A DNA stretch of 64,000 nt from an uncultured Ilumatobacter sp. (GCA_905182555.1 CAJJBX010000015.1:1-64000), one strand, 5' to 3'. Shown: positions 1 to 64,000, counted from the first letter of the stretch. Notes: a model not told the origin generated them from the sequence alone. Numbers and translations: made by a program.

Positions 1-418
1 GAGCAACAGCAACACTGTCGTTGATCGCCGCCGGGTACGGGTGCTCAGGTGCGAGCCGATAGTCGACCGAGACGACGGTGAAGCCGAGGCCGTTCAGGAG
101 TTCTTTCTCGTCGTCGTTGAGTTCGGGGCTTGCCAAGCACATGCCGCCTCCGTGTATGTGGAGATACACCGCTGCTGGGCTGCCAGGAGCCTCGATAACT
201 CGGCACGGCACCCCAGCGATCGAACGATCCACGGCCCGGCTCGATCGGTATCTGAAGAGCGAGCTGGCGCCGGCGCGAGCCCCCTGGAGGTTTTCGAATG
301 GGTCACCCGGCGGGTCTGCTGGATCGCCGGGAGCCACGGCCAGCGCCGCGTATGCCGCGTGGGCCGCAGCGAGAGCCTCAGGCCGGAACGAGTCGAACGT
401 TTCAGGCCACAACTGCAT
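1..418 (-). CDS. alpha/beta hydrolase (esterase/lipase, HSL-like), partial, runs off window start
   Basis: Reverse-strand translation MQLWPETFDSFRPEALAAAHAAYAALAVAPGDPADPPGDPFENLQGARAG..VYLHIHGGGMCLASPELNDDEKELLNGLGFTVVSVDYRLAPEHPYPAAI: HGGG oxyanion motif and VDYRLAPEHPYPAA block. Not in the ORF track because it is truncated. Confidence 0.85.
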   Translation of the reverse strand, partial: MQLWPETFDSFRPEALAAAHAAYAALAVAPGDPADPPGDPFENLQGARAGASSLFRYRSSRAVDRSIAGVPCRVIEAPGSPAAVYLHIHGGGMCLASPELNDDEKELLNGLGFTVVSVDYRLAPEHPYPAAINDSVAVA

Positions 419-560
419 CAGCCATTCTGCACTCGAACGGTGGGCTACGCCTCAGTCGGACCATCCATTTGCTCACCTGGATACCACCGGCGAAGCTCCG
501 AACAACTCTTTTTGAGTCGTGATCCGCTTGTAGTCGCCACGAAATACTCTGTTCATCAAC

Positions 561-571
561 TGGTCTTACCG
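561..571. promoter_or_regulatory. TGGTCTTACCG operator-like motif (GntR/FadR-type TNGTNNNACNA pattern, last base deviates) between divergent hydrolase and amidase genes
   Basis: Same 10-mer TGGTCTTACC recurs at 6700 and 8985, each time in a divergent promoter region. Confidence 0.5.
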
Positions 572-581
572 TCGCACAACG

Positions 582-1640
582 ATGAGCAACATACGGTTAG
601 CCGCGACGCCGCACACCTGCTTCTGGGGGTTCCTGGATGCCACCGAACCGCCGGTGTTGAGCGTGGCGCCCGGCGAAACAATCACGATCGAGGCGATCAC
701 GCACCATTCAGGTGATGCGCCTGACCTGCTGATGGACGACGGAATCAAGGCGATCTGGGACGGCATTGCTCCTGAGACTCGGACGCCCGGTGTGCACATC
801 ATGACCGGTCCAATTGAAGTGCAGGGCGCCAAGCCCGGCGACACGCTGCGCGTCGAACTGCTGTCGATGACCCCGCGGATGCCGTATGGCTCCAACCTCG
901 CGGCGAATTGGGGGTTGTTCCACACACAGTTCAGCAAAGAACGCATCACGATCTACGAACTTGTCGATCCGGATCCGGCTGGCGGTTTCCCCGCAGCAGC
1001 TCGCCCTATGTTCGGCTTCGACTTCACCGCTCTCGAGTTGTACGACATCCCGGGAGTCATTTCCGAAGCGGAGCCGGCCAAGCGTGAGCCCTTCCGCCGA
1101 GCCGTCAAGGTGCCGGTGCGTCCGCATCTCGGGGTAATGGGCGTCGCTCCGCAAGGCGGTCGCGTCAGCAGCATCCCGCCAGGGGTGTTCGGCGGCAACG
1201 TCGACAACTGGCGCTTCGGTCCCGGCGCCACTGTGCACTACCCGGTCTTTCATGAGGGCGCCGGTTTTTACGTCGGGGACCCACATTTCGCCCAAGGCGA
1301 TGGCGAGATCTGCGGCACAGCAATCGAGGCTTCGCTGAACGTCACGCTCCGTTTGTCGTTGGCCAATGACCTGCCGGTTGCAGCCCCGTTGCTCCGAACC
1401 GACACCCACTGGTATACGCACGGCTTCTCCGGTGGCTCTGAAGAGGGCGTCGACGGCCTCGGTGTGGCGATGGCAATGGCAGCGGAACAGATGCTTAAAC
1501 TGATGGTTGACCGAGGCGGTTTCACAATGGACGAGGCGTACTCGCTCGCCTCGGTAGCGATTGACCTCGGCATCACCCAAGTTGTTGATGGCACGGTTGG
1601 CTGCCACGCCGGTATCGCGCACTCGATTCTCGACCGCTGA
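582..1640 (+). CDS. acetamidase/formamidase family protein
   Basis: 352 aa, FmdA/AmdA-like: [80 protein letters not shown]. Confidence 0.88.
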
Positions 1641-1662
1641 CTCATTACGTTCAAAGGCCTAT

Positions 1663-1974
1663 ATGTATCTCACACCACACGAACAAGAACGGCTGATGGT
1701 CCACGTGGCGGCTGATGTTGCACGCGGCCGGATGGCCCGCGGCCTCCAGCTGAATTACCCCGAGGCGGTGGCGATTCTCACCGATTGGGTCCTTGAGGCC
1801 GCCCGCGATGGGCGGACGGTTGTCGACCTGATGGACGCAGGCCGTCACGTGCTGACGCGCGATGACGTGATGGAAGTAGATGCAGCGATGGTCCGCGACG
1901 TTCAAGTCGAGGCGACATTTGCGGACGGGACCAAACTCGTCACGCTGCACAACCCGATTGGAGCGAGCCAATGA
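1663..1974 (+). CDS. ureA: urease gamma subunit
   Basis: [56 protein letters not shown] inside longer ORF 1561..1974. Confidence 0.96.
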
Positions 1975-2297
1975 TTCCGGGAGAGATTGCAGGCCCTGAT
2001 ATCCCGATCGAAATCAATGTCGGGCGGAACGTTCTGACATTGCGTGTCGAAAACGGTGGGGACCGGCCGATTCAGATCGGTTCGCACTATCACTTTGCTG
2101 AGGCGAACCCGTCGCTGCGGTTTGATCGCCCGCTGGCCCACGGCCGCCGGCTCGACGTGCCCGCTGGAACGGCAATTCGATTCGAACCGGGCATCGCCAC
2201 CGATGTCGACCTCGTCCCCTTCGTGGGCGATCGGGTGATACCGGGCCTGCGCGGCGAGACCGCTGGCCGGCTCGACGAACCAAAGGGTGTGTCATGA
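1971..2297 (+). CDS. ureB: urease beta subunit
   Basis: [51 protein letters not shown]; 4-nt overlap with ureA. Confidence 0.96.
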
Positions 2298-4012
2298 GCC
2301 GAATCGATCGATCCCGCTACCGCAATCTGTATGGGGCAACCAAGGGCGACCGCATCAGGCTCGCCGACACCGAGCTGTGGATAGAAGTCACCGAGGACTA
2401 TTGCGCTGGTGGCGACGAAGCTGTCTTTGGTGGCGGCAAGGTCATTCGCGAGTCAATGGGGCAGTCGACACGAACACGAGCTGACGGAGCACCCGACCTC
2501 ATCATCACCGGTGCGGTAATCCTCGATCACTGGGGTGTCGTGAAGGCTGACGTCGGTGTCAAAGACGGACGGATTGTCGGGATCGGCAAAGCCGGCAACC
2601 CCGACACCATGGATGGTGTCGATCCGGCACTCGTCATTGGGCCGTCGACCGAAATCCTCGCCGGCAACGGCAAGATTCTCACCGCCGGAGCCATCGATTG
2701 TCACGTCCACCTCATTTCGCCCACACTTCTGGACGAGGCGTTGACGTCAGGAATCACGACCATCATCGGTGGTGGGACCGGGCCTGCCGAAGGCACCAAA
2801 GCCACGACTGTGGCGGGATCGTGGTACCTCGAGCGGATGCTCGAAGCCCTCGACCACTGGCCCATCAACATTGCCCTCATGGGCAAGGGCAACACGGTCA
2901 ATCCTGAAGCAATGTGGGAGCAGCTGAGGTCAGGGGCAGCGGCGTTCAAGTTGCACGAAGACTGGGGCACCACACCTGCAGCGATCGACGCCTGCTTGAC
3001 CGTGGCCGATGCCTCGGGAGTGCAAGTCGCAATCCACACCGACACCCTCAATGAGGCGGGCTACGTCGAAAGCACGTTGGCCGCGATTGCCGGGCGTTCG
3101 ATTCACACGTTCCACACCGAGGGCGCCGGGGGCGGTCACGCCCCCGACATTATGAAGGTGGCGTCGCATTCCAATGTCCTGCCATCGTCGACCAATCCGA
3201 CTCGACCGCACACGGTCAACACCGTTGCTGAACACCTCGACATGCTGATGGTCTGCCACCATCTGAACCCCTCTGTGCCGGAGGATCTTGCGTTCGCCGA
3301 GAGCCGCATACGGCCGTCGACGATTGCGGCCGAGGACATCCTCCACGACATGGGAGCGATCTCGATGATCGGCTCCGACAGCCAAGCAATGGGTCGTATC
3401 GGCGAGGTGGTGCTGCGGACCTGGCAAACGGCACATGTGATGAAGCTGCGTCGAGGAGCGCTGTCAATCGGCGACGCATCTGACGGCCCTGGTGACAACT
3501 TGCGGGCTCGTCGCTACATCTCGAAGTACACAATTTGTCCTGCGGTCGCCCATGGGTTGGCCGCTGACGTGGGATCCGTCGAAGTCGGCAAGCTTGCTGA
3601 CCTTGTCCTGTACGACCCGGCTTTCTTTGGTGTGCGTCCGCATTGCGTGGTCAAGGGCGGAATGATTGCATGGGCACAAATGGGCGATGCCAATGCGTCG
3701 ATCCCCACGCCGCAGCCTCAGCTTCCCCGGCCGATGTTCGGTGCCGCTCCCGGTGTTGCCCCTGGGCTTTCGCTTGCGTGGGTTTCGAACGCAGCCCTTG
3801 ATGATGGCCTCCCCGATCGGCTGAACGTGCGGCGCCGATTCGTGCCTGTTTCGAACACCCGCAGTGTCGGCAAAGTCGATATGCCATTGAACGATGCGAT
3901 GCCCGACATTGAGATCGATGCGGACACGTTCGCGGTGCGCATCGACGGTGACTTGATCACAGAATCACCAGCCGAGTCCTTGCCCATGGCCCAGCGGTAC
4001 TTCCTGTATTGA
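2294..4012 (+). CDS. ureC: urease alpha subunit
   Basis: 572 aa; [74 protein letters not shown]. Confidence 0.98.
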
Positions 4013-4037
4013 TGGCGTTACTGACGGCTGGCAAGAC

Positions 4038-4709
4038 GTGAACTCGGCGTTGATGATGCTCATCGACGGTCGATTTCCCGCGGGCGGCCACACGAACTCG
4101 GCGGGCGTCGAAGCGGCGGTTCGGATCGGTGACATCCGAGACGACGCGACCCTCGAGCGGTATCTCAGAGGTCGCCTTGCAACGACGGGCAGAGTCGATG
4201 CTGCGTTCTGTGCGCACGTTGCGGCACTGGCCAATCCGACTGATGCAGTGCTTGGCGTGATCGATTCCGAGTACTCGGCGCGCATGCTGTCGCCGCAGCT
4301 GCGCGATGCCAGCCGACGGTTCGGTCGCCAACTGTTGCGTGCTGGTTCGACGGTGTGGAGCGGCCCCATTGTCGACGCAGTGGCACGGTCTCAATCAGAT
4401 GCCCACCAGCCAGTGGTGCTTGGCGCATTCGTCGCTGCCGCTGGCGGCACACCAGACAATGCTGCAGCGCTGTCGTTCCATCATCTGGCTGCAGCGGTCA
4501 CGTCTGCTGCGATCCGTCTGCTGGGCCTCGACCCAATGACCGTGGCCGCAGTGCAGGCTCGTGTCGGATGCGAGGTTGACCAATGGATGGTTGATGCCGA
4601 GTTGTGGGCCACCTCACCTGTTGCGGAACTGCCAGCGTGTGGTGGCTCGCTGACTGAAATCCTTGCCGAAGATCATGGGCGCTGGGACGCCCGCCTGTTC
4701 GTTGCCTGA
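4038..4709 (+). CDS. ureF: urease accessory protein UreF
   Basis: Position between ureC and ure[20 protein letters not shown] motif typical of UreF N-terminus. Confidence 0.85.
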
Positions 4710-4719
4710 ATCGAGAAAC

Positions 4720-5403
4720 ATGCCCCCACACGACATTCCCCATGACAACTTCCTCCAGGACTCAGCACCGCCTGATCGCGTTGGTGCCACGGCGCGACGC
4801 GCAGTGCGCGTCGGGATAGGTGGCCCGGTCGGCTCGGGCAAGACGACACTTGTTGGTTCGCTCTGCGCGCTCCTGCGCGACGAGCTGTCAATCGTGGTCG
4901 TCACCAACGATATTTTCACCTCCGAAGATGCAGATGCACTGCGCAACGCAGCCGCCTTGCCAACAGAGCGCATCGTTGCGGTCCAAACCGGCTGCTGCCC
5001 GCACACTGCAATTCGTGATGACATCGCGGCCAACCTTGACGCAGTCGAGCAACTGGAGACGTTGCACGGCGATGTTGATCTCACCCTGGTGGAGTCTGGT
5101 GGCGACAACCTCACGGCGATCTTCAGTCGAGGCCTTGTCGATGTGCAGGTCTTCGTGCTTGATACCGCCGGTGGCGACGATGTCCCGCGCAAAGGTGGCC
5201 CCGGTGTAGCGATGGCTGACCTGCTGGTGATCAACAAGGTCGACCTCGCGCAGTACGTCGGGTCTGATGTCAATCAGATGTTGAGCGATGCGCGAGACCG
5301 GCGTGATGGTCGACCAGTGATCCCGACATCGCTCGTAGATCAATCAGGAGCGCGTGAGGTTGCTGAATGGGTCGTCGCTCAGATTGCTGCGCGTCGCCAG
5401 TGA
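4720..5403 (+). CDS. ureG: urease accessory GTPase UreG
   Basis: [20 protein letters not shown]-loop, [52 protein letters not shown]. Confidence 0.97.
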
Positions 5404-6116
5404 AGGGTCATGGTTCGATTGTCGTAGCGAGTGGGGGCCCAACGTGCAGGTCGACACTGCATTCGTCGTACTCAGAACCGCCTTTCAGTATCCGCCAGTG
5501 TGGCGAACGGATTCTGGTCGCGGCGTCCGCGGCTGCACCTGTCGGGGGCGATGCACTGACTCTGGACATCGCAGTCCTCACAGGGGCGCATGCAAACATC
5601 GGAACCGTTGCGTCAACGATCGTGCTCCCGGGCCCGACCGGTGCGCCGTCGAGAATGTCGACGCGATGCACTGTTGGTGTGGACGCCCACCTGGAGTGGG
5701 TTGGCGAGCCGACGGTGTCGGTTATTGGCTCCGACCACACCATCACCACGACGGTCGACCTCGATCAGTCAGCGACCTGCCGGGTCGTCGAAGAGGTCTC
5801 CCTCGGACGTTCCGATGAGCTATCGGGCCGCCTCCGATTGGTGCTGCGAATCGAGCGCGGTGGGCGCCCACTCGTCCACCACGATGAGACCTTCGGCCCG
5901 AACGTTGCTGGGTCGGGCAGCGTGGTGTCGGTGGGCGATGCCCGCCACGTTGTTTCGGAAGTGCTGGTCGGCGTCGACGCAGGCCAGTCGCGTGTGACGA
6001 TGTTTGAGGGGTGCCGTGTTGGTTGGCTCCCCGTTGCCGACGACGTGGTGATGATGCTTGGCGTTGGGCCGAACCGCCCCGCAGTGCGTGCTGCGGTGGC
6101 GAGCATCCGACCCTGA
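5400..6116 (+). CDS. ureD: urease accessory protein UreD/UreH
   Basis: Overlaps ureG stop (GTGA); [29 protein letters not shown] and [25 protein letters not shown] are UreD-like. Confidence 0.85.
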
Positions 6117-6120
6117 ACGG

Positions 6121-6648
6121 CTACTCGATTGTCCAGCCAGCAGGAAGCGGGGTGTCGCCGATGACCTCGTGGGTATCTGGGTCGACTTCGACGCCATCGA
6201 GGTGGGCCCACAGCATGATTTGGTTGCCCCACGGGTCCATGAATGACGCGTTTGCCCCGCCGAAGTCGGTCCAGAAATGATCGCGCCACAACTCGGTGGC
6301 TCCAAGGCGGACCGCAGCTTCGAGGATGCGTTCAAAGGAATCGTCGTCGCTGACCAAGATCCAGGCTCGGATTGACCGGCCGGGCCCGCTGAGGTTTGTG
6401 GGTTCTTGCGGAGCGCTTGGCGGCCGCGGGCGCATGTTGGCGGCGCTTGAGATGCCCATATGAAGGTTGCCATTTGGCCCCTGCGAACCGTCGTCGATCT
6501 TCTGATTCTGGCCGGGGACGATGCGTGCGAAGACGTCAGCGATCCGATCCTCGACCTCCCAGTTGAAGACTTCGGCGTAGAACGCGCGTGCGGCGTTCAC
6601 ATCGTCGGACGGGAAGTCGACGAAAACGAGTGTGTTTGGATAAGTCAT
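6121..6648 (-). CDS. VOC (glyoxalase/bleomycin-resistance) superfamily protein
   Basis: NTLVFVDFPSDDVNAARAFYAEVFNWEVEDR ... ANASFMDPWGNQIMLWAHLD. Confidence 0.85.
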   Translation of the reverse strand: MTYPNTLVFVDFPSDDVNAARAFYAEVFNWEVEDRIADVFARIVPGQNQKIDDGSQGPNGNLHMGISSAANMRPRPPSAPQEPTNLSGPGRSIRAWILVSDDDSFERILEAAVRLGATELWRDHFWTDFGGANASFMDPWGNQIMLWAHLDGVEVDPDTHEVIGDTPLPAGWTIE

Positions 6649-6691
6649 GGTGCCCCCTTGAGCGCGTTCGGTATGCCTCTAAACTACTGTC

Positions 6692-6710
6692 TGGTCTGAT
6701 GGTCTTACCA
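6692..6710. promoter_or_regulatory. TGGTCTGATGGTCTTACCA operator-like element overlapping Rieske gene start
   Basis: 18 of 19 bases identical to 8977-8995; contains the TGGTCTTACCA palindrome. Confidence 0.55.
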
Positions 6711-7907
6711 CTTGGCATTTCAGTTGATTCCCTTCGTCAGTCGCGCGGTTCGTTCACCGAGGCGGTCGGCCTGCCTCCAATGGTGTATTCCGACCCCGAG
6801 TTTCATCGTTTCGAAATGGATGCAATTTTCGGTGCCGATTGGCTGTGCGTTGGTCGCCAGGAGCAGGTTTCCGAGGTCGGCGACTACCTTTCGGTGACCC
6901 GCGCCGGCGAACCGCTGATCGTTGTGCGCTCGAAAGACAGCTCGATTCGTGTCATGTCGGCGGTGTGTCAGCACCGAGCAATGTGCATTACCGCATCTGT
7001 CGATCGGACCGATGACGACATGTTGGCCCCGCCGGATCTTGAGTCGGGGACGACACGTCAGTTCCGCTGCCCCTACCACTTCTGGGTCTATGACCTTGAT
7101 GGACAACTCGTTGGTGCACCCGAGATGAGTCAGACGCCAGGCTTTGACATGGCCGATGTACAGCTGCCGAGTCTGCCCGTTGAAGTTTGGAACGGCTTCA
7201 TTTTCACCAACTTTGACGCTGATGCTGAGCCCCTTGCGCCGCGCCTTGCGAAGCTCGACGCAGTGCTTGCGAACTACGCCGTTGAGTCGCTTGTCACGGT
7301 CGACCCGGTGACGATCCCTGACGTGCCGTTCAACTGGAAAATCATGATCGAGAACTTCATGGAGATGTACCACAACAGCCGGTTGCATAAGGGAATCCAT
7401 GAGTTTGCTCCGTCGTCAGGTGCCTGGTACTCCGATCCGGACCCGGGTGATGTTGCCATGTTCGGCTTCAACGAAACCATCGAGCCGGATGGCGGATTTA
7501 ACCCGACGTTCAAAGCGCTTTTCCCGCCGTTGCCCGGCACCACAATCGAAGAGCGCCAGCGCGTCGTTTTCGCTCTGGTTGCGCCGTCACTGTTGATGGG
7601 GTTCCAGTCGGACTCTGCGTTCTGGTTTTACGTTGACCCGACCGGCCCAACCACCCATGCGTTGAGCATGGCCTACATCTTTCCGGCTTCGACAATCGAC
7701 TTGCCTGACTTTGGCGACACCCTTGAAGAGGCGATTGCTGGCGTGTCGAACTTCAATCGGCAAGACATGCCGACCAACGTGTCGGTGCAACTTGGGATGC
7801 AGTCCCGATTCGCTCCACGAGGTCGTTATGCCTGGCAGGAAGGTGTGCTGGCGCAGTTCAACACCTGGCTCGTGAGCCGGTATGAAGCAGCAGACTCAAA
7901 GCAGTAG
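6699..7907 (+). CDS. Rieske [2Fe-2S] aromatic ring-hydroxylating oxygenase, alpha subunit
   Basis: CQHRAMC ... CPYHFWVYDLDGQL Rieske ligands; NWKIMIENFMEMYHNSRLHKG mononuclear-iron region. Confidence 0.9.
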   Translation: MVLPLGISVDSLRQSRGSFTEAVGLPPMVYSDPEFHRFEMDAIFGADWLCVGRQEQVSEVGDYLSVTRAGEPLIVVRSKDSSIRVMSAVCQHRAMCITASVDRTDDDMLAPPDLESGTTRQFRCPYHFWVYDLDGQLVGAPEMSQTPGFDMADVQLPSLPVEVWNGFIFTNFDADAEPLAPRLAKLDAVLANYAVESLVTVDPVTIPDVPFNWKIMIENFMEMYHNSRLHKGIHEFAPSSGAWYSDPDPGDVAMFGFNETIEPDGGFNPTFKALFPPLPGTTIEERQRVVFALVAPSLLMGFQSDSAFWFYVDPTGPTTHALSMAYIFPASTIDLPDFGDTLEEAIAGVSNFNRQDMPTNVSVQLGMQSRFAPRGRYAWQEGVLAQFNTWLVSRYEAADSKQ

Positions 7908-7924
7908 CGGTAGCAGAGCTACGT

Positions 7925-8909
7925 TCAGCTTGTGGGGTTAATCAGGGCGCTGTAGCGGCGGCGCCATTCAAGCGACGCTTTGTCTGACTGCACGTCAACA
8001 AGCGCTCCACGATCGAGCGACAGCTCCCCGGGGAACTGTTCGAGCATCTGGCGATCTTCACGGGCAACCTCGCGCGGCGAAGCCAACGATCTGCTGGCCC
8101 GTTGTCGCGACGTCGTCATTGCGCCAGAGAACGAACGTGAAGTAGCTGCGATCAGCGCTGATGGGTGATGCGGTCATGAACAGTGTTTGTTCGATGCCGT
8201 TTTCGTACGACATGGTGCTGCGCACCGAGAAAGGGAGTGCGAACCCGGTTGACATGTGGAGCTGAATGATGTCGTCACCGCCGCCCGACATCACCTTTGC
8301 TTCTGCCTCGTTGTTGACCGTGACCGAATAGGTGTATCCGTAGAACGTGTCGTCGAGCTGCTCGAGGGTGAAGTTGGGAACGGTTTGCTCCTGCTCGCGT
8401 CCGAAGGTTCCGGTGTGGGTGTACGGGAAGTGTGCGACATCGAGCATGTTGTCGATCATCCGCGTGACCGAGCAGTTCCAGACCTCCATTGACGTGTTGA
8501 GGCGCGTGAACGAGCTGTCCTCGTCAACTCCGAGGTGCGGAACTGATTGTGTGGGCTCGCCGGGGCAGAACCAGACCAGCCCGTAACGCTCGGTGACCGA
8601 GAGCGCAAAGAGGTGGGCGGCGGGTGCAATCGTTGCCCCGGGGCCTGACGAGGGCACGCTCACACATCGGCCTTGATCGCCGAAAGCCCACCCGTGGTAC
8701 GGGCAGTGCAGACAGCCATCGATGACGGTTCCAAGCGACAGTTTGGCTTCGCGATGTGTGCATTGGTCGGCTGCTGCGATGAGCGTTCCGTCTGGGCCTC
8801 GCCACAGAACATACGCTTTATCGCGCACCTCAACGGGATACGGCTGGCCGCCAATGGCGTCACTCGTCGCAACGGCGTACCAACATCCGTCAAGTTGCGA
8901 GCTACTCAC
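7925..8909 (-). pseudogene. Rieske [2Fe-2S] oxygenase, frameshifted near 8082 (pseudogene or sequence error)
   Basis: N-part ORF 8058..8909 has CTHREAKLSLGTVIDGCLHCPYHGW; C-part continues in another frame (ORF 7925..8119: REVAREDRQMLEQFPGELSLDRGALVDVQSDKASLEWRRRYSALI). Confidence 0.82.
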
Positions 8910-8976
8910 CGGCGGCGGCTAAATGAGGTGGGGAACAGAAGATGAAGAACATGTTGTACGCACATTTCGTGTGTGG

Positions 8977-8995
8977 TGGTCTGTTGGTCTTACCA
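8977..8995. promoter_or_regulatory. TGGTCTGTTGGTCTTACCA operator-like element between divergent Rieske and MDR genes
   Basis: 18/19 identity with 6692-6710. Confidence 0.55.
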
Positions 8996-9046
8996 TAGAG
9001 TTGCGTAGCAGCTCAGCGCAAACGACAATCAGCATGGAGATCACCG

Positions 9047-10081
9047 ATGAAAGCAATGTTGTACACCGAAGTCGGAGGCCCTGAGGTCTTTCAGTTCATC
9101 GACGTTCCCGACCCCGAACCGGGCGCGGGTGATGTCATTGTCGACGTGGCTGCAACATCGCTGAACCGACTTGACCTCGTGCAACGTGCGGGCTGGTTCC
9201 AGATGCCAGGTTTCGAATTTCCGCACATTGCGGGCATGGACATCGCCGGCACCGTGTCGGCCGTGGGCGATGCGGTGACCAACGTGTCTGTCGGTGATCG
9301 TGTCGTTGTCGATCCGTCGCTGGCGGGCGTTGCGGAGAATTCGAAGCTCGCTGGTCGCGGCGATCTTTACGGAGATCTGGGCATCATTGGAGGCACCGTT
9401 GCGGGGGGCTACGCCGAAAAGTGTCTCGTCCCGGCTTCGCACGTGTACATCGTTCCCGCCGACATGCCTCTCGAACACGCTGCGACATTCCCCACGGCGT
9501 TCCTGACCGCAGCACACGCACTCTTCGACGTTGGCCAACTGCAAGCTGGCGAAACCGTGATGATTCACGCCGCCGGTTCAGGTGTGTCGACGGCCGGCAT
9601 CCAGCTGGCGAAAGAGGCCGGCGCAACGGTGCTCGCCACGGCCGGAACCGACGAAAAATGCGCACGCGCATTGGCGCTTGGCGCCGATCACGTGGCGAAC
9701 AACCGGACCACCGATGTCGCCGGTTTTGCCCGCGAGGTCACGCACGGTGCTGGGGTCAACATGGTCTTTGATCACGTCGGTACGGCCCTCTTCGGCGCAT
9801 CACTGTTCGGTCTCGGGGTGCATGGACGCCTGGTCAACTGTGGCAACTCCTCAGGTGACGAGGCAACGATTCCGTCGCTGGGCTATCTGTTCCATTCGGG
9901 CATCAAAATCCTTGGTTCTGACCCGTACCGGCCTGAAGAGTTTGGCCCGGTCTGGGACAAGTTCTGCAGCGCCAACTTCGAGGTCGTTATCGATTCCGAG
10001 TTCGATCTTGCCGATGCAGGCCAGGCACAAGACAAGATGATGCAAAGCGACTTCTTCGGCAAGATCGTGCTGAAGCCCTAG
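9047..10081 (+). CDS. zinc-binding dehydrogenase / NADPH:quinone oxidoreductase (MDR superfamily)
   Basis: MKAMLYTEVGGPEVFQFIDVPDPEPGAGDVIVDVAATSLNRLDLVQRAG; GMDIAGTVSAVGDAV; HAAGSGVSTAGIQLAKEAGATVLATAGTDEK. Confidence 0.92.
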   Translation: MKAMLYTEVGGPEVFQFIDVPDPEPGAGDVIVDVAATSLNRLDLVQRAGWFQMPGFEFPHIAGMDIAGTVSAVGDAVTNVSVGDRVVVDPSLAGVAENSKLAGRGDLYGDLGIIGGTVAGGYAEKCLVPASHVYIVPADMPLEHAATFPTAFLTAAHALFDVGQLQAGETVMIHAAGSGVSTAGIQLAKEAGATVLATAGTDEKCARALALGADHVANNRTTDVAGFAREVTHGAGVNMVFDHVGTALFGASLFGLGVHGRLVNCGNSSGDEATIPSLGYLFHSGIKILGSDPYRPEEFGPVWDKFCSANFEVVIDSEFDLADAGQAQDKMMQSDFFGKIVLKP

Positions 10082-10087
10082 GGGGTT

Positions 10088-11195
10088 TTGGTCAGCATGT
10101 TTGAACCTCGCGACGCTCCATATCCGGAGATCAAAAAGACGCACACGATGGCCCACGCGGGCCGTCCCTGGACTGACTATAAGCCGCCGCCCGCCGCTCC
10201 GGTGTGGGCAGCAATCGAGGGCCTTGGCCGGTACTACATCTTGCTTGCGGCCCTCGAGCTCAATGTCTTCGACACATTGCAGCGGTTGGGTCCGTCGCCG
10301 GTCGAAGACATCGCCGTCGCGCTTGATGCATCAATCGATCATGTCCGAGCACTCCTCGACGGGGTCGTTGCACTCGAACTCCTCGACCAGTTCACTGACA
10401 TCTACGAGCTCAACGACGCGGCGAAGCGATACCTGGTGTCAGACAGCCCTGCCTCAATGGCGGACCTCATTCCCATGGCGCCAGGGCCCCACGAGAACTG
10501 GACGCAGCTCGCCGACACGGTGCGCAACGGCCGCCCGGCCACGCCGATCGAAGATAATGCCGCAGCCTTTTACATTCCCCTGGTCGAAGGAACATTCACG
10601 ACGATGTTCCGTTGTGCTACTCGTGCCGATCTCAAGATCCGCTATTCCGCTCTGCGGGCACCCAAGATCCTCGACCTCGGAGCCGGAGGGGCGCCTTGGG
10701 CCATTGCGATGCTCAACGGATGCCCCGCCGGCTCAGCGGTGATCAATGATCTCCCAGGTGTTTTGAATGTCGCCGAGGCCAAAGCCGCTGAGCACGGTGT
10801 GGCCGACCGTTGTGAGTTCCGCCCTGGCAACTTCCACACGATTGACATTGAGCCCGCCGAGTACGACATCGTCGTGCTCGACCAGGATGGGCCGCACCGA
10901 GGGTGCAGCCGGTGCTCAGCACATGATCGAGCGAGCGTTCTCGGCTCTGAAGCCAGAAGGCCGGCTCGTTCTTGCTGATTATTTCACCGATATCGAACGC
11001 AAGTTGAACCCCCACGCGGTCATCATGGGAACCACCATGATGGCGAGCACCGAGAAGGGCTTGTGCTTTACGCACCAACAGTTCTCGGAGTGGATTCGTG
11101 CCGCAGGTTTTATTGGCCTCCGGCTCATTGAGCCGATTGGTTTTCAACAGAGTTTCGTTGCAAGTAAACCCCGCCAGAGTCTGGAGACTTCATGA
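10088..11195 (+). pseudogene. SAM-dependent methyltransferase (O-methyltransferase-like), frameshift near 10890
   Basis: ORF 10088..10978 (IEGLGRYYILLAALELNVFDTL..., ILDLGAGGAPWAIAML) continues in frame of 10767..11195 (TEGAAGAQHMIERAFSALKPEGRLVLADYFTDIERK). Confidence 0.8.
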
Positions 11196-12573
11196 CCGAA
11201 CAGATCGACACCCTTATTGTCGGCAGCCACGTCGTCACGATGAATGAGACGCGTGATGTGATTCGCCACGGCGCAGTCGCAATTCGTGGAAACACCATCG
11301 TCGACGTTGGTAAGCAGACCGACCTTGAAGCGCTGTACACAGCCAAAGAGACCGTCGGGAGCGACCGTTTCGTTGTCACGCCCGGGATGGTCAACACCCA
11401 CATTCACATTACGGGCGAACCGTTGACGCGGGGCTACGTCCCCGACGACACTCCGTTCGAAGAGAACGTATTCATGTGGCTCTGCCCGCTGTACTCGGTG
11501 CATACCGCAGAAGAGGAACGGCTGTCGGCCCAGCTCGCGGCCGTCGAGATGTTGAAGTCAGGCACGACAACCTTTCTCGAAGCGGGAACGATCCGTTTCC
11601 TCGACGAGGTCGTCGACGGACTCGTCGAGGTCGGCATCCGCGGACGAGTCGGTAATTGGGTGTGGGACCTTCCCCCGGAACCCGACGTCTACAAGCAGAA
11701 CACCGATGCAGCAATCAACATGTTGCAGCAGCAGTTGGTTGACCACGGTTCGGTTCCCGACGCCAGGGTGGGCACGTGGTCGACCCTGGTTGGTCACACC
11801 ACAGCGTCCGATCCGCTCTGGAAGGCCGCTCGGGAGTTGGCTGACGAGCACGGCACCGGCATGAGTTTCCACATGTCGCCGGCGAAGATGGACCCGGAAG
11901 GCTTCATTGCCGAGTTCGGTCAACGCCCGATGATCCACCTCGCCGAGCTGGGGATCTTGCGTGATGACGTTGCAATCACCCACTGTGTTCAGATTGACGA
12001 CCAAGAACTCGCCGTGATGGCCGAGAAAGTCGACGAGAATTACCGCCTCGCAAACATCGGAGGCATGACGGCGTCACTCAGGTTGGCAAATTTCCCGAGA
12101 TGGTGCAGATGGGTGTCAACGTCAGCATCGGCACCGACGGCAACAACGCATCGAACTACTCCGACCTCATGCGGGCGACCTATTTGGTGGCGGGGTTGTT
12201 CAAAGACGCCCGACAGGATCCTCAGATGTTCCCGGCCGAGATGGCCTACGAAATGGCAACGCTTGGCGGCGCCAAGACCATGCAGATGCAAGACACCATT
12301 GGCTCACTCGAGGTGGGCAAGCGCGCCGACATTGTGTTGCACGACACCGATCGACCAGAGTGGCGACCGCTACTCAATGTGGCCAACCAACTCGTGTGGT
12401 CCGCCGACGGACGCGGCGTGCACACGGTGTTCGTCGACGGTGCCAAAGTTGTTGAGAACGGTCAAATGACCACGATCGACGAAGGCACGTTCTACAACCG
12501 CTGTCAGATGGCCGGCGAAGCCATCACGGCTCGCTCCGGCCTGCCTGACAAAGCAAAGTGGCCGCTGCTCTAG
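11192..12573 (+). pseudogene. amidohydrolase (TRZ/ATZ/guanine-deaminase-like), frameshift near 12075
   Basis: ORF 11192..12469 (TPGMVNTHIHITGEPLTRGYVPDD) loses homology near 12080; ORF 12100..12573 (MVQMGVNVSIGTDGNNASNYSDLMRATYLVAGLFKDAR) carries the rest, with GVTQVGKFPEM readable just upstream. Confidence 0.85.
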
Positions 12574-12611
12574 ACCCGAAGGATCTGACCGGGCCGATTG
12601 ATAGGAATGGT

Positions 12612-13640
12612 ATGACGTTCGAAGCTGAGATTACGCCGGGCATGGCACCGGCAGAAGCTGTCGAACTCGGCTGTCTGGTCGAGGAGGCCGGTTTCGATCG
12701 CCTGGGAATTTCCTGTGTTGCGCTTTGGCCCGACACGTATCAATTGCAGGCACTCATCGCAGCGCGTACTGAACGGATCCACATTGGTTCCATGGTGACC
12801 AACCCGTACACGCGGCACCCAGCGGCCCACGCAAGTGCACTGGCGACGCTGCAGGAGTTGTCTGGCGGCCGAGCTTTCTGTGGGATCGGTGTTGGGGCCG
12901 GGCTCGAAGAACTTGGTATCGATTACCCCCGCCCGGTTCGAACACTCCGTGAGTCGATCACGGCATTGCGCGGCCTCCTTGCCGGCGACGAGGTGACGCT
13001 CAATGGTCAGGTGGTGAAGTTGGACAAGGCGCGGCTCATCCGGCCGCCAGCGCAGCGTGTGCCGATCGCGATCGGTACACGAAGCGAGGGTGTGATGAAA
13101 CTCGCGGGCGAAGTCGCTGACATAGCGCTCGTCGGAGCGCGGCACCTGACCCCTGAAATTGTGGCGCGCTATCGACGATGGCTTGCTGAAGGGGCCGCTC
13201 GGGCCGGACGCGATGTCGACGAGATCGAAGTGCTGCCTCGTGTCACCCTCTGCGTGTCTGACGATGAGGAGTTGGCGGTGAACAGCGTCAAGAGATTTGC
13301 CGCTCACTACCTCGACATCCTTGGCGACTATGGGCCGCCGGTCGATCCGGATCGTCGGCGCAAGATCGTGGCCACTCTCGATGATGCGACAGGTTGGTAC
13401 TTCGACTTGAACCGCTACGACCCACCGGAGATGCTCGATCTCATCGATGCTGATCTGGCTCGAAAGTTCGCCGTTGTTGGCACCCCTGAGCAGTGTGCCG
13501 ACCAGATTCGTGAGTTGCAAACGCTTGGTTTTGCTGGCGTCAGTTGCAATTTGGCAGCGGTCAACCGAGGGTCGATGTACGACGGTTTACGCGAAACCAT
13601 CGAGGGCAGCAAGCGCGTGTTGCAGTTGCTTGCCAGCTAG
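12612..13640 (+). CDS. LLM class flavin-dependent (F420-type) oxidoreductase
   Basis: EEAGFDRLGISCVALWPDTYQLQALIAARTERIHIGSMVTNPYTRHPAAHASALATLQELSGGRAFCGIGVGAG. Confidence 0.9.
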   Translation: MTFEAEITPGMAPAEAVELGCLVEEAGFDRLGISCVALWPDTYQLQALIAARTERIHIGSMVTNPYTRHPAAHASALATLQELSGGRAFCGIGVGAGLEELGIDYPRPVRTLRESITALRGLLAGDEVTLNGQVVKLDKARLIRPPAQRVPIAIGTRSEGVMKLAGEVADIALVGARHLTPEIVARYRRWLAEGAARAGRDVDEIEVLPRVTLCVSDDEELAVNSVKRFAAHYLDILGDYGPPVDPDRRRKIVATLDDATGWYFDLNRYDPPEMLDLIDADLARKFAVVGTPEQCADQIRELQTLGFAGVSCNLAAVNRGSMYDGLRETIEGSKRVLQLLAS

Positions 13641-14995
13641 CGGCGCGGCCACCTGGAAACTGATTCGACGCCGCTTCGCTTGCGAAGGGCTGCGCCTGCT
13701 GCGACGGCGTCATCGGTCAGCGCGCGAATATCGACAGTTACGAGTTCGCCCTCGGCAACAACGTGCTCGCCGGCGACGTAGACATCGCGGACCGACCGCC
13801 CATCTGACCCCCAGATCAACTGGAGGACTGGGTCTGGGCTTGCCGGAATCCATTCGACCCGTGTCCGATCGTGGACGACCAAATCGGCTTGCTTGCCGAC
13901 TTCGATAGAGCCAACCAGATCGTCGATGCCGAGTGCCTCGGCGCCGCGGATCGTCAGGAGTTCAAGTGCATCGTGGGCACCGAACACCGTTGGGTCGAGG
14001 TCGCGTTCTTTGGCCATTCCCGTGAACAGGGCGGCAGCACGAATGCCGTCGACCATGTCGCCAGCGTTCTCAGCGTCGCATCCCAGCGCAATGCGACCGT
14101 TCCGCTGCCAGATGTCGAGATGCCGGAACTTGCGCGAAAGCCCTTGACCCAGGCGTAGGTATGCCCACGGACATGACACGACGGCTGAGCGCCTTTCGAT
14201 CAAGAGGTCAACCTCGGCGTCGTCGATGTGGACGGCGTGGCCGATTGCCAGGTGCGGCCCGAGCACGCCGAGCGAATCAAGATGGACGAGCGGGCTGAGG
14301 CCGGTTCGAGCGAGATAGCTGTCGGTGTCGCTGGTGCTGGGTGAAAGATGAAAAGTCATCCCGACATCGCGCTCGCGTGCCAATTCGGTTGCGGCGACAA
14401 CCAGTTCGTCTGACATCAGGTCGTGGCCGACAAGGGTGACCCAGCTCGACACAAGGGGGCCAGTGATGAGGTCGAGCGCTGTGGTTTGGCGTTCAATCAC
14501 TTCGTCGACCGACCCGGTGAACGGTCCGTGCTCGATATCCCATCCCCACGTTCCGATGGTGAGGCGGGCGCCGACCTGCTCGGAGGCTCGTGCAATTCGG
14601 TCGGGGTGCGCAACAGTGCCGGCCTCGAATGTTGTCGTGATGCCGTTGGTTAACGACTCGGCGAGGGTCAGCGTGGCGGACAGTTCGTCGTCGTCGCCGG
14701 TGTGCTCGGCGTGGACCGGCACGACCCAGGTAAAGATTGCTTCGCCTGGCGCAAGGTTGTCGGGAATCGACGACTGGATGAGCCGGTCTCCTGTGAGATG
14801 TTGATGGCCGTTGATATACCCGGGGAGGACCAGATCGTTCGGCGATCCCGTTACCACCGCATCTGGGTAGATCGCCCGGACGGCGTCGAAGTTGTCCACC
14901 AGGGCAATGGTGTTGCCATCGACAGCAATTGCCCCATTGGTGAGAATCTCGCGCTGCGGATTCATCGTGACGACGGTTCCTCGGATGATTTGCAT
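13637..14995 (-). CDS. amidohydrolase (cytosine-deaminase-like metal-dependent hydrolase)
   Basis: MQIIRGTVVTMNPQREILTNGAIAVDGNTIALVDNF; VLPGYINGHQHLTGDRLIQ; SIEVGKQADLVVHDRTRVEWIP. Confidence 0.9.
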   Translation of the reverse strand: MQIIRGTVVTMNPQREILTNGAIAVDGNTIALVDNFDAVRAIYPDAVVTGSPNDLVLPGYINGHQHLTGDRLIQSSIPDNLAPGEAIFTWVVPVHAEHTGDDDELSATLTLAESLTNGITTTFEAGTVAHPDRIARASEQVGARLTIGTWGWDIEHGPFTGSVDEVIERQTTALDLITGPLVSSWVTLVGHDLMSDELVVAATELARERDVGMTFHLSPSTSDTDSYLARTGLSPLVHLDSLGVLGPHLAIGHAVHIDDAEVDLLIERRSAVVSCPWAYLRLGQGLSRKFRHLDIWQRNGRIALGCDAENAGDMVDGIRAAALFTGMAKERDLDPTVFGAHDALELLTIRGAEALGIDDLVGSIEVGKQADLVVHDRTRVEWIPASPDPVLQLIWGSDGRSVRDVYVAGEHVVAEGELVTVDIRALTDDAVAAGAALRKRSGVESVSRWPRR

Positions 14996-15057
14996 CCCCT
15001 AAAGTATGGGCCAAAGATCTCGCGTCAGCGACCTGGAGGGCCTAGCGTTGGCCAGAG

Positions 15058-15453
15058 ATGAGCACATCAGCCGACGTTGTTACCAGCTACTTGGACGCAT
15101 TCTCGCGAGGTGACCCAGACGAGATTTCTGGCTTTGTCGCGGAAGAGTTTCACAACGAGCACCTCAGCTCGATCGCATCGAGTTGTGTCGGTATCGACGA
15201 GTACCGCCGACGGCTACCCAACTTTTTGGCGACGTTCGTCGACCGGAGCTACGCGGTGCTTGAGCTCGTCGAGCAGGGAACAGCGGCGCACTCTCAGGTC
15301 GTTGTGCGAAACGACTTTACGGCCCTGTACGACGGTATGCCGATTGACATACCTGGCGTCATGTGGTTCACCGTCGAGGAGGGCTTGATCACCAAGCGCA
15401 CAGATGTGTGGGATAGCGGGATTTTCGTGGCTCAAACAGCGACAACTGACTGA
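15058..15453 (+). CDS. nuclear transport factor 2 / SnoaL-like protein
   Basis: TSYLDAFSRGDPDEISGFVAEEFHNEHL... YDGMPIDIPGVMWFTVEEGLITKRTDVWDSG. Confidence 0.8.
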   Translation: MSTSADVVTSYLDAFSRGDPDEISGFVAEEFHNEHLSSIASSCVGIDEYRRRLPNFLATFVDRSYAVLELVEQGTAAHSQVVVRNDFTALYDGMPIDIPGVMWFTVEEGLITKRTDVWDSGIFVAQTATTD

Positions 15454-16076
15454 GCCCACACGGCGAACAATGGGTCGCCGAATCCGCCTGGGTTGCGCCG
15501 CTGCGTGGTCGGCTCCTCAAAACCGGCGGTCATGTCGAAGTAGGTCTCGACGATGCGGCAGCGCCCGCTGTCGTCGGTGCGTAGCCATCCAAGAATCGCT
15601 TTCGTCGGAAAACAGCGATTCGAGAACGTGCACACGAAGATGCCGCCCGGTCGCAGCACCCGGGCCGCCTCGGCAAACACGTCGAGTGGCCTTGTCAAAT
15701 AGTCGACCGACACGCAGCAGGTCACCGCAGCGAACGTTTCGTCTTCAAAGGGCAGCGTCGGATCGACATTGAGGTCGCGCACCTGCTGTTCGTCGGCCAT
15801 TTGATTGGCAGCGAGTTCGGCGGCGTTCATGCCAGTGACGACAAGCCGCTCAGGTTTCGTCGAGAAGTGTGAGATCCACGATGAGCAGATGTCGAGCACA
15901 GGGCCCGAGCTCGGGCCGGAGAGGTTGAGTTCGTCGTACAGGGCTCCGACGGCAGCGATCGCGCCATCGTCGATGTGGGTGACCAACCGATCAAAGGCGT
16001 AGAACACCCCGTCGTTGGTCTCGTCGGTCCGGGAGAAGAACCCCGGTGGAAACGCTGCGTCGTGTCGTTCGTCCAC
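15432..16076 (-). CDS. class I SAM-dependent methyltransferase
   Basis: GPVLDICSSWISHFSTKPERLVVTGMNAAELAANQ; FAEAARVLRPGGIFVCTFSNRCFPTKAI. Confidence 0.85.
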   Translation of the reverse strand: MDERHDAAFPPGFFSRTDETNDGVFYAFDRLVTHIDDGAIAAVGALYDELNLSGPSSGPVLDICSSWISHFSTKPERLVVTGMNAAELAANQMADEQQVRDLNVDPTLPFEDETFAAVTCCVSVDYLTRPLDVFAEAARVLRPGGIFVCTFSNRCFPTKAILGWLRTDDSGRCRIVETYFDMTAGFEEPTTQRRNPGGFGDPLFAVWAQSVVAV

Positions 16077-16600
16077 GTCTCGACGATCTCACCGGCCTCG
16101 GCGTGTGCTGGGTCGAGGTCACTCCACCTTGAAGGCTGAGCCTGAGCCCGAGAGCCCGAGAGCCCAGTTGCTCAGACTGTCGAAGCCGCCCACAACTCAG
16201 CATTCCCGTCAGACTTGTGCGGCGAAGTCGCTGCGCATCTCGACGGCCGCGGCAAGTTCGTTATTGGTTGGCTTGTCAGGAATGTCGATCACTGGTGGGT
16301 CAGGCAGGCGAGTCGTGTCGTCGCAACCGGGAGCTGTCAACAGAGGTCCATTGGACCGAACCGTCGGAGTGTGCCCAACACCGATGAGACGTAGGAGATT
16401 GGCCAAGTAGGACGTTGCGCCAAGAAGGCTCTGCACACACCGGGCGGCGCCTGAACGTGGATGTCGTAGAACCCGTTGTCGATCTTGGTCTGTTTGAAGA
16501 GCTAATAGGCGCCCCTCTTCCCGATGCGAGGAACATCCTCATTCTTCCGCCCACGGCGTGTCATAATTCACAGCGTCAATAATCAACAAGAAAGAAAATC

Positions 16601-16954
16601 ATGAACGAATCAACATGGATCGAGCTCGGCAATCAAAACTCAGAACGGATGTCGAGGTCTCAATTGACGTACTTCATCTCCATGAGCGCGCTCACCGCCA
16701 CGATTGTCTTTAGTGGAAGTGGCTTCGCTCTCCTCCTCAGTGTCGCCGCAGTGGGAATTGCTCTCTATGGAATCCTGACCTTCGACGCGGCACAGCAAGC
16801 CAACATCCAGATGAGCCAATCAATGCCGGAAAGCGTTGCTTCAACTCCTGTCGGAGAAGCCATCGGCCAAGTGAATCAGTACCAGTTTTATCGTGCGACG
16901 AATGCTTTGTTTACCGCTGGTATCGCAGCGATTCAGATCATCGCTATTAACTGA
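16601..16954 (+). CDS. small hypothetical membrane protein (two predicted TM segments)
   Basis: 117 aa; SALTATIVFSGSGFALLLSVAAVGIALYGIL hydrophobic stretch plus C-terminal hydrophobic tail. Confidence 0.55.
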   Translation: MNESTWIELGNQNSERMSRSQLTYFISMSALTATIVFSGSGFALLLSVAAVGIALYGILTFDAAQQANIQMSQSMPESVASTPVGEAIGQVNQYQFYRATNALFTAGIAAIQIIAIN

Positions 16955-17008
16955 ACCGGCACGACTGCACCTCGGATCGTGCCGCCGTCGTAGTCGATCT
17001 CTCACCAA

Positions 17009-17160
17009 TCAGGGCCGAACCGCGTCGGCGAAGACCCTAAGCGGCTGAGTTGGGTAGGCGACCGACACACAGCACGCCACCGCAGGACTTATTTCGTCGC
17101 CTCGAGCGAAGAACCTCCGGTGGAAAAGTGTGTCGTGTCGCTCCTCCAAGTCCTGACGAT
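17009..17160 (-). pseudogene. decayed, internally deleted copy of the 15432..16076 methyltransferase
   Basis: LEERHDTLFHRRFFARGDE matches MDERHDAAFPPGFFSRTDE; AVACCVSVAYPTQPLRVFADAVRP matches AVTCCVSVDYLTRPLDVFAEAARVLRP; nucleotide similarity visible (gaagaacctccggtggaaaagtgtgtcgtgtcg vs gaagaaccccggtggaaacgctgcgtcgtgtcg). Confidence 0.7.
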
Positions 17161-17413
17161 CGAGCGCCCGGGGCCCCGGGCTCGTTTTGCCAAGGTGGCC
17201 GACGGCGGGCGCTGCAGCTGGGACGGTTTCCACTACCGGCACGGGTTTTTGCCGAAGGGCCTCGTCGACTTCTTTTGGGAAGGATGAGGCCACAGCTGCT
17301 GACAGGTCGTTCGAGACGGAGCAGACGCGCAACCCTCACTAGTGTCGAGAGGTGAGCGCGATGCACCGACTCCGGGTGGGTGTGAATGAACGACGTTGAA
17401 AAGGAATGCCACG

Positions 17414-18735
17414 ATGGCCGACACTGACATGAGTAGCGAGCAGAAGATCCAACCGCCGCCAGCGGACTTCCGGTCGCCCGAACAAGAGCAGGTCGAAAAG
17501 GGTGTCGGTGTTGCGCCGGCCGACGAACTTGGCATCGAAGACATCAACCCGCTCAATGCCAACCTGTTTGCTGAAGATCGCTACCACCGCTACTTCGAGC
17601 GCCTTCGCAACGAAGACCCGATTCACTTCAACGAGATCGAGACCGCTGGCCGGTACTGGTCGGTCACTCAGGCCGATGACATTAAGGCCGTCGAAGGTGA
17701 CTGGCAGACCTTTTCCTCGGCGAGTGGCATCACGTTGGGTGTTCCAACCGAAGCGCGCTCGGGTGCGGGGGCGCAAACGTCGTCATTCATCGCCATGGAT
17801 CCGCCCATGCAGCGAGCGCAGCGCAAGACGGTCACCCCAGCGGTGCAGCCGAAGAACCTCCAGAACGTCGAGCCGCTGATCCGCGAGCGCACGATCGATG
17901 TCTTGGAGTCGCTTCCCGAAGGTGAGACCTTCGACTGGGTCGAGACCGTTTCTATTGAACTGACCACCCGCATGCTGGCCACGCTGTTCGACTTTCCGTT
18001 CGAAGATCGCCGCAAGCTGGCTCGATGGTCTGACATCGTCTTTGCCATCCCCGAGCCGGGCGGCGTCATCGAATCGCATCAGCAACGCCACGACGAACTG
18101 GTCGAATGCGTGCACTACTTCTCAGGTCTATGGGAACAGCGCCGAGAAGCACCGGGCAATGACCTCGTCTCGATGCTCGTACACGGCGAAGCCACCAAAG
18201 ACATGTCTGCCACTGACCACTTGGGGAATCTGCTGCTCTTGATTGTCGGCGGTAACGACACGACTCGCAACACGATGACCGGCAGCGTCTACGGGCTCAA
18301 CACGTTCCCCGAGCAGTACGACAAGCTCAGCCGATCACTCACTAATTCCCAATATGGTCTCTGAAATCATTCGCTGGCAGACGCCGCTCGCCTACATGCG
18401 ACGCACGGCAAAAGTTGATACCGAGTTAAACGGGCAAAATATTGGAGGGTGACCAGCTGCTCATGTGGTACCTATCGGCGAACCGCGACGCCAACATTTT
18501 TGAGAACCCCGACAGCATTGACATCGAACGGCACAACGCATCCGATCACCTCTCGTTCGGGTTCGGCGTGCATCGCTGTATGGGCCTCCGTTTGGCCGAG
18601 ATGCAACTCCGGATCCTGTGGGAAGAGATCTTGGAACGATTTGAAAGAATCGAAATACAGGCCGAACCAACCCGCACGCTCTCGTCGTTCGTTCATGGCT
18701 ACGCCAGCCTCCCGGTGACGGTCACGCGAAAGTGA
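17414..18735 (+). pseudogene. cytochrome P450, disrupted by frameshifts near 18325 and 18440
   Basis: ORF 17396..18364 has NLLLLIVGGNDTTRNTMTGS; frame-shifted SLIPNMVSEIIRWQTPLAYMRRTA; ORF 18442..18735 has heme loop FGFGVHRCMGLRLAEMQLRILWEEI. Confidence 0.85.
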
Positions 18736-18742
18736 ATTTTGC

Positions 18743-19181
18743 ATGGAAGTGAACCCGATCGATCTTTCCGAAGGGCTCGCGTTCGCTGCGGGCGTGCGCG
18801 AGGGAACCCTGATCACACTTCGTCGTGATGGCCGCCCACAATCTTCCGACGTGCACCATGGCGTCGACGGCGACACGATCGTCTTCTCGGTGCACTCGAG
18901 CTTGCAGGGTCTACAACGTCGAACGGGACCAGCGCGTCGTGTACCACGTGTCGCACGAGGGCAGCTATCTCAGTTTTGATGGAACTGCTGTTGTCAGCCC
19001 GATCGCGACGGAGACGCACGGGCCCGCAATGGACACGCTGGTCGGCGCCTTTTGTGCAGTCTCCGGCAAGGACCATCCCGACTGGGACGAGTTCCGCAAC
19101 GCCATGGTCCGCGAGCGGCGGCGAGCGATCATCGTCACGCCGACCAACGCGATCGGGCTGATCCGTCCGGTGTGGCGCTGA
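18743..19181 (+). pseudogene. PPOX-class (F420/FMN-binding) protein, frameshift near 18905
   Basis: N-part EGTLITLRRDGRPQSSDVHHGVDGDTIVFSV in one frame, VYNVERDQRVVYHVSHEGSYLSFDGTAVVSPI in another. Confidence 0.75.
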
Positions 19182-19236
19182 ACTCTCTCGCCGAACTGAT
19201 TCTAGATTTCTCGCTGAGGCGTTCCCTGAAAGAGCG

Positions 19237-19553
19237 TTACTGAGCAGTCCACCCGCCGTCGACAGGCAGGATGACGCCGTTCACCATGGCCGCAGCATCT
19301 GACGCGAGGTAAATGACGGCGCCGGCAACGTCAGCAATCGTGCCGACATTGCCCATCGGAATCCGATCGACGACGCCCCGTCGGAACTCGGGGTCGTCGA
19401 GGCGCTCGGCGGTTCCGGGCGTGTAAATGAAGGTCGGAGCAACGGCGTTCACGGTGATGCCGAGCGGCCCCCATTCCAAGGCGAGCACGCGAACCAGTTG
19501 GTTGACGGCACCCTTCGAAGCGCAGTACACGGCATGGTCGCGAATGCCGACGA
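19237..19553 (-). pseudogene. 3' fragment of short-chain dehydrogenase/reductase (N-terminal half missing)
   Basis: VGIRDHAVYCASKGAVNQLVRVLALEWGPLGITVNAVAPTFIYTPGTAERLDDPEFRRGVVDRIPMGNVGTIADVAGAVIYLASDAAAMVNGVILPVDGGW; no Rossmann GxxxGxG upstream. Confidence 0.82.
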
Positions 19554-19750
19554 GTACACGTCGCAATTCATCCACTCGCTTCAAGTCTACCAGACCGTGG
19601 TCGCCGACCCAATGCCCGAGCACGACGACGCGTACAGGCGCGACATGCGCCTTGCCGCGCTGGTGCACGACTTCGGCAAGCTGCTGACGGTCTTCGGCGA
19701 GCGCGACGAGCACGTCGACACGACCGTGCTGCTGCGCGACATCGTTCTCA
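19535..19750 (+). pseudogene. internal fragment of an HD-domain / myo-inositol-oxygenase-like protein
   Basis: NADEYTSQFIHSLQVYQTVVADPMPEHDDAYRRDMRLAALVHDFGKLLTVFGERDEHVDT; LVHDFGKLL HD motif; neither terminus present. Confidence 0.5.
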
Positions 19751-19833
19751 CTCGCTGCGCCGGCTGGAAGGCTCGGCTGGCCTGATGGCTGGCTCCGAAG
19801 CAGGCGTCGGTCGGTGCCGATCACTACGGTCAG

Positions 19834-20376
19834 ATGATGGACCGCATTGAGATCGAGATCAAACTCAACCGTGACCGCGCCTGGTTGCTCGAGCGTCTTG
19901 GGGCGATGTCCGAAGACGAGTTGACTACGCCGCGCACGTTCAGCGAGCACGATGCCGAGAGCCGTTGGTCCTTTGCTGACCACTTCGTCCACACCACGCT
20001 GATCGAACAGAACTGGAACGCGATGTTCCGCCGTCACGTCGGTGGCGACCAGGGTCTCGCTCCACGTCTGAACAGCGACGGTTCGCAACAGACGATGGAA
20101 GAGATCATGGCGTCGATCCACGGGTGGACCGAAGAATGGAAGGGTGAGCACAACGGCAAGCCGTTCGCCGAACTCGTGCGTATTGGCCAGGCCGTGCGTG
20201 CCGACACGATCGCGTTGCTCGCCGAACTGTCCGACGATGATCTTGCCTCGAAGATCCCCGGCGCACCCTGGTCAGACGGCACAGTCGGCGGGATCATGGC
20301 GGCCAACGCCGACCACGGCCGGATGCACTACGGCTGGGCCGAAGAAGACCCGGTCGGCGCCGCTCACTCGAACTGA
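19834..20376 (+). CDS. DinB / maleylpyruvate-isomerase-fold protein
   Basis: RDRAWLLERLGAMSEDELTTPRTFSEHDAESRWSFADHFVHTTLIEQNW ... MAANADHGRMHYGWAEED. Confidence 0.7.
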   Translation: MMDRIEIEIKLNRDRAWLLERLGAMSEDELTTPRTFSEHDAESRWSFADHFVHTTLIEQNWNAMFRRHVGGDQGLAPRLNSDGSQQTMEEIMASIHGWTEEWKGEHNGKPFAELVRIGQAVRADTIALLAELSDDDLASKIPGAPWSDGTVGGIMAANADHGRMHYGWAEEDPVGAAHSN

Positions 20377-20411
20377 CCGTCAGCCGCCTGCGCCGACTCA
20401 GCGCTGCAGGT

Positions 20412-21449
20412 TCAGTCGATCCAGGCTTTGACAGCTGACATGTCGTGGAGGGCGTTGGCGCCGGTGGCGTTCACGGTGAGGTGGGTGACGCCGACCTGCT
20501 TGTAGACGGAGAGGCGTTCCTTAATGTGTGCTTCGGTGCCGATCAGGTTTGCCGAGTCGACGTACTCGTCGGGCACCGCAGCCATGGCTTCAGCGCGCTG
20601 ACCACCGAGGAAGAGGTCTTGGATTTTCTCGGCCTCTTCTTCCCAGCCGTACCGGCGGAACAGGTCGTTGTAGTAGTTCTTCGACTTGGCTCCCATGCCC
20701 CCGACGTAGAAGCCGACGTGGCTGCGTGCACCTTCGCGGGCACCGGCGACGTCTTCACCTTCGCCGATGGCGAGTTGGGCATCGCCGAAGATGCTGAGCG
20801 GGCCGAGGTCGGCCGAGCGCTTCGCGTTGCCAGCCGCAAGTGCCTCGCCCCACACGCGGTCGAAGCGGTCGGGCACGAAGTGGATGGGCTGCCAGCCGTC
20901 GGCGATCTCGGCAGTCATCTCGACGTTGCTCGGACCGATCGATGCGATCACGATTGGAATCTCGGGGCGTGCGATGCGGTTCATGAACTTCAGCGGCTTG
21001 CCGAGGCCTGTGCCCTCATTTGCGGGGAGGGGTAGCGATACTGCCTTGCCGTCGTGGACGACCTTGTCGCCAGACCAGACCTTGCGGCAGATGTCGACGG
21101 TGTCGCGGGTGCGTCCGAGCGGACGCTTGAACGGCAAGCCATGCCACCCCTCGACGACCTGTGCGCCGGACGTACCGATGCCGAGCGTGAACCGCCCGCC
21201 GGACAGCGCGTCGATGGTCGCAGCGGTCTGCGCGATGAGTGCGGGGGACCGTGAGTAAACATTGACGATGCCAGTCATCAATTCGATGCGTTCGGTCTTC
21301 GCGGCGATGTAGCCGAGCACCGATACCTGATCGAATCCGTAAATTTCAGGGACGAGCACCAAGTCGACGCCAGCGGCCTCGAGGTCGACGATCTTGGATG
21401 CGAATCGCTCGACATTGCCGTCGAACATCATTGCGGTACAGAGTTTCAT
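20412..21449 (-). CDS. LLM class F420-dependent oxidoreductase
   Basis: MKLCTAMMFDGNVERFASKIVDLEAAGVDLVLVPEIYGFDQVSVLGYIAAKTERIELMTGIVNVYSRSPALIAQTAATIDALSGGRFTLGIGTSG. Confidence 0.92.
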   Translation of the reverse strand: MKLCTAMMFDGNVERFASKIVDLEAAGVDLVLVPEIYGFDQVSVLGYIAAKTERIELMTGIVNVYSRSPALIAQTAATIDALSGGRFTLGIGTSGAQVVEGWHGLPFKRPLGRTRDTVDICRKVWSGDKVVHDGKAVSLPLPANEGTGLGKPLKFMNRIARPEIPIVIASIGPSNVEMTAEIADGWQPIHFVPDRFDRVWGEALAAGNAKRSADLGPLSIFGDAQLAIGEGEDVAGAREGARSHVGFYVGGMGAKSKNYYNDLFRRYGWEEEAEKIQDLFLGGQRAEAMAAVPDEYVDSANLIGTEAHIKERLSVYKQVGVTHLTVNATGANALHDMSAVKAWID

Positions 21450-21463
21450 GTGGTTCCTTGCGT

Positions 21464-21495
21464 GGCGTGTTGGCGTGTTGGCGTGTTGGCGTGTG
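21464..21495. repeat. 8-bp tandem repeat (GGCGTGTT)x3 plus GGCGTGTG in the 5' leader of the LLM gene
   Basis: ggcgtgttggcgtgttggcgtgttggcgtgtg read directly. Confidence 0.9.
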
Positions 21496-21519
21496 GTCGG
21501 CGTTGATGGCGCGATGTGG

Positions 21520-22434
21520 CTACGCCATCCACGCAATGAGCGCGGCAGCGACGTCTTCGCCGCAATCATCTTGCAGGAAATGACCTCCAGGTTCGAATTC
21601 CTGATGTGGTTGGCCGGTGGCACCGGGAATCCGTTCGACGAATTCGTGGTGCCGTTGACCGAGGACGGGGTCGCCAGGGCATGCCAGTGTGAGGAACGGT
21701 TTGGTCCACTGTTCGTAGGTGGCCCAGGCCGCCTTGTTCTCCGCGACGCCGGCGTGTGCAGGGGTGATCGGGACGAGTGTGGGGAACTCGCGAGCGCCGG
21801 CCATGTGGGCTTCGTTGGGGAACGGTGCGCGATATGCATCCATCTCGGCTTCGGTGAGTTCGCGTGCTGCGGTGGCCCGTTGGAGGAGGGTCCCGCAGTC
21901 CATGAACGGCATGACCTGTGAGGCGTTGAGCCAGGCATCGAAACCGGTGCCGAGCGACGTGCCGACGGGAAGTCCGGTGTTGCCGATGGCGACGCGGTCG
22001 AAGCGGTCGGATTCTTCGGCGGCGACGCGCAGCCCGATGAGGCCACCCCAGTCTTGTGCGAACAGGGTCGCCGAGGGCATGTCGATTGCCGCGATGAATG
22101 CCTTCATCCAGGCGACGTGGCCGTTGTAGGTGTAGGTCGAACGCTCGACCGGCTTGTCGGAGCGTCCGAAGCCGATGAGGTCCGGTGCAATGCAGCGGTA
22201 GCCAGCTTCGACGAGTGGCGGGATCATGCGGCGGTAGAGGTAGCTCCACGTCGGTTCGCCGTGGAGGAGCAACATGACGGGGCCGTCTGCTGGGCCGGCG
22301 TCGATGTATGCCATCCGGAGTCCGTCGACCTCGACAAACTTCGGCTCGTACGCGAAGTCGGTGATGTCAGCGAATCGGTCGTCGGGAGTCCTGAGGTATT
22401 CGATTCCGTCGGGTGTGGTCATCGTTGGTTCCAT
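21520..22434 (-). CDS. haloalkane dehalogenase (alpha/beta hydrolase)
   Basis: LLLHGEPTWSYLYRRMIPPLVEAGYRCIAPDLIGFGRSDKP; LFAQDWGGLIGLRVAAE nucleophile elbow QDWGG; GGHFLQDDCGEDVAAALIAWM. Confidence 0.88.
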   Translation of the reverse strand: MEPTMTTPDGIEYLRTPDDRFADITDFAYEPKFVEVDGLRMAYIDAGPADGPVMLLLHGEPTWSYLYRRMIPPLVEAGYRCIAPDLIGFGRSDKPVERSTYTYNGHVAWMKAFIAAIDMPSATLFAQDWGGLIGLRVAAEESDRFDRVAIGNTGLPVGTSLGTGFDAWLNASQVMPFMDCGTLLQRATAARELTEAEMDAYRAPFPNEAHMAGAREFPTLVPITPAHAGVAENKAAWATYEQWTKPFLTLACPGDPVLGQRHHEFVERIPGATGQPHQEFEPGGHFLQDDCGEDVAAALIAWMA

Positions 22435-22508
22435 ACGATGTCCATCTTGTGCGCGGGCAGCTCGCTATTACGAAGCGGACTTCGCCGTTGGTCTGCCACA
22501 CTGCGGTG

Positions 22509-23396
22509 ATGAGAATCGCGTCGTTGCTGCCGTCGGCCACTGAGATCGTCTATGCCCTCGGTCTCGAAGCGGACCTGGCAGGCGTCACATTCGAATGCGA
22601 CTTTCCGCCGGACCCACGCGCCGGGCGACCCGTGCTGGTCGGTGGGCTCGACACGCACGGGCTCGAACCAGCTGCGATTGATGCACTCGTCCGAGCCAAG
22701 ATCGCAGCCGGTGACGACCTCTATCGCCTCGATGAGGATGCGTTTCGCGGCATCGATCCCACACTCGTGCTCACCCAGGATCTCTGTCGAGTCTGTGCCT
22801 TGCCCGCCGGCGAGGCGAGCGCTGCGCTCGACCGGCTTGGCTGCTCGGCCGAGGTGCTCACGCTCGACCCACACACGCTTGATGAGGTGCTGTCGACCAT
22901 TGTCGCCGTCGGCATCGCCGCAGGTGTCGCGGACCGCGCCGTTGACGTCGTTGGTGGCCTCACTGCTCGCCTCGAAGCCGTGAGCTCCGCGGTGACAAGC
23001 CGACCCAAGCCAAACGTTTTCGTTCTGGAATGGTCCGACCCACCGTTCATTGCTGGGCACTGGGTACCTGACCTCGTCACCGCCGCCGGTGGCACCCCGG
23101 TCCACGCTGAGCGCGGTGGTCGATCGGTCCCGACCGACTGGGCGACGATCGCCGCGGCGGACCCCGACATTGTTGTGGTGTCGCCCTGCGGTTTCAAGCT
23201 CGACGCCGCTGCAGAGCAAGCCGCCGCCGCTATCGCGTATCTTCCCGAGCGCGCTGCGGTGTGGGCCATCGATGCTGATGGGTTGATGGTGCGGCCTGGC
23301 CCCCGAGTCGTCGACGGCGTCGAAGCGCTCGCCAGCATCTTCCACCCTGACCTCGTTCCCGAAGCTTCGGATACGGCTGTCCGTCGGATCAGGTAG
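22509..23396 (+). CDS. BtuF-like cobalamin/iron ABC substrate-binding-fold protein (no signal peptide visible)
   Basis: [66 protein letters not shown]. Confidence 0.85.
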
Positions 23397-23500
23397 GGCC
23401 GCCCCCGACTCACATCGCGGTCGATGACTGCTGCAGTTGTGACCGTCGAGTTGCGCGGCAGTTGCGCAGTACCTGGTTGGGTTCTCTATCGTTCCCCCTG

Positions 23501-24313
23501 ATGCCAGTTGATCTCGACCCCAGCCGCTTCGATTTTCTCGACATCGAGCACCGCGATGACGGTGTGTCGGTCGTGACGCTGAACCGCCCGGAGAAGCGCA
23601 ACGCACTCAACGTCGGCACGATCGACGAGTTGGTCGACTTCTTTTCTGCCGCACCGCGTGCCGGTGTGAAGTCTGTTGTACTCGCTGGTTCAGGGAATCA
23701 TTTTTGCGCAGGTCTCGACCTGATCGAACACCACGACGCAGATCGGAGCCCAGCCGACTTTATGCATGTCTGCCTGCGCTGGCACGAGGCGTTCAACAAG
23801 ATGGAGTACGGCGGCGTTCCCATCATTGCGGCCCTGCAGGGTGCCGTCGTTGGTGGCGGCCTCGAGTTGGCAAGCTCGGCGCACATCCGTGTGATGGACG
23901 ACTCCACGTACTTTGCGCTCCCCGAGGGGCAGCGCGGCCTGTTCACCGGTGGCGGCGCGACGATTCGGGTTGCGCAGCTGGTCGGCAAGGCGAACATGGT
24001 CGACATGATGTTGACGGGTCGCGTGCATCAGGGCCAGGCGGCTGTCGATCTCGGATTGGCGCAGTACATCGAAACGGAACGATCGAGCTTCGACAAGGCG
24101 CTTGAGATCGCTCAGCAGGCTGCGGCGAATCTGCCGCTGACCAACTTTGCAATCTGCTCGGCGATCAGCCACGTGCAGAACATGTCGTCGTTCGACGCGG
24201 CCTACGCCGAGTCGGTGGTCGCTGGCGTCGTCAACACGCAGCCCGCCGCACGTGAACGTCTCGCAGCGTTCGCCGACAAGTCGGCGCCCCGGACGCGCCC
24301 CAACGCTGAGTAG
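23501..24313 (+). CDS. enoyl-CoA hydratase/isomerase family protein
   Basis: [57 protein letters not shown]. Confidence 0.92.
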
Positions 24314-24355
24314 GGCTCAGTGCCTCTGTTCAGCGTCGCCGCATAGCCTCGGCTC

Positions 24356-25376
24356 ATGACTAACCGGGCGCAGCGCGCAGCGACCAAGGCCGTCCGCTCG
24401 GCGACGGAGTTTGTCGCCGAGCGAGTCGCATCGAGCGATCGCATGATGAGCGTCGTCTACGACCTGATCAACGGGAGCAATTTCGCAGGTCTCGAAGCGC
24501 ACGAGGAAATGCTGAGCGACCGGGTTCGTGTCGAGGCGTATCACCGCGGCATTCAACGCAATGTGCAGGCGGGCGACGTCGTGCTCGACCTTGGCACCGG
24601 CACCGGTTTGCTTGCCTTCATGGCGAGCAAAGCCGGAGCGAAGAAGGTCTATGCCGTCGAGCATTCTGACTTCATCCAGGTCGCACGAGAGATCGCGGCG
24701 CACAACGGGTTCACCAACATCGAGTTCATCCGGGCGAACAGCCGTGAGTTCACCCCGCCCGAGCCGATCGACGTGGTGCTTCACGAGCAGATGGGTGACG
24801 AACTGTTCAACGAGAACATGTTGGAGAACTTGCTCGATCTTCGTGATCGCGTGTTGCGCCCTGGCGGCCGGATTCTTCCGGCGCGGTTCCGCCTGTTCGT
24901 CGAACCCATTTCGGTGAACGAAGACATGCGGATTCGCCGGTTTTGGAACATCGATCTGCCCGACGGCATCGACCTCAGCGCCAGCGAGCACTCACCTGTC
25001 GCTGGCCGTTTCGACACCGGTCGCAACGATCAGTTCTTGGCTTCGTCCACACTCGGTTGCGTCGACGATTGGCGATCCGCAACCGATCCTCGAGTTCGAT
25101 CTGAATGGCCTCGAGTCCCTCGAGTCGCTGCCGACCCAACACGTGGTGGAGCGCACGGCGTCGGCGGACGCAATCGTCGATGGCTGCTGTATCTGGTTTG
25201 AAGCACACTTCGACGACGAAACGATGCTGTCGACGTCCCCGCTTGCTCCGGTGACCAGCTGGGGTAATCGGGTCTTCCGCCTCGATCAAGAGGTCGCTCA
25301 AGGCGAGACACTCCGCCTCGACGTACGGCTCGGTCAGCTCGTGGAGCCATCGACCTGGGATGTCACCACCCTCTGA
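24356..25376 (+). pseudogene. PRMT-like class I SAM-dependent methyltransferase, frameshift near 25050
   Basis: DVVLDLGTGTGLLAFMASKAGAKKVYAVEHSD; VLHEQMGDELFNENMLENLLDLRDRVLRPGGRILPARFRLFVEPI; C-part GDPQPILEFDLNGLESLESLPTQHVVERTASADAIVDGCCIWFEAHFDDE readable in another frame. Confidence 0.78.
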
Positions 25377-25417
25377 GGGCCAGGCAGGCAAGTTGCGCGT
25401 GCGGCATGGCGACGAAG

Positions 25418-25837
25418 TCAGCCGTCAACGTCGAGTGAACCAATCATCGACGGATGGATGTTGCAGACAAAGGGGTACGCGCCGGGCACGTCAGGTGCGG
25501 TGATGGTGATCCTGGAGCCGGCGTCGAGGCCGCCGCTGTTGAACGAGCCATCATCGGCGGTGAGGGTGTGCTGTGCCCCATCGAGGTTGGCCACAACGAT
25601 CTCGGTGCCGGGAGCCACTGGATCGAGCGCCGAGAACGCGAACCCTTCGATCTGAATGGTGGGGCCGTCGACCGACCCTTCTGTTCTGGGCGCTTCTGTG
25701 GTGATGGATTCTTTGGCGGGCTCAGTCGCGGGTGCTGCGGCCGGCTCGGCATCACTGGAACAGCCAGCTGCAACAAGTGCAACAAGTGCAACAAGTGCAA
25801 CGGTGAGCAAGGCGAGAGATGTCGTTCGGAGTTTCAT
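25418..25837 (-). CDS. cupredoxin (plastocyanin-like) lipoprotein
   Basis: Lipobox VAAGC; VAPGTEIVVANLDGAQHTLTADDGSFNSGGL ... PGAYPFVCNIHPSMIGSLDVDG (His, Cys-His-Met copper ligands). Confidence 0.9.
   Translation of the reverse strand: MKLRTTSLALLTVALVALVALVAAGCSSDAEPAAAPATEPAKESITTEAPRTEGSVDGPTIQIEGFAFSALDPVAPGTEIVVANLDGAQHTLTADDGSFNSGGLDAGSRITITAPDVPGAYPFVCNIHPSMIGSLDVDG
25771..25797. repeat. 9-bp tandem repeat (CAACAAGTG)x3 inside the signal peptide of the cupredoxin (ALVALVALVAAG)
   Basis: caacaagtgcaacaagtgcaacaagtgcaacggtg. Confidence 0.85.
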
Positions 25838-25990
25838 CGGGAGTCCTTTCGCGACCCTGCGTGGGTCCGGTATCGACCGTAGTGGACATGGTTGTCGATG
25901 AGTACGCCGGTAGCGATCGATTGGTTCGGACAAATCTGCCGGTGGAGCGATCGCCCAACGTGCCGCCGGCGAAGGCGCCCGCAGACACGA

Positions 25991-26464
25991 TCAGCGCTCG
26001 AGCGACTGCTTGATTCGATCAAGCGTCAACTGCATGCCCTTGGTCATTGCTTCCTGCCGGTTCAGAAGGCGACCGTAGACCCACTTTTGCCAGCCGGCAT
26101 AGGGCGGATAGCTAAACGACTCGGTGACGACCGTCGCTCCAGCTTGTGCGGTAAACGAATACCGCCAGGTCGAGTAGCCCTCTGCAATGAACTCGAACGA
26201 GACATTTGGTTCTGCATCGATGACCTTGGACGTCGTTGTCCAGCGCTTCAGGGTGATTGGGCCGAGGGCGGCAACGTTGTCACCCGCGAACTCTGCACCG
26301 ACGGCCGGACCGCTGGCGTCGCCAACCCATCGGCAGGCAGTGCACTCGGGGCTCCATTCGCCCATTCGGGTCACGTCGGTTACTGCTGCGTAGACCTCGC
26401 TGATTGGCGCGATGATCGTTGTCGTCGCGGATCCGGTCAAGGGTTTGGTCGTTGCGTCGTTCAT
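25991..26464 (-). CDS. SRPBCC (polyketide cyclase/START-like) family protein
   Basis: STTIIAPISEVYAAVTDVTRMGEWSPECTACRWVGDASGPAVGAEFAGDN; C-terminal SLER. Confidence 0.85.
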   Translation of the reverse strand: MNDATTKPLTGSATTTIIAPISEVYAAVTDVTRMGEWSPECTACRWVGDASGPAVGAEFAGDNVAALGPITLKRWTTTSKVIDAEPNVSFEFIAEGYSTWRYSFTAQAGATVVTESFSYPPYAGWQKWVYGRLLNRQEAMTKGMQLTLDRIKQSLER

Positions 26465-26550
26465 CTCTTCAGTGTTGCGCGTCGCTGCAGCGATCGCCCA
26501 GCTTCCACCATCGCCCAGCCGGGCGACCAGTCGGCCAGTAGCGTGCGGCA

Positions 26551-28038
26551 GTGGACTTGGTCGAGAAGCAGGAGACAACCGGTGGCATCTGGTCTCCCAA
26601 CTACCTGCCGGTCACGCTGGCAAACCTGACCATCGTCGCCATTGCTGCATTCGATGGCCTTGCGCTGGTCGCTGCGCTGCCGTCGATCGCCGATGATCTC
26701 GGCGGCGTCGCCCTGCTTCCGTGGGTGATCACCGCCTACCTGGCGGCATCTGCCGTGGCGGGCATCATGGCCGGCCCCATCATCGATGCCGTCGGCGTGC
26801 GACGGACGTTTCGTGCGGCCGGTGTGTGGTTCCTGGTGACGAGCGCGGCTGCCGCGGCAGCTCCGAACATGGAGCTGCTTGTAGCCGCCCGCGCATTGCA
26901 GGGCATCGGCGGTGGATTGGTGATTTCGGTTGCGCTGACCGCGGTTGGTCTGGCCTATCCACAACGACTACGCGCCAGGGCGTTTGCCGCGAACTCGATG
27001 GTCTGGGGCACGCTCGGTTTCGGTGGCCCGGTGATCACTGCTGGTTTGCTGGCGGTTGCGGGCTGGCGAATGATCTTCGTCGTGCAGCTGCCAATCACGG
27101 CCCTCGCCCTCGCGGCTGGTTGGCGGACATTGCCCAGCACGCGCGACAAGCCGCAACGGATTGTCATGGACGGCCGTGGCATTGCCCTGATTGTTGGCCT
27201 TGTCGCAGCGTCATTGCTCGCCGTGGCGCAGGTCGGTGTCCGCTGGCCATTGGCTGCTGTCGGCGCGGCCGGGGCAATCGCATTCGGTCGTGCGTTCTGG
27301 AACAACTCCGGCCGCACCGACGCGCCGCTGGTCGAGCGCACCCACATCACACGGTTCCCCCTGAAGCGGATCCATCTGACGTCTGGCCTGGTGCTGATTG
27401 CTGGCCTGGCCGCCGACAACTACCTTCCGCTGTACATGCAGACCACGCGGGGTCGCTCTGAATCGTTTGCCGCGTTCTCGGTGTTGTTCCTCACCGTTGG
27501 GTGGTCGTCCGCGGCGTTCATTACGAGTCGCCTGCTCGAACGTTGGCGCGAAGCCGACGCCATCCTGCTCGGCTCGATTCTGATGATTCCGGCCGTTATC
27601 TGGGCAGGGTTCGGAGTCGCCCTGACCTGGCCGATCCCGGTCATCTTCGGTGCGTTCTACGTTATGGGTGCGGCGATCGGCTTCGTTTCCACAGCGGGGC
27701 TCACCCTGCTCCAGGCAAGCGCCGACGATTCCGAGATGGGGCGGGTCAACAGCGCCCACCAGTTCATCCGCACGATCGGGATCACCTATGGCGTTGCTGT
27801 CGGTGGAGCAATTCTGCTGTTCGTTGTCGGAAACCAGATTGGTGACGTCGAGGTCGTGCGCGATGTGCTCGGCGGCGGGGATGTGACTGCCTCCGGCCCC
27901 ACCCTCGATGCAATCCGAGATGGGCTCGTTTGGGTGCTCGGTTTCAGTGGCCTGGCTGGTCTCGGCTGCGTTGCTGCCGCCACGGTCCTCTGGCGCAACA
28001 CGCGCCGGTTCGCCCGCCTGGGTGCGGGTGCCGAGTGA
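26551..28038 (+). CDS. MFS transporter (DHA2-type)
   Basis: ~14 hydrophobic segments; AAFDGLALVAALPSIADDLGGVALLPWVITAYLAASAVAGIMAGPIIDAVGVRRTF. Confidence 0.88.
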   Translation: MDLVEKQETTGGIWSPNYLPVTLANLTIVAIAAFDGLALVAALPSIADDLGGVALLPWVITAYLAASAVAGIMAGPIIDAVGVRRTFRAAGVWFLVTSAAAAAAPNMELLVAARALQGIGGGLVISVALTAVGLAYPQRLRARAFAANSMVWGTLGFGGPVITAGLLAVAGWRMIFVVQLPITALALAAGWRTLPSTRDKPQRIVMDGRGIALIVGLVAASLLAVAQVGVRWPLAAVGAAGAIAFGRAFWNNSGRTDAPLVERTHITRFPLKRIHLTSGLVLIAGLAADNYLPLYMQTTRGRSESFAAFSVLFLTVGWSSAAFITSRLLERWREADAILLGSILMIPAVIWAGFGVALTWPIPVIFGAFYVMGAAIGFVSTAGLTLLQASADDSEMGRVNSAHQFIRTIGITYGVAVGGAILLFVVGNQIGDVEVVRDVLGGGDVTASGPTLDAIRDGLVWVLGFSGLAGLGCVAAATVLWRNTRRFARLGAGAE

Positions 28039-28089
28039 CCGCAAGTCAGTTTGTTTAATTGATCTGACCTATTGCGTTAGGGTGTTCCG

Positions 28090-28875
28090 ATGCTCGAACC
28101 CAGTTCACCGGTGAGTTATGTGACCGAGCTCAGATCACTTCCGGATCAGATTGCCGAAGCGATGCGCGAGTCGATCTTGTCGGGCGCTCTTGCAGTCGAC
28201 CAGCGGCTCCCGAACGAAGCCGAGCTGGCGGCTCAGTTCGATGTGTCACGTCCAACCGTGCGTGAAGCTCTCAAGCGGCTGGCGGCCAAGAACCTGATTC
28301 GGTCGCGACGCGGCGCGTCCGGCGGCAACTTCGTCACGCTGCCAAGCAGCGAGCAGGTGCGTTCAGACCTGTCGACCACCGCAACACTCCTCGTGAGTCA
28401 CAAAGTATTTTCACTCGCCGAGGTCGCCGAAAGCCGACGCCTGCTTGAAACGACCTGCGCGCGCCTTGCCGCTGAGCGGCGGACAGCCGATCATCTCGCC
28501 GCGCTGGGTGCAGCGCTCGATCGGCAGGCCCGACCCGACCTGTCCGACGAGGAGTTCTGCGACGCTGACGTTGCTTTCCATCGCGTGATCGTTCAGGCCG
28601 CCGGTAACCCGGTGTTCGACTACGTCATGGTGTTTGCACTTGAGGCGTTGCATCCGTCGACGAACCTTGTGATCAACCGGTTCCGCCAGCGCTCGGACGT
28701 CTTGGCGCTCCAGCAGGTTCTGCTCGATGCTGTCGCGTCCGGCGACCCCGAGGCAGCCGAGGCAGCCATTCATGCCCAAATGGACCACCTCAGTGAGATC
28801 TACAACGAGGCCCAGGAATGGGTTGAAGCTCGACGTGTCGAACGAGAGGATGGCCATGGCCGAATTGCAGACTGA
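28090..28875 (+). CDS. GntR family (FCD domain) transcriptional regulator
   Basis: DQIAEAMRESILSGALAVDQRLPNEAELAAQFDVSRPTVREALKRLAAKNLIRSRRGASGGNFV plus C-terminal FCD-type region. Confidence 0.92.
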   Translation: MLEPSSPVSYVTELRSLPDQIAEAMRESILSGALAVDQRLPNEAELAAQFDVSRPTVREALKRLAAKNLIRSRRGASGGNFVTLPSSEQVRSDLSTTATLLVSHKVFSLAEVAESRRLLETTCARLAAERRTADHLAALGAALDRQARPDLSDEEFCDADVAFHRVIVQAAGNPVFDYVMVFALEALHPSTNLVINRFRQRSDVLALQQVLLDAVASGDPEAAEAAIHAQMDHLSEIYNEAQEWVEARRVEREDGHGRIAD

Positions 28876-31168
28876 ACACCGTTTGCGCCCGATGCTTGCA
28901 CCCGAGTCGGTTGCGCTCGTGGGCGCATCGACGGTGCCGAACGTGGCGGGTAACGACATGGTGCTCGAACTGGAGGTTTCGCGGTACCCGGGCCGGGTGT
29001 ATCCGGTGAACCCGAAGTACGACGAGGTTGAGGGGCGAGAGTGCTTCGACAGCCTCGAGACCCTGCCCGAGGTCCCCGACCTGGCGGTGCTCAGCGTGGG
29101 TAACACGCGGCTCGAAGAACTGGTCGAGCAGGCCATTGACCTCGGTGTCGGCGGCTTGGTCATCCCTGGGAGCGCACTTTTGCCCGACGACACGGCCAGC
29201 AACTCACTGCGGTCGCGGATTCGCAACATGGCAACGGCGGCCAACCTGCCGATTGTCGGCGGAAACTGCATGGGCTTCTACAACGTCGAAAAGTGGTTCC
29301 GGGCGTTTCCGTTCAATCGGCCGTATGAGCTGAAAGAAGGAGGCGTCACCCTGATTGCCCAGTCGGGCTCGGTGCTCACCGCCCTGCTGTGGAACGACCA
29401 AAAGCTCCGCTTCAACCTGGCGGTCTCGCCGGGGCAAGAACTGGTCACGACGACCGCTGACTACATGGACTACGCCCTCGAGCAAGAGAGCACGCGAGTG
29501 ATCGCGCTCTTCATCGAATCGGTGCGCCAGCCCGAGCGCTTCATCGCGGCGCTGAAAAAAGCGGCCGACCGAGACGTGCCCGTCGTGGCACTGAAAGCGG
29601 GCCGCACGCCCGAAGCAGCCAAGCTCGCATTGAGTCACTCAGGCGCGATTGCCGGTGACGACGCTGCGTACCAGACGTTGTTCGAGCGCTATGGCGTGTT
29701 GCCGGTCAAGTCGCTCGATGAATTGGCAGCGAGCGCCCTCCTGCTCTCGGACCGGCGCCGACCTGCCGCCGGCGGGCTCGCGGCGATCCTCGACTCGGGC
29801 GGGGAGCGCGAGTTACTCATTGACTTGGCCGACGACGTCGGTGTGCCGTTCGCGCAGATCGACGACAAGACCACAGCGATGCTCTCGTCGCATCTCGACC
29901 ACGGCCTCGAGCCGATTAACCCGCTCGATGCATGGGGCACTGGCAACGACTACCAGATGATCTTTGAGCATTGCTGGCAGGCGTTGATGGACGATGACGA
30001 CACAGCGATTGGTGTCTTCGTTGCCGACCTAACATCTGGATTTTACCTCCACGAGTCGTTCGCTCGGATCTGTCGTCGCGTGCATCGCCGAACCGGCAAG
30101 CCGATCGCGATGATGACCAATCACATTGGTACCGATTCGCAAGACCTCGCGCGCCGCATGACGGACCTCGGCATCCCGGTACTCGATGGCACCGTGGCCG
30201 GCCTGCTGGCCGTGCGTAACGTGCTCGCCTACCGCGATTTCGTCCTCCGGCCGGGCATCGCTGCGCCGTGGAAACCAGAGGCTGCAATCACCGCCCGATG
30301 GCGTGCCCGACTGTCTGAGCCGCGTCCGCTGACCGAATCAGAAGGCCTCGATCTCCTGGCGGACTACGGCGTGCCCGTGATGGCCCACGCCATCGCGCAC
30401 GACGTCGGCGCGGCGGTAACGGCTGCCGATGAGATCGGCTATCCCGTTGTGTTGAAGACAGCGGTCGATGGGATCTTGCACAAGTCCGACGTTGGCGGCG
30501 TGGTACTCAACCTCGTCGATGCTGATGGCGTGCGCGAGGCCTATGCCGACTTGAGTGACCGGCTTGGCAACGCAGTCCTTGTTGCCCCGATGATCATTCC
30601 CGACGTGGAAATGGCGCTTGGCGTCGTGTCCGACCCGCAGTTCGGGTCGATGGTTCTCGTGGCGGGTGGTGGTGTGTTCATCGAGGTGCTCGGTGACCGT
30701 CAGCTCGGGCTGGTCCCGATCGACGCGCCGATTGCTCGGCGCATGATCGACAAACTTGCGATCACACCGATTCTCGATGGTGTGCGCGGTCGTCCGGCGG
30801 CAGACAAGGAAGCTGTCGCCGCTGCATTGGTCGCGTTGTCACACCTCGCAGACGATGTCGGTGATCTCATTGCCGAACTTGATGTCAACCCGCTTGCTGT
30901 AAGCACCGACGGGTGTGTTGCGCTCGATGCGCTCGTCATCCCCCACGCCGCAATCGAGGCCGCAACCCGCGCGCTTGAAGCCACCCTCGCGCGAAGCCGA
31001 AGCCGAAGCCGAAGCCGAAGCCGAAGCGGAAGCCGAAGCCGAAGCCGAAGCCGAAGCCGAAGCCGAAGCCGATCTGGCCCAATCCAATGCCCGGCCCGAC
31101 GCTCTTGCGGCGTCGGTCAACCCCCAGGAGTCCAACATGAACACTTTCAACGCCCTTGTCGTCCGTGA
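28850..31168 (+). CDS. acyl-CoA synthetase (NDP/ADP-forming), with low-complexity C-terminal extension
   Basis: LAPESVALVGASTVPNVAGNDMVLELE; GGNCMGFYN; ALSHSGAIAGDDAAYQTLFERYGVLPVKSLDEL (phosphohistidine region); ATP-grasp part GYPVVLKTAVDGILHKSDVGGVVLNLVDADGVREAY. Confidence 0.92.
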   Translation: MAMAELQTEHRLRPMLAPESVALVGASTVPNVAGNDMVLELEVSRYPGRVYPVNPKYDEVEGRECFDSLETLPEVPDLAVLSVGNTRLEELVEQAIDLGVGGLVIPGSALLPDDTASNSLRSRIRNMATAANLPIVGGNCMGFYNVEKWFRAFPFNRPYELKEGGVTLIAQSGSVLTALLWNDQKLRFNLAVSPGQELVTTTADYMDYALEQESTRVIALFIESVRQPERFIAALKKAADRDVPVVALKAGRTPEAAKLALSHSGAIAGDDAAYQTLFERYGVLPVKSLDELAASALLLSDRRRPAAGGLAAILDSGGERELLIDLADDVGVPFAQIDDKTTAMLSSHLDHGLEPINPLDAWGTGNDYQMIFEHCWQALMDDDDTAIGVFVADLTSGFYLHESFARICRRVHRRTGKPIAMMTNHIGTDSQDLARRMTDLGIPVLDGTVAGLLAVRNVLAYRDFVLRPGIAAPWKPEAAITARWRARLSEPRPLTESEGLDLLADYGVPVMAHAIAHDVGAAVTAADEIGYPVVLKTAVDGILHKSDVGGVVLNLVDADGVREAYADLSDRLGNAVLVAPMIIPDVEMALGVVSDPQFGSMVLVAGGGVFIEVLGDRQLGLVPIDAPIARRMIDKLAITPILDGVRGRPAADKEAVAAALVALSHLADDVGDLIAELDVNPLAVSTDGCVALDALVIPHAAIEAATRALEATLARSRSRSRSRSRSGSRSRSRSRSRSRSRSGPIQCPARRSCGVGQPPGVQHEHFQRPCRP
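30993..31070. repeat. hexanucleotide repeat (GAAGCC)x13 with one variant unit, at acyl-CoA synthetase / acuI junction
   Basis: gaagccgaagccgaagcc... read directly; encodes (SR)n in the synthetase frame and (EA)n in the downstream frame. Confidence 0.95.
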
Positions 31169-32150
31169 AGCAGAGGAAGGCAACCCAAAGTCGGCTGCTG
31201 CTTCGATCGAGGAGCTGACCGATGCCGACCTGCCCGCTTACGACGGCATCGAATCCGTCGTCGTCGACATCGACTACTCGTCGCTCAACTACAAGGACGG
31301 CATGGCGCTCACCGGCAAGGGACGAATCATTCGCTCGTTCCCGATGGTGCCGGGCATCGACTTTGCCGGCACTGTTGTGTCGTCAGAGTCCAACCGCTTC
31401 GTTGCGGGCGACCGCGTGATCCTCACCGGCTGGGCAGTCGGCGAGCGTTATTGGGGTGGCTACAGCCAGCGCCAGCGGGTGCAGGCTGACTGGCTCGTGA
31501 AGCGACCCGAGTCGATGTCGAGCGAGCAGGCAATGGGGATCGGCACCGCCGGACTCACAGCGATGCTGTGCGTGCTCGGCCTCGAAGCCGGCGGCGTGCG
31601 CCCCGACCACGGACCAATCGTCGTCACCGGTGCGGCGGGCGGCGTTGGCAGTGTGGCAATCGCATTGTTGTCGAAGCTTGGTTACGCCGTGACCGCGGTG
31701 ACCGGGCGGCCCGAAGAGCACGACTACTTGCGTTCGCTCGGCGCTTCAGCGTTCCTCTCCCGCGATGAGATGTCCGAAGCTCCGAAGCCGCTCGAGGCCG
31801 AAACCTGGGCCGGTGCGGTCGACGTCGTTGGCTCCAACATGCTTGCCAAGATCATTGCTCAGACGAAGTACCAGGGCACCGTGACGGCGTGTGGCCTCGC
31901 AGGCGGAATCGACCTGCCGAGTACGGTGATGCCGTTCATCCTGCGTGGTGTTCGGCTGCAGGGCATCGACTCGGTCATGGCGCCGCTGGCGGAGAGAGAA
32001 GCGGCATGGGCGCGTCTCGCCACCGACCTGTCGAGTGACCTGCTGGCAACGATGACCGAAGTTGTTCCGATGTCCTCGCTGCCCGAACAGGGAGCGGCCA
32101 TTATGGGCGGCAAGACACGCGGCCGCGTGGTGGTTGACCCCAACGCCTGA
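31137..32150 (+). CDS. acuI: AcuI-like acryloyl-CoA reductase (YhdH/YhfP MDR family)
   Basis: DYSSLNYKDGMALTGKGRIIRSFPMVPGIDFAGTV; GDRVILTGWAVGERYWGGYSQRQRVQADWLVKRP; VTGRPEEHDYLRSLGASAFLSRDEM; LRGVRLQGIDSVMAP. Confidence 0.85.
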   Translation: MNTFNALVVREAEEGNPKSAAASIEELTDADLPAYDGIESVVVDIDYSSLNYKDGMALTGKGRIIRSFPMVPGIDFAGTVVSSESNRFVAGDRVILTGWAVGERYWGGYSQRQRVQADWLVKRPESMSSEQAMGIGTAGLTAMLCVLGLEAGGVRPDHGPIVVTGAAGGVGSVAIALLSKLGYAVTAVTGRPEEHDYLRSLGASAFLSRDEMSEAPKPLEAETWAGAVDVVGSNMLAKIIAQTKYQGTVTACGLAGGIDLPSTVMPFILRGVRLQGIDSVMAPLAEREAAWARLATDLSSDLLATMTEVVPMSSLPEQGAAIMGGKTRGRVVVDPNA

Positions 32151-32186
32151 CCCCAACGCCTGACCTCAACGCCTGACCTCAACGCC
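32135..32186. repeat. 13-bp tandem repeat (TGACCYCAACGCC)x4 spanning the acuI stop codon
   Basis: tgaccccaacgcc x2, tgacctcaacgcc x2, then partial; first copy encodes VDPNA. Confidence 0.95.
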
Positions 32187-32232
32187 TGACCTCGAAGCAC
32201 GTGGCGACTGAACTGACACCTCGTACTTCTTG

Positions 32233-33111
32233 TCAGTTGGGCCCAAGTTCGGCGACGAACGTGCGGATGTCGTCGTTGTTCTGGGCGATGTCGCCGATGA
32301 CCTTCACCTTGGTGTGTTCGCCGCGCAATTTCGAGAGCGCATCTTGCTGATCGCCAACGTAGCCGAGCGCGAACGCGCCTTGTTGGTAGCCCATCATCTT
32401 CAAGAGGTCGTCGTCGAGCGTGCGTGCGACCTCTTGGGAACAGGCCAGGTATTGGTTCTCTTCCTGACGGACCCAGCCGACTGCGTACGTGATGTTGACG
32501 CCTTGGCGGACCTCGTTGCTGACGTTCGCGCCGGCGCCGTGGAGCACCTTGCCGTCGTAGAACAACACGCTGCCGCGTCGCATCGTTGCTTGTCCGCTGG
32601 CGACGTCGTGCGCCGTTGCATCGTCTGTGGCCGATGTGCCGGGATGGATGTGGGTCGCGCCGTTGTCGGCGGTGAAGTCGGTGAGCGCCCACATCGTGTT
32701 GCACTGCACGTGGTAGTCGGTGGGGAACTCGAAGAAGTCGAAAGCCATCTGGTCACGATGGGGCTTTTGTTTCGTTTCGCCGGGGCCGACGGAGATCAGT
32801 TGCGTGAGGTGCAATTGCTGTGCCGTGGCATGTCCAAGAAAGTGCCGCACAGTGTCGACAACGGTGGGGTGCATCACCAACTCGCGTGATGCGGGGCACC
32901 GCTCGATGAGCGAGCCGGTCCGGCGCGTGAACTGACCGTCATACTCGTCGCGCCCAGCGTCGGAGGCCTCGACAAATGGTTCGACCTCGGTGGCAAGGCG
33001 GTCCATCAACTCCGCATCGGCAAGGTCGTCGATGATTGCATACCCGTGGACCGAGATGAACCTGCTGACCTCACCGGGGTCGGCTTCACGGTCGAAATGC
33101 TGCAGAACCAT
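32233..33111 (-). CDS. phytanoyl-CoA dioxygenase (PhyH) family protein
   Basis: VHGYAIIDDLADAELMDRLATEVEPF; KPHRDQMAFDFF (HxD); GSVLFYDGKVLHGAGANVSNEVRQGVNITYAVGWVRQEENQYL. Confidence 0.88.
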   Translation of the reverse strand: MVLQHFDREADPGEVSRFISVHGYAIIDDLADAELMDRLATEVEPFVEASDAGRDEYDGQFTRRTGSLIERCPASRELVMHPTVVDTVRHFLGHATAQQLHLTQLISVGPGETKQKPHRDQMAFDFFEFPTDYHVQCNTMWALTDFTADNGATHIHPGTSATDDATAHDVASGQATMRRGSVLFYDGKVLHGAGANVSNEVRQGVNITYAVGWVRQEENQYLACSQEVARTLDDDLLKMMGYQQGAFALGYVGDQQDALSKLRGEHTKVKVIGDIAQNNDDIRTFVAELGPN

Positions 33112-33152
33112 CGCACGATGTTAGGCGCAGCCACTCGGCATATGGCTCACGT

Positions 33153-33593
33153 TCAACGCTGTGCAGGCAGGCTCGCGCTGGCGGCCCAGCCGGTGACGCC
33201 GACGATGTTGAACACCAGGATTCGGCTGAAGGGCTGATCCCGGTACTGCGGGTAGCGCTCGCCCAGCAGGGCGGCCAGGGCTTGCTCTCGGCCGGGGTCG
33301 TTGCCCTGCCAGCGCAACTCGGCTCGTACCCACCACAGCTGTGACCAATCGTCGCGGTCCCACTGCTCGCCAAGCAGTGTGGCCCGCGGGTCGTTCTCCA
33401 GATTCCGTTGCCGCTGGAGGTGTGCCGAGGCCTTCGGCTTGACCGTGTCGACGGGTACCCCCACGTAGCCGTACTCGTCGATCGCGTACGTAACAGGCAC
33501 AGCGTCGACGCCTCGCTCGGAGTGCAGAGTGCACAGGATTCCGTGGTCGTGCGCAGCGAGGCGAGCCAGCGCGTCGTCTGGGTCGAGCTTCAT
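33153..33593 (-). CDS. PPOX-class F420-dependent/FMN-binding protein
   Basis: MKLDPDDALARLAAHDHGILCTLHSERGVDAVPVTYAIDEYGYVGVPVDTVKPKASAHLQRQRNLENDPRATLLGEQWD. Confidence 0.85.
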   Translation of the reverse strand: MKLDPDDALARLAAHDHGILCTLHSERGVDAVPVTYAIDEYGYVGVPVDTVKPKASAHLQRQRNLENDPRATLLGEQWDRDDWSQLWWVRAELRWQGNDPGREQALAALLGERYPQYRDQPFSRILVFNIVGVTGWAASASLPAQR

Positions 33594-33663
33594 TTCGTTG
33601 GGTGAGTTTTCATGAGTTGGCAGCCAGATTGTCTGATGCGATTGTGCGGCATTGGTGTGGTGA

Positions 33664-34065
33664 TCAGGCCCCGATGACGTCGATGCCGATCTGACGTGCA
33701 GCCCGCGCCTGGCGCACGTCGAAGGTGAGCAATGTCGTGGCTGAGCCTGTCCGTCGTGCCGCTCCAAGGTGGATCGAATCGAGTGAACGACAGAGTGTTT
33801 GCTCAGCAATCATCGCCGCTGCCGACATGGTCGTGGCATCGAGGCTGACGAGTGCGAACGCGTCGAGATCAACTGCGAAGGCCTGCCGCTGCATATCAAG
33901 CTCCTCGCCGTCGAGAAGCCTGGCCAAGTTGCGCCGCACCTCGACCTCGGTCAAACGCGATGTGACCAGCACGGGGTCGCTTTTCATCAACTCCGCGGCG
34001 ACGGCTGAATCGTGTTCGTCGACATAGCGCTTGAGTAGCGCACTCGAATCGACGTAGAGCGTCAT
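33664..34065 (-). CDS. vapC: PIN-domain toxin, VapC-like
   Basis: MTLYVDSSALLKRYVDEHDSAVAAELM ... RSLDSIHLGAARRTGSATTLLTFDVRQARAARQIGIDVIGA. Confidence 0.9.
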   Translation of the reverse strand: MTLYVDSSALLKRYVDEHDSAVAAELMKSDPVLVTSRLTEVEVRRNLARLLDGEELDMQRQAFAVDLDAFALVSLDATTMSAAAMIAEQTLCRSLDSIHLGAARRTGSATTLLTFDVRQARAARQIGIDVIGA

Positions 34066-34316
34066 CCGCGGTCTTCGGCGAGCGTTTCGACCGACGACCG
34101 TGGTGACCGGATTGGGGTTGCGTCGCCGAGTTGCGTTCGGCGGGGAGCTTCGATCCACCCCTCATCGATGCCGCGGTCAACATCGGACGTAGCGGTATAC
34201 GCCACCAGCCGAGCAATCGGTCGAGACCGGTCGGTCACAATGACCTCTTCACCGTTCGAGGCACGGGCGAGATACTCCGACAAATTTGCCTTCAGCTCTC
34301 GTACTCCCACCGACAT
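34062..34316 (-). CDS. type II antitoxin, Phd/YefM (VapB-like)
   Basis: MSVGVRELKANLSEYLARASNGEEVIVTDRSRPIARLVAY; 4-nt overlap with the toxin gene. Confidence 0.9.
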   Translation of the reverse strand: MSVGVRELKANLSEYLARASNGEEVIVTDRSRPIARLVAYTATSDVDRGIDEGWIEAPRRTQLGDATPIRSPRSSVETLAEDRG

Positions 34317-34332
34317 GTGACCACATTAGCAT

Positions 34333-34350
34333 TTGATGTAGTCACATCAA
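34333..34350. promoter_or_regulatory. inverted repeat TTGATGT-AGTC-ACATCAA upstream of TA operon (putative autoregulatory operator)
   Basis: Perfect 7-bp arms, 4-bp spacer, 17 bp upstream of the antitoxin start. Confidence 0.55.
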
Positions 34351-34411
34351 GGCCTCGCCGCGATTGCGGTCGCGATTGGGGTCAGACCCCAACGGCGACG
34401 CAAACGTAGGA

Positions 34412-35782
34412 TTAGTCGGCGACTTCGAGGATGCGCACGGAGAGTTCGCGAGGCCCGCGAATCTGGCCAACGCTCCAGCGGGTGTCGCCAGCGAGCTCGA
34501 AGCGGGGGAAGCGCTTGATGAACTCTTCGATGGCAACCTTCAACTCGAGGCGGGCCAGGTTGGAGCCGAGGCATCGGTGGATGCCGAGACCAAACGCTGC
34601 GTGGCGATTCTCTTCGCGATCGACGATGAACGTGTCGGGATCTTCGAACTTCCTCGGGTCACGGTTGGCAGCAGGGAATGGCAGAAGCACCCAATCGTCC
34701 TTCTTCATGGGGCAGCCGTGGAAGTCGTTGTCCTTGGCGACCAACCTGGCCATTGTCACTGGTGCATATGCGCGGAGGAACTCCTCCAAGGCGAACGTCA
34801 TCACCTCGGGATCATCGAGCAGGCGCTGATGATCTTCGGGATGCTGCGCAAGGTGCCACAGCGACGAACCGATTGCCGACCATGTCGTGTCGATCCCGGC
34901 GACGAGCAACAAAACGACCATACCGCCGACGACGGGGTCCTCGAGCTTGTTGCCATCGAGTTCGACGTTCATCAAGTAGCTCGTGAGGTCATCACGAGGA
35001 TTCGCTCGATGGTCGTCGATCTGTTGTTGGATGTACACGCCGAGGTCGTCGCCGCCTTCGCGGGTTCCGGGCTCTTCGTTGATGCGTTCCAAGACGTCGT
35101 GGACGAAGGTGCGAAACAGTGCCTCGTCTTCTTCCGGGAAGCCAAGCATCCGGCCAATCACGTTCACAGGAATGTTCTGTGCGTACTGAATCGCGGCGTC
35201 GACGACGCTCTCGCCTGGGGTGATGTCGCCCATCTCGTCAAGGAGTTTCTGGCACAGGCGACGGATCTCTGGCTCCCACGGCTCGATCACCTTCGGCGCA
35301 AAGGCCGGCAGAAGGAGCCTGCGGGCCATGTTGTGGAACGGCGGATCACTGGTGATCGGCGGGGCGCCACCAATGGGAGCCGGAAGTGCGCGGTCGCCGG
35401 GGCGCCCAACGCCGACGACGACAGAGCGGCTCGTGAAGTTTTCGGTGTCGTAGGCAATTTCGGTGACGGTTTCGTCGGTGATGGGCACCCACATGCCGCC
35501 GTAGCGATCGGTGTGGGCAACTGGGCAGCCGCCTTCGCGCAACTCTTTCCACACCTGAGGTGCGTTCGGGTTGTATGCCGAATCGGCATGGTCGAAATCG
35601 GTGCGTGGGTCGGCAACGGGGCCGTAGTCGTCAGCGTCGTATGGCACTCGCTGCCAGAGGTCGGTTCCGTCCGGGCTACTGCCAATGATGAAGTCGACCG
35701 TCTCGCCGCTGCGCTCGATCGAAATGACCTTGTTGCCCGTGGCTTCGTCGATCCGGGTCGAATAGTTTGCAGTATCGGTCAT
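34412..35782 (-). CDS. cytochrome P450
   Basis: VVLLLVAGIDTTWSAIGSSLWHLAQHPE (I-helix); AFGLGIHRCLGSNLARLELKVAIEEF (heme loop); EEFLRAYAPVTMARLV. Confidence 0.95.
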   Translation of the reverse strand: MTDTANYSTRIDEATGNKVISIERSGETVDFIIGSSPDGTDLWQRVPYDADDYGPVADPRTDFDHADSAYNPNAPQVWKELREGGCPVAHTDRYGGMWVPITDETVTEIAYDTENFTSRSVVVGVGRPGDRALPAPIGGAPPITSDPPFHNMARRLLLPAFAPKVIEPWEPEIRRLCQKLLDEMGDITPGESVVDAAIQYAQNIPVNVIGRMLGFPEEDEALFRTFVHDVLERINEEPGTREGGDDLGVYIQQQIDDHRANPRDDLTSYLMNVELDGNKLEDPVVGGMVVLLLVAGIDTTWSAIGSSLWHLAQHPEDHQRLLDDPEVMTFALEEFLRAYAPVTMARLVAKDNDFHGCPMKKDDWVLLPFPAANRDPRKFEDPDTFIVDREENRHAAFGLGIHRCLGSNLARLELKVAIEEFIKRFPRFELAGDTRWSVGQIRGPRELSVRILEVAD

Positions 35783-35783
35783 G

Positions 35784-35984
35784 TCATCCGTTCTCCGTGA
35801 TGGTGATCGCGTACTCGGGGCAGTTCGACGCGGCCAGGCGGGCCTTGTCGTGCAAGTCGGCGGGCACGTCGCCCTCGACAATCAACATGGCCTGGCCATA
35901 GTCGTCGACATCAAACAATTCGGGAGCCAACGCGTAACAACGGTTGTGGCCCTGACACTTCTCTGCATCCAGGTGCACTCGCAT
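35784..35984 (-). CDS. [3Fe-4S]-type ferredoxin, P450 partner
   Basis: MRVHLDAEKCQGHNRCYALAPELFDVDDYGQAMLIVEGDVPADLHDKARLAASNCPEYAITITENG; directly upstream of the P450. Confidence 0.93.
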   Translation of the reverse strand: MRVHLDAEKCQGHNRCYALAPELFDVDDYGQAMLIVEGDVPADLHDKARLAASNCPEYAITITENG

Positions 35985-36139
35985 ATCGTCCAGAGTAGGT
36001 GCCGGAGTAGGTGTGTGACGAACGCCAGGGGAACTTTTTTGCACAACGTTCCATTCCGTTGCTGAAAACAACAAAACCCGGCCTACGCCACCGAAGTGGA
36101 GCAGGCCGGGTTCAGAGGCTGCAAATTAAACCGTTGTGA

Positions 36140-38296
36140 TCAGACGAGATCGAAACGGTCGGCGTCCATCACCTGTGCCCAGGCGGCGGCGAAGTCGTTG
36201 GCGAACTTTGCGCCAGCGTCATCGGCTGCATAGACATCGGCGATTGCCCGAAGGATCGAGTTCGAGCCGAACACGAGGTCGTTGCGGGTGCCAGTCCATA
36301 GCAGATCGCCACTCGTGCGATTCTTGCCTTCGAACACGTCTTCGGCGCCATCTGCAGCGGACCACTCGGTGCCCGGATCCATCAGGTTGACGAAGAAGTC
36401 GTTGCTGAGAACCCCGACCTGCCCGGTGAGTACGCCGTGGTTATCGGTGGTGACACCGAGCACACGGAGGCCGCCGACGAGTGCGGTCATTGCGGGAGCG
36501 CCGAGGCCGAGCAGATGTGCCCGGTTAACGAGCAGGTGCTCGGCAACATGGCTGGTGCCCTTGCCGAGTTGGTTCCGGAAGCCGTCGTTCTTCGGCTCAA
36601 GCCATGCGAAGGACTCTTCGTCGGTCTGGTCTTGGGTCGCATCGCCGCGACCGGTGCTGACGTTGACAGACACGTCGTGTCCGCCAGCCTTGGCAGCGGC
36701 CTCGACAGCAGCGGCGCCACCGAGCACGATGAGGTCAGCCATTGACACGTTGACCCCGACGCTTGACTGCACGCCTTCGAGCGCGCTGAGCACACGACCG
36801 AGCTGATCGGGGCGGTTGGCTTCCCAAGCGTTCTGCGGCGAAAGGCGGAGGCGGCCGCCGTTGGCACCGCCGCGCATGTCGCTCTTGCGGTAGGTGGAGG
36901 CCGAGGCCCACGCCGTTTCGACGAGCTCGGTGATACTGAGGCCTGCCCCCATGATCGCGGCCTTGACCGTTGCCACATCGGCGTCGCTCAGTTCGGTGCC
37001 AGCGGGGATCGGATCCTCCCAAAGCTGCTCGGGGGCGACTTCGGCGCCGAGCAGGCGAACATGTGGCCCCATGTCGCGATGGAGCAGCTTGTACCAGGCG
37101 CGAGCGAACGCATCGTCGAGCTGCTCGGGGTTGTCACGGAAGCGCTGTGAGATGGGACCGTAGATCGGGTCCATTTTCATGGCCATGTCGGCGGTGCTCA
37201 TCATTGGTGCGTGGAACACGTCAGGGCGCTGGGCGTCGGGCACGGTGCCAGCGAGTGCCGGCGCAGTCCACTGCTTGTGGCCAGCTGGGCTCTCGGTGAG
37301 CTCCCAGTCGTTGTCCATCAGCGTCTCGAGATAGTTGTTGTCCCACTTGGTTGGTGTGGAGTTCCAGGCGCCTTCGAAGCCGGACGTGGTGGTGTGGATG
37401 CCGACGCCGCTTTCGAAGTCGTTCTTCCAACCGAGCAGTTGCTGCTCCATCGGGGCGCCCTCGGGCTCGGTCTTGACGTCATCTTCCGGGCCGGCACCGT
37501 GCATCTTGCCGAAGGCATGGCCGCCTGCGACCAGCGCAACGGTCTCTTCGTCGTTCATGGCCATGCGGCCAAACGTTTCGCGGATGTCACGGCCGGACCC
37601 GATCGGGTCGGGGTTGCCGTTCGGGCCTTCGGGGTTGACGTAAATGAGGCCCATCTGCACGGCGCCGAGCGGCGCTTCGAGCTCGCGGTCACCGCTGTAC
37701 CGCTGGTCATCGAGCCACACGTTCTCGGGGCCCCAGTAGACGTCTTCTTCGGGTGCCCAGACGTCTTCACGACCGCCGGCGAACCCGAAGGTCTTGAATC
37801 CCATGGACTCCATTGCGACGTTGCCGGTGAGGAGCATCAGGTCGGCCCATGACATTTTGCGGCCGTACTTTTTCTTGATCGGCTCGAGGAGACGTCGAGC
37901 CTTGTCGAGGTTGCCGTTGTCGGGCCAGCTGTTGAGCGGAGCGAAACGCTGTTGACCAGCGCCGCCACCACCGCGACCGTCGTGGGTGCGGTAAGTGCCC
38001 GCTGAGTGCCAGGCCATGCGGACGAAGAATGGGCCGTAGTGCCCGTAGTCGGCAGGCCAGAACTCTTGAGAGTCGGTCATGAGCGCTGTGAGATCGGCTT
38101 TGACGGCGGCGAGGTCGAGGCTCTTGAACTCGGCGGCGTAGTCGAAGTCGTCACCCATTGGGTTCGAGTTCGCGGCGCCCTGATGCAGGATGTTCAGATT
38201 GAGCTGGTTGGGCCACCAGTGCTGATTGGCCGAGCTGCCGGTTGCGGTGTGCGGGCTCTGCAGCACCGGACACTTTGCCTCGTTTGTGTCGCTCAT
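36140..38296 (-). CDS. katG: catalase-peroxidase
   Basis: [69 protein letters not shown]; long conserved length. Confidence 0.98.
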
Positions 38297-38360
38297 GGTT
38301 TGCTCCTTGTTGTTCTTTTGGGATGTGTACGGATGAAAGCAGGTTGTTGTTCTGAGATAT

Positions 38361-38837
38361 TCAGGTCGACTCGGTGAAAGCGCGCCAGGCTTGCGGCACG
38401 TCGGGCAGCGAGTACTTGTAGAAGACTTCGGCCTCATCGACTTCGAAGCCGTGATCGTCGTCGGCAGTCAGGCAGGGGACTTCGCCTGTTGCACAGTCGA
38501 CGTCGAACATGGTTCGGCAGCTGCGGCAGATCAGGTGGTGGTGATTGTCGCCGACTCGTGTTTCGTAGCGCGCGGGTGAACCGGCTGGCTGGATCCGACG
38601 GACGAGGTTCTTGTCGACAAGCATGCCGAGCGAGTCGTAGACCGACTGGCGAGAGATCGCGCCGAGTTGCGAACGCACTGCGTCGCCTAACTGGTCGGCT
38701 GTGGCATGGGGGTGCTCGGCAACGACACGCATGATCGCAAGCCGTTGAGCAGTGACCTGCACGCCGTGTTGGCGGAGAAGTTGGATCGCTGAATCAGGCA
38801 CAACTTCATTAGAACACAATACTTTGGACTCTGTCAA
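38361..38837 (-). CDS. furA: Fur family regulator (FurA/PerR-like) upstream of katG
   Basis: [78 protein letters not shown]. Confidence 0.9.
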
Positions 38838-38919
38838 CTATTGGTATCTGTTGGTACATGTCGGTATTTGTTGATTTGCGTTTCTCGGCCTCAGATTTGA
38901 CATATCTTCAGCGGAGCGT

Positions 38920-40281
38920 TCAGTTGAGGTTGTACCGGTCGGCGTCGGTGACGAAGTCGGCGTGCCCGTACATGTCGAGCAGCTCAGCAAGTCGGCGGTT
39001 GAGTCGTGCATCGACGCGGCTTGACACCACTGGTAGGCGGAGACCTACTCGGTAGAACGCGGTCTTGAGCGCCAGAGATCCAGCAGCAACGCCTGCGGCC
39101 AGCTTCTCGCGTCGACGAAAGGTGATGCCGATTGCAGCAGCCCGTTCGGTGTCGCCGTCGAGGAAGCTTTTGATCAACACGAACTTCGAGAATCCATTCT
39201 CGAGCCATGCATGCAATCGGCCCGTGACCGACGACGTGTCGAACAGGTCGGCTTCCATTGTGCCGCGCACGAGCGCGCCACACGTTTCGTCGTCGTACCC
39301 CTCACGCAGTGAGACGTGCCGAGCGATCAGCAGGTCGACGATCTCTTGGGGTGTTTCGCCGAGCAGGTTCTCGGGGAGGCCGAGCAGGAAGCAGCGGTAT
39401 CGCGACAGTTCGACGCTCGCGCGCTGCGCTGGCGTGAAGTCGGTCTGCCCCTTCTTGAGCAGCTGCGCCGACATCAAGAACACGCTGATCAGCCCGGCAG
39501 GCATTTGGTCGGCCTGCGGAATCGGGATGCCGTAGGTTGCAACGTCCCACTTGCCCGAATTGAGGATGTGGTAGCGGACCATCGAGTGCATGAGTCGAAC
39601 CTTGGCCGCGGCCTCGAATCCCTTCCCTGACCGGTCGAGGGCACCGGGCAGGGTGGTCGCGGTGAAGAAGCTCGCCGTCTCAAAGACTCGCTTGGCAGCC
39701 GCCTCGTCGGACAATGTTCCTGTCATCGTCATCGGGAGCGCTGCGTACTTGTTTAAGAAGGTTGCGAGAAACGCCCCGCGGATTGCGAGCGGGGTGGCCG
39801 TTGCCATCGGGATTCGTTCAGCTCTGGCCCCTTGGGCAACCAGCGTCATGTTGACCCAGGCCGGCGTGGTCTCCATCGCGGCGATCAGATCAACGAGTTC
39901 GGGCGGTGCATCTTCAACGTTGTCGATGCCGCGTTGGCAAGCAGTTTCCAGCATTTCGACCAGATTCCGGAACCCGAGCGTGGGGATCAGCGCGGCATAC
40001 GCATCAGCAATGCGGTCACCGGTCATCGTGGCATTGCGCATCGTCTCGAGCAGTTTCGGCTGGTCGAACACCCGGCGCACTGCGTCTCTGACTGCGGTGA
40101 ATCGCTCGTCGTCGAGCGTTGCCTCCTCGTCGAGGCGTTCAGGCACGAGGGTGAAGTCCACCTCGCCGTAGATTTCCGGGAGGGCCGCGCGCTGCTGAGT
40201 GACGCTGTCGGCATATGCCTGTGGATGCATTTTGGTATCTACTCCTTGGTTCGCGTTCATTGGTTCGCGTTCATTGTTCAC
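38920..40281 (-). CDS. oxygenase MpaB / DUF2236-like protein
   Basis: RGAFLATFLNKYAALPMTMTGTLSDEAAAKRVFETASFFTATTLPGALDRSGKGFEAAAKVRLMHSMVRYHIL. Confidence 0.65.
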   Translation of the reverse strand: MNNEREPMNANQGVDTKMHPQAYADSVTQQRAALPEIYGEVDFTLVPERLDEEATLDDERFTAVRDAVRRVFDQPKLLETMRNATMTGDRIADAYAALIPTLGFRNLVEMLETACQRGIDNVEDAPPELVDLIAAMETTPAWVNMTLVAQGARAERIPMATATPLAIRGAFLATFLNKYAALPMTMTGTLSDEAAAKRVFETASFFTATTLPGALDRSGKGFEAAAKVRLMHSMVRYHILNSGKWDVATYGIPIPQADQMPAGLISVFLMSAQLLKKGQTDFTPAQRASVELSRYRCFLLGLPENLLGETPQEIVDLLIARHVSLREGYDDETCGALVRGTMEADLFDTSSVTGRLHAWLENGFSKFVLIKSFLDGDTERAAAIGITFRRREKLAAGVAAGSLALKTAFYRVGLRLPVVSSRVDARLNRRLAELLDMYGHADFVTDADRYNLN

Positions 40282-40368
40282 TCAACCAGGTTTCACCGTA
40301 GGCCAGTAGGGCTTGCACTCAGTGCTCGCGCCGCCGCAGGAGGAGGAGGTGGTTATTCTCGCCGGCAT

Positions 40369-41796
40369 ATGCAAACCCAGCTGTTTATTGGTGGCCAATG
40401 GCGAACTTCATCCACGGACTCGACGTTCGACGTGTTCGATCCGGCAACGGGTGAGCTGATCGTCGCCGTTGCTTCGGCGTCAGCCGACGATGCAGAGGCC
40501 GCATGCGGCGCGGCGCATATCGCGCAGCAGCAGTGGGCCGCTGTTGCTCCGCGCGAGAAATCCGAAATTCTCCGGCGTTGTTTTGAAATCATGCACGAGC
40601 ACAGTGATGAACTCGCCCGGCTGATCGTGCGCGAGTCCGGCAAGCCCCTCGCAGACGCCATCGGCGAAGTTGGATACGCCGCTGAGTTTTTCCGCTGGAA
40701 CTCCGAAGAAGCTGTGCGTATCCGCGGGTCGATCGGAACGGCGCCATCGGGCAATAACCAGATCATCGTGCGCCATCCTCCCGTCGGTGTCGTGGTCATT
40801 GTTACGCCATGGAACTTCCCGGCCGCAATGATCACACGCAAGTTGGCACCAGCGCTCGCTGCTGGCAACGCCGTGGTCATCAAGCCGCCTGCCGAAACCC
40901 CGCTCACGGCGCTCCGGCTCGCCGAACTGTTCGCCGAAGCGGGGATACCCGACGGTGTGATCAACGTGACGCCGACCGCCGACGCCGGTACGTGGTTTGA
41001 TGCTGCCGTCGAACATCGAGCGACCCGCATGGTGTCGTTTACCGGCTCGACGGCGACGGGGCAGAAACTACTGCGGCGCACTGCAGGATCGGGCAAGGCA
41101 CTGACGCTAGAGCTGGGCGGCAAGTCCCCCTACATCGTGTTTGATGATGCCGACATCGATGCTGCCGTGGCCGGCGCGATCACAGCCAAAATGCGCCATT
41201 CAGCGCAGACATGCACGGCCGCGAACCGCTTCTTTGTTCAGGCTGGGGTTGTCGAGGAGTTCACGACAAAGTTTGCAGCGGCGATGCGTGCGGTCCCGAT
41301 CGGGCCAGGCTTGTCCGCAGGGGTCGAATGTGGCCCGCTGATCCACGAGGCTGCGATCGACAAAGTCGAGGGGCTCGTCGAAGCTGCCGTTGTGGCCGGC
41401 GCAAAAATCGAGGCTGGTGGTCATCGGCTCGATCGGCCGGGCAGCTTCTTCGAGCCGACCGTGTTGAGCAACGTCGCATTCGATTCTCCGATCACTCGCG
41501 AGGAGATCTTTGGCCCGGTTGCTCCGATCATCACTTTCACTGACATCGACGAGATGATCGATCATGCAAATGACACGGAGATGGGTCTGATCGGTTACGT
41601 GTTCACCAGGGATCTTGCCCTCGGCCTCAACGTCAGCGATCGGCTCCAAGCCGGAATGATTGCCCTCAATCGCGGTGCCATCTCAGATCCGGCAGCACCC
41701 TTTGGCGGTATGAAGCAGTCGGGTCTCGGGCGTGAGGGTGCGAGCGATGGCATCTACGAGTTCTGCGAGACGCAGTACATCGGCGTCGCCTATTGA
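40369..41796 (+). CDS. NAD(P)-dependent aldehyde dehydrogenase (succinate-semialdehyde-dehydrogenase-like)
   Basis: VVIVTPWNFPAAMITRKLAPALAAGNAVVIKPPAETPLTALRLAELFAEAG; ELGGKSPYIVFDDADID; APFGGMKQSGLGREGASDGIYEFCETQYIG. Confidence 0.93.
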   Translation: MQTQLFIGGQWRTSSTDSTFDVFDPATGELIVAVASASADDAEAACGAAHIAQQQWAAVAPREKSEILRRCFEIMHEHSDELARLIVRESGKPLADAIGEVGYAAEFFRWNSEEAVRIRGSIGTAPSGNNQIIVRHPPVGVVVIVTPWNFPAAMITRKLAPALAAGNAVVIKPPAETPLTALRLAELFAEAGIPDGVINVTPTADAGTWFDAAVEHRATRMVSFTGSTATGQKLLRRTAGSGKALTLELGGKSPYIVFDDADIDAAVAGAITAKMRHSAQTCTAANRFFVQAGVVEEFTTKFAAAMRAVPIGPGLSAGVECGPLIHEAAIDKVEGLVEAAVVAGAKIEAGGHRLDRPGSFFEPTVLSNVAFDSPITREEIFGPVAPIITFTDIDEMIDHANDTEMGLIGYVFTRDLALGLNVSDRLQAGMIALNRGAISDPAAPFGGMKQSGLGREGASDGIYEFCETQYIGVAY

Positions 41797-41809
41797 GTCG
41801 CCAGTCGCT

Positions 41810-43153
41810 TCACGACTCGGCGCTGGGCTGACGGCGCTCCGAGCCGCCGCGCAGTTCGAACTTCGCCAGGCGGACATCGAGCACCTCGACCAATCGATCG
41901 ACGTGCTCGGACGAGAACGTGAGCGGCGGGCGGATCTTGAGCACGTTGGTGTGTGGCCCGGTCAATCCAATGAGGATCCCGTCGTGGCGGAGCTCGGTTG
42001 CGAGGCGTCGGCCGTCGTCGTACGCAATTGGTGTGCGCGTGCCCCGATCAGCAACGAGGTCGAGGCCCCAAAACAGACCGCCACCCTGCACGTTGCCAAT
42101 CACGTTGTGCCGCGCGGCGAGTTCAGTCAGCTGGGTCGACAGTCGAATTCCCATGGCGCTGGCGTTGCGCAGAAGCTGTTGGTCTTCGATCACGTCAAGT
42201 ACCGAGTTGGCAACGGCGCGTCCTGGTCCTGCTCGGTGGCGGCGGGCTTGATGGCGGCGGTGCGCAGCGGGCGCGGCAGCTTGGGCTCCTTGATCTCGAA
42301 GCGCGCGTTCTCGCTCTCCCTGACGATGTCCGGCACCAGGCCGCCGAGCCAGCCCTTCCTTGGCACCAGCCCGCCCTCTCCGAGCACGTCGACCACGTCC
42401 TGGCTCGTGCCTTGGAGGCCTTGGGTATTGCTCGACGTAGCCGTCGGGTGCGACGAGTACGCCGTTCGAGTCCCAGCTCGGGTCGACCAGCCATGCAGCC
42501 GGTCGATGGCCGCGCTCGTTGAGCGCGTCGAGTTCGATGGTGACGAGGTCTGCGTAGCGTTCGCCGAGGTCGCCACCGTCCGGGTCAGCGAGGTCCGGGC
42601 CATTGAGGTCCGGGTCATCGGCGCGGAATCGACCTCGATAGTCGTTTGGCGCATCGATCACGCCCAGCCAGTCGGGGCGAAGAGCAGCCGGATAGCTGTC
42701 GGTCGACAGCAGGGACACCAGTGACGAGTTGCCGTGATAGCTGTGTTCACTCACGACGACGCCGTGCTGGCCAGTGACGGTGCGCGCAATCTCGACGGCC
42801 AGATCGTTGGCCTCGGTGCCGGTGCACACGAAGAAGCACGTCTGGAGCCCGTCGGGAAGCATGGATCCAAGCCGTTCGGCCAGACGCACGACCTCCTCGT
42901 GGAGATATCGGGTGTGGGTGTTGAGTTGGGCGGCCTGACCAGCGAGTGCGGCGACGACGCGGGGGTGGGCGTGGCCGACCGACGGCACGTTGTTGTAGCA
43001 GTCGAGCAATTGGTTCCCGTCGACATCGGTGACCCAGACGTCCTCGCCGCAAACGAGATGTACCGGGTCGTCGTAGAACAATTGATACGAGGGGGCCAAG
43101 GCGGATTCGCGTCGAGTTCGAAGATCGTTGTTTATGCGGGTTCCGTCGTTCAT
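41810..43153 (-). pseudogene. class III aminotransferase with catalytic core replaced by an unrelated ~210-bp segment (42210-42425)
   Basis: N-part VWVTDVDGNQLLDCYNNVPSVGHAHPRVVAAL, FVCTGTEANDLAVEIAR; C-part ANSVLDVIEDQQLLRNASAMGIRL...GNVQGGGLFWGLDLVAD; between them no DEVQ/PLP-lysine block. Confidence 0.82.
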
Positions 43154-43506
43154 CAGCGTTCCGTCGTGTCGAGTTGGTGATGCAGTTCTTCGGTGGTCGC
43201 TCTCGGATCGAGTTTGCCCCAACGCAAGAGGTTTGCCAGGTAGCCAGGTAGCTCACCGGCAATATCGGCGAGTCGACAGGCCGGCGCTTTTCGCGTTTGG
43301 TATTCGATGAGCAGCAGACCGAGCACGATACGAGTCAACACCAGATTGGCGAGGAGGTCGACTTCGACGATGTCTGCAAGTCGATGAAGGATCTCGCTGT
43401 CTTCGCGCAGGATGCAGCCGAGCGGATGGTCGCCGTCGGCCCGCTGGCGTATCCTCAACGAGTTACCTCCAGTCGTGAACGTCGGAAACGAAATCCCCGG
43501 GAACAT
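43153..43506 (-). CDS. hypothetical protein
   Basis: ORF abutting aminotransferase gene, no recognised motif. Confidence 0.35.
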   Translation of the reverse strand: MFPGISFPTFTTGGNSLRIRQRADGDHPLGCILREDSEILHRLADIVEVDLLANLVLTRIVLGLLLIEYQTRKAPACRLADIAGELPGYLANLLRWGKLDPRATTEELHHQLDTTER

Positions 43507-43574
43507 TCTTGGTGGGTCGGTGTTCGGGCTGCAGACACCTCCCCCAAAAACGAATCCCCCGTAAGAGGAGCCAC

Positions 43575-45023
43575 ATGACCGCTATTGACCTCATTGACCG
43601 TCGGCAGTTTTACATCGATGGAGCGTGGGCGCCGCCCGTGGAGCAACACGATGCTCTCGTGATCGACCCGTCCACCGAGCAGGCCTGTGCGGTCATCTCG
43701 CTTGGGTCACAATCCGATACTGACGCGGCTGTTGCTGCGGCGCGTGCGGCGTTTGATTCCTGGAGCATCACCCCGGCAGCGGAACGGGTGGCTCTGCTCG
43801 TGAAACTGCTCGAGGTGTACGAACGACGTTCCGGCGAAATGGCGGAGGCGATCTCGATGGAGATGGGCGCACCGATCGACCTGGCCCTGAAGTCGCAGGT
43901 GAGCGCTGGTTCGTGGCATATCCGCAACACGATTGCTGCACTCGAAGCATTCGACTTCGATCGGCCGCTCAGCGACGGGGCTCCGGGCGATCGGATCCTG
44001 TACGAAGCTGTGGGGGTGTGCGCCATGATCACACCGTGGAACTGGCCAATGAACCAGGTGACACTCAAAGTCGCCCCAGCGCTTGGTGTTGGGTGCACGA
44101 TGGTCCTCAAGCCCTCCGAGGTCGCACCCTTGTCGTCGTCGCTCTTTGCTGAGATGGTCGATGAGGCAGGGTTCCCTCCGGGCGTCTTCAACCTCGTCAA
44201 TGGCGACGGCGTTGGCGTCGGGTCGCAGCTGTCGGCGCATCCTGACGTCGACATGGTGTCCTTCACTGGATCAAACCGTGCCGGGGTTGCCATCACCCGC
44301 AACGCTGCGGAGTCGGTCAAGCGCGTCGCTCTGGAGCTTGGTGGCAAGGGCGCCAACATCGTGTTTGCCGATGCGGATGATGCGGCTGTCGAGCGGGGTG
44401 TGCGCCACTGTTTCAACAACAGCGGTCAGTCGTGCAACGCCCCCACCCGCATGCTGGTCGAGCGTCCTGTGTACGACGCAGCGGTTGCGACAGCAGAACG
44501 TGTCGCAAACGAGATGATTGTCGACGTTGCCTCGAAGAACGGCCGCCATATCGGCCCGGTTGTCTCACAAGCACAGTTCGACAAGATCCAGGGTCTGATC
44601 GAGAGCGGTCAGAGCGAAGGTGCACGGCTGGTGGCCGGCGGGGTCGGCCGGCCCGACGGGCTTGAGGTTGGCTACTTCGTGCGACCGACAGTATTTGCCG
44701 ACGTGTCGCCGGAGATGACGATCTCGCGCACCGAAATCTTCGGCCCCGTGCTCGCAATCACGCCGTTCGACACTGATGACGAGGCGATTGAGATGGCGAA
44801 CGACACCTCGTTCGGTCTGACCAACTACGTCCAGACGGGCGACATCGACCGAGCCCGGCAAGTCGCCAAACGGTTGCGGTCAGGCATGGTTGAAATGAAT
44901 GGGAAGTCGCGTTCGGCCGGGTCGCCGTTCGGTGGTTACCGCCAATCCGGAAACGGACGTGAGGGTGGCACCTGGGGCTTGGAAGAGTTTCTTGAAGTGA
45001 AGGCTGTCAGCGGATGGGCGTGA
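43575..45023 (+). CDS. aldehyde dehydrogenase family protein
   Basis: AMITPWNWPMNQVTLKVAPALGVGCTMVLKPSEVAPLSSSLFAEMVDEAGFPPGVFNLVNGDG; ELGGKGANIVFADADD; SGQSCNAPTRMLV. Confidence 0.95.
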   Translation: MTAIDLIDRRQFYIDGAWAPPVEQHDALVIDPSTEQACAVISLGSQSDTDAAVAAARAAFDSWSITPAAERVALLVKLLEVYERRSGEMAEAISMEMGAPIDLALKSQVSAGSWHIRNTIAALEAFDFDRPLSDGAPGDRILYEAVGVCAMITPWNWPMNQVTLKVAPALGVGCTMVLKPSEVAPLSSSLFAEMVDEAGFPPGVFNLVNGDGVGVGSQLSAHPDVDMVSFTGSNRAGVAITRNAAESVKRVALELGGKGANIVFADADDAAVERGVRHCFNNSGQSCNAPTRMLVERPVYDAAVATAERVANEMIVDVASKNGRHIGPVVSQAQFDKIQGLIESGQSEGARLVAGGVGRPDGLEVGYFVRPTVFADVSPEMTISRTEIFGPVLAITPFDTDDEAIEMANDTSFGLTNYVQTGDIDRARQVAKRLRSGMVEMNGKSRSAGSPFGGYRQSGNGREGGTWGLEEFLEVKAVSGWA

Positions 45024-46156
45024 GTACCCGGCCCGACGGAGCGCTCACGATGAAGGCAGCGGTCTGCCGCGAGTTCGGTGCGCCGCTCGTCATCGAAGAA
45101 CTGCTCATCGACCCACCCAAGCGTGACGAGGTGCTCGTCGATATCCACGCAGTCGCCATCTGCGCAAGCGACCTGCACGCCAACGATGGATCCTGGGGTG
45201 GAGCGCTCCCCGCCGTTAACGGGCATGAAGCATCCGGCGTCATCGCAGCCGTCGGGCCCGGAGTCGAGTCAGTGGCAGTAGGGGACCGCGTGGTCATCTC
45301 GCTACTGCGCAATTGCCGTGACTGCTTCTTCTGTAATCGTCACGAGACGCACCTGTGCGAGCGTCGAGGCGGTTTCGCTATTGCAACCGAGCATCGGCTG
45401 CACGATGCCGACGGCAACGATGTCATCCAGGGCGTGTACACCGGCGCTTTCGCCGAGCGAACAGTCGTCCATCACTCGCAGGTCGCGCGCATTGACGACT
45501 CGATGGGTTTCGACGTCGCTTCGCTCCTCGCGTGCGGCGTCATCACGGGCTTCGGCGCCGTGACCAACACCGCCGACGTGGCTGCCGGTTCGAGCGTGGT
45601 CGTTGTCGGTGCCGGAGGGGTTGGGCTCAATTCGATCCAGGGTGCCCGGGTGGCGGGCGCATCGTCGGTCATCGCCGTCGATGTCAGTGACCAAAAACTC
45701 GATGACGCGAAGGAGTTCGGCGCCACTGACGTCGTTCGAGGCGACCAGGTAAACGTTGGCGAAGCAGTTGCGGCGCTGACCGGTGGGCGCGGCGCTGATT
45801 ATGTGTTTGTCACCGTCGGTTCGACGGCTGCCATCGAGCAGGCCATCGGCATTGCGCGCCAGGGTGGAACCGTCGTAGTAGTTGGTATGACGCGCACCGG
45901 CGACGTCGTGTCGATCGATGGGAGCGGGTTCGCCGGTGACGGCAAGCGGGTGATCGGCTCGTTCATGGGGTCGACGGACCTTGCGCGCGACCTGCCGCGG
46001 CTGAGTCAGCTGTATGCAGATGGCGACCTGCATCTCGACCAACTCATCACGACGACGTACACCCTCGATCACATCAATGAGGCGATTGCGTCGACGCGTT
46101 CGGGTCAAGCCCGCCGCAACGTCATCATCATCGAGCACCCCACTGCTCCTCGTTGA
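45014..46156 (+). CDS. zinc-dependent alcohol dehydrogenase (MDR)
   Basis: MKAAVCREFGAPLVIEELLIDPPKRDEVLVDIHAVAICASDLHANDGSWGGALPAVNGHEASGVI; structural-zinc cysteines NCRDCFFCNRHETHLCERR. Confidence 0.93.
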   Translation: MGVSTRPDGALTMKAAVCREFGAPLVIEELLIDPPKRDEVLVDIHAVAICASDLHANDGSWGGALPAVNGHEASGVIAAVGPGVESVAVGDRVVISLLRNCRDCFFCNRHETHLCERRGGFAIATEHRLHDADGNDVIQGVYTGAFAERTVVHHSQVARIDDSMGFDVASLLACGVITGFGAVTNTADVAAGSSVVVVGAGGVGLNSIQGARVAGASSVIAVDVSDQKLDDAKEFGATDVVRGDQVNVGEAVAALTGGRGADYVFVTVGSTAAIEQAIGIARQGGTVVVVGMTRTGDVVSIDGSGFAGDGKRVIGSFMGSTDLARDLPRLSQLYADGDLHLDQLITTTYTLDHINEAIASTRSGQARRNVIIIEHPTAPR

Positions 46157-46371
46157 GCCCATCCCTCCGCAGACCGACCTCGACGTAGTTGGCGACGTTG
46201 ACGAGGCCGGGCGTACACCAACGCGGCCAGGCTCGTCGCAGCAGCGCTGATCAATTGTGTCCGCTTGTTCAGGAGGTTCGCGGGTTCAGCAGCCGGTCGC
46301 GCTGGGACGCAGCCCGAACCAGCGGTGGTCGTTAACGTTGGCGTGATGATCACCTCCAGCAGCGTCGGACC

Positions 46372-46929
46372 GTGAGTACCAACGTGCTCGACGAGTTTGT
46401 TGCCACTTGCCGAGCGGTTGTCATGGGCGAGCAGCCGATTGTCGAGATCACACGGGCAATGGAGCAACTTGTTGCCGAGCCGTCGGTACTGGCTGCGCAG
46501 ATTCCCGAGCCGGTCATGGGACTGAGTTCTTCTGTTGCAGGTTCCGACGAGATCCTCTTCGAAGACGAGTCCCTCACCGTGTTTGTCGTCCACTCGGCAC
46601 CCGACGTTCAACAGCCCCCTCACGATCACCTGATTTCGGCGGTTATTGGTGTCTACGAGGGCATCGAGGAGCAGCGGTATTTCCGCCGTGAGGGCGGGTC
46701 ACTGGTTCGCAGCGGTGGCGCCGACATTGGTCCCGGCGAGGTGCTGGCTTTGGGTCCTCGGGCCGTGCATGCCATCAGCGCAAACGGCGGTTGGTGTCGG
46801 GCCGTGCATGTGTACCTCGGTGCACTCAGTTCGATCGACCGTTCGCTGTTTGACCCCGAAACGTTTGACGAGAAACCAATGACCAGTGAGCGGTACGAAA
46901 AGTTTTGCCGCCGCGGTGGATCGTCATGA
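46372..46929 (+). CDS. cysteine-dioxygenase-like cupin
   Basis: LTVFVVHSAPDVQQPPHDHLISAVIGVYEGIEEQRYFRR ... GPGEVLALGPRAVHAISANGGWCRAVHVYLG. Confidence 0.7.
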   Translation: MSTNVLDEFVATCRAVVMGEQPIVEITRAMEQLVAEPSVLAAQIPEPVMGLSSSVAGSDEILFEDESLTVFVVHSAPDVQQPPHDHLISAVIGVYEGIEEQRYFRREGGSLVRSGGADIGPGEVLALGPRAVHAISANGGWCRAVHVYLGALSSIDRSLFDPETFDEKPMTSERYEKFCRRGGSS

Positions 46930-47210
46930 GACTGCCCCGCAGAAATCGTGAGGCGCCGAGTGCTCCGACGCGTATGCCGGGATCTCGGTCGGCGATGGCG
47001 ATGTTGATGATGTCGCCGTCAGAGCGGAACTTGGCCTGTGCTGCGCCGACGCCGTCGGGTGTTCCCGTGAAGATGAGATCGACGGTGGTCAGTGTGGTGA
47101 TCGAGGAGAGGTAGCTGATGGGCGTCGGCACATCGAAGATCAGATCGGTGGTCGGGCCGTCCTGTCGGGACTCGCAGGCGACGTGCAGAGCGGCGCGCCC
47201 GGTGAGCGTC
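46930..47210 (-). pseudogene. C-terminal remnant of a fumarylacetoacetate-hydrolase family protein
   Basis: DLIFDVPTPISYLSSITTLTTVDLIFTGTPDGVGAAQAKFRSDGDIINIAIADRD within ORF 46826..47347; N-terminal half absent. Confidence 0.65.
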
Positions 47211-47270
47211 GTGAGCTGGTGGGCCAGTCGGCGTTCAAGGACTCGAACGCTCCGTGGGCTACTGCCTTGT

Positions 47271-47636
47271 TCAGGCCGAAGCGGCCTCGGCTTCGCGCGC
47301 GATTCGGGCTGCCCGGAAGGACTGAATTGCCAGCACCAGGAAGGCACCCATCACGATGACAGTTGCGAGTTGCGTAAACAGCGCCAAACCGGTGCTGCTG
47401 CGCCCGATTGCTGACCCGGCGCTGGAAATAAGAGCCAGAAGCGCAAGCGCTGCGGCGGCATGCATGAGGTGGTGGTTGAGATCTGGTTTGGCGCGGCCTG
47501 CGACTCCGAGCGCAACGAAGATTACGCCGATGAACGCCGGGATGAGTGTCGTGATGCTGCCGGTATCGGAAACGATGTTGCCGAAGACCCCCACCACGAT
47601 GAGTGCAGCGCCAGCAATGATTGACTTGTAAGCCAT
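47271..47636 (-). CDS. small hypothetical membrane protein
   Basis: MAYKSIIAGAALIVVGVFGNIVSDTGSITTLIPAFIGVIFVALGVAGRAK..., four hydrophobic segments. Confidence 0.7.
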   Translation of the reverse strand: MAYKSIIAGAALIVVGVFGNIVSDTGSITTLIPAFIGVIFVALGVAGRAKPDLNHHLMHAAAALALLALISSAGSAIGRSSTGLALFTQLATVIVMGAFLVLAIQSFRAARIAREAEAASA

Positions 47637-47909
47637 GAGCCGATTCTATGGCGGAATCGTGATGCTTGAATCATGACGCCTGAATCGTGGTTGGCTCTTG
47701 GTTATCTGTGACCGTTGCCGTCTCCGGTGGGCCTGGGCGAGTTCCAGCCAGCGCTCTGGGCATGGCGATTCGGGATCGTGCATGTCCGACAACAGGCTCG
47801 CCGCGCCGCGACTCCTACGACAGGGCGGTTGCTGCAACCATCAACGGGGCAGAGAAACAGAACTCGTGCGCGCAGGCCTGGCAACAGTCTCGTCCAAGCT
47901 CTGCTGGAG

Positions 47910-48695
47910 TCAGTTCACGAACTGACGGAAGTTCGGCTTGCGCTTCTCTTTGAACGCGTTGACACCTTCCTGAGACTCGGCAGTGCCGTAGTAGAGGTTG
48001 GTTGCGTACATGCCCATTCCCGCGATTCCTGACTGATGGGCAGTGTCCATGTTGAACGAGCGCTTCGCGATTGCAATCGCTGTGGGACTTTTCTCGCAGA
48101 TCTCGTTCGCCCACTCCTCAACAGTGGCGTCGAGTTCGTCATCAGGCACGCAGATGTTGGCAAGCCCCATTTCTTCGGCTTGCCGTCCGGAATAGCGGCG
48201 GCAGAGGTACCAGATTTCCCGAGCTTTCTTCTCGCCAACGACGCGAGCGAGAAACGTGGTGCCGTACCCGGCGTCGACTGAACCCATGGATGGGCCGACT
48301 TGTCCGAAGGTCGCCGACTCACCACAGAGTGTTAGATCGCAGATGGTCGCGAGCACGTTGCCGCCGCCGATCGCGTAGCCCTGCACCTTGGCGATCACGG
48401 GAACCGGAACGTCGCGAATCGCAGCATGCATCTCTTCGACCGGCATGCCGACCGTGCCGCGACCGTCGTACTGCTGGCCTTCGTGAACCGACTGGTCGCC
48501 GCCGGTACAGAACGCCCGGTCACCTGCGCCGGCGAAGACGATGACACCAACATCGGAGTCGTAGCCAACGTGTCCGAAGGCATGAATGAGTTCCTCGCAG
48601 GTCTGGCCACGAAAGGCATTCATGACCTTCGGCCGATTGATGGTGATGTACGCAACATGGTCACGTTTGTTGACCGTGATGTCGGTGTAGTCCAT
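47910..48695 (-). CDS. badI: 2-ketocyclohexanecarboxyl-CoA hydrolase-like (BadI-type crotonase)
   Basis: INRPKVMNAFRGQTCEELIHAFGHVGYDSDVGVIVFAGAGDRAFCTGGDQSVHEGQQYDGRGTVGMPVEEMHAAIRDVPVPVIAKVQGYAIGGGNVLATICDLTLCGESATFGQVGPSMGSVDAGYGTTFLARVVGEKKAREIWYLCRRYSG closely resembles BadI as remembered. Confidence 0.85.
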   Translation of the reverse strand: MDYTDITVNKRDHVAYITINRPKVMNAFRGQTCEELIHAFGHVGYDSDVGVIVFAGAGDRAFCTGGDQSVHEGQQYDGRGTVGMPVEEMHAAIRDVPVPVIAKVQGYAIGGGNVLATICDLTLCGESATFGQVGPSMGSVDAGYGTTFLARVVGEKKAREIWYLCRRYSGRQAEEMGLANICVPDDELDATVEEWANEICEKSPTAIAIAKRSFNMDTAHQSGIAGMGMYATNLYYGTAESQEGVNAFKEKRKPNFRQFVN

Positions 48696-48749
48696 GGGAA
48701 TGCTCCTACTGGTTGAGTTGACGTGTGCTCTGGGGTGTTCGAACGGCTG

Positions 48750-49517
48750 CTAGCCAGCCATGGTGAGGCCGCCGGAGACACTCAGCACCTGACCGGTGAC
48801 AAATGAGGCGTCGTCGCTGCCGAAGAACAGGACCGCGCCGATCAGGTCCTCAGGTTGGGCGATCCGGCCCATCGGGATGGAGCGACGGAACGCCTCACGT
48901 AGCTTTTCAGGGTTGGGCGCCGCGTCGGTGACGCTTGCAAGTAGTGCCGTGTCGGTGGGCCCGGGGCAGACGACGTTGAAGGTGATTCCGTGACGCGAAT
49001 GCTCGCGGGCGAGCGTCTTGGAAAAAGCCACGATGCCTGCCTTGCACGCGGCGTAAACCGACTCGCCTGAGGAACCGACTCGGGCGGCATCGGATGCGAT
49101 GTTGACGATTCGACCACTTCCTCGCTCGACCATCCCCGGCAGTACCGCATGATGCATGTTGAGTGCACCCACGAGGTTGATATCGATCAGGCGGGCCCAG
49201 TCGTCGGGCTTCGTTTCGAGAAAGGGAGCGAAGAGGTCCCAGCCGGCGTTGTTCACCAAAACGTCGGTTGGGCCGAGTTCCGCGGTCACCTGCTCGAGGG
49301 CAGCGTCGACCGATGATCGATCAGTGATGTCGGCGGCAACAGCGAGTGCGCGGTAGCCGTCGGCGGTGAGTGCTTTGGCAACGGCATCGGCAGGACCTTT
49401 CGCCCGGTCGAGCACCGCGACACGGGCCCCTTGCGTTGCGAACCCGCGGCAGAGAGCCGCGCCGATCCCTCCTCCGCCACCGGTGACCACCACGGTCCGT
49501 TCATTGAATCTTTTCAT
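48750..49517 (-). CDS. badH: SDR, probable 2-hydroxycyclohexanecarboxyl-CoA dehydrogenase (BadH-like)
   Basis: TVVVTGGGGGIGAALCRGFATQGARVAVLDR; NNAGWDLFAPFLETKPDDWARLIDINLVGALNMHHAVLPGMVERGSGRIVNIASDAARVGSSGESVYAACKAGI; adjacent to BadI-like gene. Confidence 0.8.
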   Translation of the reverse strand: MKRFNERTVVVTGGGGGIGAALCRGFATQGARVAVLDRAKGPADAVAKALTADGYRALAVAADITDRSSVDAALEQVTAELGPTDVLVNNAGWDLFAPFLETKPDDWARLIDINLVGALNMHHAVLPGMVERGSGRIVNIASDAARVGSSGESVYAACKAGIVAFSKTLAREHSRHGITFNVVCPGPTDTALLASVTDAAPNPEKLREAFRRSIPMGRIAQPEDLIGAVLFFGSDDASFVTGQVLSVSGGLTMAG

Positions 49518-49539
49518 TGAGGCACCTCTTGCAGTCTCG

Positions 49540-49585
49540 GCAACTTTGTTGCATGATGTTGTCATACTTGGTTGTCGAACGCAAC
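49540..49585. promoter_or_regulatory. two inverted repeats in the SDR/MarR divergent promoter: GCAAC-TTT-GTTGC (49540-49552) and GTTG-N7-CAAC (49571-49585)
   Basis: Read directly; MarR-type regulators typically bind such palindromes. Confidence 0.5.
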
Positions 49586-49609
49586 TCCGGAAACGAAGGG
49601 AATCTGCAC

Positions 49610-50155
49610 ATGCCGCTCACCACACGACAATCTGTTTATGACGTCGCTCAGCTGGGCTCGTCGCCCGAATCCGGGGCTCGCACCGAGATGAGTAACCTGC
49701 TTCTGTTTCGGCTTTATCAATGCGCCAACATGTTGCACAAGACCGGTACTCGCGCGGTCGAGTCGGAAGGACTCACGACTCAGCGATGGGCCGTACTCGG
49801 TGCGTTGTCACGGCCGGAGTCGGATCATGGAATGGCGGTTGGTGACCTCGCGAGATACCTCAAGGTCAGTCGGCAGAGCTTGGCGGGCGTGGTCAGCCGG
49901 CTCGAATCTGACGAACTCGTCGTTGGTGCCCCTGATCCGACTGATGGTCGGTCTCGGCGACTCCGGCTCACCGACACCGGACGTCAGCGGTGGCACGAAC
50001 GGGCGCTGCCGCTCATCCACGACTACTACGCCCAAGCCACGGCCGGCCTTTCGATCGACGACATGGCCCACGCGCTGCACTACCTGATCAGGCTGCTCGA
50101 CAATATGACCGATCTCGACGGGGCAGAAACTCGCAAGGATGACAATGAAGATTGA
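49610..50155 (+). CDS. badR: MarR family regulator (BadR-like by context)
   Basis: LTTQRWAVLGALSRPESDHGMAVGDLARYLKVSRQSLAGVVSRLESDELVVGAPDPTDGRSRRLRLTDTGRQ winged helix. Confidence 0.85.
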   Translation: MPLTTRQSVYDVAQLGSSPESGARTEMSNLLLFRLYQCANMLHKTGTRAVESEGLTTQRWAVLGALSRPESDHGMAVGDLARYLKVSRQSLAGVVSRLESDELVVGAPDPTDGRSRRLRLTDTGRQRWHERALPLIHDYYAQATAGLSIDDMAHALHYLIRLLDNMTDLDGAETRKDDNED

Positions 50156-51176
50156 TCTGATGGTGGGCTCAAGCCGTTGGGCTGACACCGCAACCCTTGC
50201 CCGTGAGGTCGAAGCAGCGGGACTCTCGGGGATGGTCTTCACCGAAACGGGTCAAACCCCGTGGCTGAGCATCGCTGCAGCCGCCACGGCCGCACCTTCG
50301 CTCACCTACTCCACTGGTATCGCCGTTGCGTTCGGGATGAGTCCAATGGTTGCGGCATCACTGGCTTGGGAGCTCGCCGACAATACCGGGGGACGGTTTC
50401 GGCTCGGGCTGGGAAGCCAGGTCCGGGCACACGTCGAGCGTCGCTACGGTGCGGAGTTTGACCCACCGGTCGGTCGAATGCGCGACTACATCCAGGCGGT
50501 GAAAGCCACGCTCGCTGCGTTCCGAGGCGACGCCGATCTCGCCCACGATGGGCCGCACTACAAACTTTCGCTGCTGCCCGATCAGTGGCGGCCCCTCAAC
50601 CACGGTAACGGCGACATCAAGGTTGACGTGTCAGCGGTCGGACCTGCGATGTGCAAGATGGCTGGAGCGGTGGCCGACGGCATCCATGTCCATCCGGTGC
50701 ACTCGGTTCACTACCTGAACACGCGACTGCTCCCGTCGGTAGCTGTTGGTGCAGCGGCCGTCGGACGTGATCCATCAGAGGTTGACCTTTTGATCCCGTC
50801 GATCATCGTGCCGGGTGACACGCCAGAAGAGCGAGCCGACTTGTTGACGCTCGCCCGGACCCGGATCGGGTTCTACGGAGCCACCAAGAACTACGCCTAC
50901 CAATTCGACGATCTCGGTTTCGACGGTGTCTCGGCGGAGCTGAATCGCCACCTAAAAGCAGGCGATTCCACTGCGCTCGCGGCAACGATCACTGATGAGA
51001 TGCTCGACGCATTCGCCATCGTCGGTCGATGGGACGAGATTGCCGACCGGATCATCGACCGTTATGGCGGTGTGGCAGAACGCATCATCTCCTATCTCGC
51101 CGACGAAGACGTTAAGCGTCGGCCCGAGAACCTCGCTCGATGGGGAGAGATTGCTGCTGCGGTGAGGACAGCCTGA
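50139..51176 (+). CDS. LLM class F420-dependent oxidoreductase
   Basis: MKIDLMVGSSRWADTATLAREVEAAGLSGMVFTETGQTPWLSIAAAATAAPSLTYSTGIAVAFGMSPMVAASLAWELADNTGGRFRLGLGSQV. Confidence 0.9.
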   Translation: MTMKIDLMVGSSRWADTATLAREVEAAGLSGMVFTETGQTPWLSIAAAATAAPSLTYSTGIAVAFGMSPMVAASLAWELADNTGGRFRLGLGSQVRAHVERRYGAEFDPPVGRMRDYIQAVKATLAAFRGDADLAHDGPHYKLSLLPDQWRPLNHGNGDIKVDVSAVGPAMCKMAGAVADGIHVHPVHSVHYLNTRLLPSVAVGAAAVGRDPSEVDLLIPSIIVPGDTPEERADLLTLARTRIGFYGATKNYAYQFDDLGFDGVSAELNRHLKAGDSTALAATITDEMLDAFAIVGRWDEIADRIIDRYGGVAERIISYLADEDVKRRPENLARWGEIAAAVRTA

Positions 51177-51225
51177 GCGGGTTAAAAACGACGGTCACCG
51201 ATCGAGTTATCACCGAGGAAACGCC

Positions 51226-52362
51226 ATGATCTTCAACGACGACCAACACTTTCTTGCCGAGACGCTCCGTTCGTTCGCGCGCCAGAGGCTCAAGCCCAAC
51301 TATCTGAATCGACCCCCAGGACGCCCCGATCAGGCATTGCTCGACGACCTCGCCAACCTCGGTGTTCTCGGCCTGCTGGTGCCGGAGGAACATGGCGGTT
51401 CGGGCGCGACGTTCGTCGATGCCGGAATTGCTGGCGAAGAGTTGGCCCGCGGGGACTTCAATGTGTCCACGTTCGTCCAACTCGCTGCGATCGCCGCCAC
51501 GGGGCTTCGAACCTGGGCGACCCCGATGGTCGCCGCCACCTATCTGCCAAAGATTGCTGACGGTAGTTGTGTGCCAGCGATTGCTCTCACCGAGCCAGAC
51601 GCTGGTTCCGACGCAGGCGCCATCTCCACAGCAGCGCGCGAGACGGACGGGGGTTGGCTGATCAACGGCGAGAAATCATCGGTCACCTTTGCTGGCTTTG
51701 CTGACGCGTCGATCGTTCTGGTCCGCACCGGTGGCCCAGGCGCGGCAGGTATCTCTGCGTTTTGGGTTCCGCTTGACACCGCCGGAGTGACTCGGTCTGT
51801 GTACGCAGGCGTCGGTGGCGAAATCATTGCTCGCGGCTCGATCGTTTTTGACGACGTCTTCGTGCCAGGAGACCACCTGCTCGGCGAGGTCGATGCTGGC
51901 TTCGCGCAAGCGATGACCGCCTTCGATTTCAACCGCGCCGTGATTGCGTTGAGCTGCATTGGTGCCGGACTCGAATCTCTCGACGAAACCGTCGACTACG
52001 CCAACACCCGCCACACGTTCGGCAAACCCTTGTCATCCCGCCAGGCCATCACCCAACAAGTTGCCGAGCACTACGCGAAACTCCAGGCCGCGCGATCGGT
52101 TTCGTACGACACGCTCATGCTCGCCGATCAATCGGCCAAGCACACGACGGAAGCCGCCATGTCTAAATGGATGGGACCGGCGTGGTCAGCCGATGCCATC
52201 CACACAGCGCTCCGTTTGCATGGCTGGTCGGGCTACGGCAGTGACCACCACTTCGATCAACGGCTCCGTGATGTCATTGGCCTCGAGATCGGCGATGGCA
52301 CCGCCGAGATCATGAAGGCAATCATCGCCCGTGACCTCTTTGGAGTGCCAACTCACCGTTGA
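51226..52362 (+). CDS. aliB: acyl-CoA dehydrogenase (AliB-like, cyclohexanecarboxyl-CoA dehydrogenase candidate)
   Basis: LVPEEHGGSGATFVDAGIAGEELARGDFN; AITEPDAGSDAGAISTAARE pattern; MTAFDFNRAVIALSCIGAGLESLDETVDYANTRHTFGKPLSSRQAI; LHGWSGYGSDHHFDQRLRDVIGLEIGDGTAEIMKAIIARDLFG. Confidence 0.85.
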   Translation: MIFNDDQHFLAETLRSFARQRLKPNYLNRPPGRPDQALLDDLANLGVLGLLVPEEHGGSGATFVDAGIAGEELARGDFNVSTFVQLAAIAATGLRTWATPMVAATYLPKIADGSCVPAIALTEPDAGSDAGAISTAARETDGGWLINGEKSSVTFAGFADASIVLVRTGGPGAAGISAFWVPLDTAGVTRSVYAGVGGEIIARGSIVFDDVFVPGDHLLGEVDAGFAQAMTAFDFNRAVIALSCIGAGLESLDETVDYANTRHTFGKPLSSRQAITQQVAEHYAKLQAARSVSYDTLMLADQSAKHTTEAAMSKWMGPAWSADAIHTALRLHGWSGYGSDHHFDQRLRDVIGLEIGDGTAEIMKAIIARDLFGVPTHR

Positions 52363-52423
52363 CCGTCATGAGCGCAACCACAGGCCTCAACCCGACCACT
52401 CGATAGATCGAAGAAATGACCCC

Positions 52424-54043
52424 ATGAAATCACACCAGAACCGGAACGTCTTCTTGCCAGATGAGCGGATTGCAGAGATGACCGCTGCAGGAGCGTGGGG
52501 CGATAAGACCATCTGCGACTTCTTCGATCGATGGTCGGAAACCTGTCCAGACAAAACCGCCGTTGTCTCTATAAATTCAGAAACAGGGAGGCGGCACGCC
52601 ATGAGCTTTGGGGAGCTCGGCGAACTGTCAGAACGCATCGCAGTTGACCTGGTGAACAGGGGGGTGAGGCTCGGCGACATCGTCGCCGCGCAGCTCCCGA
52701 ACACCTGTGAGATGTTGGCCATCACTCTCGCCTGTGCGCGTATCGGTGCGGTTGTCAATCCGCTGATGCCGATCCTTCGGGAGCGTGAGCTGACTCACAT
52801 CTTCGCTTTGACCGAGGCAAAGGTCTTCTACGTCCCGGACACCTTCAAGGGATTCGACTTCAGATCATTGGCAAACGTTGTCCGCAACCGGGTTTCGACG
52901 ATCGAACATGTCATTGTCCTCGGAGAGCACGGATTCGAATTCGAAGATGAGCAGCCAGCAGCAGTCGAACACGCGGTGGTAAACCCGAACGAACTCTTCC
53001 AGATCATGTTCACTTCTGGCACCACGGGAGAGCCGAAAGGGGTGATGCACACCGCTAACACGCTGTTTGCGAACGTCACTCAGCTCGCAGACCGCTTTGA
53101 GGTCACGCAAGACGACGTCATCCTTTGCCCAACGCCCACGGCTCATCAGTTGGGATTCCTCTTCGGCGTTTTGCTGCCTTGTGTGACAGGCGCAACGGTT
53201 GTCTTTCTTGACGCTTGGGTGACCGAGAAGGCAGTCGACCTCCTCGAGAGCGAGACCGTTTCCCTCTGCATGGGTGCTACCCCGTTTTTGATGGACATCA
53301 GTTCCTTCGCAGGCATCGAACAACGCAATCTGAGCTCGTTTCGCCTGTTTGTGTCAGGGGGCGCGCCGATCCCTTCGGCCCTGGTATCCCAAGCGATGGA
53401 AAAGCTGAGCGCCAAGATTGTTTCGGTGTGGGGTATGACGGAGGTCTTGGCGGTCACCACGGTCAAGCTTGACGATTCAGACGATCTTTCCGCCAGCACC
53501 GATGGTGTTGCCTTGCCGCATACGGCCGTGACGATCGTGGACGAGAATCGACGTCCGGTGCCTTCGGGGACGCCAGGTGGTCTCGAAACTCGTGGGGCGA
53601 CACTTTGCGTTGGCTACCTGAAGCGGCCTGCGTTGTTCGAACTGCGCGACGGCTGGTTCGATACCGGTGACTTGGCTCGGATGGATGATGACGGCTACAT
53701 CCGCATCACCGGTCGAAGCAAAGACATCATTATTCGCGGCGGTGAGAATATCTCGGTCGCCGAAATCGAAGGTCTGCTATTTGAGCATCCTCGCGTCGCG
53801 GCAGTGGCGATCGTGGCGATGCCGGATCCGCGTCTCGGTGAGAGGGCCTGCGCGTTCGTGCGACTCGTCGATGATCGGCCGTTGACGCTCGACGAGATTC
53901 GGGAATTTTTGCTGGATCAGGGCGTGGCCAAGACCTATGTGCCTGAACGCCTCGAAGTCATCGATGAAATGCCGATGACCCCCACTGGCAAGGTCCAGAA
54001 GTTCGCGCTGCGAGATATTGCTCAGTCCTTTGCAGCGGAGTAG
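52424..54043 (+). CDS. aliA: AMP-dependent acyl-CoA ligase (AliA-like, cyclohexanecarboxylate-CoA ligase candidate)
   Basis: IMFTSGTTGEPKGVMHTANTLFANVTQLADRF; VWGMTEVLAVTTV; GWFDTGDLARMDDDGYIRITGRSKDIIIRGGENISVAEIEGLLFEHPRVA; PMTPTGKVQKFALRD. Confidence 0.88.
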   Translation: MKSHQNRNVFLPDERIAEMTAAGAWGDKTICDFFDRWSETCPDKTAVVSINSETGRRHAMSFGELGELSERIAVDLVNRGVRLGDIVAAQLPNTCEMLAITLACARIGAVVNPLMPILRERELTHIFALTEAKVFYVPDTFKGFDFRSLANVVRNRVSTIEHVIVLGEHGFEFEDEQPAAVEHAVVNPNELFQIMFTSGTTGEPKGVMHTANTLFANVTQLADRFEVTQDDVILCPTPTAHQLGFLFGVLLPCVTGATVVFLDAWVTEKAVDLLESETVSLCMGATPFLMDISSFAGIEQRNLSSFRLFVSGGAPIPSALVSQAMEKLSAKIVSVWGMTEVLAVTTVKLDDSDDLSASTDGVALPHTAVTIVDENRRPVPSGTPGGLETRGATLCVGYLKRPALFELRDGWFDTGDLARMDDDGYIRITGRSKDIIIRGGENISVAEIEGLLFEHPRVAAVAIVAMPDPRLGERACAFVRLVDDRPLTLDEIREFLLDQGVAKTYVPERLEVIDEMPMTPTGKVQKFALRDIAQSFAAE

Positions 54044-54095
54044 CGGGTCTGGCATTTGCGACGAAATCACGTGAACGAAAGGGAGGACGTTGACC

Positions 54096-54782
54096 ATGAA
54101 TGAAACACCGATGAGCGCTCGCGAGGCGCTCGCCACCCGGCGTTCGGTTCGACGTTTTCTCGACCGTCCGGTGCCGCAAGAATCCGTGCACCGAATCCTC
54201 CGAGGGGCGGCTCAGTCCCCCAGCGGACACAACATCCAGCCCTGGAGGGTGTACGTGGTGGCCGGTCGTACCAAGCAGGCCGTGACGGATTCCGTCTTGC
54301 ATGCTGTTGCCAACGATCCGGGCGAGATGCATCAACCGGAGTTCGAGTACTACCCGTCCGAGTGGTTCGAGCCCTATCTCGGGCGCCGCCGAGAGGTCGG
54401 GTCCGGGCTGTACGAGTGCCTCGGTATTGCGCGCGGCGATCACGAAGCAAGGACTCGACAGATGAACGAGAACTTCCGCTTCTTCGGAGCCCCCGTGGGC
54501 ATGTTCATCACCTTCGACCGGCGCCTCGCGACCGGCACCTTTATGGACATCGGCATGTTTCTTCAGAGCATCTTCATCGGAGCGCGAGCGGAGGGACTCG
54601 ATACGTGCGGGCAGGCCATCTTTACGTGGTATCACCGCGTGATTCGCCAACATTTACCAATCGGTGACAACGAGTTGCTCGCGTGTGGGCTGTCGCTGGG
54701 GTTCGCGGACCAGGACGCACCAGAGAACGAACTGGTAGCGAGCAAGCTCTCCGTCGAGTCCTTCACGACATTTCTTGACTAG
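54096..54782 (+). CDS. nitroreductase family protein
   Basis: MSAREALATRRSVRRFLDRPVPQESVHRILRGAAQSPSGHNIQPWRVYVVAG; DIGMFLQSIFIGARAEGLDTCGQAIFTWYH. Confidence 0.93.
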   Translation: MNETPMSAREALATRRSVRRFLDRPVPQESVHRILRGAAQSPSGHNIQPWRVYVVAGRTKQAVTDSVLHAVANDPGEMHQPEFEYYPSEWFEPYLGRRREVGSGLYECLGIARGDHEARTRQMNENFRFFGAPVGMFITFDRRLATGTFMDIGMFLQSIFIGARAEGLDTCGQAIFTWYHRVIRQHLPIGDNELLACGLSLGFADQDAPENELVASKLSVESFTTFLD

Positions 54783-54899
54783 ATCCGTTCGGCCCGTGGC
54801 TTGAGCGGCCCCAGAACCGAATCGACCTCACTGGTGAAGATCTGCTGGACACCCATCACCGGCGTGATCTCACTTTGCCCCCAGCACCTGGTGAGAAGC

Positions 54900-55076
54900 A
54901 AGCCCAGTGTCCTGAGCGAGGCTGCGCCGACCGGCCCGATGCTCGCCAATTTGTATCTGCAGGGGCGGCTCAAACTCGACGAACTTGTGTCGGCAAAGAT
55001 TTCCCTCGATCAGATCAACGATGGGTTCGCGGCGATGCAGGCTGGCACTGTCGCGCGCAGTGTCGTCGTCTTCTAG
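54900..55076 (+). pseudogene. C-terminal remnant of a zinc-type alcohol dehydrogenase
   Basis: MLANLYLQGRLKLDELVSAKISLDQINDGFAAMQAGTVARSVVVF; rest of the enzyme absent. Confidence 0.7.
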
Positions 55077-55246
55077 ATCTGTAAGCGTTCGGTACCACTA
55101 AGAGCTCGTCGGCAAGGAACTGTCAAAAGTAACAGTATTGTTTCAGCGGCGAGACAACTCAGGTGGTCCCTTCGAGCAGGCGTCATGCGCTCAGGACGAT
55201 GAGTCCGCCGAGCTCGGTGTGACTGGACATCGAAGAAGCGACTGGC

Positions 55247-55258
55247 TATCATTCTCAC
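55247..55258. promoter_or_regulatory. Zur-box-like half site (TATCATTCTCAC) just upstream of the His-rich lipoprotein gene
   Basis: Shares ATCATTCTCA with the znuA upstream element at 59103-59118. Confidence 0.4.
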
Positions 55259-55259
55259 T

Positions 55260-56124
55260 ATGATGACCCTGAAGAACTCCGTCCTCATCCCGTTGGCAGT
55301 CGGAGCGTTGGTGGTGGTGTCGTCGGCCTGTGGCGGAGACGAGGAGGCCGCAGCTGCAGACGTGCCCACGACGGCACCCGACGTCACGCTTGACGCAGTG
55401 GGCGAGCCAGCCGACGAAGCCGACGAGCAGGGCGGCGATGACGATCATGCAGACGACGAAGAACACGACGAACACGACGACGAACACGACGACGAAGAAC
55501 ACGACGAACACGACGACGAACACGACGACGAACACGACGACGAACACGACGACGAACACGACGACGAACACGACGACGAACACGACGACGAACACGACGA
55601 CGAACACGACGACGAACACGACGACGAACACGACGACGAACACGACGACGAACACGACGACGAACACGACGACGAACACGACGACGAACACGACGACGAA
55701 CACGACGACGAACACGACGACGAACACGACGACGAACACGACGACGAACACGACGACGAACACGACGACGAACACGACGACGAACACGACGACGAACACG
55801 ACGACGAACACGACGACGACACGACGAACACGACGAACACGACGAACACGACGAACACGACGACACGACGTGAACAACGAGGCTGGATGCTCGCTCGCCG
55901 GCCCGGTGGCCACCGAGGTGGATCGCGACGGCAGTCACTCCGAGATCACCGTGTCGTGGGTGTTCGAATGTGAGAACGCTGATGACGTCAGCCAGGTGGA
56001 CGCTGCTGGGCTCTTTGCCGAGTTCCCGAACTTCGAAGACGTCGACGTCCAATGGGTCTCGGAGTCGGAGCAATCGGCAGCCGAGCTCTCTCCGTCGGCC
56101 ACCTCATTTATGCTGTTGCAGTGA
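55260..56124 (+). pseudogene. zrgA: ZrgA/DUF2796-like zinc-uptake lipoprotein with EHDD repeat linker; frame broken by two 1-nt indels near 55820 and 55862
   Basis: N-part lipobox VVVSSACGGDEE and (EHDD)n in ORF 55260..55973; C-part HDVNNEAGCSLAGPVATEVDRDGSHSEITVSWVFECENADDVSQVDAAGLFAEFPNFEDVDVQWVSESEQSAAEL in frame of ORF 55330..56124, whose stop overlaps the next gene start (GTGA). Confidence 0.7.
55506..55818. repeat. 12-bp tandem repeat array (GACGACGAACAC), roughly 26 near-perfect units, followed by 9-bp variant units
   Basis: Read directly; encodes (EHDD)n in the lipoprotein frame. Confidence 0.97.
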
Positions 56125-56834
56125 TCCAACACGGGAGCGAAGTCGTCGGCCTCGAACGGGTGCGATTCCGCTGGCCGGGACAGACAACGGACACCGTCTC
56201 GATTGACGAGCTGCATCTCGCCGCGGGTGAGCATCTGTTTGTGCGCGGCTCCAGCGGCAGCGGCAAGACCACGCTGCTGAACCTGCTCTGCGGCATACAC
56301 ACACCGACGAGTGGAACGGTGCGCCTACTCGGAACAGACCTCGCAGGTCTCAAGGCGAGTGGTCGTGACCGCTTTCGAGCTGACCATGTCGGCGTCGTCT
56401 TCCAACAATTCAATCTGTTGCCGTATCTCTCAACGCTGGAGAACGTGACGCTGTCGTGCTCGTTCTCGGGGCGCAAGAAGCAGCGCGCCACCGAGGGCGC
56501 CGATCTCAAGGAGACCGCGCGCCGTTTGCTGAGTGACCTCAACCTTGATCCGGAGTTGCATGGCGCACCGGTCAGCAAGCTCAGCGTCGGACAGCAGCAG
56601 CGTGTGGCCGTGGCGAGAGCGCTCATCGGTGGGCCCGAGATCCTGATCGCCGATGAACCGACGTCTGCGCTCGATGCCGACAACCGGGACCGATTTATGG
56701 ACCTGCTGTTCCGTGAGACGAAGGCTCGAGGATGCACACTTATCTTCGTGAGTCACGACCCGCAGCTGGCTGAGCGATTTGAGCACACCATTGGACTCGA
56801 CCCAGTCCCTGCTGGGTCGCGGAGCGCATCGTGA
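56121..56834 (+). CDS. ABC transporter ATP-binding protein (MacB/LolD-type; ZrgB-like)
   Basis: LFVRGSSGSGKTTLLNLLCGIHTPTSGTVRLLGTDLAGL; VVFQQFNLLPYLSTLENV; KLSVGQQQRVAVARALIGGPEILIADEPTSALDADN. Confidence 0.92.
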   Translation: MIQHGSEVVGLERVRFRWPGQTTDTVSIDELHLAAGEHLFVRGSSGSGKTTLLNLLCGIHTPTSGTVRLLGTDLAGLKASGRDRFRADHVGVVFQQFNLLPYLSTLENVTLSCSFSGRKKQRATEGADLKETARRLLSDLNLDPELHGAPVSKLSVGQQQRVAVARALIGGPEILIADEPTSALDADNRDRFMDLLFRETKARGCTLIFVSHDPQLAERFEHTIGLDPVPAGSRSAS

Positions 56835-58087
56835 CCTTGTTGTTGATCGCGTTGAAGAGCGCTCGCTTCCGTCGCACGAGCATCGTGTTGACGGTGCTCG
56901 CCATCGCGATCAGCGCGACACTCCTGCTCGGCGTCGACAAGATCCGCAAGGAGTCGCGGGCGAGCTTTTTCAACACCGTCGCAGGGACAGACCTGATCGT
57001 CGGGGCGCGGAGCTCGCCAACGAACCTGCTGTTGTACAGCGTTTTCCGGATCGGCAACGCCACAAACAACGTGAGCTGGGAGACCTACGAATCGATCGCG
57101 GAACAAGATGAAGTCGCCTGGACGATTCCCATCGCACTGGGTGACTCACATCGAGGCTTCCGGGTGATGGGGACCTCGACGGACTACTTCGAGTTCTATC
57201 GATACGGGAACAAGCAGCAGTTGAGCCTCGATGCCGGAGAGCGCTTCGAGGGCGTGTACGACGCTGTCCTCGGGGCAGACGTAGCGCGCGACCTCGGCTA
57301 CAAAGTCGGCAATGAGATCGTCATCTCGCACGGGTTGACCTCAGCGGACTTCGCCGATCACGACGACAAGCCGTTCACAGTCGTCGGGATCTTCGACCGC
57401 ACGGGCACGCCGGTCGATCGCACCGTTCACGTGGACCTCGCGGGCATTGAGGCGATTCACGTTGACTTCCGAGACGGCAGCCGCTCGGGTGTGCCGCTTG
57501 ACGCGGAGCAAGCGCTGCAGTTCGACCTGACACCGACATCGATCACCGCATTTATGGTCGGGCTCGAGAACCGAGCGCAGACGTTCCAGGTCCAGCGTGA
57601 GATCAATGAATTCCGGGCGGAGCCGATGACGGCAATCCTGCCCGGCGCCACGCTGTCAGAGTTCTGGAGAACGATTGCGCCCGTTGAACAGGTCCTGTTC
57701 GTGATCTCTGGCTTCGTGCTGTTTGCAGGACTGCTCGGCATGCTGACCACGATCTTGTCGACCCTCAACGAGAGACGCCGTGAAATCGCAGTACTGCGCG
57801 CTGTCGGCGCTCGAGGACGACACGTGGTGATGTTGATCGTGCTCGAGACGCTGCTGGTCGTCACGGCTGGTTGCGCACTCGGAGTTGGCATGCTCTACGC
57901 CCTGATGTCGTTAGCGCGGCCCACCGTGGCTCGGCGCTTCGGCGTCGACCTGGCCCTGACCTGGCTGGACTCAACACAACTGGGTATCCTTGGTTTGGTG
58001 ATAGGCGCCGCAGTCGTGGTTGCACTGATTCCCGGATTTATCGCGTATCGCCGTTCGATCCAAGACGGCCTAGCCCTCAAGGTGTAG
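56831..58087 (+). CDS. FtsX/MacB-type ABC permease (ZrgC-like)
   Basis: ALKSARFRRTSIVLTVLAIAISATLLLGVDKIRKESRASFFNTVAGTDLIVGARSSP; C-terminal LNERRREIAVLRAVGARGRHVVMLIVLETLLVV; GTGA overlap with ATPase gene. Confidence 0.92.
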   Translation: MTLLLIALKSARFRRTSIVLTVLAIAISATLLLGVDKIRKESRASFFNTVAGTDLIVGARSSPTNLLLYSVFRIGNATNNVSWETYESIAEQDEVAWTIPIALGDSHRGFRVMGTSTDYFEFYRYGNKQQLSLDAGERFEGVYDAVLGADVARDLGYKVGNEIVISHGLTSADFADHDDKPFTVVGIFDRTGTPVDRTVHVDLAGIEAIHVDFRDGSRSGVPLDAEQALQFDLTPTSITAFMVGLENRAQTFQVQREINEFRAEPMTAILPGATLSEFWRTIAPVEQVLFVISGFVLFAGLLGMLTTILSTLNERRREIAVLRAVGARGRHVVMLIVLETLLVVTAGCALGVGMLYALMSLARPTVARRFGVDLALTWLDSTQLGILGLVIGAAVVVALIPGFIAYRRSIQDGLALKV

Positions 58088-58094
58088 CTCAAGT

Positions 58095-58916
58095 ATGACG
58101 GTTCAATCTTCTGTGCGCAGAGGTTCGAAACTGATGACCTTGGCGAGCTCGCTCTGCGTGCTGTCGTTTACCGCGACAGCGTGCGGATCCCCGGACGGGG
58201 CCGGGGCCGGGGTTGATGCCGGGGTTGTTGCCGGGGTTGATGCCGGGGCCGGGGCCGGGGTCGATGTCGGGGCCGGCGTCGACATTGGTGCGAGGGCCGA
58301 TGATGCAACGGAGATCGTGGCCGAGGTCGCCGCGCCGCCGACGCACGCAACCAGCGACAGCCCCGGGGCGCTCCAGTACGGAGATCCAATCACCGACCTT
58401 CTGTCTTCGCCGGCAGCGGGAGCCGAGGCGTCGGCCCCGACCGTGGCGGGCTTTCGTGCCGTCGAGTGGAACGACCTTATTGCGCCGGGCCTTTCAGGCG
58501 AGGAGATCTACGAGCGATACCGAGAGCAAATCGAAGCAGTCAAGCCCGGCTCACCCAAGCTCGACGAGATCTACGCAGAAATGAACGACGACTACGACGC
58601 CGCCTCGGTCAACCCAGCTCTCAACAGCCAGAAGATTCAACTCGCCGGCTTCGTCGCCCCGCTGACCTACGACGGGGAAAAAATTACAGAGTTTCTGCTC
58701 GTGCCGTATTTCGGAGCATGCATTCATGTTCCGCCTCCGCCGCTGAACCAGGTCGTGGTGATCACGCTCGCTGAGGGCGACAGCCTCTCGCTCGAAGATT
58801 CGTGGGGAGCGATTTGGGTGGCCGGCACGCTGGACGCCGGGGTGACCGACACGGACCTTGCCACCGCGGGTTACTCGATCGCCGGTCCGGTCTTCGGCAC
58901 GTACACGACGCAATAG
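58095..58916 (+). CDS. DUF3299 lipoprotein (ZrgD-like) with Gly/Ala/Val/Asp repeat linker
   Basis: Lipobox TATAC; AGAGVDAGVVAGVDAGAGAGVDVGAGVDIGA; IQLAGFVAPLTYDGEKITEFLLVPYFGACIHVPPPPLNQVVVI is characteristic DUF3299 core. Confidence 0.85.
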   Translation: MTVQSSVRRGSKLMTLASSLCVLSFTATACGSPDGAGAGVDAGVVAGVDAGAGAGVDVGAGVDIGARADDATEIVAEVAAPPTHATSDSPGALQYGDPITDLLSSPAAGAEASAPTVAGFRAVEWNDLIAPGLSGEEIYERYREQIEAVKPGSPKLDEIYAEMNDDYDAASVNPALNSQKIQLAGFVAPLTYDGEKITEFLLVPYFGACIHVPPPPLNQVVVITLAEGDSLSLEDSWGAIWVAGTLDAGVTDTDLATAGYSIAGPVFGTYTTQ

Positions 58917-59102
58917 GTCAGCTGCTCGATACCGGCACCGCCGGCGTTTCTCTGAGAGTGGGCCGGGGAAGTGAAGACGCGCATTTTGGCTGCAGAAGCG
59001 GCGACGCACGTGGCGGTCTCTACGCGGTGAGCACAGTCTTGGGTCGTCACGGACTTAGGTAATCAAGTTGGGATTGATTCTCGGTACCGATATTCTCTCC
59101 AC

Positions 59103-59118
59103 TTAGAATCATTCTCAA
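59103..59118. promoter_or_regulatory. Zur-box-like 7-1-7 palindrome TTAGAAT-C-ATTCTCA(A) upstream of znuA
   Basis: One mismatch from a perfect TGAGAAT-N-ATTCTCA palindrome; 20 bp before znuA ATG. Confidence 0.6.
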
Positions 59119-59137
59119 CACAAGGAGGCATCACACG

Positions 59138-60382
59138 ATGCGCACGCACCGAACCACACCAGCAATTGCCATTGTTGCCGCTCTCAGTCTGGTGCTCGCT
59201 GCCTGCGGATCCGACGACGGCAGCGAAGCCGGCCAGCAACAGGGGGCGCCTGTCACCAATGGTGCTGCCGGGCTTGCGGACGGAGTGGCGCTGCCGACGA
59301 TCGTGGTCACCACCAATATCCTCGGAGACGTTGTGCAGGCCGTCGTGGGTGATGCGGCAGAGGTCATCACCATCATGCCGGTTGGTGCCGATCCGCATGA
59401 CTTTCAGGCATCGGCGCAAGAGGTCGTCGCCATGAATGCGGCCGATGCATTGATCGTGAACGGTGCGGACTTCGAAGAGGGCCTGCTGGATGTGATCGAC
59501 GCAGCCGGTGACGAAGGAGTTCCGACGTTTAATGCAATCGATGCGGTCGACACCATCGAGTTCGGCGAGGGTGGCCACGAGGGGCACTCTGATGATGAGG
59601 AGCACTCTGATGATGAGGAGCACTCTGATGATGAGGAGCACTCTGATGATGAGGAGCACTCTGATGATGAGGAGCACTCTGATGATGAGGAGCACTCTGA
59701 TGATGAGGAGCACTCTGATGATGAGGAGCACTCTGATGATGAGGAGCACTCTGATGATGAGGAGCACTCTGATGATGAGGAGCACTCTGATGATGAGGAG
59801 CACTCTGATGACGAGCATGACGAGCATGACGAGCATGACGATCACTCGGGTGCCGATCCTCACTTCTTCACCGACCCGATGCGGATGGCCGCAGCAGTCG
59901 AGGCGTTGGTCGCGTTCCTGCAGGACGAGGTGACCTTCGCGGACCCGGCAGCCGTGAGCGCGTCAGCAGCTGCCTATGTTGCTGAACTCGTTGCCCTCGA
60001 TGGCGAGGTCGCGGCGCTGGTGGCGTCGATGCTCGAAGAACGACGCGTCCTCGTCACGAACCATGAGGTCTTCGGCTACTTCGCCGATCGATACGGGTTC
60101 GAAGTTGTCGGCGCGGTTATTCCGAGCGGCAGCACCACCGATGGCGTGAGCGCCGGGGAACTCGCCGAGCTTGCGGAGAAGATCGTTGAAGAAGGGGTAC
60201 CGGCGATCTTTGCCGACGCTTCCTCATCCGATGATCTGATCGAGGCGCTGGCGGCTGAAGTCGGCTACGTCATCGTCGTCGAGCTGTACTCCGAATCGCT
60301 CGGCGAACCCGGCGGCGATGGCGCAACCTACGTGGAGATGATTCGAACAAACGCAACAAGGATGAGTTCGGCACTCGCCTGA
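59138..60382 (+). CDS. znuA: zinc ABC transporter substrate-binding lipoprotein
   Basis: Lipobox VLAACGSDD; VVTTNILGDVVQAVVGDAAEVITIMPVGADPHDFQASAQEV; His-rich loop (HSDDEE)12; GADPHFFTDPMRM; VVGAVIPSGSTTDGVSAGELAELAEKI. Confidence 0.93.
   Translation: MRTHRTTPAIAIVAALSLVLAACGSDDGSEAGQQQGAPVTNGAAGLADGVALPTIVVTTNILGDVVQAVVGDAAEVITIMPVGADPHDFQASAQEVVAMNAADALIVNGADFEEGLLDVIDAAGDEGVPTFNAIDAVDTIEFGEGGHEGHSDDEEHSDDEEHSDDEEHSDDEEHSDDEEHSDDEEHSDDEEHSDDEEHSDDEEHSDDEEHSDDEEHSDDEEHSDDEHDEHDEHDDHSGADPHFFTDPMRMAAAVEALVAFLQDEVTFADPAAVSASAAAYVAELVALDGEVAALVASMLEERRVLVTNHEVFGYFADRYGFEVVGAVIPSGSTTDGVSAGELAELAEKIVEEGVPAIFADASSSDDLIEALAAEVGYVIVVELYSESLGEPGGDGATYVEMIRTNATRMSSALA
59585..59806. repeat. 18-bp tandem repeat (CACTCTGATGATGAGGAG)x12 plus partial, inside znuA
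   Basis: Twelve nucleotide-identical units read directly. Confidence 0.97.
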
Positions 60383-60428
60383 TCAAGCGAGCCGCCCGGA
60401 CCCGACGTGCTCGTCGGGTCCGGGCGGG

Positions 60429-60869
60429 TCAGGCGCAGTCGGCGCAGCTGCCGAGCAGGTCGAGGCGATGGCTGTCGATTGTGAACTTGGCCGAGCGGCT
60501 GACCTTCGCGAACGCCATGTTCAAAGCGCCCTCTGTATCAGCGGTGAGTTCGAAGTCGCTGACCGATCCGCAGATGGTACAGATCAGGTGATGGTGATGG
60601 TGGTCGGTGAGTCTTTCTGCGAGTTCGAAGCGTGCGTGGTCGTCGTGGGTAACGATGCGCACGACAGCACCGACTTCTTCGAGGATCGCAAGGTTCCGGT
60701 ACACGCTCGACTGTGCGAGTCCGGTGTCCACTTCCAAGATGTCCAGGATCGTTACCGGGCCCGCAGAGGTGTGTAGAACCGAGATGACTTGCCGTCGGCT
60801 CGTCGTGTAGCGGTGTTCGCCGACGCGCAGCAGCGAAGCTACGTCGTCATGGAGGAGATCAGCGGTCAT
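60429..60869 (-). CDS. zur: Fur family regulator, Zur-like
   Basis: HRYTTSRRQVISVLHTSAGPVTILDILEVDTGLAQSSVYRNLAILEEVGAVVRIV; DHHHHHLICTICGSVSDFEL; C-terminal CADCA; sits inside znu locus. Confidence 0.9.
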   Translation of the reverse strand: MTADLLHDDVASLLRVGEHRYTTSRRQVISVLHTSAGPVTILDILEVDTGLAQSSVYRNLAILEEVGAVVRIVTHDDHARFELAERLTDHHHHHLICTICGSVSDFELTADTEGALNMAFAKVSRSAKFTIDSHRLDLLGSCADCA

Positions 60870-60919
60870 CGGCTTGACCCTAGCGGTTCTGGGAATCAGT
60901 GAGAAAAGGTTCGAGCGGC

Positions 60920-61654
60920 TCAGTGGTGATGGGGGTCGTCGAGGACCATCGTGTCGCCGATTCGGACGAACTTCCCACCGAAAGCCGTGCGCAGATGTTC
61001 CTCAGTGAAGACCTCGTCCGGTGTGCCAAACGCGATGAATGAGGTGGCGAGCAGGAGGACCAGTTCACAGCGCCGAGCATCGTCGAAATTGTGGGTCGTG
61101 GTCATCACGGTCCTCCCGGCTGCATGCTCGTCGTCGAGCACGGACAGGATGACTGATCGTGAGCGAACGTCGAGCCCGGTGAGCGGTTCATCGAGCAGCA
61201 GGATGTCTGCGTCCTGGGCGAGGCCCTGCGCGACGAATGCTCGTTGGCGCTGGCCACCCGAGAGTTGGTGGATCTGGCGGTGTGCAAGGTCGGCGATCTC
61301 GAGCCGATTCATGGCGGAATCGATGGCAGTTCGGTCGACAGCGCTCGGACGTCGGAAGAGGCCGAGGCCAGGGAATCGCGCCATGGCTATGACGTCACGC
61401 ACTGTGAGCGGAATGCTCTGATCGATGTCGGTCGACTGCAACACGATCGCAGTTGTTGCACCGGCGGTGTCGCATGTGCCCGAGGTCGGATCGATCACGT
61501 CGCCAATCACCTTGAGTAACGACGACTTGCCGGACCCGTTCGGGCCGATGATTGCTACAGACGATCCGATTGGGATCTCCAAGGTCAAGTCGCCGACCGC
61601 ATGAATCGGGCCGTAGTCGACGTGCACATCTTTCAAAGTCACGGCTGCCGGCAC
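60920..61654 (-). CDS. znuC: zinc ABC transporter ATP-binding protein
   Basis: VAIIGPNGSGKSSLLKVIGDVIDPTSG; HQLSGGQRQRAFVAQGLAQDADILLLDEPLTGLD; His-rich C-terminus DDPHHH. Confidence 0.92.
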   Translation of the reverse strand: MPAAVTLKDVHVDYGPIHAVGDLTLEIPIGSSVAIIGPNGSGKSSLLKVIGDVIDPTSGTCDTAGATTAIVLQSTDIDQSIPLTVRDVIAMARFPGLGLFRRPSAVDRTAIDSAMNRLEIADLAHRQIHQLSGGQRQRAFVAQGLAQDADILLLDEPLTGLDVRSRSVILSVLDDEHAAGRTVMTTTHNFDDARRCELVLLLATSFIAFGTPDEVFTEEHLRTAFGGKFVRIGDTMVLDDPHHH

Positions 61655-61667
61655 GCTTTCAACGATA

Positions 61668-61680
61668 TCGAGAATGAGTC
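61668..61680. promoter_or_regulatory. Zur-box-like half site (TCGAGAATGAGTC; complement GACTCATTCTCGA) in znuC/znuB divergent promoter
   Basis: Shares TCATTCTC core with 55247 and 59103 elements. Confidence 0.4.
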
Positions 61681-61712
61681 CGAAAACTGCGGCCGGCCGC
61701 TAGCGTCATCAT

Positions 61713-62558
61713 GTGCAGTTGATCCTGGATGCGTTTGCTCCTGCATTCATGCAGCGTGCGCTCATTGGGGGGCTGTTGGCTGTCGTGGCCACATCATTGG
61801 TGGGAACGTGGGTCGTGTTGCGTGGCCTCTCGTTTCTCGGCGACGCGTTGGCCCACGGTGTCATTCCCGGCATTGCACTCGCAGTGCTCTGGGGGTTCAG
61901 CCCGATCATTGGCGCACTCGTTGCGGCTGCCGTGATGGGTGGGCTCGTCAGCGTCGTGACCAGCCGTTCAGGCGTTCGTGAAGACACGGGTATCGGGCTG
62001 CTCTTCGTCGGCATGTTGTCGCTCGGCATCGTGATTGTGTCGAAGGCACGTTCGTTCACCACCGAGGTGACGGCGCTGCTCTTCGGTGATGTCCTCGGAG
62101 TGACGCGCGACGACATCAATGGTCAGCTGATCGGCGCGTCGATCGTCGTCGTTGCCACCGTGGTGCTCTACCGGCCGTTTCTCGCTCTCACCTTCAACCG
62201 GATGAAGGCCCGGTCGCTCGGCATGCATCCCAGCGCGGCCCATTTCGCACTGATGGTGCTGCTCGCCATCAGCATTGTCGCCAGTTTCCAGGCGGTTGGA
62301 ACGCTGCTCGTGTTCGGCCTGCTCGTTGGCCCGCCGGCCACGGCATCGTTGCTCACCCGACGGGTCCCGCTGATGATGGTTGTTTCGATGCTGTGTGGCG
62401 CGCTCGCCGTCGTCGCCGGGTTGACGATCAGCTTCCACGCCGGGACGGCTGGCGGTGCAACGATGTCCGGGCTCAGCGTCGCACAGTTCTTCGTGGTGCT
62501 GGCCGCAGTCGAGGTAGTAAGCGCTGTTCGAGCGCACCGTCACGCCCGCATCGCCTGA
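61713..62558 (+). CDS. znuB: zinc ABC transporter permease
   Basis: MQRALIGGLLAVVATSLVGTWVVLRGLSFLGDALAHGVIPGIALAVLWGFSPIIGALVAA; LGMHPSAAHFALMVLLAISIVASFQAVGTLLVFGLLVGPPATASLLTRR. Confidence 0.95.
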   Translation: MQLILDAFAPAFMQRALIGGLLAVVATSLVGTWVVLRGLSFLGDALAHGVIPGIALAVLWGFSPIIGALVAAAVMGGLVSVVTSRSGVREDTGIGLLFVGMLSLGIVIVSKARSFTTEVTALLFGDVLGVTRDDINGQLIGASIVVVATVVLYRPFLALTFNRMKARSLGMHPSAAHFALMVLLAISIVASFQAVGTLLVFGLLVGPPATASLLTRRVPLMMVVSMLCGALAVVAGLTISFHAGTAGGATMSGLSVAQFFVVLAAVEVVSAVRAHRHARIA

Positions 62559-62574
62559 CGTCGAAATCAGGGTC

Positions 62575-63219
62575 TCAACCGCAACAGGTGTGTTCCAGGG
62601 AGTCGGCGGCAAACGTCCGCCACGCCATCCATCCGGCGACTCCAGCGATTGCCAGCCCGGCCACCGGGTCGGCCCACCACCAACCGAACGCCGCATTCGC
62701 CGACAATCCAACGAGGAGGGCCGCAGACAGCATGGTGCACACGTTCGTCTGCGCTGCCTCGGCGACAGCGGCTTGCGAGCCGAGGGCGAGCGCGAGCCGC
62801 TTCTTTGCCGCAGCGAGGAGGGGCATAACCACGAGCGAGAGTGATGCGATGACGATGCCGATTGTCGACGCTCCTGGCTTGTGTCGGCCGATGAGGTCTA
62901 GGCATGCCGACACCGACACGAACGCAGCAAGTGCTGCGAAGGAACATGCAATGAGGCGGCGTGCGCGATCGTCGGCTGGGAGTTGACAACCGTCGCGACG
63001 TTCTTGGTGGAGTCGCCACGCTAAAACGAACGCTGCGGAGACTTCGATTCCTGAGTCGAGACCGAACCCAATCAGGCTGGCTGATGAGGCAGCGACGCCC
63101 GCTGCGATAGCGGTGATGCCTTCAACGGCGTTCCACCCGATCGTCAACCGATTGAGCACCGTTGCACGGCGGACGACCTCGTGACGATCTGCGGACTCCG
63201 GCTCGACGATGAGCGTCAT
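62575..63219 (-). CDS. cation transporter, CDF-like (short form)
   Basis: NRLTIGWNAVEGITAIAAGVAASSASLIGFGLDSGIEVSAAFVLAWRLHQE; GWWWADPVAGLAIAGVAGWMAWRTF; C-terminal HTCCG. Confidence 0.82.
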   Translation of the reverse strand: MTLIVEPESADRHEVVRRATVLNRLTIGWNAVEGITAIAAGVAASSASLIGFGLDSGIEVSAAFVLAWRLHQERRDGCQLPADDRARRLIACSFAALAAFVSVSACLDLIGRHKPGASTIGIVIASLSLVVMPLLAAAKKRLALALGSQAAVAEAAQTNVCTMLSAALLVGLSANAAFGWWWADPVAGLAIAGVAGWMAWRTFAADSLEHTCCG

Positions 63220-63596
63220 TGCACGCGCTGATCTGTGTCGGGCTGACCACACGAGGGGAGTGTTGCCGCGATCTCGACCAACATTAAGAGAGCATCGGCG
63301 AAGTGTGTCGATACGAGGTCGTAGTGAAGGTGTCGCCCGGTGCGCGTGGCACTAATCAGGCCACAGCCGCGCAAACATGAGAGATGGTTCGAGAGGTTCG
63401 AACGGGACGTACCGATTTCTTCAGCCAATTCGCTTGGGCGCCGGGTGCCGCCCAACAGGCTCATCAGAATGGAACGCCGAATCGGATCAGCAAGTGCGCG
63501 TCCGACTCGGTCAAGACCATGCGGATTGGTGCCGGCGCCCTGGTCAGCGGGCGGGCTCGATGACGTCCCATCGCGCTGCAGTAATAGTTCAGCCAC
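63216..63596 (-). CDS. ArsR/SmtB family metal sensor, CmtR-like
   Basis: LDRVGRALADPIRRSILMSLLGGTRRPSELAEEIGTSRSNLSNHLSCLRGCGLISATRTGRHLHYDLVSTHFADALLMLVEI; ATGA overlap with transporter gene. Confidence 0.88.
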   Translation of the reverse strand: MAELLLQRDGTSSSPPADQGAGTNPHGLDRVGRALADPIRRSILMSLLGGTRRPSELAEEIGTSRSNLSNHLSCLRGCGLISATRTGRHLHYDLVSTHFADALLMLVEIAATLPSCGQPDTDQRVQ

Positions 63597-63681
63597 GCCT
63601 GAATAGTAGCGGTGGTGGTGCCGTCTCCGCAATCCGTTTGGTGGTGGAGGTTGTGTCGCTGTGGAGGAGCGCAGCGAACGT

Positions 63682-63900
63682 TCAGCCCAGACGTAGCCCG
63701 GCAGCGTGGTCCATGATCGAATCGGGTACCACGATGCCGGGTGTCAGCACGGTGCGCAGGGCTGGGTCGACGCGTGCGGTCACGCCGCTCGTTGCGAAGC
63801 GAATGGTGACCGTTCCGTCGTAGTCGAGCGTGAGCTCGTGGGTTGCCTGTCCGAAGCAGTCGATGACCTGCTCGGTGATCAGGCCACCGAACTCAGCCAC
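63682..63900 (-). CDS. small hypothetical protein
   Basis: 72 aa ORF ([35 protein letters not shown]...) overlapping the end of the bL31 gene by 8 nt. Confidence 0.5.
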
Positions 63901-64000
63901 GATCTCGGCGTCCGTAACGCTTGTTGAACCGTTCGACGCGTCCGGCGGTGTCGATGATGGTCATGCTGCCGGTGTAGAAGGGATGCGTGTGATTCGACAC
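63893..64000 (-). CDS. rpmE: 50S ribosomal protein bL31, partial (C-terminus), zinc-ligand cysteines apparently absent
   Basis: Reverse-strand translation [35 protein letters not shown]; truncated by window end so not in the ORF track. Confidence 0.88.

Follow-up and report, generated by a model that had tools for sequence, protein, structure and literature searches.

A Zrg/PA4063-PA4066-type locus beside zinc genes in an actinobacterial Ilumatobacter genome

The 64,000-nucleotide stretch of DNA analysed here (the window), from an uncultured Ilumatobacter sp., carries a locus that is a member of the known Zrg/PA4063-PA4066 system. This assignment, which the initial annotation had already proposed for an actinobacterium, is made because HMM matches, gene order and co-occurrence all hold. 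The four genes lie on the plus strand in the order ZrgA, LolD/MacB-like ATPase, MacB_PCD/FtsX permease and DUF3299, as called by HMMs. The first, zrgA (55260..56124), is broken as assembled, with a lipoprotein signal in frame 0 and the C-terminal half of the ZrgA/DUF2796 domain in frame 1 (55852-56109; PF10986, 58.6 bits against a Pfam cut-off of 27.4). The ABC ATPase of the Zrg pair (56121..56834; PF00005) is LolD/FtsE/MacB-like, with FtsE, YbbA, LolD and MacB as its best NCBIfam models, all scoring under their equivalog cut-offs, and shares 74-81% identity with its counterparts in congeners. It is followed by the MacB/FtsX-like permease (56831..58087; PF12704, MacB_PCD, and PF02687, FtsX) and by a DUF3299 lipoprotein bearing a lipobox and the motif VPYFGACIHVPPPP (58095..58916; PF11736, 119 bits against a Pfam cut-off of 22), a homologue of ZrgE and PA4066 that matches the PA4066 structure (PDB 4hsp, E = 6e-19). 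Both the DUF2796 and the DUF3299 match had been anticipated from the sequence, and the GTGA overlaps reported at 56121 and 56831 are present. We consider that zrgABCD is probably a horizontally acquired, monoderm-adapted, Zur-controlled ABC system of the Zrg type, serving in zinc starvation and acquisition.

The same combination of ZrgA (PF10986), ABC ATPase, MacB-like permease and DUF3299 protein in a single operon is found in the ZrgABCDE systems of Vibrio cholerae and V. parahaemolyticus, which are Zur-linked (a link predicted from sites in Ilumatobacter) and likewise have a His-rich ZrgA with an HxH...E...H site. ZrgD of Vibrio, a DUF2607 protein, is not among the four Ilumatobacter genes. 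The gene order of P. aeruginosa PA4063-PA4066 is identical to that seen here; His124 and His126 of PA4063 are not retained in Ilumatobacter.

In the window zrgA, a signal peptide with the lipobox VVVSSAC begins at ATG 55260 in frame 0 and leads into a 12-bp tandem array (GACGACGAACAC, 34.5 copies; 55452..55864, plus strand), a near-perfect 413 bp that encodes (HDDE)n, the His/Asp/Glu-rich stalk of ZrgA. Two -1 slips, near 55819 and 55864, each a single lost base, shift the reading frame, so that the PF10986 part is found in frame 1. The initial annotation had described a His-rich lipoprotein in the frame of 55330; its PF10986 C-terminus and lipobox stand, but there is no single open frame and the GTG 55330 start is spurious. 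A one-piece ZrgA from that codon was rejected, as its first ~170 residues are a wrong-frame reading of the array.

The gene is intact in the two other zrg-carrying Ilumatobacter genomes, G254 (labelled an uncultured MAG) and G731, in which PF10986 is matched over its full length at about 112 bits. The window fragment scores 38.7 bits with NCBIfam equivalog NF047873, below its cut-off of 185, and the locus is classed here as a Zrg variant rather than an equivalog. When set against these intact proteins, the window ZrgA proves to have lost everything from the GAHEHG motif to just short of VNNEAGC, which amounts to the entire N-terminal half of the fold. The site-1 zinc ligands of V. cholerae ZrgA are His35, His37, Glu66 and His184 (PMC9820375), and their counterparts (HxH, Glu, His) are present in G254 and G731. 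Because the N-terminal half of the fold is absent, three of the four, the HxH pair and the Glu, are gone from the window protein. The break could have arisen by repeat-driven deletion or by assembly collapse, such that either Zrg is non-functional in this genome or the array was mis-sequenced, and we therefore read the working version of the system from the two congeners.

The ZrgA and DUF3299 families co-occur, being found only in the same genomes in the genus and class samples. DUF3299 is present in three of 11 genus genomes, with ZrgA in the same three, which agrees with the co-occurrence in related genomes expected at the outset; the class sample yields two DUF3299 carriers among 296 genomes, the two with strong ZrgA matches, and the phylum sample a single one among 397, the window genome. 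Zrg is thus very rare in this phylum, for which the papers we found give no earlier description of the system; published ZrgA proteins come from five proteobacterial groups (PMC7731109). Weak PF10986 matches of 20-32 bits in five genomes (G051, G063, G153, G196 and G008), two of which narrowly exceed the cut-off, do not coincide with DUF3299, probably reflect His/Asp/Glu-rich repeats and were left uncounted. Contamination was rejected in view of the three genomes, the host-like GC (61.5 vs 61.6%) and the differing chromosomal contexts. These contexts comprise the znu/zur genes in the window genome, a phage-type integrase and a helix-turn-helix gene in G254, and, in G731, unrelated genes, one of which encodes a long surface-type protein rich in repeats. 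The znuA-zur-znuC/znuB block occurs without zrg in G254 and G764, and a znuB match was obtained in all 11 genus genomes. Since the zrg contexts differ in the three genomes and the znu block recurs without zrg, the two are best described as modules lying side by side here; the zinc island initially envisaged is supported neither as an ancestral nor as a conserved unit.

The adjoining module begins with a ZnuA/AztC-like zinc-binding lipoprotein (59138..60382, plus strand; PF01297, 199.5 bits) that contains an (EEHSDD)n loop coded by an 18-bp repeat. It continues with a Fur-family regulator, likely Zur (60429..60869, minus; PF01475), which is linked to the znu genes in congeners, a ZnuC/AztA-like ATPase (60920..61654, minus) and a ZnuB/AztB-like ABC-3 permease (61713..62558, plus). 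The substrate-binding protein, ATPase and permease score near the NCBIfam Azt models (AztC 274 vs cut-off 350, AztA 212.8 vs 220, AztB 278.1 vs 280), so that the importer resembles AztABC more closely than ZnuABC, each part falling below its equivalog cut-off. The initial reading as ZnuABC with Zur is accordingly right as to the ZnuA, Fur/Zur, ABC ATPase and ABC-3 domains and needs amending as to the nearest relative. AztABC and ZnuABC are Cluster A-I transporters, unrelated to Zrg. At the window edge lies a gene for a type-B bL31 (63893..64000, running on to 64147, minus; NF002462, 120 bits vs 86), C-minus as annotated, and beyond the edge follow bL33 and bL28, making a C-minus set bL28-bL33-bL31. 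With this ribosomal set and the Pfam and NCBIfam domain calls confirmed, the original observation stands, far above what chance would produce. Type-B bL31, bL33 and bL28 with a Zur-like site also belong to the actinobacterial Zur regulons of M. smegmatis and S. coelicolor, for which the portions of the literature available to us describe no zrg operon.

Zur-box-like sites were sought with the palindrome TGAGAATCATTCTCA, taken from the znuA promoter, allowing up to three mismatches; by its sequence it resembles the actinobacterial 7-1-7 Zur consensus, given as TGAAAATGATTTTCA in PMC2823685. One such palindrome, TGGCTATCATTCTCA (55243..55257, plus strand, three mismatches), stands just before the zrgA ATG, and equivalent sites abut the zrgA start in G254 (two mismatches) and G731 (three mismatches). 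Two precede znuA, namely TTAGAATCATTCTCA (59103..59117, plus, one mismatch) and a second site upstream (59069..59083, minus, three mismatches), and a further sequence match lies by bL28/bL33/bL31 (rpmB) at 64575, outside the window. Roughly 24 such places occur in 2.56 Mb, and four of them fall within 55243-64589 (zrgA, znuA twice, rpmB), against 0.09 expected in this 9.3-kb stretch; with the znuA seed site left out, the chance of three is P ~1e-4. Control of zrg by the host Zur, through predicted sites of the actinobacterial type, is consistent with this clustering. On contig C10 another Zur-like site lies before a second gene of the Fur family. Some matches are intragenic, for example one with two mismatches inside an ftsK-like gene on contig C21, and lone genome-wide matches are for this reason weak evidence. 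The site at 55243 is itself an imperfect palindrome, which, like the broken zrgA of the window genome, counts against our preferred explanation.

The zrg genes appear, from sequence comparison, to have reached the Ilumatobacter relatives by gene transfer. The same gene order occurs in Aeromonas, P. aeruginosa, Phaeobacter and Pseudooceanicola, and in the latter two a Fur regulator or zinc genes adjoin zrg; these homologues were drawn from plasmid records, the Aeromonas record being chromosome-sized and unannotated. Their permeases are 46-53% identical to those of Ilumatobacter (52% for the P. aeruginosa plasmid copy). In a tree with few proteobacterial rows, the copies from the three Ilumatobacter genomes are united in a single clade (100/100), placed next to gammaproteobacterial ones with only 81/86 support; this thin sampling and support weigh against our preferred explanation. 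The GC and GC3 of zrg match the host, synonymous divergence among the three genomes is high and dN/dS for zrgB/C is ~0.07-0.11, a mark of purifying selection, from which we conclude that the transfer was not recent and that the genes have been maintained. No relative was found among the viral contigs searched, and the Comamonas DUF3299 is an orphan copy with no ABC genes nearby.

Cells of the Ilumatobacter group have a single membrane, and the extracytoplasmic proteins differ from their Vibrio counterparts in ways that touch on this architecture. ZrgA and the DUF3299 protein are lipoproteins, with a lipobox Cys at residue 21-24 of both in all three Ilumatobacter genomes (counted from the frame-0 start for the window ZrgA), whereas none of six proteobacterial ZrgA has a lipobox and none of nine proteobacterial DUF3299 proteins has a clear one (that of Catenovulum being ambiguous). 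The His/Asp/Glu-rich segment of ZrgA lies on an N-terminal stalk between lipid anchor and domain, while in proteobacterial ZrgA, as in Vibrio, it is mainly a central loop. The predicted operator is of actinobacterial type. In crossing phyla, the operon would have had two soluble proteins converted to lipid-anchored ones and would have come under an operator typical of its new host. No OEP/TolC homologue (PF02321) was detected in the five genus genomes scanned, of which three reach a completeness of 94% or more, while seven of 14 control genomes were positive; a MacA-MacB-TolC route is therefore unlikely in this group. This negative result agrees with the single-membrane background. A Zrg whose two extracytoplasmic proteins are tied to the membrane by lipids, in cells without TolC, is unlikely to work by tripartite efflux and offers a simpler setting for testing direction.

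By sequence the permease belongs with the MacB/Lol/FtsX proteins, and MacB is its best PDB profile match, over the C-terminal transmembrane part only. In its ectodomain four histidines (H107, H167, H177 and H210, window numbering) are invariant in 11 zrg-type permeases. A Deinococcus relative with no annotated ZrgA or DUF3299 neighbour is without H107 and probably without H177, and a Ruegeria relative without ZrgA carries a His-rich insert within the permease ectodomain and an HlyD-like adaptor in the place expected for ZrgA. On the strength of these features we favour a hand-over of metal to the ectodomain. In the working model, host Zur would leave the palindromic site immediately before the zrgA start when zinc is low, and the four genes, the first three of which overlap, would then be expressed as a single unit. 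Lipid-anchored ZrgA, on its flexible Asp/Glu/His stalk, would bind zinc through the conserved ligands HxH, Glu and His. The MacB-like ABC pair would spend ATP to move the large external domain with its four histidines, which would accept the zinc and send it inward, and DUF3299 may act as a helper.

Zinc is the putative substrate in Ilumatobacter, and uptake the most likely direction by analogy with Vibrio, where genetics back zinc acquisition via ZrgA (PMC9820375, PMC9817125) and zrgA is required for low-zinc growth of a V. cholerae znuA mutant (PMC9820375). The literature is divided between zinc import and export of a metal complex, the PA4063-PA4066 homologue of P. aeruginosa being a reported exporter of a pyochelin-cobalt complex (PMC11481552), and this assignment counts against zinc import. 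An exporter of a metallophore or its metal complex, with ZrgA and DUF3299 as accessories, would fit the MacB-type character of the permease in HMM and PDB profile matches, the Pseudomonas genetics and the adaptor that replaces ZrgA in Ruegeria. The lack of TolC homologues in the five genus genomes and the dependence of the V. cholerae znuA mutant on zrgA argue otherwise: a cell without an outer membrane cannot use TolC for the reported export role, and we regard this explanation as unlikely for Ilumatobacter.

Uptake, our preferred direction, also has to be set beside the working mode of the MacB/Lol/FtsX relatives, which is mechanotransmission. Zrg might not transport zinc across the membrane at all, the ATP-driven movement of the ectodomain instead stripping zinc from ZrgA/DUF3299 for ZnuA/AztC outside the cell, as would suit the habits of these relatives, the invariant histidines and the anchoring of both proteins in the membrane. 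V. cholerae zrg nevertheless sustains growth without znuA, so ZnuA is not the sole zinc acceptor, and we judge this quite improbable. Ion import is not known for MacB-superfamily transporters, which counts against the import reading. That such an ABC pair imports a metal ion over one membrane, fed by lipid-anchored ZrgA without outer membrane or TolC, is put forward tentatively, as a possibility we hold to be doubtful; if true, the Ilumatobacter version would be a minimal form of Zrg showing import, with a mechanism unlike that of known metal ABC importers. It is also rather unlikely that zrg in the window is a decaying, functionless pseudogene cluster next to znu by chance. Two frameshifts and the loss of half the ZrgA fold, the patchy distribution in three of 11 genus genomes and the differing contexts among congeners speak for decay, but zrgB, zrgC and DUF3299 are open in the window and constrained, the Zur-like site still precedes zrgA, and a near-perfect array of 413 bp is just the kind of place where assemblies typically collapse. 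Decay would be limited to the window copy and is compatible with the preferred zinc-acquisition explanation for the congeners.

Between the znu genes and bL31 lie, both on the minus strand, a CDF-type cation efflux protein (62575..63252; PF01545, 27.7 bits) and an ArsR-family (HTH_5) regulator (63216..63632) for which the CmtR-like NF047906 is the nearest model (104 vs cut-off 150), the pair that the initial annotation had named.

Within znuA, an in-frame 18-bp tandem array of 13 copies and a 9-bp array (59579-59841) encode the acidic His-rich loop of ZnuA, with repeats that differ from that of the zrgA array. Beside bL31, the start of a 72-codon ORF (63682-63900, minus strand) overlaps the bL31 end; this ORF had no match in Pfam or NCBIfam.

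Upstream of zrgA in the Ilumatobacter MAG G254 lie a tyrosine integrase gene and a helix-turn-helix gene (L010:5387-6915, in the locus extract's own coordinates), a pair that suggests a mobile element. On a plasmid of Ruegeria conchae, an HlyD-like adaptor takes the place of ZrgA; downstream of it come a zrg-type permease whose external domain contains a His-rich insert (L023:4992-6395) and then DUF3299. On a Catenovulum adriaticum plasmid, the locus is without ZrgA and comprises an ATPase-permease pair (L022:3603-6212) alongside a divergent DUF3299 gene, with MerC and cytochrome c as neighbours.

A second Fur-family gene of the window genome is located on contig C10 (G000:C10:10306, corresponding to L027:1507 and to approximately 6300 in L058), and its product carries HHHH and two CxxC motifs. 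Directly 5' of its start is the Zur-box-like palindrome TGAGTACCATTCTCA, the same predicted site as at zrg/znu, and the gene adjoins an ABC-3 permease fragment. Possibly, this gene encodes a second Zur and the fragment represents a decayed znu locus.
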